A DNA stretch of 64,000 bases, from the NCBI RefSeq assembly GCF_900148505.1, contig NZ_FRXO01000002.1, positions 62,001 to 126,000 of the forward strand, given 5' to 3'. The notes beneath the pieces are model-generated. The model saw only the letters and a program-made list of their open reading frames with translations, was not told where the DNA came from and made no database searches. How positions within the stretch are numbered: position 1 is the stretch's first letter; every line of letters begins with the position of its first letter. This DNA comes from Pseudoxanthobacter soli DSM 19599. GTDB lineage: Bacteria > Pseudomonadota > Alphaproteobacteria > Rhizobiales > Segnochrobactraceae. A program made the translations under genes and the position numbers. This document shows positions 1 through 64,000 of this stretch, in pieces.

Positions 1-945
<945 letters not shown>

Positions 946-1007
946 TCCGCCCGTCCGTCGAACTCAGGGCGCTGCGACCGGTGCGCCTTCAACAGGGAGC
1001 GTTCGTC

Positions 1008-2585
1008 ATGCCGTTCCACCCCACCCGCCGCGGTTTCCTCGCCGGCGCGGGCGCCTTCGCCGCCGCCGGCCTGCTGCCGGCCTTCGCCCGCACGGCGCTG
1101 GCTGCGCCGGCCGGCACGTTCGAACTCGTCGCCGAAAGCCGGGTGATCGACGTCGACGGCAAGGCGGCGACCGTGTTCGGCGTCGCCGGCCCCGGCGGCC
1201 GGCAGGGCGTGGTGCTCGAACCCGGCGAGCGCTTCTCCGCCATTCTCCGCAACCGCCTGGGCACGGCGACCATCGTGCACTGGCACGGCCAGACGCCGCC
1301 GCCGGAACAGGACGGCGTGGCCTCGACCGGTTACGTCTCGCCGATCCTCGACGGCGAAAGCGCGACCTACGACTTCGCGCCACGGCCCGGCACGCACTGG
1401 ATGCACTCGCACCAGGGCCTGCAGGAGCAGCGGCTGCTGGCGGCGCCGCTGATCGTGCGCACGCCGGACGACGCGGCGATGGACGCCCAGGAGGTCGTGG
1501 TGATGCTGCACGATTTCAGCTTCCGCGACCCGGAGGAGATCCTCGCCGGGCTGACCGGGATGGCGGCGGGCGGGGGCATGCAGGGCCATGACATGCAGAG
1601 CGGTGGCATGCAAGGCATGGACATGCCGGGCATGGATCACGGCTCCATGAATAGCGGCTCCATGAACCATGGCTCGATGGATCAAGGGAGCATGGATCAC
1701 GCCGGCATGGCCGGGATGGAGGGGATGGGCGGCTCGGGAGCGGCCGGCCATGCCATGCCGGGCATGGACCACGGCGCCGCCGACCTCAACGACATCCGAT
1801 ATGACGCCTTCCTCGCCAACGACCGCACCCTGTCCGACCCCGAAATCGTCAGGGTGGAGCGCAACGGCAAGGTCCGCCTGCGGGTGATCAACGGCGCCAC
1901 CGCCAGCAATTTCTGGCTCGACCTCGGCGCCCTCACCGGCACGCTGATCGCCGTCGACGGCAACGAGGTCGTTCCGCTCGAGGCAAGCCGGTTCCCGCTC
2001 GCCATGGCCCAGCGCCTCGACATCGTCGTCACCGTCAAGGACGGCGCCTTCCCGATCCTCGCGCAGCTCGAAGGCGCGACCGCGCGCACCGGCATCGTGC
2101 TGGCGACGCCGGGCGCCGCCGTGCCGAAGGTGCCGGGCGAGGCCGAGAAGCCCGTGCCGGCGGTCGATCTCTCGCTCGAAGGCCGGCTGCGGGCGCTCTA
2201 CCCGCTCGGCGACGCGGCGGCGGACATCCGCCACGACGTGGAACTCGGCGGTTCGATGATGCCGTTCCGCTGGACGATGGACGGACGCGTGTGGTCGAAC
2301 CGCAAGATGCTGCCCGTGCGCGGCGGCAAGCGCATCGTGATCGGCTTCACCAACCCGTCGCCGATGTCGCACCCGATGCACCTGCACGGCCACCATTTCC
2401 AGGTGGTGGAGATCGATGGCCGGGCTGTCGCCGGGGCGGTGCGCGACACGGTGCTGGTGATGCCCGGCGGCTCGGTGCGCGTCGCCTTCGACGCCGACAA
2501 TCCCGGCCGGTGGCTGATCCACTGCCACAACCTCTACCACATGGTGACGGGGATGATGACGGAGGTGGTCTACGAGGATGCGTGA
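1008..2585 (+). CDS. Tat-exported multicopper oxidase with Met-rich insert (copper resistance)
   Basis: A 525-residue periplasmic laccase/CueO-type oxidase, likely oxidising Cu(I) to the less toxic Cu(II). The N-terminus has a twin-arginine signal (TRRGFLAGAGAFAAAG) ending near an ALA site. Copper ligands are visible: HWH at 91-93, HWMHSH at 130-135, HPMHLH at 455-460 and HCHNLYHMVTGM at 505-516, giving trinuclear-site histidines and a type 1 site of Cys506, His511 and Met516. Residues of about 189-257 form a Met/His/Gly-rich insert (repeats such as GSMNHGSMDQGSMDH), as in Cu-binding loops of CueO/PcoA-like oxidases. The ATG at 1008 is chosen over the upstream GTG at 981 because ACAGGGAGC lies just before it and the Tat motif then sits at the N-terminus. 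It probably forms an operon with the upstream copper ATPase. Confidence 0.93.
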   Translation: MPFHPTRRGFLAGAGAFAAAGLLPAFARTALAAPAGTFELVAESRVIDVDGKAATVFGVAGPGGRQGVVLEPGERFSAILRNRLGTATIVHWHGQTPPPEQDGVASTGYVSPILDGESATYDFAPRPGTHWMHSHQGLQEQRLLAAPLIVRTPDDAAMDAQEVVVMLHDFSFRDPEEILAGLTGMAAGGGMQGHDMQSGGMQGMDMPGMDHGSMNSGSMNHGSMDQGSMDHAGMAGMEGMGGSGAAGHAMPGMDHGAADLNDIRYDAFLANDRTLSDPEIVRVERNGKVRLRVINGATASNFWLDLGALTGTLIAVDGNEVVPLEASRFPLAMAQRLDIVVTVKDGAFPILAQLEGATARTGIVLATPGAAVPKVPGEAEKPVPAVDLSLEGRLRALYPLGDAAADIRHDVELGGSMMPFRWTMDGRVWSNRKMLPVRGGKRIVIGFTNPSPMSHPMHLHGHHFQVVEIDGRAVAGAVRDTVLVMPGGSVRVAFDADNPGRWLIHCHNLYHMVTGMMTEVVYEDA

Positions 2586-2635
2586 CGCAACTATCGGGCG
2601 GGGCGCGTTCGTGCCGAACCGATGGCGGCGGATAA

Positions 2636-3661
<1,026 letters not shown>

Positions 3662-3672
3662 GCCACGGTCCC

Positions 3673-3698
3673 GGACGCCGGATCAGCCTCCGGCGTCC
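3673..3698. terminator. Hairpin between convergent genes
   Basis: A perfect 9-bp inverted repeat (GGACGCCGG / CCGGCGTCC, loop of 8) lies 12 bp after the pip stop and before the end of the convergent Sel1-repeat gene. There is no T-tract on either strand, so a bidirectional terminator is inferred from position and stem only. Confidence 0.45.
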
Positions 3699-3727
3699 AT
3701 CGATCCCGGCGCATCAGTCTCCGCGCC

Positions 3728-6694
3728 TCAATCCCAGCGCCATGGGCCGGCGGCGGCAATGCCCTTGTCGACGTCGGCCGGCAGCATGTCCTTGATGAAG
3801 GCCGTCATCCAGGCATCGTCGAGCCCTTCGGAGTGGGCGATGGTCGCCCACTTCACGGCCTCGATCGAATTCTGCGGCACGCCCTGGCCGATGGCGTAGA
3901 GCCGGGCGAGACGCACCATCGCCACCGGATTGCCGGCGTTCGCCGCCCGGCGGAACCAGTCCGCCGCCGCCTTCGGGTCGGGGTCGAGACCCACGCCGTT
4001 GAACAGGCGGATGGCATATTCGATCTGGGCATCGACGTGGCCGTTGCGCGCGGCGCGGCCATACCAGAACGAGGCGAGGCCCTGATTCTCCGGCTTGCCG
4101 TTGCCGGTGGCGTACATCACGGCGATGGCATATTGCGCATCGGCGTTGTTGTCATCCGCCGCCGACTGGAACAGCTCCGCCGCCTTCGCGGTGTCGCGCG
4201 GTCGCGCCTTGCCTTCGAGATAGAGCACGCCGAGATTGTAGGCGGCCTCCAGATGGCCGTTCTTCGCCGCGCGCTCGAACAGCCGCGCCGCCCCGGCCTC
4301 GTCCTTCGGCCCACCCTCGCCGGCGAGCAGCATCAGCGCCAGCAGATAATCCGCCTCGCGCGAGCCGGCTTCGGAGGCGACCTGATACCAGCCGCGCGCC
4401 TTCTCGGGATTGCGCTCGACGCCGTAGCCGTTCTCGTACATCAGGCCGAGCAGCACCTGCGCCGCCTTGTCGCCGGCCGCCGCCGTGTGGGTGGCAATGC
4501 CGAACGCCTGAAGATAGTAGCCGGCGCTGAACGCCTCGTAGGCGATATCCGGCGGCCCGCTCGGCCGGGCGGTCGCGCGCGCTTCCTCGTGCGCGGCCTT
4601 GCCGCTCGCCTGGGGCGACTCGGGGCGTGCCAGCGGCATCGCCGGTGGCGCCGCGGGCGCAACAGGAGAGGCATCCGATGCGGCTGCCGGGGGCAGCGAC
4701 GCTTCCTGCGCGGGCGGGATCGACGACGGCTCGGCCGGGGCGAGCGGAACCGCGCCCGGCCCGGCCGGCGCGGCGGACGCCCCGGGCGCGGCAGCATCGG
4801 GTGACGGCAAGGGCCCGCCCGGAGCAGACGGTGTGGACCGGCGCGCCGCCGCCGCGGCGAGCGCTTCGCGCAAGGCGGCGCGTCTCTCGGCCGCCTCCTT
4901 CGATTTCGGATCCGTGGGCCACGCGCCCATCTGTTCCGACGGTGACAGAGGATCGCCCGGGCTGCCCGGCGCGACATCCGCCGTCGCGCCCTGCCCCGCC
5001 GTCACCGCCTGCCCGGCGGCCGCCGGCGTGTCGCCCGGTGCGGGGGGTGCCCCGGGCAGCGGCAGCGGCGTTCCGGCCTTCGCATTGAGCGTGCGGATCG
5101 GGGCGGAAAGCCCCTTGGCATTGCGGTCCTGCTGGAAGCTGTCGAACGCGGGCACGTCCTGCGGCGGCGCCACGACGCGCGCGGCCTTCGACGGCTCGAC
5201 ACCGGCTTCCGGCGGAGCATCCGGCAACGGCTTGCGCTCGCCCTGGAGGGTTTTCATCCCATCTTCCGGCGTAACATTGGGCGAGCCTGCGGCTGCGCCG
5301 ACGGGCGGTGCGGCGTCCGGCGACGCTGTATCGGGCGATGCCGGTGCCGATGTCTCGCGCCCAACGGCGGGCGCCGGGGCGGACGGAGGAGCGGCGGCGG
5401 ACCCCGCGCCCTCGCGTGCCTGAGGCGCGCCGGCGGCGGGTGCCGGTTCGGTCCCCGAAGGCTGCACCGCCGTCTCGGGGGACGTCTGCTCCGATGGCGA
5501 CTCGGTGGGCATCGACGGCGAAGGAATGGACGGCGCGGGCGGCATCACCGTGGGAAGCAGTTCCGGCGCGGCCTGCGGCGCCGGAGCACCATCGGCCGAA
5601 GGCGCCACGGGGGACGCGCCGGACGTCGAAGAAGGGGGAGACGAGGAAGCCGGGGTCTCCGGCGGGCCGCTGCCCTCTGCCGGCACGGAAGACGGGGCGG
5701 CGCCCTTCGAGGCTGGCGGCTCGTCGGCGGTGGCCGGCGGCTCGGCCGTCGTCGTGGAAGGCGGTGCCGCCCCGGCCTCATCGCCGGCCGGCGATGACGG
5801 CTGCGGAGCAAGCGGCTCAGGCGCGGCCGAAGCCGCATCCGGCAATGCGGCAGGGCGCGCGGGCTCGGCGGCATCCGGCGATGCGGGCGACGGCGCGGTC
5901 GTGCCGGTTGCCGCAGCGTCCGCGCCGCCGGCCGGGGCCGCTTCGGTCGCGGGAGCGGTCGTGTCCGTCGTCGTGGGGGCCGCCGTCGCCGGCATGGCGG
6001 GCGTATTCCCGGCCGCGGCGGGGGTTTCGGGCGCGGGTGCCGCCGTGACCGGCGCCGCCGGGGCGGCGCTTTCAGCCGTGGCGGGCGCGGTGGCGGCGGA
6101 GCCGGATGGCGCGGGCGTTGCAGGCGCGGCGGCTTGTGCCGGCGCCTCAGTCGCGGGCACGGCGGTGGCGGGCGCAACGGTCTGCGCCGGCGTTTCGGCC
6201 GTGGCGCCCTGAGCGGGTGTCGGGGAAGAGGACGGGGTCGTGGCGGGCGCGGAACCGCTTGGCGCCGGCTCGGCGGGGCGAGCCTCCGGCATGTCGGCGG
6301 GTGTGGCGGCTTCAGCCGGCGCGCTCGCGGGCGGAGGCGTCACGGTTTCGGACGAACCGGTCTTCGCCGCCTCGGGCGCGGCCGGCGCGGGGCTCGCATC
6401 TGCCTTTGCCGGCGCCTCTGCCTTCGTCGGCGCATCTGCCTTCGAAGGCGTTTGGGCCGCGCCGTCGCCGGCGGGCGCCGGTTCCTGCGGCATGTCCTGT
6501 TCGAGGCGGCGGATGGCATCGCCGAGGGGATCGTCGGCCGCATGGGCCGGCACGCCGACCAGCGACAGCGCGACCGCGAGGGTCGCGAGCCGCGCCGGGG
6601 CGCGCACGCCGCCGGCCCTTGCGGCACGGCAACCCACGCGATCGGCCTCGATTTCAGGCAGGGGACGTTCCATCGGCACTGGCGAAGACCGCAT
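3728..6694 (-). CDS. Exported Sel1-repeat protein with very long Pro/Ala-rich region
   Basis: 988 residues in three parts. Residues of about 1-53 hold an N-terminal basic stretch and a signal peptide (LATLAVALSLVGVPAHA, cleavage near HA/AD). Residues of about 65-720 are a low-complexity Ala/Pro/Ser/Thr/Glu segment, expected to be disordered. The C-terminal ~260 residues hold about six Sel1-like repeats (AAQVLLGLMYENGYGVERNP, AAYNLGVLYLEGKARPRDTA and others). Sel1 repeats mediate protein contacts and occur in rhizobial periplasmic regulators such as ExoR, but no function can be assigned here. The start overlaps the ThiE-like gene by 41 bp at this ATG, or by 20 bp if ATG 6673 is used, so coupled translation is likely. 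The long linker could span the periplasm. Confidence 0.85.
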   Translation of the reverse strand: MRSSPVPMERPLPEIEADRVGCRAARAGGVRAPARLATLAVALSLVGVPAHAADDPLGDAIRRLEQDMPQEPAPAGDGAAQTPSKADAPTKAEAPAKADASPAPAAPEAAKTGSSETVTPPPASAPAEAATPADMPEARPAEPAPSGSAPATTPSSSPTPAQGATAETPAQTVAPATAVPATEAPAQAAAPATPAPSGSAATAPATAESAAPAAPVTAAPAPETPAAAGNTPAMPATAAPTTTDTTAPATEAAPAGGADAAATGTTAPSPASPDAAEPARPAALPDAASAAPEPLAPQPSSPAGDEAGAAPPSTTTAEPPATADEPPASKGAAPSSVPAEGSGPPETPASSSPPSSTSGASPVAPSADGAPAPQAAPELLPTVMPPAPSIPSPSMPTESPSEQTSPETAVQPSGTEPAPAAGAPQAREGAGSAAAPPSAPAPAVGRETSAPASPDTASPDAAPPVGAAAGSPNVTPEDGMKTLQGERKPLPDAPPEAGVEPSKAARVVAPPQDVPAFDSFQQDRNAKGLSAPIRTLNAKAGTPLPLPGAPPAPGDTPAAAGQAVTAGQGATADVAPGSPGDPLSPSEQMGAWPTDPKSKEAAERRAALREALAAAAARRSTPSAPGGPLPSPDAAAPGASAAPAGPGAVPLAPAEPSSIPPAQEASLPPAAASDASPVAPAAPPAMPLARPESPQASGKAAHEEARATARPSGPPDIAYEAFSAGYYLQAFGIATHTAAAGDKAAQVLLGLMYENGYGVERNPEKARGWYQVASEAGSREADYLLALMLLAGEGGPKDEAGAARLFERAAKNGHLEAAYNLGVLYLEGKARPRDTAKAAELFQSAADDNNADAQYAIAVMYATGNGKPENQGLASFWYGRAARNGHVDAQIEYAIRLFNGVGLDPDPKAAADWFRRAANAGNPVAMVRLARLYAIGQGVPQNSIEAVKWATIAHSEGLDDAWMTAFIKDMLPADVDKGIAAAGPWRWD

Positions 6695-7433
6695 CGATCA
6701 ACCTGTTGGCCTCGGCGACCGCGGCGCGCGGTCCCTCCGGGTGGGACCAGACCGCCTCGCGCACCGCGATGAAGTCCGCCCCTGTTTCAGCCACGTCGGC
6801 GACCGATGCCAGGCTGGTGCCCGCCAGGGCAACGCATGGAATCTCGAACACCTCCGCCCACCATTCGGCAAAGGCGAGGGTCTTCGGATGCACCTCCTCG
6901 CCGGGGGCGAGGTCGAGCAGCCCGAAGAACACGTAGTCGCAGCCATCCTCCGCCGCCGACATGGCGTCGTGGCGGTCGCGGATGTTGCCGACGCCGACGA
7001 TCTGGTCGGGATGAAAGCGCTCGATTGCGGCACGAATATCGCGGGCCGCCAAATCCTCGTGCTCTTCCTCGCCGCCGTCGCGCCGTCCGGAAAACTGCAT
7101 GTGCACGCCGTCGGCCTTCGCACGGCCGGCGGCGCGGGTGTCTTCCACCACGATCGCGGCGGCGCCCGCGCCCTGGGCGAGCGGCGCCAGCCGCTCGGCA
7201 AGGCGCTGGTAGGCGGCCTCGTCGCTGCCGGTGGCGGAGATCAGCACCGCCGCCACGTCGCCGCCCGCGAGGGCCTCGGCAAGGGCCGCAGCCGCCGCTT
7301 CCGGCTCCGCGGCCGGATCCGTCACCAGGAACAGGCGGGACCGCACGCGCTCCGGCTCACGCGGCCGGCCGTCTGCGGTGGATTTGGGCGCGCCCGCGGC
7401 GCGCCCTTTCTTCTTCTGGGAGGACTTGCTCAC
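6654..7433 (-). CDS. Divergent ThiE/TenI-like (thiamine phosphate synthase family) protein
   Basis: A 259-residue TIM-barrel-type protein. Similarity to thiamine-phosphate synthase is visible in RLFLVTDP near the start, DGVHMQF, IVGVGN followed by a helix, GCDYVFFG and GADFIAVREAVW. The usual phosphate-binding loop after the GADYI(A)xGP segment is not conserved (LLDLAPGEEVHPKT instead), so catalysis of HMP-PP plus thiazole-P condensation is doubtful. The N-terminal ~30 residues are Lys/Arg-rich. The GTG at 7433 shares a GTGA overlap with the fba stop, which decides the start; an ATG at 7550 would lie deep inside fba. It is coupled to fba upstream and to the Sel1-repeat gene downstream. Confidence 0.75.
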   Translation of the reverse strand: MSKSSQKKKGRAAGAPKSTADGRPREPERVRSRLFLVTDPAAEPEAAAAALAEALAGGDVAAVLISATGSDEAAYQRLAERLAPLAQGAGAAAIVVEDTRAAGRAKADGVHMQFSGRRDGGEEEHEDLAARDIRAAIERFHPDQIVGVGNIRDRHDAMSAAEDGCDYVFFGLLDLAPGEEVHPKTLAFAEWWAEVFEIPCVALAGTSLASVADVAETGADFIAVREAVWSHPEGPRAAVAEANRLIDAVFASADGTSPA

Positions 7434-8461
7434 GCCGCCTGGCGCTCCTCGGCCGGGGTCCACTTGCCGTTGCCGGCGAGCCAGTTCATGCGGGCGCGGT
7501 GATTGAAGGCCTTGTGGGCCGCCGGCACGTTGGCGTCCTTGCCGTCCCACGCCTTCAGCGCCGCCGCCTGCAGCGCGCGGCCATAGGAGAACGTGATCTT
7601 CCAGGGATGCGGTCCGAGCTCGTTGATCAGCGACAGGTGCTGGGTGGCGAGTTCGTCAGACTGGCCGCCGGAGAGGAAGGCGATACCGGGAACGGCGACG
7701 GGCACGGTGGCCTTGAACAGCTTCACGGTGAGTTCCGCGACCTGCTCCGGGCTCGCCTGCACCGGCGACTTCTGGCCGGGAACGACCATGTTCGGCTTCA
7801 GGATGGTGCCTTCGAGGTCGACGCGGGCGATGAACAGTTCCTCGAACAGGAGCTTCAGCGTCTGCTCGGTCACGGCATAGCAGGTGTCGATGTCGTGGGA
7901 CGAGTTCGGGCCGTCCATCAGCACTTCCGGCTCGACGATCGGAACGATGCCGGCTTCCTGGCAGAGCGCGGCGTAGCGGGCGAGCGCCTGGACGTTGGCC
8001 CGCAGCGCGCCGTAGGTCGGCAGGCCGTCGGCGATGTCGACCACCGCTCGCCACTTCGAGAAGCGGGCGCCGAGGCCGTAATAGGTCTTGAGGCGCTCGC
8101 GCAGGCCGTCGAGGCCTTCGGTCACCTTCTCGCCGGGGAAGCCGGGCAGCGGCTTGGCGCCCTTGTCGACCTTGATGCCGGGAATGGAGCCGGCCTTGCG
8201 GATCAGGTCGACGAGCGGCGTGCCGTCGCGAGCCGCCTGATGGATGGTCTCGTCATACAGGATCACGCCTGAGATGTACTTGGTCATCGCCTCGTCGGCG
8301 GTGAACAGCATCTCGCGATAGTCGCGACGCGAATCGGCGGTCGATTCCAGGCCGATCGTGTCGAACCGCTTCTTGATCGTGTCGGAGCTTTCGTCCGCGG
8401 CAAGCAGGCCCTTGCCGTCCGCGACCATGGCGGCCGCAATGTCCGCGAGGCGTTCAGTCAT
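7430..8461 (-). CDS. fba: Class I fructose-bisphosphate aldolase
   Basis: A 343-residue Schiff-base aldolase that interconverts fructose-1,6-bisphosphate with DHAP and glyceraldehyde-3-P. Family markers are KGLLAADESSDTIKKRF near the N-terminus, ILKPNMVVPG with the candidate Schiff-base Lys222, and FLSGGQSDELAT near the C-terminus. ATG 8461 (MTERLADIA) is chosen because class I aldolases normally begin close to this helix; in-frame ATGs at 8485 and 8542 give atypical extensions. It lies in a minus-strand run tkt-gap-pgk-fba, and its stop overlaps the next gene by 4 bp. Confidence 0.94.
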   Translation of the reverse strand: MTERLADIAAAMVADGKGLLAADESSDTIKKRFDTIGLESTADSRRDYREMLFTADEAMTKYISGVILYDETIHQAARDGTPLVDLIRKAGSIPGIKVDKGAKPLPGFPGEKVTEGLDGLRERLKTYYGLGARFSKWRAVVDIADGLPTYGALRANVQALARYAALCQEAGIVPIVEPEVLMDGPNSSHDIDTCYAVTEQTLKLLFEELFIARVDLEGTILKPNMVVPGQKSPVQASPEQVAELTVKLFKATVPVAVPGIAFLSGGQSDELATQHLSLINELGPHPWKITFSYGRALQAAALKAWDGKDANVPAAHKAFNHRARMNWLAGNGKWTPAEERQAA

Positions 8462-8648
8462 CGTTCCAATCCCATCCAGCGTCATCTTCAACCCGCGAAG
8501 GCGGCCCGCCGGCCACCCCCGCATCGAAAACCGTTCCCGCATCAGCGATGCGCGGCGCGTTGCGGTCGCATGAACCCCCGCGACCGGAAAGCGCTGCGGA
8601 TCGCACCCTGCCCGCCGCGCCGCGAGAAGGCGGCGGCGGGCGGCGTCG

Positions 8649-9842
8649 TCACGCCTTCAGCGCTTCGACGCCCGGCAGCGGCTTGCCTTCCATCCACTCC
8701 AGGAACGCGCCGCCGGCGGTCGAGATATAGGAGAACGAACCTGCGACACCCGCATGATGGAGCGCCGCGACGGTGTCGCCGCCGCCGGCGATCGAAACAA
8801 GGCTGCCGGCTTTGGTCAGTTCCGCCGCCTTCTTCGCCACCGCGACGGTGCCGCGATCGAACGGCGTCAGTTCGAACGCGCCCAGAGGGCCGTTCCAGAC
8901 CAGCGTCTTCGCCTGTTCGAGCGCGGCGGAGACCGCCGCCACCGACTTTGGCCCGACATCGAGGATCATGCCGTTTGCCGGCACAGCGTCGAGCGCCACG
9001 ACGCTGTTCGGGGCGTTGGCGGCGAAGGCCTCGGCCACCACCGCGTCGTCGGGCAGCACGATCCGGCAGCCGGCCGCATCCGCCGCCTTGACGATCCGCC
9101 GCGCGGTGTCGGCGAGGTCGTGCTCGCACAGCGACTTGCCGACATCGATGCCGCGGGCCGCGAGGAAGGTGTTCGCCATGCCGCCGCCGATCACCAGGAT
9201 GTCGACCTTGGCGACGAGGTTCTCCAGGAGGTCGATCTTGGAGGAGACCTTGGCGCCGCCGACGATGGCCGCGACCGGGCGGGTGGGCGAGCCGAGCGCC
9301 TTGTCGAGCGCGTCGAGTTCGGCCTGCATCGAGCGGCCGGCGAAGGCCGGCAGCACGTGAGCGAGGCCTTCGGTGGAGGCGTGGGCGCGGTGGGCGGCGG
9401 AGAACGCATCGTTGACGTAGAGGTCGCCGTTCGCCGCCAGCGCCTTGACGAAATCGGGGTCGTTGCCTTCCTCGCCGGCGTAGAAGCGGGTGTTCTCCAG
9501 GAGGAGCACGTCGCCCGGCACCATGTTGTCGACCGCGGCCTTCGCGGTCTCGCCGATGCAGTCGCCGGCAAACGCCACCGGGCGGCCGAGATCCTTCGCC
9601 AGCGCCGGCACCACGGCCTCCAGCGACTGCGAGGCGTCGCGCTTGCCCTTCGGGCGGCCGAAATGGGCGAGCAGGATCACCTTGGCGCCCTTGTCCGAAA
9701 GCTCCGCGATGGTCGGCACCACCGCGCGGATGCGGGTGTCGTCGGACACGGCGCCGTCCTTGAACGGCACGTTGAGGTCGACGCGCACCAGCACGCGCTT
9801 CGCGTTCGCGTCGATGTCGTCGAGGGTGCGGAACTTGGCCAT
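8649..9842 (-). CDS. pgk: Phosphoglycerate kinase
   Basis: A 397-residue monomeric kinase transferring phosphate between 1,3-bisphosphoglycerate and ADP. It shows the signature [15 protein letters not shown] near the N-terminus, the substrate-binding [32 protein letters not shown] and the nucleotide-binding GGGDTVAAL near the C-terminus. ATG 9842 ([11 protein letters not shown]) has GGAAGAA upstream and sits 86 bp after gap. A longer open frame continues upstream into antisense of gap and is not coding. Fba follows 187 bp downstream. Confidence 0.96.
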
Positions 9843-9928
9843 CGGGTTCTTCCGGGTGTGACGGGGCTGTCGGCTGCGTGCAGAAAAGCCGGCGGGCGCC
9901 CGGTTTTGGCCGGGCGCCCGCGCGGTCG

Positions 9929-10936
9929 TCAGATCAGCTTCGCGAGGGCGACGGCGGTGTCGCTCATGCGGTTCGAGAAGCCCCACTCGTTGTCGTACCA
10001 GGACAGGACGCGGACGAGCGTGCCGTCGAGCACCTTGGTCTGGTCGATGGCGAAGGTGGACGAGTGCGGGTCGTGGTTGAAGTCGATCGAGACGTTCGGG
10101 GCGGTGGTGTAGCCGAGCACGCCCTTCAGCGGGCCTTCGGCCGCCGCCTTGATCGCCGCGTTGATCTCGTCCTTCGTGGTCGCGCGCTTGGCGACGAACT
10201 TGAAGTCCACCACTGACACGTTCGGGGTCGGCACGCGGATCGAGACGCCGTCGAGCTTGCCGTTGAGTTCCGGCAGCACCAGGCCGACGGCCTTCGCGGC
10301 GCCGGTGGAGGTGGGGATCATCGACAGGGCCGCCGCGCGGGCGCGGTAGAGGTCCTTGTGCATCTGGTCCAGCGTCGGCTGGTCGTTGGTGTAGGAGTGG
10401 ATCGTCGTCATGAAGCCGTGCTCGATGCCGACGGCGTCGTTCAGCACCTTGGCGACCGGCGCCAGGCAGTTGGTGGTGCACGAGGCGTTGGAGATGACGA
10501 GGTGGTCCTTCGTCAGCTTGTCGTGGTTCACGCCGTAGACGACGGTCAGGTCGGCGCCGTCGGCAGGGGCGGAGACGATCACGCGCTTGGCGCCGGCTTC
10601 AAGGTGCGCCGCCGCCTTGTCGCGGGCGGTGAAGATGCCGGTGCACTCGAGCGCGATGTCGACGCCGAGCTCACGGTGCGGCAGTTCGGCCGGGTTGCGC
10701 ACGGCCGTCACCTTGATGGGGCCGCGGCCGGCATCGATGGTGTCGCCGGAAACCGTCACCGTGTGGGGGAAGCGGCCGTGCACGGAATCGAAGCGCAGCA
10801 GGTGGGCGTTCGTCTCGACCGGGCCGAGGTCGTTGATGGCGACCACCTCGATGTCGGTCCGGCCCGACTCGACGATCGCGCGCAGCACGTTGCGCCCGAT
10901 GCGCCCGAAACCGTTGATCGCAACTTTTACAGCCAT
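9929..10936 (-). CDS. gap: Glyceraldehyde-3-phosphate dehydrogenase (type I)
   Basis: A 335-residue NAD(P)-dependent dehydrogenase. The N-terminal dinucleotide motif [14 protein letters not shown] and the active-site SNASCTTNC with catalytic Cys153 are intact, followed by [13 protein letters not shown]. The C-terminus carries [13 protein letters not shown]. Asn35-Asp36 after the second strand (VVAINDLGP) suggests NAD preference, which is an inference. The start at 10936 is the conserved [11 protein letters not shown]. It lies between tkt and pgk on the same strand and serves glycolysis, gluconeogenesis and the pentose-phosphate connection. Confidence 0.96.
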
Positions 10937-11106
10937 GGCGTCTCTCCGTCCTTTGGTCTCGCTTCGCCATCGGGACGCATCCCGCGGCGGTTCCATCCGG
11001 TCTCCGGCGATCCGCGGCGCGGACCGTCGCCCTGAAGCTCGTCCGCCCGCCGGACGCGGGCGCCCCCAAAAATCGCCGCGCGAGGCCGCGCGCGCATCCT
11101 TTGGCC

Positions 11107-13107
11107 TCAACCGACCCGTTCGTCGAGGCGTTTCCTCGCCGCATCGGCCACGGCGGCGGCCGTGATGCCGAAATGACGGTAGAGCACCCCGGCCGGCGCG
11201 CTCGCACCGAAGCCGGTCATGCCGACGAACAGGCCGTCGTCGCCGATCAGCCGATCCCAGCCGAGGCGGACCGCCGCCTCGATCCCGACCTTCACCGGCG
11301 CGTCGCCGACCACCTCGCGCCGCCGCTCCGCCGACTGGCGTTCGAACAGCTCGAACGAGGGCACCGAGACGACGCGGGCGGGAATGCCCTCCGCATCGAG
11401 CAGCTCCTTCGCCGCGACCGCGACCGCGACCTCCGAGCCGGTGGCGAACAGCGACACCAGCGCCTCGCCCGCGGCCGGCCGCAGCTCGTAGGCGCCGCGG
11501 GCCGACAGGTTGGCCGGTTCGTGCACCGTGCGCAAGGCCGGCAGCGCCTGCCGCGACAGGGCGAGCACGCTCGGCCCCGTGCGGTTCTCCAGCGCGATCT
11601 GCCAGCACTCCGCGGTTTCCACCGCATCGGCCGGGCGCAGCACCAGCATGTTCGGGATCGCCCTGAGGCCGGCGAGCTGCTCGACCGGCTGATGGGTCGG
11701 CCCGTCCTCGCCGAGGCCGATGGAATCGTGGGTCATGACGTGGACGACGCGCAGGCGCATCAGCGCGGCGAGCCGCAGCGCCGGCTTGCAATAGTCGGAG
11801 AACGCCAGAAACGTTCCCGAATAGGGAATGACGCCGCCGTGGAGCACCATGCCGTTCATCGCCGCGGCCATGGCGTGTTCGCGCACGCCCCAATGGACGT
11901 AGCGCCCGCCGAAGTGCCCCGGCGAGATCGCCGTCATGTTGCGCGTCAGGGTGTTGTTGGAGCCGGTGAGGTCCGCCGAGCCGCCCACGGTTTCCGGCAC
12001 GAAGGCGTTGATCACCTCGAGCACCGCCTCGGAGGCCTTGCGGGTGGCGATCGCCGTCCGGTCGGCGGCGAGCCGCTTGCGGAACCCCCCGAGCGCCTCG
12101 TCGAAGCCAGGCGGAAGCTGCCCCCGCATCCGCCGGTCGAACTCGCCGCGCTCCTCGGCGGAGAGCGCGCGGTAGCGCTTCTCCCACTCCTTGCGGGCAT
12201 GCACCGAGCGCAGGCCGGCGATGCGCCAGAGGTCGCGGATCTCGGCGGGAATGTCGAACGGCGTCTCGCTCGCCCAGCCATAGGCGTGGCGGGCGCCCAG
12301 CGCCTCCTTCGGCCCGAGCGGGGCGCCGTGCGCCGCGGCCGAGCCGGACTTGGTCGGCGCGCCGAACCCGATGGTGGTGCGGCAGGCGATCAGGCTCGGC
12401 CGGTCGCTCGTCCGCGCCCGCTCCAGCGCGGCGAAGATCGCCTCCGGATCGTGGCCGTCGATGCGGCACGCGCTCCAGCCGGCGCTTTCGAAGCGGGCGA
12501 GCATGTCGCCGGAGACCGCGAGCGAGGCCGGCCCGTCGATGGAGACGCCATTGTCGTCCCACAGCAGCGTGAGCCGCGACAGCCGGAGATGGCCGGCGAG
12601 CGCGATCGCCTCCTGGGCGACGCCCTCCATCAGGTCGCCGTCCGAGGCGAGCACGTAGGTGCGGTGGTCGACGAGATCGTTGCCGAAACGGGCGTTCATC
12701 ATGCGCTCGGCGAGCGCCATGCCGACCGCCATCGCGACGCCCTGACCGAGCGGGCCGGTGGTGGCCTCGATGCCGGCGCCGTGGCCGAATTCGGGATGGC
12801 CCGCCGCCGGGGAACCGAGCTGGCGGAAGGTCTTCAGCGTGTCGAGCGGAAAATCCTCGTAGCCGACGAGGTGCAGCAGCCCGTAGAGCAGCGCAGAGCC
12901 GTGGCCGGCGGACAGGACGAAGCGGTCGCGATCTGGCCAGCGCGGCGCCGTCGGGTCGAACGCCAGCACATGAGAGAACAGCACCGATGCGACATCGGCC
13001 GCCCCCATCGGCAGCCCGGGATGGCCGCAGCCGGCCGCCTCCACCGCATCGATCGCCAGAACGCGGGCGGCGGCGGCCATGAGGGAGTGCTTTTCGCTGT
13101 CGATCAT
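11107..13107 (-). CDS. tkt: Transketolase
   Basis: A 666-residue thiamine-diphosphate enzyme that transfers two-carbon units in the pentose-phosphate pathway. Visible features: [15 protein letters not shown] (substrate contact), [18 protein letters not shown], the ThDP-Mg motif ending [14 protein letters not shown]...WDDN, the Pyr domain with [13 protein letters not shown], and the C-terminal domain with [12 protein letters not shown] 13107 ([10 protein letters not shown]) is preferred; the open frame extends upstream to 13254 with no family-like sequence, and ATG 13080 is another possibility. It is the first gene of the minus-strand tkt-gap-pgk-fba series. Confidence 0.94.
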
Positions 13108-13769
13108 GCGCCTTCGAGACCAGACCGCCTGACGGGGCCGCCCAAGGCTGCACTCCGCGAACGCGAGGGTCCCGGATGGCAGCGTTCGAGCGGTCGAAGA
13201 CGGAGACCACCCCGTCCGGCCTTCCCAACCCCGCGGCGACCGTTTGAACACCAACGGCTCAAAGCATAGGCACCGGGCGGGTTGCCGGAAACGCCCCCTG
13301 CAATATCAGGTCGGAGGCGCCAGTCAACGCAACCGCACCCCGAAATCTCCCGCCCGACCGCTCTTAATTCTGGCGCCGCCACATTGTTCGCGTCCGGCTT
13401 CTTGCGGAAATGCGGGAAAAAGCCCTATGATTGTGCAGCGCACAATGGGAAGGCCGGTCGCGACGTTTCTTCTCCCGCCCGGGAGAGCGAAGCAAAGTGG
13501 CAGCGTTTGCCTCCTATTCAGGCAGGACGTGACGGCGGCGGACAATCGGAGCAACATGAGGCCGAGGCCTCCGTCCTGAGGGGTGGAATCACCCGCGCGG
13601 ACACGATCTGCGCCCGGGTGAGGCTGCTCCAGGGTTCAGATGTCCCGGACCGATGTGGGCCGGGGCGTTTCGGGATCCGGCGGAAGGCCGGGTTTGGCGT
13701 TGAGGGACGACGAACGGCACGACGTCGCGGCTCCGCGACCGGCCGGCCAGCGAACTGGGACGGGAAGCG
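13108..13769. other. Divergent intergenic region tkt / phaZ
   Basis: 662 bp between the divergent tkt and PHB depolymerase starts. It holds a perfect palindrome at 13430-13446 and must contain both promoters. No ORF with plausible coding character was seen; the ORFs here are extensions or shadows. Confidence 0.7.
13430..13446. promoter_or_regulatory. Perfect palindrome, candidate PhaR (AniA) operator
   Basis: ATTGTGCAGCGCACAAT is a perfect 7-bp inverted repeat around AGC, with the TGC-N3-GCA core. PhaR repressors of alphaproteobacterial PHB metabolism are known to bind TGC/GCA palindromes of this kind. It lies 323 bp before the PHB depolymerase start and about as far from tkt. The assignment is inferred from sequence shape and neighbourhood. 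Confidence 0.5.
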
Positions 13770-15695
13770 GTGAACTATCAGCTGTTCGAATTGAACCACG
13801 CGGCACTGAGCCCCCTGCGGGCCGCCGCGGACGTGGCGAAGCTCTATTTCCGCAATCCGATCAACCCGCTCTCGCACACCGCACTCGGGCGCAGCATGGT
13901 CGCGGCGCTGGAGGTGTTCGAGCGCTCGACCCGCGTCTACGGAAAGCCGGTCTTCGGAATTTCCTCCACCGAAGTGCGCGGCGTGCGCACGCCGGTGACC
14001 GAGGAGATCGTGTGGGAGCGGCCGTTCTGCAAGCTCCTGCACTTCCGCCGGGGCACGGCGGAGGAAAGCCGGAAAGACCCCAAGCTTCTGATCGTGGCGC
14101 CGATGTCCGGCCATTATGCCACGCTTCTGCGCGGCACCGTGGAGGCGATGCTGCCCCGGCAGGACGTCTACATCACCGACTGGACCGATGCGCGGATGGT
14201 GCCGCTCGCCGAGGGCCGCTTCGACCTCGACGGCTATATCGACTACGTCATCGCGATGCTGCGCTTCCTCGGGCCGAACACCCACGTCATGGCGGTGTGC
14301 CAGCCGGCGGTTCCCGTGCTCGCCGCGACCGCGCTGATGGAGGAAGACAAGGACCCCGCCGCGCCGGCCACCATGACGCTGATGGGCGGGCCGATCGACA
14401 CCCGCGTGGGCGAGACCGAGGTCAACCGCCTCGCCAAGGAGCGCGGCATCGACTGGTTCCGCCGCAACGTCATCCTTTCGGTGCCGTTCCCGCATCCCGG
14501 CTTCATGCGTCAGGTCTATCCGGGCTTCCTGCAGCTCTCGGGGTTCATGAGCATGAATCTCGACCGCCATGTCGACGCCCAGAGCGCGTTCTACCGGCAC
14601 CTGATCAAGGGCGACGGCGATTCCGCCCGCAAGCACACCGAGTTCTACGACGAATATCTGGCGGTGATGGACCTCACCGCCGAGTTCTATCTCCAGACCG
14701 TGCAGACCGTGTTCATCAACCACGACCTGCCGAAGGGCACCATGACCCACCGCGAGCGGCGGGTCGATCCGGCGAAGGTCAAGCGCACCGCGATGCTGAC
14801 CATCGAGGGCGAGTTCGACGACATCTCCGGCCCCGGCCAGACACGGGCGGCCCACGATCTGTGCACGGGCATTCCGGAGGACCGCCGCATCCACTACACC
14901 CAGGCGGGCGTCGGCCACTACGGCGTGTTCAACGGCTCGCGGTTCCGGGCGGAGATCGCGCCGCGCATTTCGGACTTCATCTGGACGTTCGACCGTCGCC
15001 CGCGCCGCGAAGTGCCCGCCGCGAAGCCTGAGACCGAAGCCGCGGCGCCGGAAGCCGGGCCGCAGGCCGCCGAGGTGGAGACGGCCGAGGTGGAGGCCGC
15101 CACCGCCGCCACTGCCGCCGTTCCGGCCGACGCGGTGGTCGAGAGCGCGCCGGCCGCGCCCGCGATCCATGCCGCCGTCGAGCCCGAGCCGGCCGAAGCG
15201 GCCACCGCCGCGCCGGCGCCGGCCACAGCGCGGAAAGCCACACGCGCCGCCGGAAAGGCGAAGGCCGAGCCCAAGGTGGAAGCGAAGGTCGAAGCGGAAG
15301 CGACGACCGAGACCGAAGCGAAAACCGAGACCGAAGCTGAGGCCGGGGCAACACCGGCGCCCGTGGCGGACGACACCCCGAAAGCCGCGGCGAAGCCGAA
15401 GCGCGCGCCCCGCGCCCGCACCGCCGCCGACATGCCGGCGACGCTCGCGCCGAAATCCACGCTTGGCCGCAAGCCCGGCAGCCTCGGCGCGGCCGGCGAC
15501 GATCTCACCCGGATCAAGGGCGTCGGCCCGAGCATCGCCAAGGCGCTGCGCGATCTCGGCTACGGCCGTTTCGCCGACATCGCCGGTCTCGATGCCGCGG
15601 CGATCGCGCGCATCGAGGAACACATCGGCTTTCCGGGCCGGGTCGTGCGCGACGGCTGGATCGACCAGGCCGCGGCGCTGATCGCGCGGCATTGA
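13770..15695 (+). CDS. phaZ: Intracellular PHB depolymerase fused to a C-terminal HhH domain
   Basis: 641 residues. Residues of about 1-415 match intracellular polyhydroxyalkanoate depolymerases: N-terminal MNYQLFELNHAALSPLRAAA, the catalytic-Cys motif AVCQPAVPV (Cys177), GGPIDTR, and a C-terminal GVGHYGVFNGSRFR carrying the likely His. Residues of about 416-570 are an Ala/Glu/Lys/Pro-rich linker. Residues 577-640 form a helix-hairpin-helix domain (DDLTRIKGVGPSIAKAL), closely like the domain appended to ribosomal L21 and NuoE in many alphaproteobacteria. The first part hydrolyses stored PHB granules; the role of the tail is unknown. The GTG start follows GGGACGGGAAGC. A candidate PhaR palindrome lies upstream. 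Confidence 0.9.
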   Translation: MNYQLFELNHAALSPLRAAADVAKLYFRNPINPLSHTALGRSMVAALEVFERSTRVYGKPVFGISSTEVRGVRTPVTEEIVWERPFCKLLHFRRGTAEESRKDPKLLIVAPMSGHYATLLRGTVEAMLPRQDVYITDWTDARMVPLAEGRFDLDGYIDYVIAMLRFLGPNTHVMAVCQPAVPVLAATALMEEDKDPAAPATMTLMGGPIDTRVGETEVNRLAKERGIDWFRRNVILSVPFPHPGFMRQVYPGFLQLSGFMSMNLDRHVDAQSAFYRHLIKGDGDSARKHTEFYDEYLAVMDLTAEFYLQTVQTVFINHDLPKGTMTHRERRVDPAKVKRTAMLTIEGEFDDISGPGQTRAAHDLCTGIPEDRRIHYTQAGVGHYGVFNGSRFRAEIAPRISDFIWTFDRRPRREVPAAKPETEAAAPEAGPQAAEVETAEVEAATAATAAVPADAVVESAPAAPAIHAAVEPEPAEAATAAPAPATARKATRAAGKAKAEPKVEAKVEAEATTETEAKTETEAEAGATPAPVADDTPKAAAKPKRAPRARTAADMPATLAPKSTLGRKPGSLGAAGDDLTRIKGVGPSIAKALRDLGYGRFADIAGLDAAAIARIEEHIGFPGRVVRDGWIDQAAALIARH

Positions 15696-15838
15696 CGGCG
15701 CGCACGGGAACAGGTGCCCGCCGCCGATGATGGCGCGGGCGGCCCGCGTCCGTTTCCAACCGCGGCGGGAACTTGAAACCGGGCCGCGCCGTCACCAGTT
15801 CCTTGAGGTCTGTTGTTCCAACGGGATCGGGTTCGACG

Positions 15839-16261
15839 ATGAACACATGCTCCGCCTTCCGGCCGGGACGCCATCATCCGGCTCTGTACCTCGCCACGCT
15901 GATCGCCTTCGTGGTCTATTGGCCGGTCGGCCTTGCGCTGGGCGCCTACATTCTGTGGGGCGACCATTTCCGCCAGCTCGCCGGCGACATGCGCAGCCGG
16001 TTCGACGGCGCCTTTGGTGGATCGCGGCAGGGCGGCGGCTTCTCGGCCGATTTCGGCCGCACCGGCAACGTCGCCTTCGACGATTACCGGACGCGTGAAC
16101 TGAAGCGCCTCGAGGAAGAGCGCCGCAAGCTCGACGAGATGCGCGCCGAGTTCGATGCGTTCCTGCGCGAACTGCGCCGCGCCAAGGACCAGGAAGAGTT
16201 CGACCGGTTCATGGCCAACCGCGGCAACTTCCGCCCGGACGCGCCGCCTTCCGGCACATGA
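15839..16261 (+). CDS. DUF2852 family membrane protein
   Basis: 140 residues. One N-terminal membrane segment (LYLATLIAFVVYWPVGLALGAYIL, about 13-36) is followed by a Gly-rich stretch and a charged helix likely to form a coiled coil (TRELKRLEEERRKLDEMRAE). This layout is that of DUF2852 proteins, which are widespread in Hyphomicrobiales and have no known function. ATG 15839 is chosen; a TTG at 15773 would add 22 residues without family character. It follows phaZ on the same strand and ends at a strong terminator. Confidence 0.8.
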   Translation: MNTCSAFRPGRHHPALYLATLIAFVVYWPVGLALGAYILWGDHFRQLAGDMRSRFDGAFGGSRQGGGFSADFGRTGNVAFDDYRTRELKRLEEERRKLDEMRAEFDAFLRELRRAKDQEEFDRFMANRGNFRPDAPPSGT

Positions 16262-16313
16262 GCGAAAGCGGTCCGACGCGACGGGCCATCGACAATACCC
16301 ATCGACATGAAGC

Positions 16314-16354
16314 GAGCGGGGCGCCTCTTTCCGGAGTGCGTCCCGCTCTTTTTT
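16314..16354 (+). terminator. Rho-independent terminator after DUF2852 gene
   Basis: An inverted repeat GAGCGGGGCGC ... GCGTCCCGCTC (11 pairs, one G-T) is followed directly by six T residues on the plus strand, 53 bp after the DUF2852 stop. Confidence 0.85.
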
Positions 16355-16399
16355 CGTCTCGACGTCTGCGGGGTTCCGCGGGCGTGCCGGGCAGCGCCA

Positions 16400-16753
16400 T
16401 CAGCTGGTGATCGTCTGGCCGTTGATCGCCGTGTTGACGGCGCTGCCGACGATGCCGCCGACCGCGGCGCCTCCCGCCGTCACCGCGGCGCCGGTGGTGA
16501 CCAGGCCGGCCGTGGTGGCCGCCGCCATCTCGCCTTCCAGCACGAAGGGCGCGAGCGTGCCGCCGGAGACGACGGTGAGCGCGACGCCCGCCACGGCGCC
16601 GAGGCCGAGGCCGATCCAGGTGCCGAGGCTCAGACCGCCGTTCAGGCCGTCGATTTCGCTGTCGGCGAGGGTCAGGACGCCGGGCTGGCCGGCCATCACC
16701 ATCATGTTGACGTCGTGGGTGTTGAATTCACGGGTGTTGAACTGGGTGGACAT
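16400..16753 (-). CDS. Double-glycine-leader, glycine-zipper peptide (bacteriocin-like), partner A
   Basis: 117 residues with an excellent ribosome site (AAAGGGAGAAG). A leader of 40 residues ends in LADSEIDGLNGG, the double-glycine pattern cleaved by C39-peptidase ABC exporters. The predicted 77-residue core is very hydrophobic, and its first segment is a clean glycine zipper: Gly44, 48, 52 and 56 are spaced every four residues (GTWIGLGLGAVAG). A second Gly-rich helix (AAVGGIVGSAVN) follows. This resembles the two small glycine-zipper proteins of the Caulobacter Cdz contact-dependent bacteriocin. It is the second gene of a two-gene operon, 76 bp after its partner. No exporter or immunity gene is recognised nearby. 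Function is inferred, not shown. Confidence 0.72.
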   Translation of the reverse strand: MSTQFNTREFNTHDVNMMVMAGQPGVLTLADSEIDGLNGGLSLGTWIGLGLGAVAGVALTVVSGGTLAPFVLEGEMAAATTAGLVTTGAAVTAGGAAVGGIVGSAVNTAINGQTITS

Positions 16754-16829
16754 GGGTCTTCTCCCTTTGATCTCAGTCCGATGATGGGAATTTGCGATTG
16801 ATCCGTTACGGAGCCGCTTCGGCTCGCGA

Positions 16830-17129
16830 TCAGCTCATCGAGTTCGCGATGCTCGCGCCCTCGTAGCCGCCGGCGGCGCCGGTCACCGTCGCGGCGACGG
16901 CCGTTCCGACGGTGGTTGCGGTCGCTGCCGCGGCGGCCGTGCCGCCGGCATCGAGGACGAGGGCGGCGACCAGCGGGGCGGCAGCGCCGCCCGTCAGCAC
17001 CGCGGCACCGACACCGACCGCGACGCCCAATGCGGCCCCGAGCACATCCCACCAGCTTCCGCCGGCAACGGCGGCCAGGGCCTCGTCATCGAGGATTTCG
17101 GCCGTGTTGGTCATTGCATGGATCGACAT
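16830..17129 (-). CDS. Double-glycine-leader, glycine-zipper peptide (bacteriocin-like), partner B
   Basis: 99 residues. The 24-residue leader ends ILDDEALAAVAGG, and the core begins SWWDVLGAALGVAVGVG with Gly31, 35 and 39 in zipper spacing. The rest of the core is Ala/Gly/Val/Thr-rich and ends GGYEGASIANSMS. ATG 17129 is preceded by a near-ideal AAGGAGG; an ATG at 17150 is upstream of this site and is rejected. It is first in the operon with partner A, so the two could act together as a two-peptide bacteriocin. The region upstream is duplicated before the second peptide operon at 19364. Confidence 0.75.
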   Translation of the reverse strand: MSIHAMTNTAEILDDEALAAVAGGSWWDVLGAALGVAVGVGAAVLTGGAAAPLVAALVLDAGGTAAAAATATTVGTAVAATVTGAAGGYEGASIANSMS

Positions 17130-17426
17130 TTTTGCCTCCTTCAAGTTCATCTCAAAGCGCCTCGGCTTCCGGATCGGCTTTATATTTCGCCTTCGGAAGT
17201 CTGCGGTGGGGTTGATTTACCGCCGAGAAATAATGACTCTGATCGTCAAAACTTGTCCGGCATCGGCGTTCAAGATGTCGAAGGGAAGAACGAGGTGATT
17301 TCCTGTGTTCGTATCTTCCTGTCGACATCGCCGCGTCGATGAGATGAAGATACTCCTTCCCCATCCGAGGTATAGGGGGGCATACCCCATAGTGGGTACA
17401 TGTCTTGGAATTAACAATCAGTCGCG
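17130..17426 (-). promoter_or_regulatory. Duplicated upstream/leader region, copy 1
   Basis: About 300 bp upstream of the glycine-zipper operon that align, with small gaps, to 19365-19652. Identical blocks include 36 bp at 17322-17357 (containing the inverted repeat TCGAC-N8-GTCGA) and 17 bp at 17409-17425 (AATTAACAATCAGTCGC). The start-codon/ribosome-site zone is also similar. It is AT-richer than its surroundings. It probably holds the promoter and a long 5' leader read on the minus strand. A frame with YLHLIDAAMS is shared by both copies but diverges after it, so a conserved protein is unlikely. Confidence 0.7.
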
Positions 17427-17871
17427 ATTGCAGGATCACGGCAGGTCGAATGCCGCGTGGCCCGACCGTCCGTCATGGCCGGACGTGTCGGCTCTCACTG
17501 CGGGCCACGCGGCGGCCGTGGGACGATCACGCCTGCCAGGGCCGATCGCGGGACAAAGGGTCGGGGACGGGAGGCGTTCAGGGACAGGATATTCAGCGGG
17601 CGTGCGATTCAGCCGCCCGGCGATTCAGCGGCTTGGGTCGTTGGGCAACCGGGGCTCCGATGGCCGGCCCGTTGCGGGGCACCCGCAGCGCCGGAAAGAC
17701 GGCGGAGCGGACGGCCGATCGGCCGGACGGGCCGTCGCCGGGGCGGGCACCTTCCGCACGCAGGACGTTTCGGACCTCAGACAGACAGGGGGCGGCCGCG
17801 CACGGGGGCGGCGGCCGCGGCCGGGACGACGCCGACCGATGGCGGCGCGCCCGGGCGGCCGAAGCGCGGCC
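17427..17871. other. Non-coding stretch with 16-bp-phased direct repeats
   Basis: 445 bp without a convincing gene. It contains three ATTCAGC units starting at 17591, 17607 and 17623, exactly 16 bp apart. Plus-strand ORFs through here give Arg/Gly/Pro-rich translations typical of random GC-rich DNA. Confidence 0.55.
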
Positions 17872-18666
17872 TCAAGGGGTCGCCGGGGCGACCTTCTGGT
17901 AGGTGTTCTTGAAGTCGTCCTGGATCACGGTGGCCTTGCCGCCGGCGGAGAGCAGCAGATCGGTCTGGGGCACGCGCTCGGCGTAGGTCCAGCCCTTCGG
18001 CAGCTTGAGACGCGCGCCGAGATTGGGAAGATCGGCGAAGGACAGCGTCTTGTCGACGATGCGGGCATAGGACTGCATGACATAGACCGCGCCGTCCGGG
18101 GCGGTGAGTTCGAACACCGGCTTGCCGGCATCGAAGCGATAGACCGTATCGCGGTCCACCGTGGTCTCGGTGTAGGGCGCCTGCCTGATGATATCCATCC
18201 AGGAAAGCGCGACTTCAGCCCGCTTCTCGAAGGTGATGCCGCCGATCTCAACCACGTCGCCGTTCATGGTGGCGCCGGAGCCGAGGATGGTATCCATGAT
18301 GAAGTAGCGCGGGCCGTTCATGACGACCATGTAGACGTCGAACCGGTCGCGGACAGCGGCCTCGGTCAGCTTCTCCCAGAGGTCCTCCGGGCAGTCGTCG
18401 TGGCCGACCGTGTTGTAGACGCTGGCCGTGGGGCCCGTCAGCGAGAACGAAAGCGGCAGGATCTCGCAGTAGCGCCGGTCGCGCATCGCCAGCTTGCCGT
18501 TACCTGACATCGACGCCTCCTGCGTGTTGCCCGCCTCGGGCGCGGGTGCGGCCGTCTGGGCACCGGCCGGCGCCGCGGCAAGGACGAGCAGCGCGGACGC
18601 GGCGAGGACGCGCGCCCGCAGGGCGGACATGGCCCCGCCGAGGGGAGAAGCTTGCAAAAGTCCCAT
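17872..18666 (-). CDS. Secreted protein of unknown function
   Basis: 264 residues. The N-terminus MGLLQASPLGGAMSALRARV leads into a hydrophobic signal (LAASALLVLAAAPAGAQ, cleavage near AQ/TA), so the mature protein should be periplasmic or secreted. The mature part has RRYCEILPLSFSLTGPTASV, a second Cys in HDDCPEDLW (the two could form a disulfide), then mixed strands and helices. No family is recognised. ATG 18666 has GGGGAAC upstream; ATG 18630 would still leave a signal peptide. It sits between the two double-glycine peptide operons on the same strand, but a terminator at 18779-18816 separates it from the upstream one. A link to the peptides is only positional. Confidence 0.65.
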   Translation of the reverse strand: MGLLQASPLGGAMSALRARVLAASALLVLAAAPAGAQTAAPAPEAGNTQEASMSGNGKLAMRDRRYCEILPLSFSLTGPTASVYNTVGHDDCPEDLWEKLTEAAVRDRFDVYMVVMNGPRYFIMDTILGSGATMNGDVVEIGGITFEKRAEVALSWMDIIRQAPYTETTVDRDTVYRFDAGKPVFELTAPDGAVYVMQSYARIVDKTLSFADLPNLGARLKLPKGWTYAERVPQTDLLLSAGGKATVIQDDFKNTYQKVAPATP

Positions 18667-18778
18667 GAACGTTCCCCGTTGCCGGTTACGGGGTTCAGCC
18701 TCGCAAATCCTGCCGCAGTGCGGAAGACCGAGCGGGGGATACAGCCAATAATCGCCACCCGCGAAAGCGGCATCGCAA

Positions 18779-18816
18779 CGAAAAAGGCCCCGCCTCTCGC
18801 GAGGCGGAGCCTTTCT
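18779..18816 (-). terminator. Rho-independent terminator of second peptide operon
   Basis: On the minus strand a stem of about 12 bp (GGCTCCGCCTC / GAGGCGGGGCC around GCGA) is followed by TTTTT. It lies 30 bp after the stop of the gene ending at 18846. Confidence 0.88.
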
Positions 18817-18845
18817 CAGGGCAGCGATGCGGCAGAGAGCCTGCA

Positions 18846-19094
18846 TCAGGAGCCGGTGTTGCCGGAGGTCGGCGGCAGGGCGATGCCGGGCCCGAGCGGC
18901 AGGTTGGAAAAGCCCGGCGGCAGCGCGATGCCGGGTCCGAGCGGGAGGCCCACGATGGCCTTTACAGCGTTGGTCGGGTTGAACGGCTCCACCGGGCCGG
19001 GCTCGAAGGGCACGAGGTTGAAGCCGCCATCGACGTGGGCCAGCGCGTCGTCATCGAGCAGCAGGGTATTTTCGTTGGTGTTGAAGGTCGACAT
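18846..19094 (-). CDS. Double-glycine-leader, Pro/Gly repeat peptide
   Basis: 82 residues with ribosome site CTGGAGACGG. The 24-residue leader ends LLLDDDALAHVDGG, matching the leaders of the neighbouring peptides position by position (LDD at 13-15, AL at 17-18, GG at 23-24). The 58-residue core is Pro-rich (FNLVPFEPGPVEPFNPTN) and carries two exact copies of LPLGPGIALPP, 15 residues apart. No cysteine is present. No known peptide family is recognised. It is second in an operon, 60 bp after the Cys/Pro repeat peptide gene, and is followed by a strong terminator. Export by a C39-type ABC transporter is inferred from the leader. Confidence 0.72.
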   Translation of the reverse strand: MSTFNTNENTLLLDDDALAHVDGGFNLVPFEPGPVEPFNPTNAVKAIVGLPLGPGIALPPGFSNLPLGPGIALPPTSGNTGS

Positions 19095-19154
19095 GATCCG
19101 TCTCCAGGTTCGCAGTTCGCAGTTGCAGTTTGCGGTTCGGGTTGATGGTTCGGC

Positions 19155-19364
19155 TCAGTGCGTCGACTGGGTCGGGGGCACGAACTGGTTCGCATCCGGG
19201 TTCGGGCACGGACCGATCGGGAAATTCACCGTCGGGTTCGGGCACGGACCGATGACGGGGTCGGTCGGGTTCGGGCAGGGCCCGAACCAGTAGCCGCCGG
19301 AGACGGCGACCAGCGCCTCGTCATCGAGGAAGTTCGCACCGGTGTTGATTTCGAAGATCGACAT
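19155..19364 (-). CDS. Double-glycine-leader, GPCPNP-repeat peptide
   Basis: 69 residues. The 24-residue leader ends FLDDEALVAVSGG. The predicted 45-residue core contains three GPCPNP repeats (three Cys) separated by short hydrophobic/Pro segments and ends FVPPTQSTH. ATG 19364 is chosen because the leader then has the same length as its paralogues and GAGG precedes it; the ATG at 19415 would add 17 residues absent from the relatives. It is first of two genes behind upstream copy 2. No known family matches; an exported antimicrobial, signalling or metal-binding peptide is possible, but none of these is shown. Confidence 0.73.
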   Translation of the reverse strand: MSIFEINTGANFLDDEALVAVSGGYWFGPCPNPTDPVIGPCPNPTVNFPIGPCPNPDANQFVPPTQSTH

Positions 19365-19652
19365 GATTGCCTCACTCAAGTTCGGGTTCAGACAAGGCCG
19401 CATCCGGATTTCCAAAGGGATTTTCCGGAGGTGTCCCGTTGATTTTTACATCGCCGAGAAAGAATGGCTCGTGGCATCAAGACTTGGTCGGCATCGGCGT
19501 TTGTGATGTTTTCAGAAGAAGCGATTTTAGTTTCGTCGTTTCTTCGTTCGACATCGCCGCGTCGATGAGATGAAGATACTCCTCTGCGCCGTGTTGAATA
19601 GACGGCTGTTCCCCAAAGCGGGTACATTTCCTGTAATTAACAATCAGTCGCA
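19365..19652 (-). promoter_or_regulatory. Duplicated upstream/leader region, copy 2
   Basis: This aligns with 17130-17426. The identical 36-bp block is at 19548-19583 and AATTAACAATCAGTCGC is at 19635-19651; GGGTACAT and CGCCGAGAAA boxes are also shared. As in copy 1 it lies directly upstream of a double-glycine peptide operon, which suggests common regulation. The remaining bases to 19807 (the start of the next plus-strand gene) show nothing further. Confidence 0.7.
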
Positions 19653-19807
19653 TCAACGCGCGGGCCGAGTGCGCCGGCGGACTGACGGCAGACATCGCGC
19701 CGGGAACGCGGCAGACTGGAGCGGCGCGATTCGGCCCGCCCGGCCGGCTCGCGGGCTCCCCGTTTCATCCGCCAGGTTCTGCCGTCAGGGTTGGCCGTTC
19801 ACGCCTC

Positions 19808-20581
19808 ATGGGTCTGTTCCAAACCATCTCGGAGGTCCGCCGCCGGACCGCCCGGCCGCTGCCCGAGACGCTCGCGGTCGAGATCGACCGCCGCATCGTA
19901 CCGGTGCGGCTGCGGGTCAACGCGCGTGCGCGCCGCCTGACGCTGCGGCTGCCGATCGGCACGGATTCGCCTGTCGTCACCGTGCCGCCCAGGGTGAACG
20001 AGGCGGCGGTGCGTGCCTTCCTGCACGAACACCGCGCCTGGCTCGCCGAACGCATGGCGCGGCGGCCGCAGCCGGTGCCGTTCCGCGCCGGCGAGACCGT
20101 TCCGTTCCGCGGCACGCCGCACCTGATCCACCATGACGGCCGGATGCGCGGCGGCGTCCGCGCGGAGATCGGGGAGGACGGCGTTGCGCGCCTCGTCGTC
20201 AGCGGGGATCCGCTGGCGCTGCCGCGCCGGGTGTCGACCTTCCTGCGGCGCGAGGCCGAAGCCGCCATCAATCACGCCGTCCGGCGCGACACCGCTGCCC
20301 TCGGCGTCGCGGCGAAGGCCGTGCGCATCCGCGACACCACCAGCCGGTGGGGCTCGTGCACCAGCGACGGCATCCTCTCGTTCTCATGGCGGGTCGTGCT
20401 GGCGCCGCCGTTCGTTCTCGACTATCTCGTCGCGCACGAAGTGGCCCATCTCGTGGAGATGAACCATTCGCCCGCCTTCTGGCGGCTCGTCGCGCGGCTT
20501 CACCCGGAAGCGCGGCAGGGTCGTCTCTGGCTCAAGCAGCACGGTCCGCTGCTCCACGCCATCGGTCCCCGAGACGCCTGA
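19808..20581 (+). CDS. YgjP/SprT-like metallopeptidase (DUF45, M48-type)
   Basis: 257 residues. The zinc motif HEVAHLVEMNH gives His211, Glu212 and His215, with His220 as a likely third ligand. The preceding DTTSRWGSCTSDGILSFSW and following FWRLVARLHPE are hallmarks of the YgjP/DUF45 family of small cytoplasmic zinc peptidases. The substrate is unknown. Start MGLFQTISEV is the only good N-terminal ATG. The AEC transporter gene follows on the same strand. Confidence 0.9.
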   Translation: MGLFQTISEVRRRTARPLPETLAVEIDRRIVPVRLRVNARARRLTLRLPIGTDSPVVTVPPRVNEAAVRAFLHEHRAWLAERMARRPQPVPFRAGETVPFRGTPHLIHHDGRMRGGVRAEIGEDGVARLVVSGDPLALPRRVSTFLRREAEAAINHAVRRDTAALGVAAKAVRIRDTTSRWGSCTSDGILSFSWRVVLAPPFVLDYLVAHEVAHLVEMNHSPAFWRLVARLHPEARQGRLWLKQHGPLLHAIGPRDA

Positions 20582-20695
20582 GGGATCGCGGCCGTGCCGC
20601 GACCGGGCGGCGCGGATCGTGCATCTTAATGCCCTGCTTCGTTGGTCCTGCTACGTCGCTCCTGCTTGTCTGGTTTCGCCTATCCGGGGCCTGCC

Positions 20696-21655
20696 ATGTC
20701 GTTCACCGAGATCTTCATGCTGCTGGTGCCGGTGTTCGGGCTGCTCGGCCTCGGCTGGCTCGCCGCGACGCTCAAGCTGATGCCGGTGGCCGTATCGGAT
20801 GCGCTCGGCACCTTCGCCGCCACCATCGCGCTGCCGGCACTGCTGTTCCACGCGCTCGCCAAGGCCCACTTTCCCGATATCTCACCCTGGCCGTTCTGGA
20901 TCGCCTATTTCACCGGGGTCGTGATCACCTGGGGTCTCGGCGATTTCTGCTACCGGCGGCTGTTCGGCGGCGAGGCGCGCATCGGCATCGTGGCGGGAGT
21001 GTCCTCCGCCTTCTCCAACACGGCGATGCTCGGCATCCCGATCGTGTTCTCGGTCTACGGCAAGGCCGGCGACGTGCCGCTGCTCTTGCTGATCTCGGTG
21101 CACCTGCCGATCATGACGGTCGCGGCCACCGTGCTGTTCGAGCGTATCGAGATGGCGCAGTCGGGCCGCCGGCATTTCAACGTGGCGCACCTGACGAAGC
21201 GGATCGTCGTCAACATCGTCAAGAACCCGATCGTCATCGGCATCTTCGCGGGCGCGGTGGTGCGCGCGCTCGGCATCTCCATCGAAGGGCCGGTGGAGGA
21301 GATCGTGGTGCGCCTGTCGGATACCGCCGTGCCGTGCGCCCTGTTCGCGCTCGGCATGAGCCTGAAGCGCTACGGCCTGCGCGAGCACATCGCCGCCAGC
21401 GGCGTGATCGTGGTGCTGAAGCTCGTCGTCATGCCTGCGATCGTGTTCGTGATGAGCCGCTACGTGATGACGATGCCGCCGATCTGGTCGGCGGTCGCCA
21501 CCGTTTCGGCCGCCTCGGCGACAGGCGTCAACGCCTACCTCATCGCCAACCGCGCCGGCGTCGGCCTCGGGCTCGCCTCGAACGCGATCACCGTCACCTC
21601 CGCCGCCGCCGCGATCACCATCGGCATCTGGCTCGGCATCATCGGCATTCCCTGA
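20696..21655 (+). CDS. AEC-family (auxin efflux carrier-like) transporter
   Basis: A 319-residue inner-membrane protein with about ten helices, starting MSFTEIFMLLVPVFGLLGLG. AEC hallmarks are FSNTAMLGIPIV in the first half and a second inverted half with KLVVMPAIVF and TVSAASATGVNAYLIA. Bacterial members transport organic acids such as malate or malonate; the substrate here cannot be told. The ATG at 20696 is preferred to 20642, which would add a non-hydrophobic stretch. The gene converges on gluQ with a gap of 24 bp. Confidence 0.9.
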   Translation: MSFTEIFMLLVPVFGLLGLGWLAATLKLMPVAVSDALGTFAATIALPALLFHALAKAHFPDISPWPFWIAYFTGVVITWGLGDFCYRRLFGGEARIGIVAGVSSAFSNTAMLGIPIVFSVYGKAGDVPLLLLISVHLPIMTVAATVLFERIEMAQSGRRHFNVAHLTKRIVVNIVKNPIVIGIFAGAVVRALGISIEGPVEEIVVRLSDTAVPCALFALGMSLKRYGLREHIAASGVIVVLKLVVMPAIVFVMSRYVMTMPPIWSAVATVSAASATGVNAYLIANRAGVGLGLASNAITVTSAAAAITIGIWLGIIGIP

Positions 21656-21679
21656 ACCCGGCCGGAGCTGTCCCCGCGG

Positions 21680-22570
21680 TCAGGTCGCGCGAGGCGGCCC
21701 GAGGCCGACCATCGCGCGGATGTCCTGCGGCGTCGCGCCGCCCGCGCGAAGATCGGCGAGCACGGTGCCGCCGCGCGACTTCGAGAGCTTCTCGCCGGTC
21801 TCGTCCAGCACCAGCGCGTGGTGGTGGTAGACGGGTTCCGGCAGACCGAGCAGCCTCTGCAGCAGCCGATGGACCGCGGTCGAATGAAACAGGTCCCGCC
21901 CGCGCACGACGTGGGTGACGCCCTGCAGCGCATCGTCGACGACGACGGAAAGGTGGTAGCTCGTCGGGGTTTCCTTGCGCGCCAGCACGACATCGCCCCA
22001 CGCGGCGGGATCGGCGGCGATCGTGCCGGTCTCGCCGGACGGCCCGGCGCCGGTCTCCCGCCATGTCAGCGGCCCGGCGACGGAAAGCGCCCGGCCCATA
22101 TCGAGGCGGATCGCGGCCGGCTCGCCGCCGTCCCGCCGGCGCGCGATCTCGTCGGCGGCCGGAAGACGGGCGTCGCCCGGAAACAGCGGCGCGCCGTCGG
22201 GATCGCGCGGCCATCCCGCACCGGCCGCATCCGCCGCCCGCGCGGCTTCGGCGATCTCGCGCCGCGAGGCGTAGGAACGCATGAGCAGCCCGGCCCGGTC
22301 GAGCACCGCGAGCGCGGCGGCATAGGCGTCGAAGTGTTCCGACTGCCGGCGCACGGGCTCTTCCCATCGGATGCCGAGCCCGGCGAGGTCCTCCAGGATC
22401 GACGCCTCGTATTCCGGCCGGCAGCGCGACAGATCGATATCCTCGATGCGCAGCAGGAACCGCCCGCCCGCCGCCTGCGCCATGTCGAAATTCAGGAGCG
22501 CCGACAGCGCATGACCGAGATGCAGCCTGCCGTTCGGGCTCGGGGCAAAGCGGAAAACGGGTGGCGCCAC
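21680..22570 (-). CDS. gluQ: Glutamyl-Q tRNA(Asp) synthetase
   Basis: A 296-residue truncated class I GluRS paralogue that attaches glutamate to queuosine at the anticodon of tRNA(Asp). It has FAPSPNGRLHLGHALSAL (HIGH-like motif), RIEDIDLSRCRPEYE, HVVRGRDLFHSTAVHRLLQ and the KMSKS equivalent KLSKSRGG near 262-266. It ends without an anticodon-binding domain, as expected. The zinc-ligand cysteines of the E. coli enzyme are absent (SYASRREI). The GTG at 22570 gives the family-like MAPPVFRFAPSPNG; an ATG at 22636 would add 22 residues. It is divergent from the AlkA-like gene. Confidence 0.9.
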   Translation of the reverse strand: MAPPVFRFAPSPNGRLHLGHALSALLNFDMAQAAGGRFLLRIEDIDLSRCRPEYEASILEDLAGLGIRWEEPVRRQSEHFDAYAAALAVLDRAGLLMRSYASRREIAEAARAADAAGAGWPRDPDGAPLFPGDARLPAADEIARRRDGGEPAAIRLDMGRALSVAGPLTWRETGAGPSGETGTIAADPAAWGDVVLARKETPTSYHLSVVVDDALQGVTHVVRGRDLFHSTAVHRLLQRLLGLPEPVYHHHALVLDETGEKLSKSRGGTVLADLRAGGATPQDIRAMVGLGPPRAT

Positions 22571-22757
22571 GGTCGAATCCCGGTTGAGAGTGTGATTGCG
22601 ACTGAAGAACCATTGCCGTTGCCCTGCTGGCAACATCCGCTTGCCGCCCCTGGGCGGCCTGACCTCGCATCCTCTTGCCGCCCTGCCCCGGCGCCGCGTT
22701 GCCGCAACCGCCCCGACCCGGCCCGCCACCACGCTCAGGGCCTGCGATGAGCCCTCC

Positions 22758-23459
22758 ATGACCGATCTTGCGGCCGAGCCCACCTCCCCTTTCCGCCGCA
22801 TCGAAACCGATGCCGACGTCGCCGAAGGCCTTGCGGCCCTCCTCCGCCTCGACCCGCGTCTGGTGCCGATCGCGGCGGCGGCCGGGCCGCTGCCGCTGCG
22901 CCGCGATGCAGCCGGGTTCTGCGGCCTCGCCCGGATCGTGGTCGCCCAGCAGGTCTCGACGGCGAGCGCCGCCGCGATCTGGCAACGGCTTGATACGGCG
23001 GGTGGCGGCGAGGCGGCGGGCTTTCTGGCGCTCGACGAAGCCGGCCGGATCGCGGCGGGGCTGTCGCGCGCCAAGGTGCGTACGTTGCAGGCGGCGGCCG
23101 AAGCCGTCGTCGCCGGCCGGCTCGACCTCACGGCTCTCGGCACCACCGGGATCGCGGCGCCGCAGACCGCGGCCATGATCGCCGTGCTCACCGCGCTTCC
23201 CGGCATCGGGCCCTGGACGCGGGACGCTTTCCTGATGTTCTGCGCCGGCCACCCGGACGTTTTCCCTGTGGGCGACGTCGCGCTGCGCACCGCCGTCGCC
23301 GCCGGGCTCGGCATCGGCGGTGGCCTGCCGCCACGCCGGGCGATGGCGACCGTCGAGGCGGAGGCCCTGCGGTGGCAGCCGTGGCGGTCGGTGGCGGCGC
23401 GGCTGTTCTGGGCCTATTATCGCACGCTCCGCGCCGGCCGGATGGCGCTGCCGCCCTGA
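22758..23459 (+). CDS. DNA-3-methyladenine glycosylase II (AlkA-like)
   Basis: A 233-residue base-excision glycosylase of the HhH-GPD superfamily. The HhH is LTALPGIGPWTRDAFLMF, followed by the catalytic Asp173 in VFPVGDVALR. RIVVAQQVSTASAAAIW is the conserved first helical segment, and WQPWRSVAARLFWAYYR is the family's C-terminal signature. The N-terminal TBP-like domain of E. coli AlkA is absent, as is common. It removes alkylated purines. ATG 22758 (MTDLAAEP) is chosen over 22596. Confidence 0.92.
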   Translation: MTDLAAEPTSPFRRIETDADVAEGLAALLRLDPRLVPIAAAAGPLPLRRDAAGFCGLARIVVAQQVSTASAAAIWQRLDTAGGGEAAGFLALDEAGRIAAGLSRAKVRTLQAAAEAVVAGRLDLTALGTTGIAAPQTAAMIAVLTALPGIGPWTRDAFLMFCAGHPDVFPVGDVALRTAVAAGLGIGGGLPPRRAMATVEAEALRWQPWRSVAARLFWAYYRTLRAGRMALPP

Positions 23460-23572
23460 GAATATCCTCGGCGCGCGGCCCGGACGGCCATGGCGCCGCC
23501 ATGCGGGCACGCCCGCCGGACGACGCCCCGCAACGAACCCGACGGGCACTCCCGTCAGCCACGGTGATCGCA

Positions 23573-24235
23573 ATGCCCCTTCTCGACGGCCCCCGCCTCG
23601 CGCCCGCCTCCGGCGGTGCCGCCCGGAAGCTCGTCGTGCTGCTGCACGGTTATGGCGCCTATGGCGACGACCTCGTTCCGCTCGCCGAGGCCTTCGCGGA
23701 TTCGCTGCCGGACGTCGCCTTTCTCTCGCCCCACGCACCGTTCCCCTGCGGCGGCGCGCCGTTCGGACGGGAGTGGTTTCCGCTGTCCTTCCGCGATCCC
23801 TCGGAGTTCTCGCGCGGGGCGGACGCCGCCCGCCCGCTGCTCGAATCGTTTCTGGCCGCGGAGCTCGAATCGCTCGGGCTCGGACCCGGCGACCTCGCCC
23901 TCGTCGGCTTCAGCCAGGGCGCGATGATGGCGCTGCACACCGGCCTGCGACGACCCGCCGCGCCGGCGGTGATCATCGGCTATTCCGGCCTGCTGCCCGC
24001 CACCGAGCGCCTCGACATGGAGATGGTGCGCCCGCCGCCGCAGGTGGTGCTGATCCACGGCGAGGACGACGAGGTGGTGCCCGCCCCCTACTCGCAGATC
24101 GCCGCCGAGGCGCTTTCCCTGGCCGGCGCGCGGGTCGACAGCCACATGCGGCCCGGCCTCGGTCACGGGGTCGATGCGGAGGGCGCCGCGATCGGCCTCG
24201 CCTCGCTGGCCCACGCCTTCGCGCGCGGCCGGTAG
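23573..24235 (+). CDS. Phospholipase/carboxylesterase family hydrolase
   Basis: A 220-residue alpha/beta hydrolase of the acyl-protein thioesterase/YpfH group. The catalytic triad is visible: Ser114 in GFSQGAMMA, Asp165 or Asp166 in HGEDDEVVP, and His198 in GLGHGVD. VVLLHGYGAYGDDL supplies the oxyanion strand. It is cytoplasmic with no signal peptide. ATG 23573 is chosen (GTG 23564 is three codons earlier). The natural substrate is unknown. It lies downstream of the AlkA-like gene on the same strand. Confidence 0.88.
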   Translation: MPLLDGPRLAPASGGAARKLVVLLHGYGAYGDDLVPLAEAFADSLPDVAFLSPHAPFPCGGAPFGREWFPLSFRDPSEFSRGADAARPLLESFLAAELESLGLGPGDLALVGFSQGAMMALHTGLRRPAAPAVIIGYSGLLPATERLDMEMVRPPPQVVLIHGEDDEVVPAPYSQIAAEALSLAGARVDSHMRPGLGHGVDAEGAAIGLASLAHAFARGR

Positions 24236-24395
24236 CACGCCGGCCCGAACCGGAGCCTCAGGCACATCCTGCGGGGCCTCTCGTCCCGCACCGACCGGCC
24301 ATTTGCGCGGGACTTCACACGGCCGACATCTTGGCTCTACAATCTGACTGCGCTCGTCCAGGGGGTCATCGTGATTCCGGTATGAGGAGCAGGCC

Positions 24396-24953
24396 GTGAC
24401 TATCGCCGTCTCGCCCGATGCGCATCCCACGCTAGTGCTCAATGCCGATTACCGGCCTCTGAGCTATTACCCCTTGTCGCTCTGGTCCTGGCAGGACGCG
24501 ATCAAGGCGGTGTTTCTCGATCGCGTGAACATCGTCTCGGAATACGACGTGAAGGTGCGAAGCCCCACCTTCGACATGAAGCTGCCGAGCGTCGTTTCCC
24601 TGAAGACCTACATCAAGCCGGCCCGCAACCCGGCTTTCACGCGCTTCAACGTGTTCCTGCGCGATCGCTTCGAATGCCAATATTGCGGCTCGCGCGACGA
24701 CCTGACCTTCGACCACCTGATCCCGCGCTCCAAGGGCGGGCAGACGACGTGGGAGAACGTGCTGGCGGCCTGCTCGCCCTGCAACCTGATGAAGGGCAGC
24801 AAGAGCTGCAAGGAAGTGAACATGTGGCCGCGCCAGATGCCCTTCCGCCCGAACGTGCAGGACCTGCACAATAACGGCCGCCTGTTCCCGCCGAACTATC
24901 TGCACGAAAGCTGGCTCGACTTCCTGTACTGGGACGCCGAACTGGAGCCGTGA
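24396..24953 (+). CDS. HNH endonuclease family protein
   Basis: 185 residues. The HNH core is complete: zinc-ligand pairs CQYC (94-97) and CSPC (126-129), Asp106-His107 in FDHLIPRSKGG, and Asn121 in WENV. The N-terminal ~90 residues (LVLNADYRPLSYYPLSLWSW) belong to a conserved, free-standing bacterial HNH family whose biological role is not established. GTG 24396 has AGGAG about 8 nt upstream. It is not beside any restriction or phage gene, so a housekeeping DNA-processing role is more likely than a mobile one. Confidence 0.9.
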   Translation: MTIAVSPDAHPTLVLNADYRPLSYYPLSLWSWQDAIKAVFLDRVNIVSEYDVKVRSPTFDMKLPSVVSLKTYIKPARNPAFTRFNVFLRDRFECQYCGSRDDLTFDHLIPRSKGGQTTWENVLAACSPCNLMKGSKSCKEVNMWPRQMPFRPNVQDLHNNGRLFPPNYLHESWLDFLYWDAELEP

Positions 24954-24992
24954 GCGGACGCGGACACCGCGTCCTCGTGCCCTTCCGCCGCG

Positions 24993-25898
24993 TCACACCG
25001 TGCCGGCGAGCCCGGCTTCCCAGCCGAGGATGGCGCGCTTGCGCGGCAGGCCCCAGTGATAGCCGCACAGGCCGCCGCTCTTGCCGAGCACCCGGTGGCA
25101 GGGAACCACGAACGACACCGGATTGCGCCCGACCGCCGAGCCGACCGCCCGGGCGGCAGTGGGCCGGCCGATGCGCCCGGCGATGTCGGTGTAGGTGGTC
25201 GCGCCCGCGAACGGGATCGACAGCAGCGTTTCCCAGACCTGCACCTCGAAATCGGACCCGATCAGCACCACGCGCAGCGGCCGGTCGGCCTTCCATTCCG
25301 CGGGATCGAAGGCGCGCGCCGCGAGCGGCGCGGTGGCCGCGGCATCCTCGACATAGCGGGCGCGGGGCCAGCGGCCGCGCATATCCTCGAACGCGGCGGC
25401 ATCCTCACCGGCGTCGGCGAACGCCAGACCGGCGAGCCCGCGATCCGTCACCATCACCAGCGCGCGGCCGAACGGGCTGTCGTGCCAGCCATAGCGGATT
25501 TCGAGCCCCTCGCCGCCGGCGCGATAGGCGCCCGGCGTCATCGCCTCGTGGGTGACGAACAGGTCGTGCAGCCGCGCCGGGCCGGAAAGCCCGAGTTCGT
25601 AGGTGGTGTCGAACACGCTGGCGCCTTCCACCCTGAGCAGGCGCCGGGCGTGATCGAGCGTCACGGCATGGAGAAACTGCTTCGGCGTGATGCCGGCGAA
25701 GCGGCGGAAGGCGCGCTCCAGCCGCACGGGCGAGATCCCCGCCGCGTTGGCGATATCGGCGACTTCCGGGTGGTCGCGCCAGCGCTCGGACACGAAGGCG
25801 AGCGCGCGGCGCACCAGATCGTAGTCGGCGGAGGGACCGGGATCGGTCTCCTCCCGTTCGGGTGCCAGGTCGGCGAGGGTCGCTTCGGCAAGGCTCAT
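24993..25898 (-). CDS. ada: Ada-type AraC regulator / O6-methylguanine-DNA methyltransferase
   Basis: 301 residues. Residues of about 20-125 are an AraC-like DNA-binding domain (VADIANAAGISPVRLERAFRR, second HTH around DTTYELGLSGPARLHDLF). Residues of about 135-300 are an MGMT domain with the acceptor Cys267 in VPCHRVLGKSGGLCGYHWG. The N-terminal zinc domain that repairs methylphosphotriesters in E. coli Ada is missing. It repairs O6-methylguanine by suicide transfer; whether it still regulates genes is open. Overlapping the start on the opposite strand there is nothing coding. It is convergent with the HNH gene. Confidence 0.92.
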   Translation of the reverse strand: MSLAEATLADLAPEREETDPGPSADYDLVRRALAFVSERWRDHPEVADIANAAGISPVRLERAFRRFAGITPKQFLHAVTLDHARRLLRVEGASVFDTTYELGLSGPARLHDLFVTHEAMTPGAYRAGGEGLEIRYGWHDSPFGRALVMVTDRGLAGLAFADAGEDAAAFEDMRGRWPRARYVEDAAATAPLAARAFDPAEWKADRPLRVVLIGSDFEVQVWETLLSIPFAGATTYTDIAGRIGRPTAARAVGSAVGRNPVSFVVPCHRVLGKSGGLCGYHWGLPRKRAILGWEAGLAGTV

Positions 25899-26000
25899 GA
25901 CAACAATCCGGGCAGAGGGATCCGGCGCACCGCGCCGGGATTCGGTTCGCCATCCTCGCGTGGAGCCGCCGCGCCGCCAATCCGATTTCGGACGGCGGCC

Positions 26001-26492
26001 TCAGGCGGGCCCGCCGCTGCGCGCCGTCGCCAGCGCGGCGCCGAATGCCACGGCGAAGCTTTCCCGCTCGACCGGGCCGAGAAACCGGCCGATCTCGACC
26101 GAGCGACCGTGAGAGGCGAGCGCGATCCGCACCACACCCTCGTCCTCCACGCGCTCGACCGTGAGGCGCGCCCAGGCGGGGTTGAGGCTCTCGGTCGCCA
26201 CCGCGCCCTTGGCGGAGATGCGGCGGATGCGGATTTCCACGGGCGAGACCTCGATCTCCTCCCGCGCGCGGGCCGCGATGTAGTTGGCGCGGAAGGCGAA
26301 CCACACCAGGAGCACATCGAGCCCGAAGAAGCCGAACACCGGCCACGCGCCGATCGACCAGAACAGGAGACCGGCCGAGAACGAGATCGCCACCAGCACC
26401 GACATCAGCACGAGAAATCCCCGCCGCCCCAGGGAGCGGTGGGGCGTCAACACGGCGCGGAAGAAAGTGGTGTCGTCGAAGCGTTCGGCCAT
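26001..26492 (-). CDS. DUF2244 family membrane protein
   Basis: 163 residues with two adjacent helices (GFLVLMSVLVAISFSAGLLF and a second around FGLDVLLVWFAFRANY), followed by a cytosolic beta-rich part (EIEVSPVEIRIRRISAKG, GRSVEIGRFL). This is the layout of DUF2244, common in alphaproteobacteria and often next to nth, as here. Function unknown. ATG 26492 (MAERFDDT) is preferred to ATG 26501. It is divergent from nth with a 64-bp gap. Confidence 0.85.
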   Translation of the reverse strand: MAERFDDTTFFRAVLTPHRSLGRRGFLVLMSVLVAISFSAGLLFWSIGAWPVFGFFGLDVLLVWFAFRANYIAARAREEIEVSPVEIRIRRISAKGAVATESLNPAWARLTVERVEDEGVVRIALASHGRSVEIGRFLGPVERESFAVAFGAALATARSGGPA

Positions 26493-26556
26493 GGCAGGCA
26501 ACGTCCGGTCCGGCCTATGGTTTCGATCGGAAAGTGCGGAGCATTATAGATCAGCC

Positions 26557-27381
26557 ATGAAAACCGCAAAGACGGTATCGCCGGGCGCGCGAAAGGCAAG
26601 CGGAGCGGCTTCGCCGAAGGTGGCGAAAGCCGCGCTGAAGCCGGCGGCGGCGGCCCCGGCCGTCGCCGTCCGCAGGCCCACCAAGGCCAAGGCGAACACG
26701 CGCGCTGCCGAGACCGCCGCGAGCCTCGGCGGCGTGACCGCCTATTCCCCGGCCGAGATCGAGGCGATCTTTTCCCGCTTCGAGGCGGCGGACCCCGATC
26801 CGCGCAGCGAGCTCGTCTATTCCAACCCGTTCACGCTGCTGGTGGCGGTCGTTCTCTCCGCCCAGGCGACGGATGCCGGCGTGAACAAGGCGACACGCGG
26901 CCTGTTCGCCATGGCCGACACCCCCGCCGCGATGCTCGCCCTCGGCGAGGACAGGGTGCGCGACGCGATCAAGACCATCGGCCTATTCCGCAACAAGGCG
27001 AAGAACGTGGTGGCGCTGTCGCGCATTCTGGTGGAGCGCCATGGCGGCGAGGTGCCTGCGAACCGCGCCGCGCTCGAAGAGCTGCCGGGCGTCGGGCGCA
27101 AGACGGCGAACGTGGTGCTCAACGTCGCCTTCGGCGAGCCGACCATCGCGGTCGATACCCACATCTTTCGCGTCGCCAACCGCATCCTGCTGGCGCCGGG
27201 CAAGACGCCGGACGCCGTGGAGGAAGCGCTGGAGCGCATCGTGCCGCCGCGCTTTCGCCAGCACGCCCACCACTGGCTGATCCTGCACGGCCGCTATACC
27301 TGCGTCGCCCGCAGACCGCTCTGCGAGCGCTGCATCATCGCGGACCTCTGCAAGAGTCCGGAGAAGGTGCTGGCCGCCTGA
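26557..27381 (+). CDS. nth: Endonuclease III
   Basis: A 274-residue DNA glycosylase/AP lyase that removes oxidised pyrimidines. The HhH motif ELPGVGRKTANVVL holds the catalytic Lys and is followed by the catalytic Asp in IAVDTHIFRVANR. The [4Fe-4S] cluster ligands CVARRPLCERCIIADLC follow the Cys-x6-Cys-x2-Cys-x5-Cys rule. The N-terminal ~65 residues are a Lys/Ala-rich extension absent from E. coli Nth. ATG 26557 begins this tail; the frame upstream is antisense to the DUF2244 gene. Confidence 0.95.
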   Translation: MKTAKTVSPGARKASGAASPKVAKAALKPAAAAPAVAVRRPTKAKANTRAAETAASLGGVTAYSPAEIEAIFSRFEAADPDPRSELVYSNPFTLLVAVVLSAQATDAGVNKATRGLFAMADTPAAMLALGEDRVRDAIKTIGLFRNKAKNVVALSRILVERHGGEVPANRAALEELPGVGRKTANVVLNVAFGEPTIAVDTHIFRVANRILLAPGKTPDAVEEALERIVPPRFRQHAHHWLILHGRYTCVARRPLCERCIIADLCKSPEKVLAA

Positions 27382-27400
27382 GGCCCCGCAGCGGGATCGC

Positions 27401-27853
27401 TCAGGCCGGCACCATCAGGCCGCCGGCCGGAGCGAACCGCGCGCCGGCGAGCGCGTGATCGACGCGCCGGCGCACCGCATCATAGGCCTCGGCGAAGGCC
27501 CGCCGCCCGCCCTTGCCGAGCGGATCCTCAATCAGCCACGCCAGCCGCCGGGGCGGACTGCGCCACGCCGGCTCGGCGACGCCGAGCACCTTCGGGCCGA
27601 GCGCCACCACCACGTCGGGCTCCGGCGCGAGGTCGAACGCGAACAGTTCCAGCGGCTTCGGTTCCAGCCGCTCGGTGGAGAGGCCGGCGCCGGCCAGCGT
27701 CTCCAGCGCGCGCGGATGGACAGTATCGGCCGGCTCCACGCCGGCGGAGAAGGCACGGAAACCCGGCAGGCCGAGATGATTGAGGTAGGCCTCGGCCATG
27801 ATGCTCAGCCCGGCATTGCGGGCGCAGACAAACAGCACCGACACGCGACTCAC
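27401..27853 (-). CDS. Low-molecular-weight phosphatase/ArsC-like protein lacking the P-loop arginine
   Basis: 150 residues with the LMW-PTP/ArsC fold: SVLFVCARNAGLSIMAEAYLNHLG at the N-terminus, FSAGVEP and PDVVVALGPK. The P-loop reads CARNAGLS, where active family members have Cys-x5-Arg-Ser; the arginine that binds phosphate is replaced by Leu. A catalytic phosphatase or arsenate reductase role is therefore doubtful. The GTG at 27853 follows GAGGAGAAATGCC, which supports this start. It converges on nth. Confidence 0.78.
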   Translation of the reverse strand: MSRVSVLFVCARNAGLSIMAEAYLNHLGLPGFRAFSAGVEPADTVHPRALETLAGAGLSTERLEPKPLELFAFDLAPEPDVVVALGPKVLGVAEPAWRSPPRRLAWLIEDPLGKGGRRAFAEAYDAVRRRVDHALAGARFAPAGGLMVPA

Positions 27854-28059
27854 GGCATTTCTCCTCGGGATGGCCGCCCCGGACAGCCGGCGGCGGTTGG
27901 CGCCGGCAGCCGCCACGACCCGCAACTCAGCGCCGGGACGAGGGGGCCGCGGCCGGGAAGAAACCCGGCCGCCGCGGCACCGGTCGGATAGTCCCGTAAG
28001 GAGACGAACATATGACATCCGCCGGCAACCATGTCGGCCGTGGGCCGCGCCAACCCCGC

Positions 28060-28458
28060 TCAGGCCGGCGGGGTGTGGCAGACCGCCTCGATGTTGCATC
28101 CGTCGGGATCGAGCACGAACGCGCCGTAATAGTGGGCGTGGTAGTGCGGCCGAAGGCCGGGGGCGCCGTTGTCGCTGCCGCCGGCAGCCATCGCCGCCGC
28201 GTAGAAGGCATCGACCTCGGCCCGATTCGCCGCGGCGAAGGCGATGTGGATTCCGGCCGCGCCGCCCGCGCGCCCGCCCGTGCCGATCCAGAAGAACGGC
28301 TTGCCCTCGGTGCCGAAGCCCGCGTGGCGGTCGGTGCCGCCGGTCATCTCGGGCGTCACCTCCATCTGCACGGCGATGCCGAGCGGTTCGAGCGCCGCGC
28401 GATAGAACGCGATCGAGCGCCCGAAATCGGAGACGGTGATGCCGACATGATCCATCAT
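28060..28458 (-). CDS. VOC (glyoxalase/bleomycin-resistance) family protein
   Basis: A 132-residue single-domain protein with two beta-alpha-beta-beta-beta modules: MDHVGITVSDFGRSIAFYRAAL at the N-terminus and GIHIAFAAANRAEVDAFY followed by YYGAFVLDPDGCNIEAVCH. Candidate metal ligands are His4, His93 region residues and the Glu in NIEAV. The substrate cannot be told from sequence. Two ATGs (28458 and 28455) are adjacent; AAAGGACGA lies upstream. It stands alone, divergent from the MAPEG gene. Confidence 0.88.
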   Translation of the reverse strand: MMDHVGITVSDFGRSIAFYRAALEPLGIAVQMEVTPEMTGGTDRHAGFGTEGKPFFWIGTGGRAGGAAGIHIAFAAANRAEVDAFYAAAMAAGGSDNGAPGLRPHYHAHYYGAFVLDPDGCNIEAVCHTPPA

Positions 28459-28674
28459 GGACTTCGTCCTTTCTTGTTTTCTATGGAACGGCCGCCGGAC
28501 GGCGCAGGCGCCGAAAGGCGGGGGAGTTAAGAATAGCGCTGGAACAAATCAGAAACATTTGTGTAGCATGATGCGACAGCCGGCAAGGGGGCTCCGCCGC
28601 CCTCCGCCGGAACGACCGGGATAACGCCGCCTCCGCCGCAGGCGGGACGAGGGCCTTCACAGGAGATCGCGCCG

Positions 28675-29052
28675 ATGACCATCGCCGACTGGACCATCGC
28701 CGCCGCGGTGTTCCTGACCTACATCGTCATGCTGCCGGCGAAGCTCGACCCGTCGTTCGACAACCGTGACCCGCGCGCCTGCCACGCGGCGCAGAAGGGA
28801 CTGCGGCGGCGGGCCTATTCCGCCCACCTCAACGGGTTCGAGGCGCTGGTGTTCTTCATTCCGGCCGTGCTGCTCGCCGAGTTCCGCGGCGCGCCCCAGG
28901 GCTTCGTCGACGCGGCGGCGCTGGTGTTCGTGGTGGCGCGCGCGGCCTATGGGGCGTGCTATCTCGCCAATCTCGGCGCGGCGCGGTCGGTCGCATGGGC
29001 GGTCGGCTTTCTGTCGGCCTGCGCGATCTTCGTGTCGCCGTTGTGGAGCTGA
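28675..29052 (+). CDS. MAPEG family membrane protein
   Basis: 125 residues with four predicted helices. RDPRACHAAQKGLRRRAYSAHLNGFEALVFFIPAVLLA is cut here into recognisable parts: RAYSAHLNGFE is the conserved glutathione-binding-type segment and VVARAAYGACYLANL the later one. The family includes glutathione transferase-like membrane enzymes; bacterial members of this short type are mostly uncharacterised. AGGAGATCGCGCCG precedes the ATG. It is followed by ruvC on the same strand. Confidence 0.85.
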   Translation: MTIADWTIAAAVFLTYIVMLPAKLDPSFDNRDPRACHAAQKGLRRRAYSAHLNGFEALVFFIPAVLLAEFRGAPQGFVDAAALVFVVARAAYGACYLANLGAARSVAWAVGFLSACAIFVSPLWS

Positions 29053-29112
29053 TCCGGTGAACCCGCCCGCCGCCATTTGGCCCCCTCCCCCGATCGCGCT
29101 ATCTGGAACGTC

Positions 29113-29697
29113 ATGACGCCGCAGCCGATTCGCATCCTTGGGATCGATCCCGGCCTCCGCCGCACCGGCTGGGGGGCGATCGAGGTCGTCGGCAGCGCGG
29201 TGCATTTCGTCGCCTCCGGCACCATCACCTCCGACGGCGACGACGACCTGCCGCGCCGGCTGGTCGACCTGTTCGAGGGGCTGACGGCGGTGTTCGACCG
29301 CATCGCGCCGCACGAGGCGGCCGTGGAGCAGACCTTCGTCAACCGCGACGCCACCGGCACGCTGAAGCTGGGGCAGGCCCGCGGCATCGCCCTGCTGGTG
29401 CCGGCGCGCGCGGGGTTGTCCGTCGGCGAATATGCCCCGAACGCGGTGAAGAAGGCCGTGATCGGCGCCGGCCACGGCGAGAAGCAGCAGATCCGCATGA
29501 TGGTGAAGGTGCTGCTGCCGCGCGCGACCTTCGACACCGACGATGCCGCCGACGCGCTCGCCATCGCCCTGTGCCACGCCCACCACCGCGCCTCGCGCCT
29601 CGGCGCTCTGGCGGAAATGGCGAAGCCGAAGCGCGGCCGGCAGGCGAAGGCCGCGCTGCCGCCGCGGCTGGCGGCCGCCCTGGCGGCGGCGAAATGA
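29113..29697 (+). CDS. ruvC: Crossover junction endodeoxyribonuclease RuvC
   Basis: A 194-residue Holliday-junction resolvase. Catalytic carboxylates are in place: Asp12 ([13 protein letters not shown]), Glu72 (AAVEQTF) and Asp144/Asp147 ([13 protein letters not shown]), matching E. coli D7, E66, D138 and D141. The C-terminus is a short Lys/Arg-rich tail. ATG 29113 gives [10 protein letters not shown]; an upstream ATG at 29077 lacks family sequence. First gene of ruvC-ruvA-ruvB; the yebC gene often found upstream is not here. Confidence 0.96.
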
Positions 29698-29809
29698 CCG
29701 CCCCGGCCGACCGCACGCCGGCGCCAGAAGCCCGTTCCCCGCGCCTTGGGGGCGCCGCGCGGCGTCCCGGCACCGCTATCGACCCACCCCTCGCCATCGG
29801 CAGGCCCGC

Positions 29810-30421
29810 ATGATCGGAAAGCTCACCGGCCTCGTCGACAGCGTCGCGGCCGACCACGTCATCCTCGATGTCGGCGGCGTCGGCTACGAGGTGTTCTGCC
29901 CCGCCCGCGTGCTCGGCCACCTGCCGAAGACCGGCGAACGGACGAGCCTCGTGATCGAGATGCTGGTGCGGGAGGACATGATTCGCCTGTTCGGCTTTTC
30001 GAGCGTGGCGGAACGCGGCTGGTTCCGCCAGCTCTGCACCGTGCAGGGCGTCGGCGCCAAGGTGGCGCTTGCGGTGCTGGGCGTGATGAGCGCCAATGAC
30101 CTCGCCGCCGCCATCGCGCTGCAGGACAAGGATACGCTCACGCGGGTGCCGGGCGTCGGCAAGCGCCTCGCGGAGCGGCTGGTGACGGAACTCAAGGCTG
30201 TCGCCCCGCCGCTCGACGCGCCGGGTGCGATCATCGGCGGCGGCACGGCGGTGGCCCCTTCGCGCGATCCTGCCGCGGCGGATGCGATTTCGGCCCTCGT
30301 CAATCTCGGCTACGGCGAACCGCAGGCGCGCGCCGCCGTCGCCAGCGCCCGTGCCGAGGCCGGCGAGGACGCACCCACGGCGAGCCTGATCCGGCTCAGC
30401 CTGAAGGAACTGGCACGGTGA
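29810..30421 (+). CDS. ruvA: Holliday junction branch migration subunit RuvA
   Basis: 203 residues. N-terminal OB domain ([29 protein letters not shown]), two HhH motifs ([13 protein letters not shown] and [16 protein letters not shown]) and a C-terminal three-helix domain ([19 protein letters not shown]) that contacts RuvB. It binds four-way junctions and loads RuvB. It starts 113 bp after ruvC and ends 14 bp before ruvB. Confidence 0.96.
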
Positions 30422-30434
30422 GGGAGCGCGCGAC

Positions 30435-31541
30435 GTGAGCGGACGGCCTGCGGGCGGCAAGGGGCGAATCGGCGAGGCGCCGATGCGCGGTCGCCTCGAC
30501 AAGGGAGACGGCGAGCGGATGGTGACGGCCGAGGAGCGCCCGGACGATGCCGACGTCGCGCTGCGTCCCCAGCGGCTCGCCGACTTCGTCGGCCAGGCGC
30601 GGGCGCGCGAGAATCTCTCCGTTTTCATCGAAGCGGCGCGCACGCGCCGGGAGGCGCTCGACCACGTGCTGCTGGTCGGCCCGCCCGGCCTCGGCAAGAC
30701 GACGATGGCGCAGATCGTGTCGCGCGAGCTCGGCGTGTCGTTCAAGGCGACCGCCGGCCCGGTGATCGCCAAGGCCGGAGACCTCGCGGCGCTGCTCACC
30801 AATCTCGAAGACCGCGACGTGCTGTTCATCGACGAGATCCACCGGCTCTCCCCGGCGGTCGAGGAAATCCTCTATCCCGCGATGGAGGACTTCGTGCTCG
30901 ACCTGATCATCGGCGAAGGCCCGGCGGCGCGTTCGGTGCGCATCGACCTCGCCCGCTTCACGCTGGTCGGGGCGACCACCCGGCTCGGCCTTCTCACCAA
31001 CCCGCTGCGCGACCGTTTCGGCATCCCGATCCGCCTCGAGTTCTACTCGGCGGAGGAACTGGAGGCGATCGTCACCCGCGGCGCCCGGCTGTTCGGCATC
31101 GGCATGACGGCGGACGGCGCTGCGGAGATCGCCCGGCGCTCCCGCGGCACGCCGCGCATCGCGGGGCGGCTGCTGCGCCGGGTGCGCGACTTCGCCATCG
31201 TCGCCGGCAAGGAAGCGATCGACCGCGCCATCGCTGACGATGCCCTGTTGCGCCTCGAAGTCGACGCCGCCGGGCTCGACACCCTCGACCGGCGCTATCT
31301 CAAGGTGATCGCGGAGAATTTCGGCGGCGGGCCGGTCGGGATCGAGACCATCGCCGCCGCGCTGTCGGAGCCGCGCGACGCCATCGAGGAAATCGTCGAG
31401 CCCTATCTCATCCAGCAGGGCCTGACCCAGCGCACGCCGCGGGGCCGCGTGCTGACGCCGGCCGCCTTCCGCCACCTCGGCCTCGCGCCCCCGACCAGCC
31501 TGCCCGCCGACCAGATGGGCCTGTTCAACGGCGACGGCTGA
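30435..31541 (+). CDS. ruvB: Holliday junction branch migration helicase RuvB
   Basis: A 368-residue AAA+ motor. Walker A is [12 protein letters not shown], Walker B is [11 protein letters not shown], sensor 1 is [20 protein letters not shown], the arginine finger region follows, and [18 protein letters not shown] is sensor 2. The C-terminal winged helix ends [18 protein letters not shown]. The N-terminus is about 20-25 residues longer than usual if GTG 30435 is used; GGAG precedes it, but ATG 30483 would give the family length. A terminator follows at 31576. Confidence 0.95.
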
Positions 31542-31575
31542 TCCGCCCGCGAAGGGACGAGCCGGGGCAGACACG

Positions 31576-31607
31576 AAAAAGGCGGGGCACGAGACCCCGC
31601 CTTTTTC
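31576..31607. terminator. Bidirectional Rho-independent terminator
   Basis: GGCGGGG (31581-31587) pairs with CCCCGCC (31595-31601). AAAAA flanks it on the left and TTTTT on the right, so it can end ruvB on the plus strand and the convergent gene at 31675 on the minus strand. Confidence 0.93.
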
Positions 31608-31674
31608 TTGCGATGCGTTCGCTCCAGGGCGACGGACGACAGCCGGCGAAGCGACGTCGCCTGCCGACCGGGGC

Positions 31675-33309
31675 TTATTTCGCCCAGGCGGCGAGGGCGT
31701 CGTCGATGGCCTTGTCGCCGGTCGTGCCCTTGCGGACCGTCAGGATCGCACGCTTGCCGTTGGCGTACTGCATGGGAATGTCGATCCACTCACGGGTGCG
31801 CAGCAGCGTCATGTTGCGCTCGGCATCGGCGGCCGAGGCGGACAGCGCAATCCAGAACAGGCCGTTGGAGACCCGGGCCGACGCACCGGCGAGCGGATCG
31901 CCCCGGTCGGTCGCGGTCGCCTTCATGATGATGCCGGGCACGTTGGCGATGCCGCCGCCGGTGAACTTCGGCCCGAGTTCGAACGAGACCTCGATCAGGT
32001 GGCTGGCCGGCAGCGCCGCGTCGCGGTTCTTGCGGAACACCAGAGTGACCTTCATCGACCGGTCGGCGACGTCGATCGCCGCACGGACGATGGGCTCGGG
32101 CGCGCCGCCGCCGATCGATTCGTTGGTCATCGCCCAGGTCACCTGACCCGGGAACTGGCCGCCGGGGCTGTCAGGCGCGACGCCCTCCTCGAACAGCGTG
32201 GCCGTGGCCGGGCCCGGCGCTTCGGCAACCGGCTCGGACGCGGCCGGGGCGTTGTCGGTCGCCGCCGTTTCGGGCGCGGCGGGGGTCTCCGTCGGAGCCG
32301 GCGTGGCGTCGGGTGCCGCCGCCTGATTCGAATCGGCTGATGGCGCCGGGGTCTCGGACGCGGCGGGCGTGCCGGAATCTGCCGGAGCCGCCGGTGTCGA
32401 ATCGGCGGAGGCCGCCGGCGGGGTCGCAGCCGGCTGCTCGGTCGGCAGGCGATCCTCGATCTTCGGGGTCTGCGTTTCCGTCGTCGCCGGGGTCGACGTT
32501 CCGGCCGGCGCGGTCTCGGTGGCCGGGGCCGAGGCGGTCTCAGTACCGGTCTTGCCGAAGCCGAGATGGTCGCGCAGCACATAGGCGCCGCCTGCCAGCA
32601 CGACGACGAGAATGGCGACGATCGCGAGAATCAGGCCGCGCCGGCTCTTCGCCGGCTTGGCGGCAGCCGGCGTCTCATCCACCGGCAGGTGGTCGGAATC
32701 GATCCAGTCGTCGTCCTCGCGGCCGTCGTCGACGGATGGCGCGGAGATGCGGCCCGGCGGGGTCTGGGCGCGGGCATAGGGGCTGCGCTCGGCGGCAGGC
32801 GGCGCGGCGGAATAGGCCGGCTCGGGCGGCCGGGACTTCGGCGCGTAGGAAGGCTGCGGCGGAGCCGCATCCGCGTAGCCCGGCGCGGCGTCCGGCGCCG
32901 GGACCTCGCCCTCGTCGTCGACATGGGGCTCGACGAACGGCTCGACATCGCGCGGCGGCTGGCGCACCGGCGGCGGGGGCGGCTCGGCTTCGATGGCGGC
33001 CGGCGGCGCCTTGGGGGCCGCGGGGGGTGGCGTGGCGGGCTTCGGCGCGGCGGGGCGCGCGGCGGCCGGGCGGGCGGCCGGCGGTGCGTTCAGCGCGGAG
33101 CGGGCCGTCTCCTGCTCGATTCGGCGAACCGCCTCCTCAAGCGCGAGGCGCTGCTTGGTGATCTCGGAGGCGGGCAGAGGCGGATTGACGCTTTCGAGCT
33201 GCCTGACGAGCGCGGTCCTGGCCTTTTCATAGATCGCCCGGCGGGCCTGGCCGGTGTTCTCCGGCAACATCGCCACGGCTCGTTGCAGCACCGAGTAATA
33301 ATCCGCCAT
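31675..33309 (-). CDS. Large single-TM protein conserved in Hyphomicrobiales, function unknown
   Basis: 544 residues. A conserved N-terminal helical domain (MADYYSVLQRAVAMLPENTG ... RRAIYEKARTALVRQL, about 1-70) is followed by a Pro/Ala-rich cytoplasmic linker, one membrane helix (GLILAIVAILVVVLAGGAYVL, about 225-245), a second Pro/Thr/Ala-rich linker, and a C-terminal extracytoplasmic domain of about 170 residues (QVTWAMTNESIGGG ... REWIDIPMQYANGKRAILTV). The N-terminal pattern is familiar from unannotated rhizobial proteins; no function is known. The start at 33309 is the conserved MADYY. It converges on ruvB through the shared terminator. Confidence 0.82.
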   Translation of the reverse strand: MADYYSVLQRAVAMLPENTGQARRAIYEKARTALVRQLESVNPPLPASEITKQRLALEEAVRRIEQETARSALNAPPAARPAAARPAAPKPATPPPAAPKAPPAAIEAEPPPPPVRQPPRDVEPFVEPHVDDEGEVPAPDAAPGYADAAPPQPSYAPKSRPPEPAYSAAPPAAERSPYARAQTPPGRISAPSVDDGREDDDWIDSDHLPVDETPAAAKPAKSRRGLILAIVAILVVVLAGGAYVLRDHLGFGKTGTETASAPATETAPAGTSTPATTETQTPKIEDRLPTEQPAATPPAASADSTPAAPADSGTPAASETPAPSADSNQAAAPDATPAPTETPAAPETAATDNAPAASEPVAEAPGPATATLFEEGVAPDSPGGQFPGQVTWAMTNESIGGGAPEPIVRAAIDVADRSMKVTLVFRKNRDAALPASHLIEVSFELGPKFTGGGIANVPGIIMKATATDRGDPLAGASARVSNGLFWIALSASAADAERNMTLLRTREWIDIPMQYANGKRAILTVRKGTTGDKAIDDALAAWAK

Positions 33310-33632
33310 TGCGTGCCCGATTTATCAGGCGCGTCGCCTCCAAGCGGGCGCGCGCGTCACGTGAGGACCATCCCGAAAAAGCAGGCCGGATCATGGCCGG
33401 ACTCTGGCGGCGCGCGCAACCGCCGACAACGGCAATTGCGCGCGGAACCATCGTCCGCGCCGTTCCCGCCGCCGGAGGCCGGCGGATCGTCCGCTTTGCC
33501 GGGACTTCGGCAAGGGACCGGCGTCGCTCCGCCGCCCCTGCCCCGACGACCTGCTTTTACCCGCTGCTGCCGCAAGCACAAGACAGGCGGCGAGGCGACT
33601 GCCGGAGCTACGACGCCTTTCCGCTCTTGGGT
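33310..33632. other. Intergenic region upstream of single-TM protein
   Basis: 323 bp between the purA stop and the start of the single-TM gene, both on the minus strand. It presumably holds that gene's promoter. No RNA gene, repeat or convincing terminator was seen. Confidence 0.5.
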
Positions 33633-34925
<1,293 letters not shown>

Positions 34926-35001
34926 TCCTGGAGCCTTTCCCTGGTTTCCGCCCTGCCGGCCCCCGCCGCCGTTGTCCGGCTGCGTCGGAGGCGCCTTTCT
35001 A

Positions 35002-35041
35002 TAGAGCGCTTTGCGCCGCGATGAAATCATCCGATCGGCGG
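35002..35041. repeat. Partial copy of dispersed palindromic intergenic repeat
   Basis: TAGAGCGCTTT followed by GATGAAATCATCCGATCGGCGG resembles the left part of the full repeat at 44871-44985. It lies between purA and the EamA gene. Confidence 0.5.
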
Positions 35042-35261
35042 TGTCGCCCGCCCGCCACCCGCTGCCGGGGCCGGCGGCAGCGGTGCAGCCCGTTCGCCGC
35101 CATTCGTGCCGGCGCCCCATCCGGAGGCGCGACGGCATCCTCCGGGTCTGCTACAGCACGACGGAGGGAGTGGACAGCACGGCCCCGAGGCCGGCCATGT
35201 CCGAGATCAAAAAGCCCGCCGCAGAGGACGGGCGACGCGAATTCGCCCGGAGTGCCTGCCG

Positions 35262-36227
35262 ATGCCTCCCGCCGCTGCAAAGCCGCCCGCTTCGAACCCG
35301 CCCGCGCATTCCGCCCCGGGCGGCCGCTCGCCGCTGAATTTCCTGGCGAACAACGCCTATCTGCTGCTCGCGCTTGCCACCCTGTTCTGGGGCGGCAACA
35401 TGGTGCTCGGGCGGTACGTCGCCGGCCACGTTCCGCCGGTCGCGCTCGCGCAGGTGCGCTGGACGGCGGCCTTCCTGATCGTGCTGCCATTCTGCTGGCG
35501 GCACCTCGTGCGCGATATCGGCGAGATCCGCCGCCATATCGGGCTGATCAGCGTCATGTCGGGCGCGGGCATCGCCGCCTACAACACGCTGTCCTATGTC
35601 GGCCTGCAATATGCCACCGCCATCAGCGGCGTGCTCGTGGTCTCCACGGCGCCGCTGCTGATCGGGTTCTGGTCGTTCGTGCTCTATCGCGACCGCATGA
35701 CACCCGCCCAGATCGGCGGCGTGACGCTGTCGCTGGTGGGCGTCGCCTTCATCATCGGCCGCGGCGATCCGGCCGTGCTCGCCCACCTCCGGCTCAATCC
35801 GGGCGATGTGCTGATCGTGGTCGCGGTGTTCGCCTACGCGCTCTATTCGGCGCTCCTGAAGCAGCGTCCGCAGATTCACCCGATGTCGTTCATCGCGGTC
35901 ACCATGGGCCTCGGCCAGGCGATGCTGTGGCCGTTCTTCGCGTGGGAACTCGCCTCCGGGCTGCACCTCCATGCCGACGCGCTCACGTTCGCCTCGCTGG
36001 CCTATGTGGTGCTGTTCGCCTCGATCGCCGCCTATTTCGCCTTCAACCGCGGCGTGGAACTCATCGGCCCGAATCGCGCGGGGCCGTTCTTCCACCTCAT
36101 TCCCGTGTTCGGATCCGCCCTCGCGGTGCTGTTCCTGGGGGAGCGACCGGCGTGGTATCACGGCGTCGGCTACGTGCTCATCCTCTGCGGGATCGCGATC
36201 ACCCAGCGCCGCCGCCCCGCCGCGTGA
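35262..36227 (+). CDS. EamA-family (DMT superfamily) transporter
   Basis: A 321-residue inner-membrane protein with ten predicted helices in two EamA halves: ALATLFWGGNMVLGRYVAG and AYNTLSYVGLQYATAIS in the first, GDVLIVVAVFAYALYSALLK and FFHLIPVFGSALAVLFLGE in the second. The family exports metabolites or amino acids; the substrate is unknown. ATG 35262 (MPPAAAKPP) is chosen, with CGGAG upstream. It is followed by the MscS gene on the same strand, 167 bp away. Confidence 0.9.
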   Translation: MPPAAAKPPASNPPAHSAPGGRSPLNFLANNAYLLLALATLFWGGNMVLGRYVAGHVPPVALAQVRWTAAFLIVLPFCWRHLVRDIGEIRRHIGLISVMSGAGIAAYNTLSYVGLQYATAISGVLVVSTAPLLIGFWSFVLYRDRMTPAQIGGVTLSLVGVAFIIGRGDPAVLAHLRLNPGDVLIVVAVFAYALYSALLKQRPQIHPMSFIAVTMGLGQAMLWPFFAWELASGLHLHADALTFASLAYVVLFASIAAYFAFNRGVELIGPNRAGPFFHLIPVFGSALAVLFLGERPAWYHGVGYVLILCGIAITQRRRPAA

Positions 36228-36394
36228 CGATGCTTCGTCCGGCGCCCACCGCGAACGGGCCGGCGCCGGGATTGATTTTTCGGGCCGGGAGGCGATCCGA
36301 ACGGCCGCTTTCGCGTTAGGCCCTCGTTGCCGCCCGTCAGACCCGCGTGCCCCGAATCATGCCGCCGCAGCATGCCAAGGACAGCCTTTCCAGC

Positions 36395-38848
36395 ATGACC
36401 CGATCCCCCCGCTCCGTCCGCCCGTCCGCGATCGTCGCCGTCTTCCTCGCCGCGCTCGTGCTGATACCCGGCATCGTACTGGCCCAAGCGCCGGCGACCC
36501 CTGCCGCGCCCGCACCGGCGGCATCGGCTCCGGCGGCCTCGGCTCCGGCTGCTTCGTCGACACAGCCGGCGGCGGCCGCGCCGGCACCGGCACCGGCACC
36601 GGCGGCAGCGCCGGCGCCGTCAGGCACGCCGGCCGCCGCACAGGCCTCGCCCGGCGGTCATGAAGGCGCCCCCCTTTCCGCCGACCTCGACGCGGTCATC
36701 AAGGCGCTCAAGGACGACACGTCCCGCGCGGCGCTCCTGAAGCAGCTCGAAACCCTGCGCGCCGCGCTTCCGAGCAATGGCGCCGCTGCGGCGCCGACCA
36801 CAACCGACATGGTCAGCAGCGCCGTGCTGCAATATGCCGACCAGATCTCCGACAATGTCGGCGCGATCTACGGCCGGCTCGAGTTCGCGGTGCGCGCGCT
36901 TCCCAGCCTCTGGCACTGGGCGGGGACGTCGCTTTCCGATCCCGAGAGCCGCGCCGACCTGATGCACGGCGCCTTCATCGCCGCCGCCGCCCTCGCGGCT
37001 GCGATCCTCGCGTCCTATCTCGTGGCGCGTCTCCTCGCCCGGCTGCGCGAGGCGATCGAGGACCACGCCACACGCTCGCAGATCGGCGCCCGGATCGCGC
37101 TCCGGCTCGCCCGCATGGCGCTCGACCTGCTGCCGATCGCAGCCTTCGCCATCGCCGGCAGCGCCACCGCGGAGGTGCTGCGGCCGGACCGCGCCGTGCG
37201 GGCGCTGACGCTGACGCTGATCAACGCTTCGGTGGTGACCGGGCTGGTGGCGATCCTGCTCCGGGCCGTGCTGTCGCCGCGGCGCCCGGCGCTCCGGATG
37301 GTACCGCTCGACGACGCGACCGCGCGCAGCCTTTTCCTGTCGGTGCTGCGCATCGTGCAGCTTTCGGTGTGGGGCTATTTCGTCCTCAATTCGCTCTATC
37401 TGTTCGGCCTGCCGCCGCAAACCCGCTGGGCGCTGCTGTTCGTGCTCGGTGTCGTCATCATGGTGGCGGCCATCACCTTCGTGCTGCACTGGCGGTCGCA
37501 TTTCGGCGCGTTCCTGCACCGCCACATCACGCCGGGCCGCTGGTACACGCCCCTCACCCGCGCCCTCGCCGAGGCCTGGTACGTCGTCGCCATCATCTAC
37601 ATCGTGCTGCTGAGCGGGGTGATGGCACTCCAGATCGCGGGCGGATTCGAATATCTGCTCCAGGGCGCGCTCGTCACCGCCATCGTCGTGGTGCTGGTGC
37701 CGTTCCTCAGCGCGCTCGCCAACCGCTGGGCGCGGCGCCCGGGCGCGGACGGAACATTCTTCGGCACCGAGCGCGGCCGTCGGCTTCGCCACCTGATCGC
37801 CCGCCTCGCAAGCGTGGTGTTCGTCGTGGCCGGGCTGCTGATCGTCCTCGAAAGCTGGCAGTTCGGCGTCATCCGATTCCTGATGTCGACGGGCGGCCGG
37901 GTGCTCTCCCAGGCGATCGCCTCGATCGCGACGGTCCTGATCGGCGCCCTCGTGATCTGGGAATTCGTCAACAACCTGATCGAATCGCGCCTCAACGTCG
38001 CGGATGGCGACGAGCGGGCGCTGAGTTCAAGGGCACGGACGCTGCTGCAGTTCGTCCGCAACATGCTGCTCATCACGCTGTTCGTGCTGGTGACGCTGAT
38101 CGTGCTGTCGGAACTCGGCATCGACATCGCACCGCTGCTCGCCGGTGCCGGCGTCATCGGCCTCGCCATCGGCTTCGGCGCCCAGACGCTGGTGAAAGAC
38201 GTCATCACCGGTCTCTTCATCCTGACCGAGGATCATATCCAGGTGGGCGACGTCGTTGATCTCGGCGGCAATTCCGGCGTGGTGGAAGCGATGTCGGTGC
38301 GCACCCTGCGTCTGCGGGACGGATCCGGCACGCTGCACATCATCCCGTTCTCCAGCGTCGACCGCATCAAGAACATGACGCGCGGCTTCACGTTCTCGAT
38401 GTTCAATATCCAGATCGCGTACAAGGAGAACGTCGACCGGGTGATCGAAACCATCGCCCGGATCGGCAACGAACTCGCCGCCGACCCGAAATTCTCGCCC
38501 TTTATCGTCGGCAGCTTCGAGATCTTCGGCCTCGATTCCTTCACCGACAGGGGCTACGTCATCCAGGCTCGCTTCAAGACCCGCGCCGGACGGCAGTGGA
38601 CGGTCAGCCGCGAGTTCAACCGCCGGCTCAAGATCGGGCTCGAGGCGGAAAACATCGAGACGCCGCAATCGGCGACCTCGATCATCCAGGTCGCGACCGC
38701 GCCGGACGGTTCGCCGAAGCCGATTCACCTCGCGCTGCCGCGGGACGCGATGATGGTGTCCGGCCGACCGGAAGGACGGTCGCCGGAAGTCGAGCTGCCA
38801 GACGAATCAGGCCTCGATGAGCCGCCGCCCCATACCCAGGCGCCGTGA
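36395..38848 (+). CDS. Large MscS-family mechanosensitive channel
   Basis: 817 residues. A signal peptide (FLAALVLIPGIVLAQ) is followed by an Ala/Pro-rich stretch, a periplasmic helical region, about ten membrane helices, and the MscS core near 570-760: pore helix LLAGAGVIGLAIGFGAQTLV, then the beta domain GLFILTEDHIQVGDVVDLGG and IPFSSVDRIKNMTRGF. A short Pro-rich tail ends the protein. The size and architecture are closest to YbiO-like members of the family. It releases solutes during osmotic downshock. ATG 36395 is chosen; in-frame ATGs at 36347 and 36359 would precede the signal. Confidence 0.92.
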   Translation: MTRSPRSVRPSAIVAVFLAALVLIPGIVLAQAPATPAAPAPAASAPAASAPAASSTQPAAAAPAPAPAPAAAPAPSGTPAAAQASPGGHEGAPLSADLDAVIKALKDDTSRAALLKQLETLRAALPSNGAAAAPTTTDMVSSAVLQYADQISDNVGAIYGRLEFAVRALPSLWHWAGTSLSDPESRADLMHGAFIAAAALAAAILASYLVARLLARLREAIEDHATRSQIGARIALRLARMALDLLPIAAFAIAGSATAEVLRPDRAVRALTLTLINASVVTGLVAILLRAVLSPRRPALRMVPLDDATARSLFLSVLRIVQLSVWGYFVLNSLYLFGLPPQTRWALLFVLGVVIMVAAITFVLHWRSHFGAFLHRHITPGRWYTPLTRALAEAWYVVAIIYIVLLSGVMALQIAGGFEYLLQGALVTAIVVVLVPFLSALANRWARRPGADGTFFGTERGRRLRHLIARLASVVFVVAGLLIVLESWQFGVIRFLMSTGGRVLSQAIASIATVLIGALVIWEFVNNLIESRLNVADGDERALSSRARTLLQFVRNMLLITLFVLVTLIVLSELGIDIAPLLAGAGVIGLAIGFGAQTLVKDVITGLFILTEDHIQVGDVVDLGGNSGVVEAMSVRTLRLRDGSGTLHIIPFSSVDRIKNMTRGFTFSMFNIQIAYKENVDRVIETIARIGNELAADPKFSPFIVGSFEIFGLDSFTDRGYVIQARFKTRAGRQWTVSREFNRRLKIGLEAENIETPQSATSIIQVATAPDGSPKPIHLALPRDAMMVSGRPEGRSPEVELPDESGLDEPPPHTQAP

Positions 38849-39014
38849 TCGCACCGGGCGGAAGCCGTGAAGCACACGGACGGCGGGTGACGCCGCCGGC
38901 CGCGGCCCGGTCATGCTGCATCGCAGCAACAGTGCCGCAGCCGTGACAAATCCGGCATTGCGGCGCATCAAAACCCTCTTTACCGAAAGGCTCCGATCGC
39001 CATAATCTTGTTAC

Positions 39015-39536
39015 ATGAAAACGGGCGCGATCGACATCAGACGGGCGGTCCGAGGCGATGCGGCGGCGATTGCCGACGTGCACGACGAGGCGTGGCGCCA
39101 AGCATATCGCGGCATCCTGCCGGGGGCCGAACTCGAACGCATGATCGCACGGCGCGGCCCGGCCTGGTGGGACAGGGCCATTCGCCAGCGCGTTTCCATC
39201 CTGGTGCTGGGCCACGAAGGCAACACCGCCGGCTACGTCACTTTCGGCCAGAGCCGGGCGCGCACCCTGCCCTATCGGGGCGAGATCTACGAACTCTATC
39301 TCCAGCCGGAATATCAGGGCCTCGGTTTCGGCAGCAAGCTGTTCGAGGCCGCCAAGGACGCACTGACGAGCCAGGGGCGCCGCAGCCTCGTGGTCTGGGC
39401 GCTGGCGGACAACGACGTCGCCTGCGCGTTCTACGAACGCCGGGGCGGGCGATCGGTCGGACGCTCGGTCGACCGCATCGGCGACGTGCTCCTGCAGAAG
39501 GTCGCCTACGGGTGGACGCCCGCGCCCCGCGCCTGA
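39015..39536 (+). CDS. GNAT-family N-acetyltransferase
   Basis: 173 residues. The GNAT fold begins IDIRRAVRGDAAAIADVHDEAW, and the acetyl-CoA motif A is LQPEYQGLGFGSKLFEAAKDAL (Q-x-x-G-x-G type). Motif B includes LVVWALADNDVACAFYERRGG. The acceptor is unknown; the N-terminal WRQAYRGILPGAEL is usual in RimI-like/general GNATs. An AT-richer stretch (CATAATCTTGTTAC) lies immediately upstream of the ATG. It stands alone between mscS-like and ppa genes. Confidence 0.9.
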   Translation: MKTGAIDIRRAVRGDAAAIADVHDEAWRQAYRGILPGAELERMIARRGPAWWDRAIRQRVSILVLGHEGNTAGYVTFGQSRARTLPYRGEIYELYLQPEYQGLGFGSKLFEAAKDALTSQGRRSLVVWALADNDVACAFYERRGGRSVGRSVDRIGDVLLQKVAYGWTPAPRA

Positions 39537-39667
39537 GGGTTTCCGCGGGCGGACGCCGCTGCCCGGCCGCTGTCGTTCGCCGCCCGGCTCGGACGAGGGC
39601 TGCGGCCCGGACCATCGCTTCTGCGGCTTCCGGACAATTCCATCCATCCCGATAATGCGCTAGAGCA

Positions 39668-39685
39668 AGGCCCGAGTGCGGGCCT
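39668..39685 (+). terminator. Perfect hairpin upstream of ppa
   Basis: AGGCCCG and CGGGCCT flank a 4-nt loop, 132 bp after the GNAT stop and about 120 bp before ppa. There is no T-tract. It may terminate the GNAT transcript or shape the ppa leader. Confidence 0.35.
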
Positions 39686-39806
39686 CGCGTCGCGGGCGGC
39701 CTCCGGCCCGGCGCCTCTCCGGACCGGCAGGACACCACAGCGGCGCAGGGACCCGGGCCCCTCCGTCCCGAGACACCACTCTCAAGACGCACCCAAGGAC
39801 CAGACG

Positions 39807-40352
39807 ATGAACATCGACGCCGTGCCGATCGGCAACAATCCCCCGAAGGACATCAACGTCATCATCGAAGTTCCGATCGGCGGCGAGCCGATCAAGTACG
39901 AGCTCGACAAGGATTCGGGCGCGCTGTTCGTCGACCGCTTCCTCTATACGCCGATGCGTTACCCGGGGAATTACGGCTTCGTGCCCCATACGCTGTCCGA
40001 CGACGGCGATCCGATCGACGTCATCGTCGCCAACAGCCGCCCGATCGTGCCGGGCGCCGTGATCAACTGCCGCCCCATCGGCGTGCTGGTGATGAGCGAC
40101 GAGAAGGGCCAGGACGAGAAGATCATCGCGGTGCCGAGCAGCAAGCTCACCAAGCGCTACGACCGCGTGGAGTCCTATCTCGACCTGCCGGAAATCACCG
40201 TTAAGCAGATCGAGCACTTCTTCGAGCACTACAAGGATCTGGAACCCGGCAAGTGGGTGAAGATCGTGCGGTGGGACGGCGTCGAAGTCGCCGAGAAGAT
40301 GATCGTGGAGGCCAAAGAGCGCGCCGCCGCGGAGGCCCTGCTCGGCAAGTGA
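39807..40352 (+). CDS. ppa: Inorganic pyrophosphatase (family I)
   Basis: A 181-residue cytoplasmic enzyme that hydrolyses pyrophosphate and pulls biosynthetic reactions forward. The family signature [10 protein letters not shown] supplies the metal-binding aspartates; [31 protein letters not shown] and [13 protein letters not shown] are conserved segments. The length is close to the E. coli enzyme. A GC-rich hairpin followed by TTTCG ends the gene. Confidence 0.97.
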
Positions 40353-40373
40353 TGCCATAAGTGAGACCACGGG

Positions 40374-40398
40374 GCCGGCCCGCTCGGGCCGGCGTTTC
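40374..40398 (+). terminator. Terminator-like hairpin after ppa
   Basis: GCCGGCCCG and CGGGCCGGC form a long stem followed by GTTTCG, 21 bp after the ppa stop. The T-tract is short. Confidence 0.6.
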
Positions 40399-40499
40399 GT
40401 GCACACCGGACGGGCGCCCGTTTCGCGTTCCGGGAGCGCCTATGCGCGCCGATGCGTTGTTGAAGACCGCGCGGATGGCCGTGGAGCCTGTCCTTGCCG

Positions 40500-40530
40500 A
40501 TCGGATGACGCCGTCCGACGGAAAGCGATC
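40500..40530. repeat. Possible degraded repeat fragment
   Basis: CGGATGACGCCGTCCGACGG followed by AAAGCGATCTAG resembles, in reverse orientation, the left end of the repeat at 44871. The match is imperfect. Confidence 0.3.
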
Positions 40531-40943
40531 TAGTCCGCCTCGTCCTCGATGCGCTCCATGTCCTCGTCCGACAGGCCGAAATGATGGCCGATCTCGTGCA
40601 CGAGAACGTGGGTGACGACGGCGCCGAGGGTATCGTCGCCCTCGGCCCAGAAATCGAGGATCGGCCGCCGGAACAGCCAGATCTGATTCGGCATCCGGCC
40701 GGTGAACGGCACCGCGCCCTCCTGGGGAAGGCCGATTCCGACGAAGAGGCCGAGGAGATCGAACTCCGATTCGAGTCCGACGGAGGCGAGCGCCTCGGCG
40801 TCGGCGAAATCGGCGACGCGGAACACCAGCCCGCCGGTCAGCGCGCGGAACGCCTCGGGCAAAGCGGCGAACGCCGCCTGGGCGATGGCCTCGATATCCT
40901 CGATGGCGGGTGCCGCGCGATCGTGCCAGTCGTTGCCGCTCAT
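40530..40943 (-). CDS. Small metallopeptidase (zincin-like, HExxH)
   Basis: 137 residues. A single zinc motif HEIGHHFGLSDEDME lies near the C-terminus, as in the minimal zincin-like family widespread in bacteria (formerly DUF1025-type). The preceding NQIWLFRRPILD is also family-like. The protein is acidic and has no signal peptide, so it is cytoplasmic. The substrate is unknown. It is followed upstream by dsbB on the same strand, 43 bp away. Confidence 0.88.
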   Translation of the reverse strand: MSGNDWHDRAAPAIEDIEAIAQAAFAALPEAFRALTGGLVFRVADFADAEALASVGLESEFDLLGLFVGIGLPQEGAVPFTGRMPNQIWLFRRPILDFWAEGDDTLGAVVTHVLVHEIGHHFGLSDEDMERIEDEAD

Positions 40944-40986
40944 GCCCGCGCTCCCATCGTCCCCGCCCTTCTCAAACCGCGAGCGT

Positions 40987-41487
40987 TCAGTTGCCGCGGC
41001 CGGCGCCGTAGAGTCCGACCGCCACCAGGAAGGCCGAGGCCACCGCGTTCCATCCCGCGAAGGAGAGTCCGAGAAGGCGGAACGCGGCTTCCGTGCAGCT
41101 CACCACCCGGGTGGTCTGCAGTTGCGACAGCAGGGCACCGGCGGAGGTCACCGCCGCCGTTCCGCCGCCGCAATCGGTCGGTCCCTCCCAGAACTTCCAC
41201 TCCGCGCCCGCCTGATACACCGCCAGCACGAAGCCGTAGGCGAAGATGGCCGCGGCGACGAGCAGGAGGAGCCGCGACACGCCGCGTGGCAGCCGCATCA
41301 GCGACGCGAGCAAGGCGACCGCCGCGATCGGCAGCCCGACATAATAGGGAATGCGCTGGGACAGGCAGAGCGCGCAGGGCACGTAGCCGCCGATGAGCTG
41401 GAAGCTCCAGGCGCCGGCGATGGCCGCACCGCCGACGACGAGAAGCACGAATGAACTCGCGGTCTGGCGGCGTTGCGAAGAAATCAT
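40987..41487 (-). CDS. dsbB: Disulfide bond formation protein B
   Basis: A 166-residue inner-membrane protein with four helices. It reoxidises DsbA and passes electrons to quinone. The first periplasmic loop has the redox pair CALC (in GGYVPCALCLSQRIPYYVG). The second loop supplies two more cysteines (GPTDCGGG and RVVSCTEAAF). ATG 41487 (MISSQRRQ) is preferred to 41517. The metallopeptidase gene follows on the same strand. No DsbA is in the window. Confidence 0.92.
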   Translation of the reverse strand: MISSQRRQTASSFVLLVVGGAAIAGAWSFQLIGGYVPCALCLSQRIPYYVGLPIAAVALLASLMRLPRGVSRLLLLVAAAIFAYGFVLAVYQAGAEWKFWEGPTDCGGGTAAVTSAGALLSQLQTTRVVSCTEAAFRLLGLSFAGWNAVASAFLVAVGLYGAGRGN

Positions 41488-41625
41488 GGCCTGTCGGCTC
41501 CGGGCTCGATCGAGCAATCTCGATGGAATGTCTCGGCGGAAAGGATCGGTGGAAGCACTTGCGGCGGGGCGGCGAAATCACGCCCCGTCATTGAGGCGGC
41601 GTCAGGGCAGCCGCGGCGCCGGTCG

Positions 41626-42207
41626 TCAGATCAGGTAGCGCACGGCGAGGAAGCCGCCGATGAGGACCACGGCGAACACGGTCGTGACCAGTTCGAGGCG
41701 GTGCTCGATGAACTGACGGATCGGCTCGCCGTAGCGGCGCAGCAGCCACGCCTCGATATAGAACCGGGCGCCACGGGTGATGATCGAGAGCACGACGAAC
41801 AGGAGGAAGTTGTAGCCCGCGAAGCCCGAGGCGATGGTGACGAGCTTGTAGGGGATCGGCGTCAGGCCCTTGATCAGGATCAGCCACGCGCCCCATTCCG
41901 CATAGGCGGCGCGGAAGGTGTCCATCTGGTTGCCGTAGCCGTAGAGCGAGATCAGCCACGTCCCGACCGAATCGTACAGAAGCATGCCGATGCCGTAGCC
42001 GACGACGCCGCCGAGGACCGATGTGAGGGTGCACCAGCCGGCGAGCTTGTAGGCCGCATCGCGGTTGGCGAGCACCATCGGCACCAGCAGGGCGTCGGGC
42101 GGAATGGGGAAGAATGCGCTTTCCGAAAACGAGACCAGACCGAGCGCAAGGAACGCATGGGGATGGCCGGCAAGGCTCATGGTCCACGCATAGAGGCGTC
42201 GCAGCAT
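41626..42207 (-). CDS. YqaA-family membrane protein (VTT/SNARE-associated)
   Basis: 193 residues. Features: ALGLVSFSESAFFPIPPDALLVPM at the N-terminus and YGIGMLLYDSVG, WGAWLILIKGLTPIPYKLVTIASGFAGYNF split across later helices. This is the conserved YqaA/DedA-like pattern of a re-entrant loop plus four helices. Relatives include lipid scramblase-type proteins; the role here is unknown. The start MLRRLYAWTM is well placed. It sits upstream of dsbB on the same strand, 138 bp away. Confidence 0.9.
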   Translation of the reverse strand: MLRRLYAWTMSLAGHPHAFLALGLVSFSESAFFPIPPDALLVPMVLANRDAAYKLAGWCTLTSVLGGVVGYGIGMLLYDSVGTWLISLYGYGNQMDTFRAAYAEWGAWLILIKGLTPIPYKLVTIASGFAGYNFLLFVVLSIITRGARFYIEAWLLRRYGEPIRQFIEHRLELVTTVFAVVLIGGFLAVRYLI

Positions 42208-42552
42208 TCAGTTCACCCCGGCCGCCGGCCGGCCCCCGTTGGAGCATGTTCCGATCAAATCGAACCGGTTTGACCGAAAAGAACAGGCTCAGGCAATTCA
42301 ATCCGGAGCGATCTTCCGCCGGAGCGATGTTCCGCCGCACGGACGGTCTCGCTCGCCCGGCGGCGTCTTCGCGCTTTCGGAAGGGCGGCGGCAGACCGCC
42401 ATCGCGGGCGGGCTCCGGTCCGCCTCTCCCGGCCGGCGGGCCGGATTTGCAGATCTCGATGGCGGTTTGGTGGCCGTCCCCAAGACGCTATCGATCGGAC
42501 GGTGTCGATCGAGCGCGGGTCGATGTGATGCGCGGTTCAGCGGGGCGCGCGA
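42208..42552. other. Intergenic region between actR and yqaA
   Basis: 345 bp. A stretch at 42243-42294 (GAGCATGTTCCGATCAAATC, then ACCGGTTT and AGAACAGGCTC) has the GAGC...GCTC ends and AACCGGTT core seen in rhizobial palindromic intergenic repeats. Nothing else was recognised. Confidence 0.45.
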
Positions 42553-43104
42553 TCAGCGCGGTGCACGCTTGGCGAGGATGCGCTGGAGCGTGCGGCGGTG
42601 CATGTTGAGCCGCCGGGCGGTCTCCGACACGTTGCGGTCGCACAGTTCGTAGACGCGCTGGATGTGTTCCCACCGCACGCGGTCGGCGGACATGGGATTC
42701 TCGGGCGGTGCCGCCTTGATCTGCGGATCGCGGGTGAGCGCGGCGACGATCTCGTCGGCATCGGCGGGCTTGGCGAGATAGTCGATGGCGCCGAGCTTCA
42801 CCGCGGTTACGGCCGTCGCGATGTTGCCGTAGCCGGTGAGCACCACGGTGCGCACGTCCGGCCGCCGGTCGCGCAGGTACTCGATCACGTCGAGGCCGTT
42901 GCCGTCGCCGAGGCGCATGTCGACCACCGCGAAGGCCGGGGGCGCGGCCTCCACCTTGGCGATGGCCTCCTCGATCGATTCGGCCACGTCCGTCACGAAG
43001 CCGCGCTTCTCCATCGCCCGCGCCAGGCGCTGCACGAACGCCTTGTCGTCATCGACGATCAGGAGCGTGGGATCGGGGCCGGGAACAGGCGACGTATCGG
43101 ACAT
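42553..43104 (-). CDS. actR: ActR/RegA-type redox response regulator
   Basis: 183 residues. The receiver domain has the acidic pair in LLIVDDDKAF, the phospho-acceptor Asp in AVVDMRLGDGNG and the Lys in DYLAKPAD. A proline-rich hinge joins a Fis-like HTH output (VYELCDRNVSETARRLNMHRRTLQRILAKRAPR split at the turn), nearly invariant in RegA/ActR/PrrA proteins. It controls genes of redox, carbon and nitrogen metabolism in relatives. ATG 43104 (MSDTSPVPG) gives the family length; ATG 43146 is 14 codons upstream. Its sensor ActS is just upstream on the same strand. Confidence 0.94.
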   Translation of the reverse strand: MSDTSPVPGPDPTLLIVDDDKAFVQRLARAMEKRGFVTDVAESIEEAIAKVEAAPPAFAVVDMRLGDGNGLDVIEYLRDRRPDVRTVVLTGYGNIATAVTAVKLGAIDYLAKPADADEIVAALTRDPQIKAAPPENPMSADRVRWEHIQRVYELCDRNVSETARRLNMHRRTLQRILAKRAPR

Positions 43105-43252
43105 GAGCGGAACAGACACTGTTTCGAACGAGGAAGACAAGGCCATCACGGACGCAACTTTCCGGCGGTTGAGGCTCGCAAGCCGGGTAGTCCGGAAGCC
43201 GGACCCGTTATAAGGGGTTCGCGCCAGATGGCAAAGCCGATGCGACACCGGA

Positions 43253-44626
43253 TCATCTTGCGCGGCCCAATTCCGCCGGTTTCCGGCCGGACCGGTCGCC
43301 GCCGTGGTCGACGGCCGCCCTCGGCCAGACGATGGTGACGACCGCGCCGCGATCCGGCAGCTTGCGGTTGGCGAGCGACAGCCCGGCGCCGGTCCGCTCC
43401 AGCAGGGTCTTGGCGATGAAGAAACCGAGACCGAGACCGCCACGCTCGGCCACCTCCGGCCGCGGCTCGTCGGTTTCCTCCTCGCGTGCCCCGGGGCGCG
43501 TGGTGACATAGGGCTCGCCGAGACGCTCGATGATCTCGACCGCGAAGCCCGGCCCGTCGTCGGCGACCGTGATGGAGACCGTTTCGTCGTTCCAGGCGGC
43601 GGTGACCTCGACGCGCTCGCTGGCGAAATCGACCGCGTTCTCGATGATGTTGCCGAGGCCGTAGAGGATCGCCGGGTTGCGGGCGAACACCGGCTCCAGC
43701 CCGGGATCGCCGGCGCTGGCGAGCACGATCTCGACATCGAAATCGCGATGAGGCGCGCTCACCTCTTCGAGGAGCTGCGGCAGTTCCATGCGCTCCAGCG
43801 GGCTTTCCGGATCGACCCCCATGGAGGCGAGCTGGCGCAGGATGTCGCGGCAGCGGTCGGCCTGGGTGCGCAGCAGGCGGATATCCTCCGCGCGGCCGTC
43901 GCCGGGCTGAATCTCGCTTTCGAGTTCCTTGGCGACGAGGGCGATGGTGGCGAGCGGGGTGCCGAGCTGGTGGGCGGCGGCGGCGGCGAGGCCGTCGAGC
44001 GCGTTGAGATGCTGTTCCCGCGCCAGCACCAGTTCCGCCGTCGCGAGCGCATCGGCGAGCTGGCGGTTCTCCTCCGCCACGCGGAAGGCGAAGATGCCCA
44101 TGAAGCTGAGCGTGGAGACCAGCGCGACCCAGATGCCGAGCGTGTAGGCGATGGGAATGCCGATCTGCTCGCCTTCGTACCAGGGCAAGGGCATGTGCAA
44201 CCAGCCGAGCACGGTGGCGACCACCACCACCAGCGCGCCGAGCATCAGCGTGCGCGGCGGCGGCAGGGCGGTGGCCGAGATCATCACCGGGGCAATCAGC
44301 AGGAACGAGAACGGGTTCTGCAGGCCGCCGGTGAGAAAAAGCAGCCCCGCGAGCTGGAGCACGTCGTAGCCGAGCAGGACCATGGTCGCCCGCTCGGAGA
44401 AGCGCTGGCTCGACGGAAAGCGCAGCCGGAGCGCCAGGTTGACCCACGCCGACAGCGCGACCAGCGCCAGGCACCAGCCGGTCGGCAGCGGGAAGTTCAT
44501 GATGAACCCGACGACGCCGATGGTGGCGGTCTGGCCGGCGATCGCCAGCCATCGCACCCGCACCAGCGTGTCGAGGCGGACGCTGCGGCCGTGGTGGCTC
44601 GGGGATCGGTCGAGGGCGAGCGACAT
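43253..44626 (-). CDS. actS: ActS/RegB-type redox sensor histidine kinase
   Basis: 457 residues. Six N-terminal membrane helices include the GGLQNPFSFLL quinone-binding heptad found in RegB. The H-box is AAAAAHQLGTPLATIALV. The conserved redox-active Cys of RegB is present in RTQADRCRDILRQL. The catalytic domain shows NIIENAVDFA (N box), DDGPGF and GGLGLGFFIAKTLLERTGA (G boxes). It autophosphorylates when the electron-transport chain is reduced and passes phosphate to ActR, 149 bp downstream. The start at 44626 (MSLALDRS) is typical. Confidence 0.94.
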   Translation of the reverse strand: MSLALDRSPSHHGRSVRLDTLVRVRWLAIAGQTATIGVVGFIMNFPLPTGWCLALVALSAWVNLALRLRFPSSQRFSERATMVLLGYDVLQLAGLLFLTGGLQNPFSFLLIAPVMISATALPPPRTLMLGALVVVVATVLGWLHMPLPWYEGEQIGIPIAYTLGIWVALVSTLSFMGIFAFRVAEENRQLADALATAELVLAREQHLNALDGLAAAAAHQLGTPLATIALVAKELESEIQPGDGRAEDIRLLRTQADRCRDILRQLASMGVDPESPLERMELPQLLEEVSAPHRDFDVEIVLASAGDPGLEPVFARNPAILYGLGNIIENAVDFASERVEVTAAWNDETVSITVADDGPGFAVEIIERLGEPYVTTRPGAREEETDEPRPEVAERGGLGLGFFIAKTLLERTGAGLSLANRKLPDRGAVVTIVWPRAAVDHGGDRSGRKPAELGRAR

Positions 44627-45105
44627 CTCGGTTCTCCCGGGCGAGGCCCGGCGGGGCGATTCTCCCCGGGCGAAGCCCGGCGAGGCTTGAAGATGCCGCG
44701 CAGGCTCGCCAGCCGCCAGCGAAGCGGCGGGAACGGAGTGCGGCGCCGGAGCTTATTCGTCTCACCAGCCCGTCTGGATGACGGACATGCGCTCTTGTGG
44801 CCGATCCGGTGCGATTTTCCGGGTCGGCGATCGAGCGCGGCTCGACGGAATGGGCCCCAGCACGCTCTCTTAGAGCGCTTTCCGATCGGATGGAATCATC
44901 CCACCGACAAGAAATCGCTCAGATTCAAACCCTTGAGCATATCCTTGTCGTTCAGATCGGTGCGATCTGAACGGGATATGCTCTAACGCACAATCTCAGC
45001 GGCCGAAATAACTTTCCGCGGAAGAATGATAACCAATTCAATCTGTTAGAGGAACGGAGCGGCCCGTTACGCCCCCCGCGCCGCGGGGCAGGCGCGGCGG
45101 GACCG
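44627..45105. other. Intergenic region with repeat, upstream of actS
   Basis: 479 bp between the start of actS and the stop of the TetR gene, both on the minus strand. It contains the full-length palindromic repeat at 44871-44985 and GC-rich flanks. A promoter for actS is expected here. No gene was recognised. Confidence 0.6.
44871..44985. repeat. Dispersed palindromic intergenic repeat, full copy A
   Basis: 115 bp with TAGAGC at the left end and GCTCTA at the right end (inverted). The right half holds a nested hairpin: GAGCATATC ... GATATGCTC enclosing TTCAGATCG-GTG-CGATCTGAA. Copy B at 58468-58583 is about 80-85 % identical by eye. Such RIME/palindromic elements occur in intergenic regions of Hyphomicrobiales genomes. 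Confidence 0.85.
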
Positions 45106-45768
45106 TCAGGCGGCATCCACCTGCGGCCCGGCGTCCGGCTCGGACTGTGGCCGTTTGCCGGGCCGGCAGGCCCGCACGAACGGCGCGACGCGCGCGCAGG
45201 CCCGCTCCAGCTTGTCGATCGCCTTCTCGCCGCGCTCCAGCGACCGGTCGAGCGCCTTCATGGTGCGCGGCAGGCCGGGATCGTCCTCGTCGAGCCACAC
45301 CTTCAGCACATCGGCATAGGCGAGCCCGAGGCCCTTGGCCTTGAGGCGGCCGAGGGTGGACGTGTTCTCGATGCCGGCGGCGGCGAGCATCCAGTGCTGG
45401 CTGACGAGGCCGATGCGGGCGAGGTGGAGGGCGAGCCCCGGATCCCCGCGCGCGGCACGGGCAAGGCCGGCGATGCCCGCCTTGTAGGGGGCCAGCAGGT
45501 CGAGCCGGCGCATCACGACATCGAACAGGCGGTCGCGGCCGGGCTCGCCCGCCATCTGCGGGTCCGCACCTTCGATCACCTTCGCGTCGATGGAGGCGGC
45601 GAAGGCTTCGAGGATGGCGATGCGGCCGGAAAACAGGCCGCGAAGCTCGGCAAGTCCGATGCCGGCGCGGGCGGCGATTTCGGGCAGCGTGATGCGATCC
45701 CACGGCCTCTCGCCCGCGAGCGCCATCAACGCCTCGACGACCTGCTGCTTTTCCTGGTCCGTAGCCAT
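45106..45768 (-). CDS. TetR-family transcriptional regulator
   Basis: 220 residues. The N-terminal HTH is EALMALAGERPWDRITLPEIAARAGIGLAELRGLF, shown here as the usual TetR three-helix pattern (helix-turn-helix at about 27-46). The C-terminal ligand/dimer domain shows no recognisable specificity; it ends in a polar tail. CGGAGCGG precedes ATG 45768. The target is unknown; there is no divergent partner gene, as proC upstream lies on the same strand. Confidence 0.85.
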   Translation of the reverse strand: MATDQEKQQVVEALMALAGERPWDRITLPEIAARAGIGLAELRGLFSGRIAILEAFAASIDAKVIEGADPQMAGEPGRDRLFDVVMRRLDLLAPYKAGIAGLARAARGDPGLALHLARIGLVSQHWMLAAAGIENTSTLGRLKAKGLGLAYADVLKVWLDEDDPGLPRTMKALDRSLERGEKAIDKLERACARVAPFVRACRPGKRPQSEPDAGPQVDAA

Positions 45769-45936
45769 GACGATCCGCTCCGTTTCACACGCCGGCCCAC
45801 ACCCTCAAGGGGAGATAAGCATCCCCCGCAGCGGCGCAAGCCGTGCCGCCGTGAAGGGACGACGCCGTACCGCGCCGCAGCTTGCTCCTGCCGCCGGCCG
45901 GTCCTGCTTCCGGCCGGAACCGGCCGGGATTCCCGC

Positions 45937-46776
45937 TCACCCCCTGGAGAGTTCGCGCGAACGGGCGGTGGCGGCGGCGATGGCCTGTTCCATCAGCGGA
46001 AACAGGCCGCCGTTGCCGTCGGGACCCATCAGCACGCCGAGGGCGGCGGCGGTGGTGCCGCCGGGCGAGGTGACGTTACGGCGCAGCACCGCCGCTTCCT
46101 CGCTGGCCCGCGCCAGGAGTTCGCCCGAGCCGGCCACGGTGCCGCGGGCGATGCGCATGGCGAGTTCCGGCGGCAGACCGGCCTCGACCGCAGCCGCCGC
46201 GAGCGTTTCCACCAGCAGGAACACATAGGCCGGACCGCCGCCGGAAACGGCGGTGACGGCATCGATCAGCGCCTCGTCCTCGACCCATTCGGCGATGCCG
46301 ACCGCTTCGAGCAGGGCGGTGGCGAGCGTGCGCGCCGCCGCGTCGGCCCGGTCGTTGGCGACGAGCACGGTGACGCCGCGGCCGACCTGCGCCGGGGTGT
46401 TCGGCATGGCGCGCACCACCGGCCGGGCGCCGAGCGCCTGCTCGAAAGTGGCGATGGTGGTGCCGGCGGCGATCGAGACGACGATCGTCTCCGGTGTCAG
46501 CGCGGCGACGAGGCGGGGCAGCGCCGCGCCCATCGACTGGGGCTTCACGGCGACGACGGCCACGGCCGGCGCGAAATCGAGCGGGATCTCCGTTTCGTGG
46601 CGCACGCCCTGCCGCTGCAGGAATTCGCGCATCTCGGACGACGGGTTCGGATCGACCGCGACGATGCCGGCCGCCGGCAGGCCCTGCTCCAGCCAACCGG
46701 CGAGCAGGGCGCCGCCCATCTTGCCGGCCCCGAGAAGCAGGAGCGGCGTGGCTGCGTTAAGGGGGGACGACGTCAT
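45937..46776 (-). CDS. proC: Pyrroline-5-carboxylate reductase
   Basis: A 279-residue enzyme for the last step of proline synthesis. The NADPH-binding motif is LLLGAGKMGGALLAGWL, then AVKPQSM, VVRAMPNTPAQVG and the C-terminal signature VTSPGGTTAAALGVL. Length and order match the family. The TetR gene follows 168 bp downstream on the same strand. The gap upstream contains the YbjN gene's terminator, so proC has its own promoter. Confidence 0.95.
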   Translation of the reverse strand: MTSSPLNAATPLLLLGAGKMGGALLAGWLEQGLPAAGIVAVDPNPSSEMREFLQRQGVRHETEIPLDFAPAVAVVAVKPQSMGAALPRLVAALTPETIVVSIAAGTTIATFEQALGARPVVRAMPNTPAQVGRGVTVLVANDRADAAARTLATALLEAVGIAEWVEDEALIDAVTAVSGGGPAYVFLLVETLAAAAVEAGLPPELAMRIARGTVAGSGELLARASEEAAVLRRNVTSPGGTTAAALGVLMGPDGNGGLFPLMEQAIAAATARSRELSRG

Positions 46777-46910
46777 GGCGGGCCTCGCGGACAGGTTCGG
46801 GTCGGCGGCGCCTTCATCGCGCCGCGCAGGATCGATCCTGCGATATCACGAACCGCGCCGGCCGCGCACCCCGCCCGGCATCGCCGGGGCGAGGCGAGAG
46901 GGAGCAAACG

Positions 46911-46942
46911 AAAACGGCCCCCTCCGGTGGGAGAGGGCCGCG
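46911..46942 (-). terminator. Rho-independent terminator after YbjN gene
   Basis: On the minus strand CGGCCCTCTCCC and GAGGGGGCCG pair around ACCG, followed by TTTTCGTTT. It lies 35 bp after the stop of the gene ending at 46977. Confidence 0.85.
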
Positions 46943-46976
46943 AAGGGATGCCGGGTGTGGAAGGCGAAGGGCGCGA

Positions 46977-47480
46977 TCAGGCCTCGCCGACGGTTTCGAA
47001 CAGCGAGGAATCGAGCGCCTCGCTCGCGTTCTTGCCGGCCCAGACCACGAACTGGAACGCCTGATAGTGCTGCTCGCAGTGGGCGAGCGCGTGGGACAGC
47101 ATGCCCTCGATCTGGCTCTCGTTCGGAACCGCATCGCCGGCGAGCAGCAGGGAATGGCGGTACATCACCACGCCCTCCTGGTTCCAGAGATCGAAGTGGC
47201 CCATCCACATGCGCTCGTTGACGAGCGCCAGCAGGCGGCAGACCTCGGTGCGGCGGGGCTCGGGAACCTTAAGGTCGAAGGCGCAGGCGAGGTGAAGCGC
47301 CTCGAATTCGTCGAGCCAGGAGAACGACACGTGATAGTCGCACCAGTTGCCCTTGACCGAGACGGTGATTTCGTCGTCCCCGGAGCGCTCGAAGCTCCAG
47401 TCATTGGCCAGCGCCACCTGTTCGATGTGGTCGACCGGGTTTGAGGAGCGTTCGAATTCTTCGATGTCGATGAGGCTCAT
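46977..47480 (-). CDS. YbjN domain protein
   Basis: A 167-residue cytoplasmic, acidic protein. The YbjN fold is seen in NPVDHIEQVALANDWSFER, VKGNWCDYHVSFSWLDEFEA and LLALVNERMWMGHFDLW. YbjN proteins influence motility and stress responses in enterobacteria, but the mechanism is unknown. ATG 47480 follows GAGAGGAAC; the longer frame to 47621 is not supported. An AT-richer segment near 47640-47720 probably carries its promoter. Confidence 0.9.
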   Translation of the reverse strand: MSLIDIEEFERSSNPVDHIEQVALANDWSFERSGDDEITVSVKGNWCDYHVSFSWLDEFEALHLACAFDLKVPEPRRTEVCRLLALVNERMWMGHFDLWNQEGVVMYRHSLLLAGDAVPNESQIEGMLSHALAHCEQHYQAFQFVVWAGKNASEALDSSLFETVGEA

Positions 47481-47786
47481 GACCGTTCCTCTCGTGTTCG
47501 AGGAGGCGCACGGCGCAGGGCACGCCGCAGCCAGGAAGCCGCCAGCCGGTCCCGCCGGATGCAGGGTCCGGCCGATCGTCCCCGGAGCCGAGGGGTCGGC
47601 CCGCAGGGATCTCATGAACACCTCACCGGGCCTCGCGACAGCATGGCCAACGATGAAGCGCGAATCTCAGTCAAGACCGACTATAACGGCTTATTGCTCG
47701 CAAATGCGAGAAACATTCCAACCGGCCGCCGCGACCTTAAGGCCGGACGAGGCGACGGCGCCGGACGGGCGATGGATCGGGACGGC
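47481..47786. other. Intergenic region upstream of YbjN gene
   Basis: 306 bp between ubiK and the YbjN gene, both on the minus strand. It is AT-richer around 47660-47720. No RNA gene, repeat or terminator was recognised. Confidence 0.5.
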
Positions 47787-48110
47787 TCAGATCGCGGTGC
47801 CGGTCGGTTCGTCGCTCTCGACCGCGGGGGCCGGCGCGGCGGCGGCAGAACCGCCCTCGAGCTTGGCGACTCGGGCTTCGAGATCGGCGATCGCGAGCTT
47901 CAAGGCGTCGTTCTCGGCGCGGGCCTTGGCCGCCATCGCCTTGACCGCCTCGTGGTCCTCGCGGCTCACCACATCCATGTCGGACAGGAAGCGCTCGGCC
48001 TGGGAGCGGAACGCGGTCTCGACCTCGCGGCGCACGCCCTGGGCGGCGGCCGCGGCATCGGTGGCGAGCTTCGCGAACTCGTCGAAAAGGCGATTCGAGG
48101 TCTGGGTCAT
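47787..48110 (-). CDS. ubiK: UbiK-family accessory factor (ubiquinone biosynthesis)
   Basis: 107 residues. An N-terminal amphipathic helix region (NRLFDEFAKLATDAAAAAQG) is followed by a coiled coil (SREDHEAVKAMAAKARAENDALKLAIADLEARVAKLEG divided by the usual heptads) and an Ala/Pro tail. This is the UbiK/BMFP layout. UbiK helps assemble the ubiquinone biosynthesis complex in E. coli. ATG 48110 has GGAG upstream. It stands alone on the minus strand. Confidence 0.85.
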   Translation of the reverse strand: MTQTSNRLFDEFAKLATDAAAAAQGVRREVETAFRSQAERFLSDMDVVSREDHEAVKAMAAKARAENDALKLAIADLEARVAKLEGGSAAAAPAPAVESDEPTGTAI

Positions 48111-48360
48111 GTCTCGTCCACTCCGAAGGGGCCGGCGCCCGGCCGAACCCGCCGCGCCACCGTGATCACGCCTGCCTCGCACGGCTCACGCCGATCCGCA
48201 ACCGTCTCAAGGCCGCGCAGGCCGGATCGTAGCCGCTGCACATGGCGAAGAGATGGGGACCGGCGCGGCGCGCGGCAAGTTCGCACCAGCATTTCGGTCC
48301 GGAACGGCCCGAGACGACCTTCGAGCCGGCGAACGGGGAGCCTAGACTTGGCGATTGCGC

Positions 48361-48786
48361 TCAGGGCAGCGGCACGGGGCGGCGGTCCTCGCCGATGGCG
48401 ACGAAGGTGAACGTCGCCTCGGTGACGCGCTGCGCGTCCTCCTCCTCCCGTCGGCGGCGCCAGGCCTCAACCGCGATGCGCATCGAGGTGCGGCCGGAGG
48501 AAACGATGCGCGCATAGAGGCTGACCTCGTCGCCGACGAACACGGGCTTGAGGAAGCTCATGCCGTCGACGGCGATGGTGGCGCAGCGCCCGCGCGCCCG
48601 GCGCACCGCGACATTGCCGGCGGCAAGGTCCATCTGCGCCATCAGCCAGCCGCCGAAGATGTCGCCGGCCGGGTTGGTATCGGCCGGCATGGCGATGGTG
48701 CGAATCACCGGCATTTCATTGGGCGGGCAGTCGCGCTCCGCCGCTTCGCCCGCCGTTTTCACGTCGCCCGCGCCACCGTCCGCCAT
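48361..48786 (-). CDS. Acyl-CoA thioesterase (YciA-like hotdog)
   Basis: A 141-residue hotdog-fold thioesterase. Family segments are TIAMPADTNPAGDIFGGWLMAQMDLAAG (with the catalytic Asp/Asn in NPAGDIFGGW), VDGMSFLKPVFVGDEVSLYA and TEATFTFVAIGEDRRPVPLP. Relatives hydrolyse broad acyl-CoA substrates. AAGGGGTGG precedes ATG 48786. It is divergent from modA; the ModE-type palindrome at 48938 is between them. Confidence 0.9.
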   Translation of the reverse strand: MADGGAGDVKTAGEAAERDCPPNEMPVIRTIAMPADTNPAGDIFGGWLMAQMDLAAGNVAVRRARGRCATIAVDGMSFLKPVFVGDEVSLYARIVSSGRTSMRIAVEAWRRRREEEDAQRVTEATFTFVAIGEDRRPVPLP

Positions 48787-48937
48787 CGCCACCCCTTGGA
48801 GCCGCCCACCGCCTGGAATTGAACCGGTTCCAAGCTGCACGAGCCCGCGGCGGCCGTCAAATCGCGGGCCTTGAGGCTGCCGCGCGGCGCGGATCTCAGG
48901 GGGTCGGACGGGAGATCGCGGGTGGACAGGCTGCGAC

Positions 48938-48965
48938 GGCGATATATTCTGTCGGATATATCGCC
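48938..48965. promoter_or_regulatory. ModE-type (Mo-box) operator
   Basis: GGCGATATAT and ATATATCGCC form a perfect 10-bp inverted repeat with an 8-nt spacer. The shape matches molybdate-responsive ModE/MopA boxes (CGnTATAT-N-ATATnACG type). It ends 87 bp before modA. ModE-molybdate would repress the mod operon when molybdate is plentiful. No modE gene is in the window. Confidence 0.85.
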
Positions 48966-49052
48966 CGAGCGCCCCACGACGGGGCGTGCCCATCCGCCGG
49001 TCCGCGAGCGCGGGCTTTTCCCGCGATCAACACCCCTGTCCGGAGCCCGCCG

Positions 49053-49895
49053 ATGCCATCCTTCCCTGCCCTCACCGGTCCTGCCCCCGCCTTCCGGGCG
49101 CGCATGGCCCATGCTTTCGGCGCGGCGATGGTCGTGGCGGCCGCGCTTCTCGCTCCGCTTGGCGCGCAGCCCGCGCAGGCGGCGGGCGACACCGTGACCG
49201 TGTTCGCCGCCGCGAGCCTGAAGAACGCGCTCGACGCCATCGGCAAGGACTACGAGGCAGTGACCGGCAACAGCGTGAAGACCTCGCTCGCGGCCTCCTC
49301 CGCGCTCGCCAAGCAGATCGCCGAAGGCGCGCCGGCCGACATCTTCATCTCCGCCGACGTGCCGTGGATGGACTCCGTCGCGGAGAAGGGTCTCCTCAAG
49401 GCGGGCACGCGCGCGGATCTGCTCGGCAACGCCATCGTGCTGGTGGCGCCGAAGACCTTCACCGGGACGGTGGACCTGAAGACGGGCATCGACATCGCCG
49501 CGCTTCTCGGCGACGGCCGGCTGGCGATGGCGGACGTGAACGCGGTGCCGGCGGGCAAGTACGGCAAGGCCTCGCTGACGGCGCTCGGTGCGTGGGACGG
49601 GGTGAAGGACCGGCTGGTGCAGGGCGAGAACGTGCGCGCGACGCTCGCCTTCGTCGCCCGCGGCGAAGCGCCGCTCGGCATCGTCTATGCGACCGATGCC
49701 GCGGCCGAGCCCGGCGTGAAGATCGTCGCCACCTTTCCCGCCGACAGCCATCCGCCGATCATTTATCCTGCCGCGATCCTGAAGGACGCACAGGGCAAGG
49801 CGACGGAAGGCTTCTTCGCCTATCTCCAGTCGGCCGAGGCGGCCAGGCGGTTCGAGGAACAGGGCTTCGTGGTGCTGAAGCAGCCGACGCAATAG
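49053..49895 (+). CDS. modA: Molybdate ABC transporter substrate-binding protein
   Basis: 280 residues with a signal peptide (AAMVVAAALLAPLGAQPAQA). The mature start DTVTVFAAASLKNALDAI and SLAASSALAKQIAEGAPADIFISAD are the ModA anion-binding segments (Ser in FAAAS and ASSALA). AMADVNAVPAGKYGK and GIVYATDA complete the site. It captures molybdate or tungstate in the periplasm. ATG 49053 follows CCGGAG. A ModE-type palindrome lies upstream and modB follows after 88 bp. Confidence 0.95.
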   Translation: MPSFPALTGPAPAFRARMAHAFGAAMVVAAALLAPLGAQPAQAAGDTVTVFAAASLKNALDAIGKDYEAVTGNSVKTSLAASSALAKQIAEGAPADIFISADVPWMDSVAEKGLLKAGTRADLLGNAIVLVAPKTFTGTVDLKTGIDIAALLGDGRLAMADVNAVPAGKYGKASLTALGAWDGVKDRLVQGENVRATLAFVARGEAPLGIVYATDAAAEPGVKIVATFPADSHPPIIYPAAILKDAQGKATEGFFAYLQSAEAARRFEEQGFVVLKQPTQ

Positions 49896-49983
49896 GCGGC
49901 GAGCGGACGGACGGGATCGGACGCAGACGGGGGGACGGCGTGAGCGTTGACGGGCCGGAAAGCCGGGGTCTCCGGGGGCGGAC

Positions 49984-50694
49984 ATGCTAGAGGGCGCGGC
50001 CGGCTTTTTGACACCGGACGAATGGAGCGCGCTCCATCTCAGCCTCAAGGTCTCGCTGTGGGCCACCGCCGCCAGCCTGCCGTTCGGCATCGCGGCGGCG
50101 TGGCTCGTCGCGCGCGTGCGGTTTCCCGGCCGGATGCTGGTGGACGGCCTGATCCACATGCCGCTGATCCTGCCGCCGGTCGTCACCGGCTATCTGCTGC
50201 TCGTGACGTTCGGCCGGCGCGGACCCGTCGGCGCCTTCCTCGCGGAGCATTTCGGGCTGGTGTTCTCGTTTCGCTGGACCGGGGCCGCGCTCGCCTGCGC
50301 GGTGATGGGCTTCCCGCTGATGGTGCGCGCCATCCGGCTTTCGCTGGAAGCGGTCGATGCGCGGCTTGAGGAAGCCGCCTCGACCCTCGGTGCCGCCCCG
50401 GCGGCGGTGTTCGCCACCGTGACGCTGCCGCTGATGGCACCCGGCATCCTCACCGGCATGGTGCTGGCCTTCGCCCGCTCCATGGGCGAGTTCGGCGCGA
50501 CCGTCACCTTCGTCGGCAACATCCCCGGCGAAACCCAGACGCTGCCGACCGCGATCTATTCCTTCACCCAGGTGCCGGGCGGAGACGCGGCAGCGCTGCG
50601 GCTGACGCTGATCTCGGTCGCCGTTTCGTTCGCGGCGCTGATGCTGTCCGAACTCCTCGCCCGTCGCGCGCGGCGACGGCTCGGTCTCGGGTAG
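49984..50694 (+). CDS. modB: Molybdate ABC transporter permease
   Basis: 236 residues with about six helices. The EAA loop for contact with the ATPase is EEAASTLGAAPAAVFATVTL, and FARSMGEFGATVTFVGNIPG is the ModB signature. The first residues MLEGAAGFLTPDEWSALHLS are standard. It forms the channel for molybdate. The gene for its ATPase ModC is not next to it: a 3.4-kb autotransporter gene intervenes. Confidence 0.95.
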   Translation: MLEGAAGFLTPDEWSALHLSLKVSLWATAASLPFGIAAAWLVARVRFPGRMLVDGLIHMPLILPPVVTGYLLLVTFGRRGPVGAFLAEHFGLVFSFRWTGAALACAVMGFPLMVRAIRLSLEAVDARLEEAASTLGAAPAAVFATVTLPLMAPGILTGMVLAFARSMGEFGATVTFVGNIPGETQTLPTAIYSFTQVPGGDAAALRLTLISVAVSFAALMLSELLARRARRRLGLG

Positions 50695-50856
50695 AGGGCG
50701 GATCGGTACGGTATCCCGCGCGAAGTCGGTCAGGAACAGACCATCCGCCTCCGGCTCCACCGGAATTGGGCAACGCAATGGCGTGGTGCGCTTTGCCCGG
50801 CCCGCAGTGACAGCTAAGCTGCCGAGAAATTGGGGTGACGTGTCTCGTCGGGGGAA

Positions 50857-53800
50857 ATGCGTATGCGTCGCGAGAAGATCGAAGCCGGCAAGCGCAGGCG
50901 GGGTCGCGCTTGCCTTCTGTCCGGCACGCTGGCCGGATTCGCGCTGGCTGCCGGCCCGGCGCCCGCGGCTCTGGCGGGCTGGAATCTCTACGACGGCTAT
51001 ACCGAGTCCTACACGATCCCGTTCGTCTCGGGCCCCGTTATGGGCTCCCTTAACTATGCCAACGGATTGACGGGCATGTTCGTCTCCGCCTCGATCAACA
51101 ACTCGGCTCCCGTCACGCTTCAGGTCGACACCGGATCGCAAGGCGTCGTCATCCCGCAATATCTGCTGCCGGGGTTCACCCAGTCCACCTCCCAGCAGAC
51201 CATTGCCTATTCCACTTCCGGCAACACCGCCGTGGGAACCTGGACGGTCGCCACCATCGCCTTCCCCGGCAGTTTCGATGCCGCCGGCAATGTCGCGACG
51301 GCGACGCTGCCGATCTTCGTCGCTCAGACCGCGAACGGTTCTATCGACTGCACCAACGCGCAGACGGGGAAGGACTGCTATTTCATGATGGGCGTCGGCT
51401 TCGGCCGGCCGGATAACGGCTGGGGTCCCGACTATCTCCCATCGCTCGAAAACAACGCGCTGCTGCACATCGCCGGGATGGACGAGGGCACCGTGCGTGC
51501 CGGCTACATCCTCACGCCGACCGGCATCCAGGCCGGCCTAACCGCGGCCAACACCAGCGGCGACTACGCCTATCTGAAGCTGAAGCAGGAAAACATCGCC
51601 GGCCAGGAAGGAACCCAGTGGCAGACACCGCCGGGGGTCGTGACCATCACCGATGAGGCGACCAAAAAGAGCACCTCGGTTGGCACGATGATCCTGATGG
51701 ACACCGGCATCTCGCATACGGCGGGCGGGCTGGATGCCAAGTTCAAGAACGACTCGACCTACGTCGTCACCGTCGACATGCTCGGCGGCGTCGGTGTCGT
51801 CGGCTACTCCTTCAAGGGCACCGGATACGCGCTCAAGGGCTACGATTATCTGTGCCAGAGCGATTGCGGCTTCACGCCCTGGTATGCGGCCGGCATGACG
51901 GACTCCGGCAGCGGCGACCTGTTCAATGTCGGCGTCCACTCGATGGCCGGCTTCAACTATCTGTTCGATGCGGCCGGAGGTTATCTGGGGCTCGAAGCCA
52001 ACGGCAACGCCTCTGGCGGCTACCTGAACCCGACCCTCGTCACCCAGGACAAGATCAGCTTCGACACGCCGTTCTATACCAACCTGCCGATCTACGTTTA
52101 TGGCGACACCACCATGACGGCGAGCAGCACGGCGACCTTCGACGGCATCGTCGAGGGACTGGCCGGCCTCACCCTCGCCGGCGGCGCATTCACGCTTGCC
52201 GGCGGTGCGGACCTGCCGAACGGCCTGTCCGTGACAGGCGGTTCCGCCCTCTTGCAGGGCACCGTGCTGGCGCCGATCACCACGACGGGGAGCGGCTCGG
52301 TCACCAATGCGGCGACCCTGGTCGGCAACGTGGCAAACGGCGGCACCTTCCGGAACAACGCCTCCGTCAAAGGCAACATCGTCAACACCGGCACGCTGAC
52401 GAACACCGGCGTCATCGGCGGCAATGTCTCCAACACCGGCAGCTTCGAGAATACGGCTGGCGCGACCGTCGGCGGCAGTGTCGTCAATGGCGGCACCTTC
52501 CAGAACAACGCCTCCGTCACGGGCAACGTCGTCAACACCGGCACGCTGACGAACACCGGCGTCATCGGCGGCGGCGTCTCGAACACCGGCAGCTTCGAGA
52601 ATGCGGCTGGCGCCACCGTCGGCGGCAACCTCGTCAACACCGGAATGCTGTCGAACGATGGCACCATTTCCGGCAGCGTCCAGAGCAACGGCACGCTGGT
52701 CGGCAACGGCACCTATGGCTCGCTCACGGTCTTCGGGTCGGGGGTGGTGTCGCCGGGCCACTCGATCGGCACGATCACGGTCAACGGCGCCGTCGATATC
52801 AAGCCAAACGCGACCTATTTCGTCGAACTCGGCGCGAACGGCGCCAGCGACCAGATTGTCGCGGGCGGAGCGGCGGCGATCGAAGGCGGCACGCTGGTCA
52901 TCACGCCCTATGCCGGCTACACGCCGGGCTTCACGAGCTTCGCCCCGATCACCGCGGCCGGCGGTGTGACCGGTGATTTCGCCACCGTCTCCGCGCCGGC
53001 CTTCGGCAGCCTGACCGCCACCTATCCGTTCCTCGCCGTGATCGCCCGCAGCACCGGCACGGCGCTCCAGGTCGACGTGGTCCGCAGCGACGTGCCGTTC
53101 ACCGCCGCCGCAATCACGCCGAACCAGGCCGCAACGGCGAGCCGTCTCGACGGCCTGACCGAGGCCTCCGCGATGCTCGGCCCCGTGGCGAGCCTCAACC
53201 TCACGACGGTCCCGGCCGCGCTCGACGCCCTCTCCGGCGAGGTCTATGCCAGCGCGGAGAGCGTGCTGATGGACCAGAGCGCTTTCGTGCGCAACGGCGT
53301 GCTCGGGCGGCTGCGGCAGGCGTTCGACGCACCGGGCGCAAGTGGCGTCGATGCCGCCAGGGCGGCGGCACCGATCAAGGGAGTGCCGTTCACCGTCTGG
53401 GGCGAGGGCTATGCCGGTTGGGGCCAGACCAGCGGCACCGCCAGCATCGCCAGCGACACCCGCTCGATCGGCGGCTTCCTTGCCGGTTTCGACTACGCGC
53501 CCGATGCGGCGTGGAGGATCGGCATCTCCGCCGGCTACAGCCAGAGCACTTTCAAGGTCAATGCACGCTCCTCCTCCGGCGACAGCGACAACTACGATCT
53601 CGCGGTCTACGGCGGCGGAACGCTGGCGAAGCTCGGGCCTGGATCGCTCGCGCTCCGCGCTGGCGCGGCCTATTCCTGGCACGACCTTTCCGCCAACCGT
53701 GCCGTTGCCTTCAGCGGCTTCGCCGACAGCCTGTCCGCCGACTACCAGGGCAATACCGCCCAGGCGTTCGCCGAACTCGGCTATGGCGTCGATTTCGGCC

Positions 53801-54246
53801 GCACGCCGATTGGCGATGCCCGCGTGGAGCCGTTTGCCGGCCTGTCCTACAGCAAGGTCTCGACGGATTCCTTCACCGAGACTGGCGGCCCAGCCGCGCT
53901 TTCGGTCCGCTCGGGCACGTTCGACGATACCGCCTCCCAACTCGGCCTGCGCGCCTCGACCAGGCTGCCGGTTGCCGCCAACGGCGCGTATCTCGATCTC
54001 CACGGCATGGTCGGCTGGCAGCACGCCTACAACGACACGACGCCCACCATCGGCGCGGCCTTTGCCGGCACGGGCGCGGCGTTCGCCGTCTCCGGCGCAC
54101 CCATCGCCGACAACAGCCTGCTCGTCGGCGCTGGGTTTGACGCCGTCATCACCGACAATTTCCGCTTCGGCATCTCCTATTCCGGCCAACTCGCTTCCAA
54201 CACGCAGGACAATGCCTTCCAGGGAACCCTCTCGATCCGGTTCTGA
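50857..54246 (+). CDS. Autotransporter with pepsin-like aspartic protease passenger
   Basis: 1129 residues. A signal region (about 1-40, ending PAALAG) leads into a passenger domain of about 350 residues with two aspartic-protease motifs: QVDTGSQGVVI (Asp91) and LMDTGISHTAGG (Asp282). Their 191-residue spacing is close to the 183 of pepsin, and Tyr118 (TIAYSTSGN) could be the flap Tyr. A beta-helix stalk follows (NTGTLTNTGVIGG repeats, about 440-610), then a linker with SPGHSIGTITVNG. The last ~290 residues are an autotransporter beta-barrel (VWGEGYAGWG ... ending GTLSIRF). It should be displayed on, or released from, the outer membrane. ATG 50863 fits GGGGGA better than 50857. It interrupts modB-modC. 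Confidence 0.85.
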   Translation: MRMRREKIEAGKRRRGRACLLSGTLAGFALAAGPAPAALAGWNLYDGYTESYTIPFVSGPVMGSLNYANGLTGMFVSASINNSAPVTLQVDTGSQGVVIPQYLLPGFTQSTSQQTIAYSTSGNTAVGTWTVATIAFPGSFDAAGNVATATLPIFVAQTANGSIDCTNAQTGKDCYFMMGVGFGRPDNGWGPDYLPSLENNALLHIAGMDEGTVRAGYILTPTGIQAGLTAANTSGDYAYLKLKQENIAGQEGTQWQTPPGVVTITDEATKKSTSVGTMILMDTGISHTAGGLDAKFKNDSTYVVTVDMLGGVGVVGYSFKGTGYALKGYDYLCQSDCGFTPWYAAGMTDSGSGDLFNVGVHSMAGFNYLFDAAGGYLGLEANGNASGGYLNPTLVTQDKISFDTPFYTNLPIYVYGDTTMTASSTATFDGIVEGLAGLTLAGGAFTLAGGADLPNGLSVTGGSALLQGTVLAPITTTGSGSVTNAATLVGNVANGGTFRNNASVKGNIVNTGTLTNTGVIGGNVSNTGSFENTAGATVGGSVVNGGTFQNNASVTGNVVNTGTLTNTGVIGGGVSNTGSFENAAGATVGGNLVNTGMLSNDGTISGSVQSNGTLVGNGTYGSLTVFGSGVVSPGHSIGTITVNGAVDIKPNATYFVELGANGASDQIVAGGAAAIEGGTLVITPYAGYTPGFTSFAPITAAGGVTGDFATVSAPAFGSLTATYPFLAVIARSTGTALQVDVVRSDVPFTAAAITPNQAATASRLDGLTEASAMLGPVASLNLTTVPAALDALSGEVYASAESVLMDQSAFVRNGVLGRLRQAFDAPGASGVDAARAAAPIKGVPFTVWGEGYAGWGQTSGTASIASDTRSIGGFLAGFDYAPDAAWRIGISAGYSQSTFKVNARSSSGDSDNYDLAVYGGGTLAKLGPGSLALRAGAAYSWHDLSANRAVAFSGFADSLSADYQGNTAQAFAELGYGVDFGRTPIGDARVEPFAGLSYSKVSTDSFTETGGPAALSVRSGTFDDTASQLGLRASTRLPVAANGAYLDLHGMVGWQHAYNDTTPTIGAAFAGTGAAFAVSGAPIADNSLLVGAGFDAVITDNFRFGISYSGQLASNTQDNAFQGTLSIRF
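52339..52638 (+). repeat. Two 150-bp tandem repeats in the autotransporter stalk
   Basis: Bases 52339-52488 and 52489-52638 are near-identical (about 90 % by eye) and encode two 50-residue units built of shorter N-T-G / N-N-A-S beta-helix turns. Recent tandem duplication is likely. Confidence 0.85.
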
Positions 54247-54294
54247 ACCCGGCGCTTGCGCAGACGATCGCCCGCCGCGGAGGAAGCCACCGCG

Positions 54295-55380
54295 ATGAGC
54301 ATCGAACTTGCCGTGCGCCATCGCCAGGGGACGTTCACGCTGGATGCCGCGGTCTCGACCGACGCGCGGCTCGTGGCGCTGTTCGGGCGGTCGGGCTCGG
54401 GCAAGACCACGCTCGTCAAGGCTGTCGCCGGACTGATCCGGCCGGACGAAGGCCGCATCGCCATCGACGGCGAGGTGCTGGTCGACACGAATGCCCGCGT
54501 GTTCGTGCCGCCCCATCGCCGCAGGATCGGCATGGTGTTCCAGGATGCGCGGCTGTTCCCGCATCTCGACGTCCGCCGCAATCTGACCTACGGGCGGATG
54601 TTCTCGCCGCGGGCGGCGCGGCGGACACGGCTCGACGACGTGGTCGACCTGCTCGGCATCGGCCATCTGCTCGGGCGACGGCCGGAGGCGCTCTCCGGCG
54701 GCGAGAAGAGCCGCGTCGCCATCGGCCGGGCGCTGATGTCGGACCCGCGCATCCTGCTGATGGACGAGCCGTTCGCCTCGCTCGACGAGGCGCGGCGGCA
54801 GGAGATCATGCCCTATGTGGAGCGGCTAAGGGACGAAGGCCGCGTGCCGATCCTCTATGTCAGCCACGCAGTCGGCGAGGTGGTGCGGCTCGCCTCGGTC
54901 GTGGTGGCGCTCGCCGACGGCAAGGTGACGGCGGCGGGGCCGACCGACGCGGTGCTGAGCCGCCTCGGCGCCGCGGCGGCGACGAGCCCGTCCGATCCCG
55001 GAACCGTGCTCGCCGGAACCGTGGCCGCCCACGACGAAGCCGAAAGCCTCTGCGAGATCGCCACCCCGGCGGGCCGCGTGATGGTGCCGTTTCTGCCGCT
55101 GCCCATCGGCGCGCCGGTCAGGCTGCACATTCCCGCCCGCGACGTGATGCTGGCCGTGGAACCGCCCCGGGGCATCAGCGCCCTCAACGTTCTGCCCGGC
55201 GTGATCTCGCGACTCGATCCGGATGGCGGGGCGTTCGACGTCGCCGTGCGCTGCGGCGAGGCGACCATCATGGCCCGCGTCACCCGGCGCTCCGTGGTCG
55301 CGCTCGGCCTCGAACCCGGCCGGCCTGTCCACGCGCTCGTCAAGGCCGTCGCGCTGCATCCGGCCGGAAGCGGGTTGTGA
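54295..55380 (+). CDS. modC: Molybdate ABC transporter ATP-binding protein
   Basis: 361 residues. Walker A is GRSGSGKTT, the Q-loop is in GMVFQDARLFPHL, the signature is LSGGEKSRVAIGRAL, Walker B is ILLMDEPFASLD, and the switch His is in YVSHAVGEV. The C-terminal ~130 residues are a Mop/TOBE molybdate-binding domain (GVISRLDPDGGAFDVAVRCG). It powers ModAB import. GGAGGAAGCC precedes ATG 54295, which lies 48 bp after the autotransporter stop, so both are probably co-transcribed. Confidence 0.95.
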   Translation: MSIELAVRHRQGTFTLDAAVSTDARLVALFGRSGSGKTTLVKAVAGLIRPDEGRIAIDGEVLVDTNARVFVPPHRRRIGMVFQDARLFPHLDVRRNLTYGRMFSPRAARRTRLDDVVDLLGIGHLLGRRPEALSGGEKSRVAIGRALMSDPRILLMDEPFASLDEARRQEIMPYVERLRDEGRVPILYVSHAVGEVVRLASVVVALADGKVTAAGPTDAVLSRLGAAAATSPSDPGTVLAGTVAAHDEAESLCEIATPAGRVMVPFLPLPIGAPVRLHIPARDVMLAVEPPRGISALNVLPGVISRLDPDGGAFDVAVRCGEATIMARVTRRSVVALGLEPGRPVHALVKAVALHPAGSGL

Positions 55381-55419
55381 CAGCACGCGCGCTTTCCGGT
55401 TCTTCAGATCGCTTCGATC

Positions 55420-56724
55420 TCACCCGGGCGGGTTCTCGACCCGCGCGATGAGGGCCGCCTTGTCGAGGGTGAAGTCGGAGGCGATCCAGGCGGATTTCAG
55501 CGCGGCAAGCCGCTCGCCCATGCCGCGGCCGGGCGGGATGCCGAGCGCGGCGAGATCGGCGCCGGAAACCGGAAAGGACGGCGCCTGCCAGCCACGTGCG
55601 ACCGCCAGCAGCGCCGCGAGGTGTCCGGCATCGGCGTCGCAACCGCAATCGGCAGCGGCGAGCAGGAGGGCGCCTTCCGCCGCATCCGCGCCGAAGCCGT
55701 GGACGAGGCGGCGTACTGCGGCGGAGTCGACCGGCCCGAGGCCCGCTTTGCGGGCGCCGAGGGCGACCTGCGCACCGACGAGCGCGGCCATGGCGCCGCG
55801 GAGCGCATTGGCGAGCTTCAGGCGGTCGGCGAGGCGGTCGACATCCTCTGCCACGAGGACGCCCAGGGCGACGAAACCCAGCGCGGGCGGCAGGCGCCGC
55901 GCCGCCGAGCGGGCGGGCACGAGGGCGGAGACGCGCGCGAACCGCGCCGGCAGGCCGATGCCGCCGAGCACCCGGCCAAGCAGACCGGTTTCCGACAAAG
56001 CCGGCATCACCGTCGCGGCCGAGCAGGCGGTGACGAGCTTCGTCATCTCCGCGGCGATGCGCTCGGCCGAGAGACGGCGGAGGCCGGCGCGGCCGCGGAC
56101 CGCGGCGGCGAGACCGTCGCCGTCGGGTTCGCCCCGGCCGTAGCGGGCGCAGAAGCGGAAGAAGCGCAGGATGCGCAGATAATCCTCGGCGATCCGTCGG
56201 TCGGGATCGCCGATGAACCGCACCCGGCGCGCGAGGCAGTCGCCGTAGCCGCCGACGGGATCGAACAGCGTGCCGCCGGCATCGACATAGAGCGCGTTCA
56301 TGGTGAAGTCGCGCCGCCGGGCATCGACGTCCCAGTCGCGGCCGAAGGCCACTTCAGCGCGCCGGCCGTCGGTCGCCACGTCGCGGCGCAGGGTGGTGAC
56401 CTCGAACGGCCGGCCGCCCGCGACGACCGTCACGGTGCCGTGCTCGACGCCGGTCGGTACCGCTTTGAAGCCGGCGGCACGGGCCCGGCGCATCACCTCC
56501 TCCGGCAGGGCGGTGGTAGCGATATCGATGTCCTCCACCGGCTCGCCGATGAGCGCATTCCTGACCGCGCCGCCGACGATGCGGGCTTCCTCGCCATCGG
56601 CCCCGAGGGTGGCGAGCAGGCGCTGGGTCGCCGGATCGGCAAGCCACGGCGCGTCGCCGAGCGACGGCGGGCCGCCCGGCGCAACCGGGCTCATTCCAGC
56701 CGGGTTCACGCCAGCCGGGTTCAT
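55420..56724 (-). CDS. cca: CCA tRNA nucleotidyltransferase family protein
   Basis: 434 residues. The nucleotidyltransferase head has IVGGAVRNALIGEPVEDIDIATTA (GG then DxD metal site), the tRNA-type motif RDFTMNALYVD and GDPDRRIAEDYLRILRFFRF. The C-terminal half is helical. It adds or repairs the 3' CCA end of tRNAs; a poly(A) polymerase role is possible because the families are similar. ATG 56724 overlaps the upstream stop (ATGA), which decides the start. The first ten codons repeat NPAG. It is the last gene of a minus-strand operon. Confidence 0.93.
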   Translation of the reverse strand: MNPAGVNPAGMSPVAPGGPPSLGDAPWLADPATQRLLATLGADGEEARIVGGAVRNALIGEPVEDIDIATTALPEEVMRRARAAGFKAVPTGVEHGTVTVVAGGRPFEVTTLRRDVATDGRRAEVAFGRDWDVDARRRDFTMNALYVDAGGTLFDPVGGYGDCLARRVRFIGDPDRRIAEDYLRILRFFRFCARYGRGEPDGDGLAAAVRGRAGLRRLSAERIAAEMTKLVTACSAATVMPALSETGLLGRVLGGIGLPARFARVSALVPARSAARRLPPALGFVALGVLVAEDVDRLADRLKLANALRGAMAALVGAQVALGARKAGLGPVDSAAVRRLVHGFGADAAEGALLLAAADCGCDADAGHLAALLAVARGWQAPSFPVSGADLAALGIPPGRGMGERLAALKSAWIASDFTLDKAALIARVENPPG

Positions 56725-56978
56725 TCGATGTGTCCGGGCATCAGCACGCCGTCGCGCAGTTCCGCCGGGTGGTAGGTGCCCACCGTGGCCGACTGGTCGA
56801 GGAAGCCGAGCGCGACAAAGCCGCCCGCCATCAGGATCAGCCCCGCCAGCGCGAGCGCGGCGAGCGGATGCCAGTTGTCGGGCGCGGGCATCGACCGCCG
56901 GCTCCACACGAGATAGAGCGCGTAGAGCGCGAACGGCGCCAGGAACAGGGCGGCCTGGATGAGGACGAGCCGGGCCAT
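56721..56978 (-). CDS. DUF6111 family small membrane protein
   Basis: 85 residues with two helices (LIQAALFLAPFALYALYLVW and AALALAGLILMAGGFVALGF) and a polar C-terminal segment ATVGTYHPAELRDGVLMPGH. This short alphaproteobacterial family is regularly found between a CoA pyrophosphatase and the CCA enzyme. Function unknown. Its start overlaps the upstream stop at 56978 and its stop overlaps the next ATG, so translation of the three genes is coupled. Confidence 0.85.
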   Translation of the reverse strand: MARLVLIQAALFLAPFALYALYLVWSRRSMPAPDNWHPLAALALAGLILMAGGFVALGFLDQSATVGTYHPAELRDGVLMPGHIE

Positions 56979-57694
56979 CAGCCGTAGAGCCTGTTGTAGA
57001 GCGCCCGCAGGATGCCGGCGGTGATGCCCCAGATCGTCCGCTCGCCGTAGCTGAGGCTGTAATAGCGCACCGTCAGCCCCCTGAGCACGCGCTGGCCTTC
57101 CGAGAAGCTCGCCTCGCGCATCAAGAACGACAGCGGCACCTCGAACACGTCGGCGACCTCGGCGGCGTTGGGCACGATGCGGTGTTCGGGCCGGACGATG
57201 CCGACGACGGGCACGATGCGGTAGCCGGTGCCCGCGATATAGGGATCGCCGAAGCCGATGGGACGGATCTCGTCGGCGGAGAGGCCGATCTCCTCCCGCG
57301 CCTCGCGGAGCGCCGCCGCGACCGGGCCGACATCGTCCGGATCGATCTTGCCGCCGGGCAGCGAAATCTGGCCGGCATGGCTCTTCAGGTGCGGCGTGCG
57401 CAGCGTGAAGATGACCGTCGCCTCGTCGCCGCGATCGACCACCGGCACCAGCACCGCCGCGTCGCGCAGCTTCGGACGGCCGTCGCCGAAGATCGCGGGA
57501 TTGAAGACGTGGTCGCCGAAATCGGCCGGCCGCTCCAGCACGGGTTCGCCGAGCCCGATCAGACGATCGGGCGCACGGGCGGCGAGCGCCGCGGCCGAGA
57601 ACGCCGGCAGCGGTGCGGCATCGGGCGCGCCGGCTGCGGCCGGGTGAACCCCGCCGTTGGAAGCCATCGCACCGTCCGCGACCTTGTTCAGCAT
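56978..57694 (-). CDS. CoA pyrophosphatase (Nudix hydrolase)
   Basis: 238 residues. The Nudix box reads LPGGKIDPDDVGPVAAALRE and continues AREEIGL, the CoAse-type variant with Asp in place of the first Glu. AAVLVPVVDRGDEATVIFTLRT and HAGQISLPGG precede it. Family members cleave CoA and acyl-CoA to phosphopantetheine and 3',5'-ADP. ATG 57694 (MLNKVADGAM) and ATG 57667 are both possible. It is 86 bp downstream of the DUF1285 gene and couples to DUF6111. Confidence 0.93.
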   Translation of the reverse strand: MLNKVADGAMASNGGVHPAAAGAPDAAPLPAFSAAALAARAPDRLIGLGEPVLERPADFGDHVFNPAIFGDGRPKLRDAAVLVPVVDRGDEATVIFTLRTPHLKSHAGQISLPGGKIDPDDVGPVAAALREAREEIGLSADEIRPIGFGDPYIAGTGYRIVPVVGIVRPEHRIVPNAAEVADVFEVPLSFLMREASFSEGQRVLRGLTVRYYSLSYGERTIWGITAGILRALYNRLYG

Positions 57695-57780
57695 GATGGC
57701 GCGAACTCCACAGATCGATTCACAGATCGATTCGTTGTCACTGCCGGCGGAGGCGCCGCCGGGCCGCCGGTGGCCATCCG

Positions 57781-58395
57781 TTATAGCCCATCCGGCAGGG
57801 GGAAGAACGTTCCGCCGCCCCAGAGCCCGAGGCCGGCACCGCCGGGCCCCGGTTCGAGCCGGCCGGCGAGTTCCATCGCCACCGCGCGCGTCGCCAGCGC
57901 CTCCAGCCCGCCCCGCACGAGGATATAGGGCTTGAACCCGCCTGTCTCCGCTTCGACGGCGAAACGGAGCGGATGGTGTTCTCCGGCCTCGATCACGTCG
58001 CCGAAGCCGGTGCGGAACGTCAGCCGCGCGGCGGGTCCCTCGCCTTCGGCGTGGACCTCGACCGCCGCGAGCGGCGCATCCTCGACGACGATGCGCACCT
58101 TCTCGACGGGCGTCACCAGCCAGAAGGTGCCGTCCTCGTCGCGCCGCAGGATCGAGGCGAACAATGCGGCGAGCGCCTGCCGGCGGATCGGCCGGCCTTC
58201 GTGGAACCACGTGCCGTCGCGGGCGATGCGCATGTCGATGGCGCCGCAATCGGGCGGGTTCCAGCGCTCCACCGGTCGAGGCCCGGCGCCGGCACCGGCG
58301 CGCGCCAACAGCGCGGCGAGCCCTGCGGCCTCGCCATCCGCCGCCGAGGCGGGCGAAATCGCGGTGTCGGCGGCATCCCCCTCCGACCGTATCAT
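57781..58395 (-). CDS. DUF1285 family protein
   Basis: 204 residues. The conserved part begins ERWNPPDCGAIDMRIARDGT (about 43) and includes WFHEGRPIRRQALAALFASIL and FWLVTPVEKVRIVVEDAP. DUF1285 is cytoplasmic and widespread in alphaproteobacteria; no function is established. GGAGGAACGG precedes ATG 58395, a strong ribosome site. It is the first gene of the DUF1285-CoAse-DUF6111-cca operon, and the palindromic repeat copy B lies upstream. Confidence 0.87.
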   Translation of the reverse strand: MIRSEGDAADTAISPASAADGEAAGLAALLARAGAGAGPRPVERWNPPDCGAIDMRIARDGTWFHEGRPIRRQALAALFASILRRDEDGTFWLVTPVEKVRIVVEDAPLAAVEVHAEGEGPAARLTFRTGFGDVIEAGEHHPLRFAVEAETGGFKPYILVRGGLEALATRAVAMELAGRLEPGPGGAGLGLWGGGTFFPLPDGL

Positions 58396-59085
58396 TCCCG
58401 TTCCTCCGTCGTGGCCCCGGCGGGCTGGCTCGATGCTTGCTTGTTTTCCAGCGGAATTTATCCCGACGAGAGTGCTTTCCGATCTGATGGAATCATCAGA
58501 TCGACCAGAAATCGCTCCCGATTCAAAAGTCTGAGCATATCCTTGCCGTTCAGATCGCTTCGATCTGAACGGGATAGGCTCTAGGTAGTGCGCGCGGGCG
58601 CCTGCGGCAACGAACGGACACAGCCGCCGCCGTTTCGGCGATGGCGCGGTTGTGAAGAGATCAATCGGAAGATTGCCGGCCGGCGCGATGATGGCGCCAC
58701 GATTCCGCCCGCCTTGGCCGGTCGTATGCAAGTTTACGCCGAGTGGGCGAGAGACCGGCGCTCGAGACACTCGGCGCGTGGACGAAGGCTCTCGGTGCCG
58801 CCTGCAGCGCGAGCGCACGGGATCCGGCCTCCAGCCCGCGTCGGTCGCGCCCGCTTGAGGGGCGAGAGCGGCGGGGCATGACCATGCGGAGCTGAGCGTG
58901 CGGGGCTGAGGACAGGTGGCGGGGAAATGCCCGCTTTCGACGCACCGGGCGGCGCGGGTCACGCGGAAATGGTGGATTGCCGCGCGTTTGGGCATCATAT
59001 GGGTTCGCAGGGACCGGCCGCAGCGATACGGGCGACGTCCGCCGCAGGGCGATCCGGGCAGGACCGGCTACGAAAGGAAGGCTTC
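58396..59085. other. Divergent intergenic region DUF1285 / moxR
   Basis: 690 bp holding the repeat copy B at 58468-58583 and GC-rich sequence without a recognisable gene. The promoters of both flanking operons must lie here. Confidence 0.6.
58468..58583. repeat. Dispersed palindromic intergenic repeat, full copy B
   Basis: 116 bp aligning end to end with copy A at 44871: AGAGTGCTTTCCGATC at the left, GAGCATATCC and TTCAGATCG-CTT-CGATCTGAA near the right, ending GGCTCTA. It lies upstream of the DUF1285 gene. Confidence 0.85.
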
Positions 59086-60093
59086 ATGAGCGCGATCACC
59101 GACACCCGCGAGGCCGATCCGGCGCAGGTCGTTGCCGAGGCGGAGGCCGCCGTCGCGCGCCTTGCCGCCGCGAAGGCGGAGATCGGCCGGGTGATCTTCG
59201 GCCAGGAGCAGGTGGTGGAGCGCACGCTCGTCACGCTGATTTCCGGCGGCCACGGCCTGCTGGTCGGCGTGCCCGGTCTCGCCAAGACCAAGCTCGTCAC
59301 CACTCTCGGCACCGTGCTCGGGCTCGATGCCCGCCGCATCCAGTTCACGCCGGACCTGATGCCGAGCGACATTCTCGGCACCGAGGTGCTGGAACAGGCA
59401 GCCGACGGCAGCCGCTCGTTCCGCTTCCTGCGCGGGCCGGTGTTCGCCCAGCTGCTGATGGCCGACGAAATCAACCGCGCGAGCCCGCGCACCCAGTCGG
59501 CGCTGTTGCAGGCGATGCAGGAGAGCCACGTCACCGTGGCCGGCCAGCGCCACGACCTGCCGCGGCCGTTCCACGTGCTCGCCACCCAGAACCCGCTGGA
59601 GCAGGAGGGCACCTATCCCCTGCCCGAAGCCCAGCTCGACCGCTTCCTGCTGCAGATCGACGTGCACTATCCCGACCGCGACGCCGAGCGGCGCATCCTG
59701 ATCGAGACCACCGGCAACGACGAGGCCGAGCCCCGCGCGGTGCTGTCGACCGACGAACTGACCGGCTTCCAGCGCCTCGTCCGACGACTGCCGGTCGGCA
59801 CCTCTGTGGTGGAGGCGATCCTCGATCTGGTGCGCTCGGCCCGGCCGGGCGAAAGCACCTCGCCGGCCGCCGCCGCCATCGCCTGGGGCCCGGGCCCGCG
59901 CGCCAGTCAGGCGCTGATGCTGGCGGTGCGCGCCCGTGCGCTGCTCGACGGGCGGCTCGCGCCCTCCGTCGACGACGTGGTGGCGCTGGCGGTGCCGGTG
60001 CTGCAGCACCGCATGGCGCTGACCTTCGCCGCCCGCGCGGAAGGCGCGACGGTGCGCGGCGTGGTCGACCGGCTGGTGGCGCCGCTGCGCTGA
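59086..60093 (+). CDS. MoxR-family AAA+ ATPase
   Basis: 335 residues. Walker A is modified: GVPGLAKTKLVT, as in MoxR proteins. Walker B is LLMADEINRASPRTQSALLQAM; then TQNPLEQEGTYPLPEAQLDRF with sensor 1 and the arginine finger. The C-terminal lid includes GPGPRASQALMLAVRA. MoxR ATPases act as chaperones for partner vWA/DUF58 proteins, and the next gene encodes one. AAAGGAAGG precedes ATG 59086, which fixes the start. Confidence 0.95.
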   Translation: MSAITDTREADPAQVVAEAEAAVARLAAAKAEIGRVIFGQEQVVERTLVTLISGGHGLLVGVPGLAKTKLVTTLGTVLGLDARRIQFTPDLMPSDILGTEVLEQAADGSRSFRFLRGPVFAQLLMADEINRASPRTQSALLQAMQESHVTVAGQRHDLPRPFHVLATQNPLEQEGTYPLPEAQLDRFLLQIDVHYPDRDAERRILIETTGNDEAEPRAVLSTDELTGFQRLVRRLPVGTSVVEAILDLVRSARPGESTSPAAAAIAWGPGPRASQALMLAVRARALLDGRLAPSVDDVVALAVPVLQHRMALTFAARAEGATVRGVVDRLVAPLR

Positions 60094-60137
60094 CGCCCCC
60101 AGGACTTCGAAACGAACACGCGGACGGAAACGGGCCT

Positions 60138-61118
60138 TTGAGCATCACGGCATCCACGGCGGCATCAGGCGGGACAGGCGGAGCGGACCGGGCGAAGGCG
60201 GTGCGGACCCTCGCGGGCGCTCCCGGCCCGGACGCCCGCACCGTCGAGGCCAAGGCCCTCTCCGCCGCCCTGCCCGAGCTTCTGGTGGAGGCGCAGAGGG
60301 TTGCCGCCAGCGTCGTCGCCGGCTGGCACGGCCGCCGCCGGCCCGGCGCCGGCGAGACCTTCTGGCAGTTCCGGCCGTTCATCTCCGGCGAACCGGCGCA
60401 CCGGATCGACTGGCGCCGCTCCGCCCGCGACGATCACCTCTATGTGCGCGAGCGCGAGTGGGAAGCCGCGCACACCATTTGGCTCTGGGCCGACATGTCC
60501 GTCTCGATGGCGTTCCGCTCGCCGCTCTCCAACGTCGTGAAGCGGGACCGGGCGGTGGTGCTGATGATCGCGCTCGCCGAACTCGCCGCGCGCGGCGGCG
60601 AACGCGTCGGCGCGCTCGGGCTCGCCCCTCCGGTCGCGAGCCGCAATGCCGCCGAGCGCATCGCCACCGCGCTGATGCATCGCGGCGACGAGCCGGTCGC
60701 GTCCGGGCTGCCGGCCATCGGCGAAGTCCGCGGCTTCAGCGACGTGGTGGCGATCGGCGACCTGATCGACCCGGTTGACGACCTCGTCGGCTGGATCGAG
60801 GGGCTCGCCGGCCGCGGCGTGCGCGGCCATCTCGTTCAGGTGCTGGACCCGGCCGAGGAAACCTTCCCGTTCGACGGGCGCACCGAGTTCGAGGACCCGG
60901 AGACCGGCGCCCGGCTGGTGGCCGGACGGGCCGAGGACTGGCGCGCGGCCTATCGCGACCGCCTGGCCGCCCACCGCGAGACGGTGCGCGCCGCCGCGAT
61001 CCGCGCCGGCTGGTCGTTCATCGTCCACCACACGGACCGCCCCGCCTCCGAGGCGCTGCTTGCCGTTCACGCGGCGCTGTCGGGCAGCGGCGGCATGGCC
61101 GGCGGGAGACAGTTCTGA
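60138..61118 (+). CDS. DUF58 domain protein (MoxR partner)
   Basis: 326 residues. The DUF58 signature is FRPFISGEPAHRIDWRRSARDDHLYVREREWE, here seen as the conserved IDWRRSAR core near 95-102. It is followed by a vWA-like fold with a degenerate MIDAS (WLWADMSVSM). The TTG at 60138 is the best start: GGAAACGGG lies upstream and no ATG/GTG fits. It lies 44 bp after moxR, and its TGA overlaps the next ATG by one base, so the three genes are coupled. Function is unknown; possibly envelope stress or protein maturation. Confidence 0.88.
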   Translation: MSITASTAASGGTGGADRAKAVRTLAGAPGPDARTVEAKALSAALPELLVEAQRVAASVVAGWHGRRRPGAGETFWQFRPFISGEPAHRIDWRRSARDDHLYVREREWEAAHTIWLWADMSVSMAFRSPLSNVVKRDRAVVLMIALAELAARGGERVGALGLAPPVASRNAAERIATALMHRGDEPVASGLPAIGEVRGFSDVVAIGDLIDPVDDLVGWIEGLAGRGVRGHLVQVLDPAEETFPFDGRTEFEDPETGARLVAGRAEDWRAAYRDRLAAHRETVRAAAIRAGWSFIVHHTDRPASEALLAVHAALSGSGGMAGGRQF

Positions 61119-63985
61119 TGGGGTTCCTGCCGCTCGGCTTCGCCGCCCCCGCCGTTCTCGGCGCGCTCGCCCTGCTGCCGGTGATCTGGTGGCTGCTGCG
61201 GCTGACGCCGCCGCGGCCGCGGCGGGTGGCGTTCCCGCCGACCCGGCTGCTCGCCGATCTGGCGCGCCGCGAGGAGACCCCGGCCCATAGCCCGTGGTGG
61301 CTGGTGCTGCTGCGGCTGGCGCTCGCCGCCGCGCTGATCGTGGCGCTCGCCGGCCCGATGTGGCGGCCGACGCCCGGCCTCGGCGCCGGCAGCGGCCCGC
61401 TCTTGCTTCTGGTCGACAACGGCTGGGCCGCGGGACCGGACTGGGAGGCGCGCGAGAAGGCGGCGGAGGAAGCGATCGACGGCGCCGAGCGCGACGGCCG
61501 CGCCGTGTCGCTGGTCGCGACCGCCGAAGGCACACGGCAGGACTTCGCGCCGACAACGGCCGCCGCCGCGCGCGAGCGGCTGGCCGCGCTGGCGCCGCGC
61601 CCGTGGCAGACCGACCGTGCCGCGATCGCCGCGGCGCTTCCCGCCGCCTTCACGGAGACGCCGCCGGGCTTGACCGTGTTTATCAGCGACCGGCTGGCGG
61701 CCAAAGACGACGGCTTCACCGCCGCGCTGGAGGCGCTCGGTTCCGGGCCGGTGACGATCCTTGAGGACCACCGCAAGGACCCCCTTGCCATCGCCGGGCT
61801 CGACAACACCGCCGATGCGCTCTCCGTTCGCCTCGCACGGCTGCCGCCCGCCGCCGGAAACGGCTTGCCCGGGCCGTTCGCCGTGCGCGCGGTCGACGAG
61901 AAGGGCTTCGAGATCGGCACCGTGCAGGCATCGTTCGAAGGCACCGCCGCCGGGGCCGTCGCCCGCTTCGACCTGCCGACGGAGCTTCGCAACGACATCG
62001 CCCGCTTCGAGATCGCCGGCGAGAGAAGCGCCGGCGCGGTGCATCTGGTGGACGACCGCTGGCGGCGGCGCACCGTCGGGCTGATCTCCGGCGGCAATGC
62101 CGACCTCGCCCAGCCGCTGCTGTCGCCACTGCATTATCTTTCGCAGGCGCTCGCCCCCTATGCCGACCTGCGCGAGCCGCGCGAGACCGAGGTCGATGCC
62201 TCCGTCGAGCGGCTGATCGGGGACGGCGTTTCCGTGATCGCGCTCGCCGATATCGGCCGCCTGCCCGGCCCGGCGCACGACGCGCTGTCGGCGTGGGTGG
62301 ACAAGGGCGGCGTGCTGGTGCGGTTCGCCGGCCCGCGGCTTGCCGCCGGCAACGACGACGACCTCGTGCCGGTGCGGCTGCGCCAGGGCGGGCGGGTGCT
62401 CGGCGGCACGCTGTCATGGGAGAACCCGCAGCCGCTCGCCGCGTTCTCGCCGGCGAGCCCGTTCGCCGGCCTTCAGGTGCCGGACGACGTGACCGTGACC
62501 CGGCAGGTGCTGGCCGAGCCGGACGCCGACCTCGGCGAGCACACCTGGGCGAGCCTTGCGGACGGCACGCCGCTGGTGACGGCGCGCAAGCGCGGCGAAG
62601 GCTGGATCGTGCTGTTCCACGTCACCGCCGACACCGCGTGGTCGAACCTGCCGCTGTCGGGCACGTTCGTGGAGATGCTGCGCCGGATCGTGGCGTTCTC
62701 GGCCGCCGGTTCGGGCAGCGGCGAAGTGGCGAGCGGCCAGCCGCTGCCGCCGGTGAGCGTGCTCGACGGCCTCGGACGGCTGGTGCCGCCGGGACCGGAC
62801 GTGCAGCCGATCGCCCCCGGGACGGATCTCGACAAGGCCCCGATCGGCCCGACCCATCCGCCCGGGCTCTACGGCGCCGAGCAGGCCTATCGCGTTCTGA
62901 ACCTGTTCAGCGGCGCGGTGACGCTGACGCCGTTCGATCCCGGCGCGCTGGGCGGCCGTGCCCACCGCGCCGACCTTGCGACCGAAGGGCCGGTGGACCT
63001 GAAACCGTGGCTGCTGGGGGCCGTCATGATCCTGTTCCTCGCCGACAGCCTCGTCGTGCTCCTGCTCGGCCGTGGCCTCGGATGGCGGCGCCCGGCGGCC
63101 GCGGCGTCGCTGATCGCGGCGGCGCTTCTCGCCGCGCCGCTGCTGGTCGCGCCCTCCGGCCCGGCCCGGGCGGCCGAGCCCACCGCGTCCGCGAGCGCCC
63201 CCGCGCCGGCCAGCGATCCCGCCGCCGTGCGGTTCGCAGAGGAGGCGACGACGGCGACGCGGATCGGCTACGTCACCACCGGCAACGCCACCATCGACGA
63301 GGAAAGCCGCCTCGGTCTCGAGGGGCTCACCCGCTTTCTCGGCGAGCGCACCGCGCTGGAGGCCGGTGCGCCGATGCCGATCGACATCGAACGCGACGAG
63401 CTTGCGTTCTTTCCGGTGATCTACTGGCCGATCGACCCCGACCAGCCGAAGCCCTCCGAGAAGGCGATGGCCCGGATCGACGCCTACATGCGCAATGGCG
63501 GCACCATCCTGTTCGACACGCGCGACCAGCTTTCCAACACCGGCGGCTCGGTCGGACCGGCGACGGCGAAGCTGCGCGAGATTCTCGACGGCCTCGACAT
63601 TCCGCCGCTGGAGCCGGTGCCGCCCGATCACGTGCTGACCAAGGCGTTCTATCTGCTGCAGGACTTCCCCGGACGGTGGGACGGTAGCCCGCTGTGGGTG
63701 GAAGCCAGCGAGCCGGCGGAGGGCGACGGCGAAGGCGGCACGGCGACGAGGCCGGTGCGCTCCGGCGACGGCGTATCGCCGATCATCATCACTGCCAACG
63801 ACTTCGCCGGCGCCTGGGCGGTATCGGACACGGGCGACTGGCTCTATCCGACGGTGCCGGCGGATTCCGGACAGCGCGAGCACGCCATCCGCTCCGGCAT
63901 CAACATCGTGATGTACGCGCTGACCGGCAACTACAAGGCCGACCAGGTGCATGTGCCGGCGCTGCTGGAGCGGCTCGGCCAGTGA
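61118..63985 (+). CDS. BatA/DUF4159 double-domain membrane protein
   Basis: 955 residues. The N-terminus is the BatA-type module: helix 1 (PAVLGALALLPVIWWLL), RLTPPRPRRVAFPPTRLL, then helix 2 (WLVLLRLALAAALIVALAGP). A large extracytoplasmic part follows, two helices at about 630-690 (LLGAVMILFLADSLVVLLLG and a second), and a C-terminal DUF4159 domain from about 705 (IGYVTTGNATIDEESRLGLE ... FPVIYWPID). It is the third gene of the moxR operon and belongs to the same envelope system. The start overlaps the DUF58 stop (TGATG); its own stop overlaps a GTG, so another gene follows. Confidence 0.88.
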   Translation: MGFLPLGFAAPAVLGALALLPVIWWLLRLTPPRPRRVAFPPTRLLADLARREETPAHSPWWLVLLRLALAAALIVALAGPMWRPTPGLGAGSGPLLLLVDNGWAAGPDWEAREKAAEEAIDGAERDGRAVSLVATAEGTRQDFAPTTAAAARERLAALAPRPWQTDRAAIAAALPAAFTETPPGLTVFISDRLAAKDDGFTAALEALGSGPVTILEDHRKDPLAIAGLDNTADALSVRLARLPPAAGNGLPGPFAVRAVDEKGFEIGTVQASFEGTAAGAVARFDLPTELRNDIARFEIAGERSAGAVHLVDDRWRRRTVGLISGGNADLAQPLLSPLHYLSQALAPYADLREPRETEVDASVERLIGDGVSVIALADIGRLPGPAHDALSAWVDKGGVLVRFAGPRLAAGNDDDLVPVRLRQGGRVLGGTLSWENPQPLAAFSPASPFAGLQVPDDVTVTRQVLAEPDADLGEHTWASLADGTPLVTARKRGEGWIVLFHVTADTAWSNLPLSGTFVEMLRRIVAFSAAGSGSGEVASGQPLPPVSVLDGLGRLVPPGPDVQPIAPGTDLDKAPIGPTHPPGLYGAEQAYRVLNLFSGAVTLTPFDPGALGGRAHRADLATEGPVDLKPWLLGAVMILFLADSLVVLLLGRGLGWRRPAAAASLIAAALLAAPLLVAPSGPARAAEPTASASAPAPASDPAAVRFAEEATTATRIGYVTTGNATIDEESRLGLEGLTRFLGERTALEAGAPMPIDIERDELAFFPVIYWPIDPDQPKPSEKAMARIDAYMRNGGTILFDTRDQLSNTGGSVGPATAKLREILDGLDIPPLEPVPPDHVLTKAFYLLQDFPGRWDGSPLWVEASEPAEGDGEGGTATRPVRSGDGVSPIIITANDFAGAWAVSDTGDWLYPTVPADSGQREHAIRSGINIVMYALTGNYKADQVHVPALLERLGQ

Positions 63986-64000
63986 TCTGGCGAGCGGTCC
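63982..64000 (+). CDS. Start of next gene in the moxR operon (truncated by window)
   Basis: A GTG overlaps the preceding TGA (GTGA) and opens a frame reading MIWRAV before the window ends. The overlap style is the same as in the rest of the operon. Too little is present to name the product. Confidence 0.4.

Follow-up and report, generated by a model that had tools for sequence, protein, structure and literature searches.

We propose that the four small genes of the window (the whole 64-kb stretch of DNA analysed, C2:62001-126000) belong to a regulon of secreted peptides that is scattered over the genome and whose products leave in trans through an NHLM-type exporter encoded on C2, a reading to which we give a probability of roughly 0.72. 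A1, A2, B1 and B2 would be the precursors of small secreted peptides, and the regulon would comprise five or more transcription units at separate loci (A, B, C5, C8 and the leaderless C7) behind one upstream regulatory module. We infer that the peptides are co-regulated, cleaved and exported: the C2 exporter would use its C39 domain to recognise the leader, which ends in L-D-D-x-A-L-x-x-V-x-G-G, and to cleave it behind GG, and the core would then leave the cell through the ABC/HlyD system and a putative outer-membrane channel. The unit of duplication may be the upstream module together with the leader, with the core behind it exchanged among a few families.

Precursor genes, leaders and the upstream module

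The paired double-glycine-leader operons described in an earlier note on this DNA are confirmed: all four small minus-strand ORFs with GG-ending leaders are present (Table 1), and the leaders of A1, A2 and B1 are exactly 24 residues long with LDD at 13-15, AL at 17-18 and GG at 23-24, all in register. The leader of B2 has 40 residues and the terminal sequence ADSEIDGLNGG. The strict ATG-anchored leader pattern occurs three times in the window and in none of 60 dinucleotide-preserving shuffles, and a looser double-glycine scan of the 64 kb, designed after the four genes were already known, returned A1, A2, B1, B2 and no other ORF. Overlapping open frames are abundant in this region, but that the four are chance ORFs in GC-rich DNA is extremely improbable given the shuffles, their gene-like GC3 (A1 and A2, 0.90; B1, 0.85; B2, 0.95; four neighbouring genes, 0.89-0.93) and the related leaders and Pro-rich cores found in a second genus (genome G001). 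A1 and A2 use the identical codon at 12 of 12 shared leader residues; their DNA is 68% identical in the leader and 34% (ungapped) in the cores. Profile searches with the four peptides reached no Pfam or NCBIfam cut-off, a search of A1 against plasmids gave no match, and the window gave no Rfam or tRNA match.

Table 1. Positions in the window of the precursor genes, the upstream elements and the neighbouring features
Feature	Position	Strand	Remarks
A1	19155..19364	-	69-aa precursor; 24-aa leader MSIFEINTGANFLDDEALVAVSGG; Pro-rich core with GPCPNP x3
A2	18846..19094	-	82-aa precursor; 24-aa leader; LPLGPGIALPP x2 in core
B1	16830..17129	-	99-aa precursor; 24-aa leader; Gly/Ala-rich hydrophobic core
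B2	16400..16753	-	117-aa precursor; 40-aa leader ending LTLADSEIDGLNGG; hydrophobic GxxxGxxxG core
Operator-like element, operon A	19613..19651	-	TTAATTACAGGAAATGTACCCGCTTTGG; model R1 site and five-locus alignment
Operator-like element, operon B	17387..17426	-	TTAATTCCAAGACATGTACCCACTATGG; model R1 site and five-locus alignment
36-bp downstream box, operon A module	19548..19583	-	Identical to operon B box
36-bp downstream box, operon B module	17322..17357	-	Identical to operon A box
Terminator-like hairpin	18787..18805	-	3' of A2, between operon A and the 264-aa gene
264-aa gene	17872..18666	-	Between the operons; judged outside the system

The upstream regions of the two two-gene operons, which the earlier note had seen to be mutually similar, are 74% identical across 214 bp and have 36 identical bases in common; a 34-base pattern taken from this block has exactly two matches in the window, against a chance expectation of 0.00. 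In a five-way alignment the same module stands in front of A, B, C5, C8 and C7, all in this genome. C5 is an additional leader peptide that a search with A1 brought up (E 0.018). C8, whose leader ends in GA, was found with the leader profile (E 0.09, weak alone) and is supported by the shared module, and C7 is a hydrophobic ORF that lacks a GG leader and lies behind the same module. An operator model (R1) built from four sites, the A and B elements among them, recovered a fifth site, outside the training set, at C7 (E 5.7e-4; next-best matches 0.44 and 0.53). The regulator may be a LuxR/NarL-type protein, a guess made from the inverted repeat. The 36-bp downstream box was also considered as an upstream ORF; the alignment of the copy at C5 contains a one-base insertion, which is not a strong test but makes a DNA or RNA element seem likelier. 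Folding of the module (9 pairs, one with a double change, -6.5 kcal/mol) gave no support for an RNA structure. Terminator-like hairpins occur at five sites against 2.9 expected in shuffles, weak evidence alone.

Besides C5 and C8, the search for leaders of this pattern extended to the sister-genus genome G001, where the profile built from A1, A2, B1 and C5 matched four loci (best E 4e-5) and the frames read there gave 12 leader peptides. G001 has a different module of its own, copies of which precede six peptide units at three loci (one of its peptides, L038:9979-10161, has only 30 bp of it in common), and a search of G001 with model R1 did not find the module described here (best E 0.44). We suggest that leader and upstream DNA together form a conserved cassette in which the core is exchanged, in both genera. 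The earlier reading of secreted peptides with a kept leader and a swapped core is supported in outline but not in two of its details. The leader and upstream module are indeed kept, but in a dispersed regulon of five loci and not in the island that was envisaged; the leader DNA is conserved and the cores are not, as cargo swapping would have it, yet the families of Pro-rich cores recur from one genus to the other.

The exporter and the distribution of double-glycine peptides

The earlier note recognised no C39 exporter in the window and made its reading depend on one elsewhere in the genome. Both C39 matches of the genome (C2:526527 and C6:199162) indeed lie outside the window, and the first belongs to an NHLM-type trio of C39-ABC, ABC and HlyD proteins at C2:521.8-528.4 kb, about 440 kb from the window peptides. 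Each of its members exceeds the NCBIfam cut-off (C39-ABC: TIGR03796, 1000.7 vs 853.3; ABC: TIGR03797, 820 vs 709.4; HlyD: TIGR03794, 239.2 vs 156.2), and the catalytic Cys-His-Asp of the C39 domain is intact. Within 20 kb around each of the two exporters, no short leader peptide was recognised, and the choice of the C2 exporter therefore rests on orthology. G001 has a single C39 exporter, whose C39-ABC, ABC and HlyD proteins are 74%, 60% and 69% identical to those of C2 and 38%, 32% and 25% identical to those of C6, and leader peptides begin 460 bp further on along the same strand. These adjoining peptides have similar leaders and GPGPALPP or hydrophobic cores; the GPCPNP peptide of G001 is located elsewhere, away from the exporter. 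The C6 exporter could serve the same leaders, as its C39-ABC also keeps Cys, His and Asp and its HlyD protein passes the TIGR03794 cut-off. That it handles the leaders while C2 handles something else is unlikely, however: its C39-ABC falls below the TIGR03796 cut-off (644.1 vs 853.3) and is only 38% identical to the leader-linked exporter of G001, and it has a candidate cargo of its own, of 828 aa, nearby. A search with the C2 exporter across genome contigs returned 16 loci, none of them in Alphaproteobacteria.

The four-leader profile ('A2'; E up to 0.01) matched in 4 of 121 genomes (this genome, G001, G024 and G031), and on reading the matches in G024 and G031 were judged to be chance. A 17-leader profile ('A4'), in which 12 leaders come from G001, counts five members in this genome and 12 in G001, figures that include the training rows and are not independent. 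Across 397 genomes of the order, it matched in only three others, weakly and within frames of 493-1257 aa; in the class, it matched in one of 385 genomes, the present one, G001 not being among the matches listed. NHLM exporters themselves are found above the cut-off at 23 loci in 21 genomes of the order. Besides the loci of this genome and G001, we took 16 of 21 exporter neighbourhoods (15 of 19 genomes), the five omitted loci being mostly on apparently short contigs, and at least one double-glycine ORF was present in 11 of the 16; three shuffles gave 1, 0 and 1 of 16. The counts per locus are upper bounds, since one of the four matches at L110 resembles a cyclic-nucleotide-binding protein; the 11 of 16 is unaffected. 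The same scan gave no match in the control DNA of L086-L088 (54.8 kb) and one true peptide plus one spurious frame in the control L039. Among four named plasmid neighbourhoods, double-glycine ORFs occurred in two, and the scan found none in those of Azospirillum oryzae and Pseudoroseomonas cervicalis.

NHLM exporters were defined through modified peptides with long leaders (PMC2887384, in excerpt). Here, and around other NHLM exporters of the order, we find short double-glycine leaders with unlike cores, and gene callers and RiPP miners may for this reason overlook part of the NHLM cargo. Dispersed units under a common control module would also be a compact setting in which to ask whether the leader is all that the exporter reads.

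Cores and possible functions

The Pro-rich repeats reported for operon A were verified in the sequence, and the repeat units are up to 100% identical at the DNA level in A1 and 91% in A2. The description of operon B as a hydrophobic glycine-zipper pair needs one qualification: B2 has three overlapping GxxxGxxxG motifs (shuffle P 0.028), but the single motif of B1 is no excess over composition (P 0.24). Residues G, A, V, I, L, M and F make up 71-73% of the hydrophobic cores. The structure model of B1 is helical at low confidence (mean pLDDT 62.7). Compared with G001 cores, A1, A2 and C5 reach shuffle z values of 10.2, 7.0 and 9.1, where the noise level is indicated by a z of 4.1 for A1 against an unlike hydrophobic core. 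The A1 homologue in G001 (L037:9961-10203) has GPCPNP x2, and the A2 core is related, at z 7.0 and 5.2, to the GPGPALPP peptides adjoining the exporter of that genome; neither B1 nor B2 exceeded a z of 4 with any of ten G001 cores. We group the cores into a small number of families, those with GPCPNP repeats, those with GPGxAxPP repeats and those that are hydrophobic and Gly/Ala-rich. The component parts are of known kinds, and the literature searched held no description of such Pro-rich repeat peptides or of the arrangement; as far as that literature goes, secreted bacterial peptides of this Pro-rich repeat kind are uncharacterised.

Our first guess at function, a tentative one, is contact- or surface-based antagonism, in which the hydrophobic peptides would be membrane-active and the Pro-rich ones surface or accessory partners; a role at the surface or in the biofilm matrix is nearly as likely. 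Bacteriocins of Cdz or class II microcin type, their immunity unlinked or unrecognised, are the leading though still tentative candidates. By description, operon B resembles Cdz of Caulobacter crescentus, likewise an alphaproteobacterium, in its two genes for GG-leader proteins with glycine-rich hydrophobic cores, and B1 (99 aa) and B2 (117 aa) fall within the Cdz-like limits of 60-151 residues and a leader ending in G[G/A/S], with a short polar end (PMC5380434, in excerpt). The Cdz cluster, however, holds an exporter and a three-TM immunity gene (PMC5380434, in excerpt), neither of which was found linked here (no C39 exporter in the window, no small TM immunity ORF in 16200-20000); the zipper count of B1 is what composition predicts, and the Pro-rich operon A is a misfit. 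With class II microcins (PMC9746304, in excerpt), the peptides have in common the GG signal, and the genome encodes a C39 ABC transporter with Cys-His-Asp and an HlyD-type fusion protein; the differences are an NHLM-type exporter with a second ABC protein and a cognate immunity gene that was not recognised.

The hydropathy scan of 16200-20000 (ORFs of 35-220 aa with a ribosome-site match, a GC3 above 0.75 and a 19-residue mean above 1.6; 15773-16261 left out) recognised no dedicated small membrane immunity gene, in agreement with the earlier note, and this counts against the antibacterial guess; immunity proteins have no sequence common to them. The small hydrophobic proteins encoded nearby are of widespread, general types: DUF2852 beside operon B and a LapA domain beside C5. 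The 264-aa gene, with homologues in G001 (59%) and G002 (43%), was considered as an immunity or accessory gene and rejected: the G001 homologue lies a long way from the peptide loci identified in that genome, and G002 has a homologue and shows neither a C39 exporter nor leaders. Its structure model (pLDDT 34.1) is useless, and comparison of three loci around it gave scattered short blastn and tblastx matches, among the matches listed.

The lack of a recognised immunity gene would suit building blocks of an extracellular matrix or surface, not antibacterial, whose repeats and hydrophobic cores self-assemble, and we regard this as almost as plausible as a bacteriocin. One module serves several cores per genome, small GG-motif proteins that depend on a C39 transporter enable cyanobacterial biofilms (PMC4997328, in excerpt) and glycine zippers are also tied to aggregation (PMC5380434, in excerpt). 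The likeness is to EbfG1-4/PteB of Synechococcus elongatus, by description several co-expressed C39-dependent GG-motif proteins, although the EbfG genes are co-transcribed in a single cluster (PMC4997328, in excerpt). Against it, no matrix genes were noticed beside the peptides, and the composition of the hydrophobic cores is roughly that of CdzC/CdzD (75% G, A, V and I, a different measure; PMC5380434, in excerpt).

RiPP precursors, the classical cargo of an NHLM exporter, are an improbable reading. Haft et al. 2010 describe the three-gene exporter with paralogous NHLP/Nif11 precursors, a conserved leader and a variable core, some precursors lying away from other cluster genes, and propose leader cleavage on export (PMC2887384, in excerpt); these points recur here, and A1 has one Cys per repeat. 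The cores of A2, C5, B1 and B2 have no Cys, however, the leaders are of 18-27 aa (40 in B2) against 77 positions in the NHLP leader (PMC2887384, in excerpt), and the repeat cores are Pro-rich; no modifying enzyme was noticed around the peptide genes. The NHLP domain TIGR03793 has no match in this genome or G001 at E up to 1 (two in G002, both below the cut-off), and no NCBIfam precursor family, Nif11-type included, matched the four window peptides at E up to 5.

Returning to the dispersed regulon, a bolder form of it, which we hold to be doubtful, would make the promoter module and 24-aa leader a duplicating chromosomal cassette, each copy with a different core, and a single NHLM machine would export them all in trans. 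The cores would then be a new two-part class, in which Pro-rich repeat peptides (GPCPNP, GPGPAIPP) act together with membrane-active hydrophobic ones, the two being reshuffled among operons and genera and having no dedicated immunity genes. Short-leader peptides also lie near an NHLP exporter on plasmid pCB82_1 of Bradyrhizobium sp. CB82 (NZ_CP121651.1), where the same 16-aa leader, MIRELIDTELEVVAGG, precedes cores of two types in five annotated small ORFs; leader and cores differ from those described here, and the plasmid set is clustered whereas ours is dispersed.

Leaders and upstream module of the peptide operons

Each of the two window operons, A (ORFs A1 and A2) and B (B1 and B2), is a pair of small genes with double-glycine leaders, cores of 45-77 aa and gene-like GC at the third codon position. 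The shared leaders described in the earlier note were confirmed: A1, A2 and B1 have identical geometry at 24 aa, and the B2 leader is 40 aa. The strict leader pattern matches three times in the window versus zero in 60 dinucleotide shuffles, and a more permissive scan, open to double-glycine precursors of every kind, returned these four ORFs and no others in the 64 kb. The cores of B1 and B2 match each other (z 5.7, shuffle comparison). Leader DNA is 68% (A1/A2) and 74% (A1/B1) identical versus 33-34% ungapped in the cores, and the same codon is used at 12/12 and 10/14 shared leader residues, respectively, with fewer shared codons in more distant pairs (C5/C8, 2/6). Judged from sequence, the leader DNA itself is copied in the closest pairs, beyond the protein motif alone, because codons are shared and leader DNA identity is far above that of the cores. 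The exporter of microcin V is known to tolerate widely differing cores behind its leader: it secreted random cargos of 26-66 aa above background, and secretion dropped at a 116-aa cargo (PMC10231218).

The proposed duplicated regulatory region also holds: the DNA upstream of operons A and B is 74% identical across 214 bp, with 36 identical bases in common. A 40-column site model built from A, B and two further loci of this genome, C5 and C8, recovers its four training sites and an untrained fifth at another locus, C7 (E 5.7e-4); the next-best matches have E 0.44 in the sister genus (G001) and 0.53 in the own genome, and the other genome of the family (G002) has no match. All five aligned loci share TTAA-T----GA-AT-TAC-C----TGGG and, about 30 bp beyond it, a box around AGG. 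We take the TACCC...GGGTA inverted repeat of the module to resemble a NarL/LuxR-type operator.

More leaders of this kind, sought in the rest of the genome, were found at C5 (A1 query, E 0.018) and, weakly, at C8 (leader profile, E 0.09). The C5 product has MSVFARHNANVALDDVALQSVTGG followed by a core with GPGPAIPP repeats; the C8 leader ends in IIDDAALAEISGA and has the same module upstream. The C7 ORF under the common module encodes a hydrophobic 87-aa product lacking a GG leader, which may reflect either a decayed leader or a different export route.

Exporters and the sister genus

The search for a C39 exporter elsewhere in the genome gave two matches, both keeping the Cys, His and Asp of the C39 domain. 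At C2, each of the HlyD, C39-ABC and ABC genes scores above its NHLM NCBIfam cut-off; at C6, which also has a second ABC gene, the scan covered the C39-ABC, below its cut-off, and the HlyD, above. Near the C6 exporter, an 828-aa protein with N-terminal MIMKNNDDAVPGSENSNDALSSDILKSIVGG looks like a large GG-leader cargo and matches no Pfam or NCBIfam family. Upstream of the C6 C39-ABC gene lie a 205-aa ORF, which has no NCBIfam family, and, judged by eye from the DNA, a similar second one. The end of a glycine-rich ORF beside the C6 exporter, judged by eye, looks like an autotransporter barrel.

The family comparison covered G001 and G002. G001 has one C39 exporter, 74/60/69% identical (C39-ABC/ABC/HlyD) to that at C2 versus 38/32/25% to C6, and a profile of four own leaders (A1, A2, B1 and C5) matches four G001 loci (best E 4e-5); G002 has neither a C39 exporter nor a leader-profile match. 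Frames read around the profile matches gave 12 G001 leader peptides. Six lie downstream of the exporter operon on the same strand, with hydrophobic, GPGPALPP and other cores; a second locus holds five, among them a GPCPNP-repeat peptide, and a third locus holds the remaining one. The Pro-rich cores match across the genera (A1 z 10.2, A2 z 7.0, C5 z 9.1; 300 shuffles each); A1 also scores z 4.1 against one unlike core, and B1 and B2 have no match above z 4 among ten G001 cores. In G001, six peptide units spread over three loci have in front of them copies of one module, 74-90% identical across 99-458 bp, that differs from the module of the own genome; one further unit has only 30 bp of it in common. 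G002 has two matches to the NHLP leader, which at 35.2 and 20.3 bits stay under the cut-off.

Function and wider distribution

When the peptide loci of the two genera were scanned by hydropathy, no gene stood out as a dedicated immunity partner, which weakens the bacteriocin reading and keeps a matrix role as a candidate. Scan and inspection gave a LapA-domain protein beside C5 on the other strand, the DUF2852 neighbour of operon B, a 170-aa ORF beside the G001 L037 cluster (N-terminal signal-like segment, no Pfam match over cut-off) and a few spurious-looking frames; these are probably ordinary neighbours, though an immunity role is conceivable. Operon B resembles the Cdz bacteriocin of Caulobacter (PMC5380434) in size, leader and composition but differs in having neither a clustered exporter nor a recognisable immunity gene. 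A 264-aa window protein with a signal-like start has homologues in G001 and G002 and a weak one in G039, among 61 genomes searched.

In the open-licence literature, none of the papers listed described these peptides. Since double-glycine precursors in Gram-negative bacteria, and cyanobacterial precursor sets around NHLM-type exporters, have long been known (PMC3140520), we regard the system as a variant on a known theme. Within the order, TIGR03796 (C39-ABC) exceeds its cut-off in 21/397 genomes, and profile A4, trained on own and G001 leaders, matched only three further genomes of the 397, weakly. At least one double-glycine ORF lies around 11 of 16 other NHLM exporters versus 1, 0 and 1 of 16 in shuffles, with leaders of 17 to 78 aa. 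Bradyrhizobium sp. CB82 has five ORFs with one common 16-aa leader near its exporter, and the exporter neighbourhood on a Mesorhizobium plasmid holds an annotated Nif11-like precursor and radical SAM enzymes; two other plasmid exporters gave no double-glycine ORF in the scan, and neither the own genome nor G001 has NHLP matches. The five L105 precursors, whose leaders (38-78 aa) have similar tails, possibly form a long-to-short leader series. At L102, near-identical copies of a peptide pair flank the exporter gene on opposite strands, and next to the NHLP exporter of a Bradyrhizobium plasmid (NZ_CP121651.1) two small peptide genes repeat about 2.9 kb on with the same protein accessions.

Coordinates of the features discussed
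Location	Strand	Feature
Window 15773-16261		DUF2852 gene
Window 16400-19364	minus	Operons A and B (n = 4 ORFs)
Window 17872-18666		264-aa protein
C2:521.8-528.4 kb		HlyD, C39-ABC and ABC genes
C7:159713-159743		Fifth upstream site
L086:9195-9458		C7 ORF
L018:5114-7600		828-aa protein (C6)
L018:7655-9000		205-aa ORF and similar one (C6)
L018:15438-19841		Glycine-rich ORF, 1467 aa (C6)
G002:C103:8294-8683 (L089, L090)		NHLP-leader matches
L102 (G112 C23):996-1457	minus	Double-glycine peptide pair
L102 (G112 C23):8945-9406	plus	Double-glycine peptide pair
L105:7101-8379 (G302)		Five precursors in a row
L123:15515-19375		Repeated peptide genes, NHLP exporter
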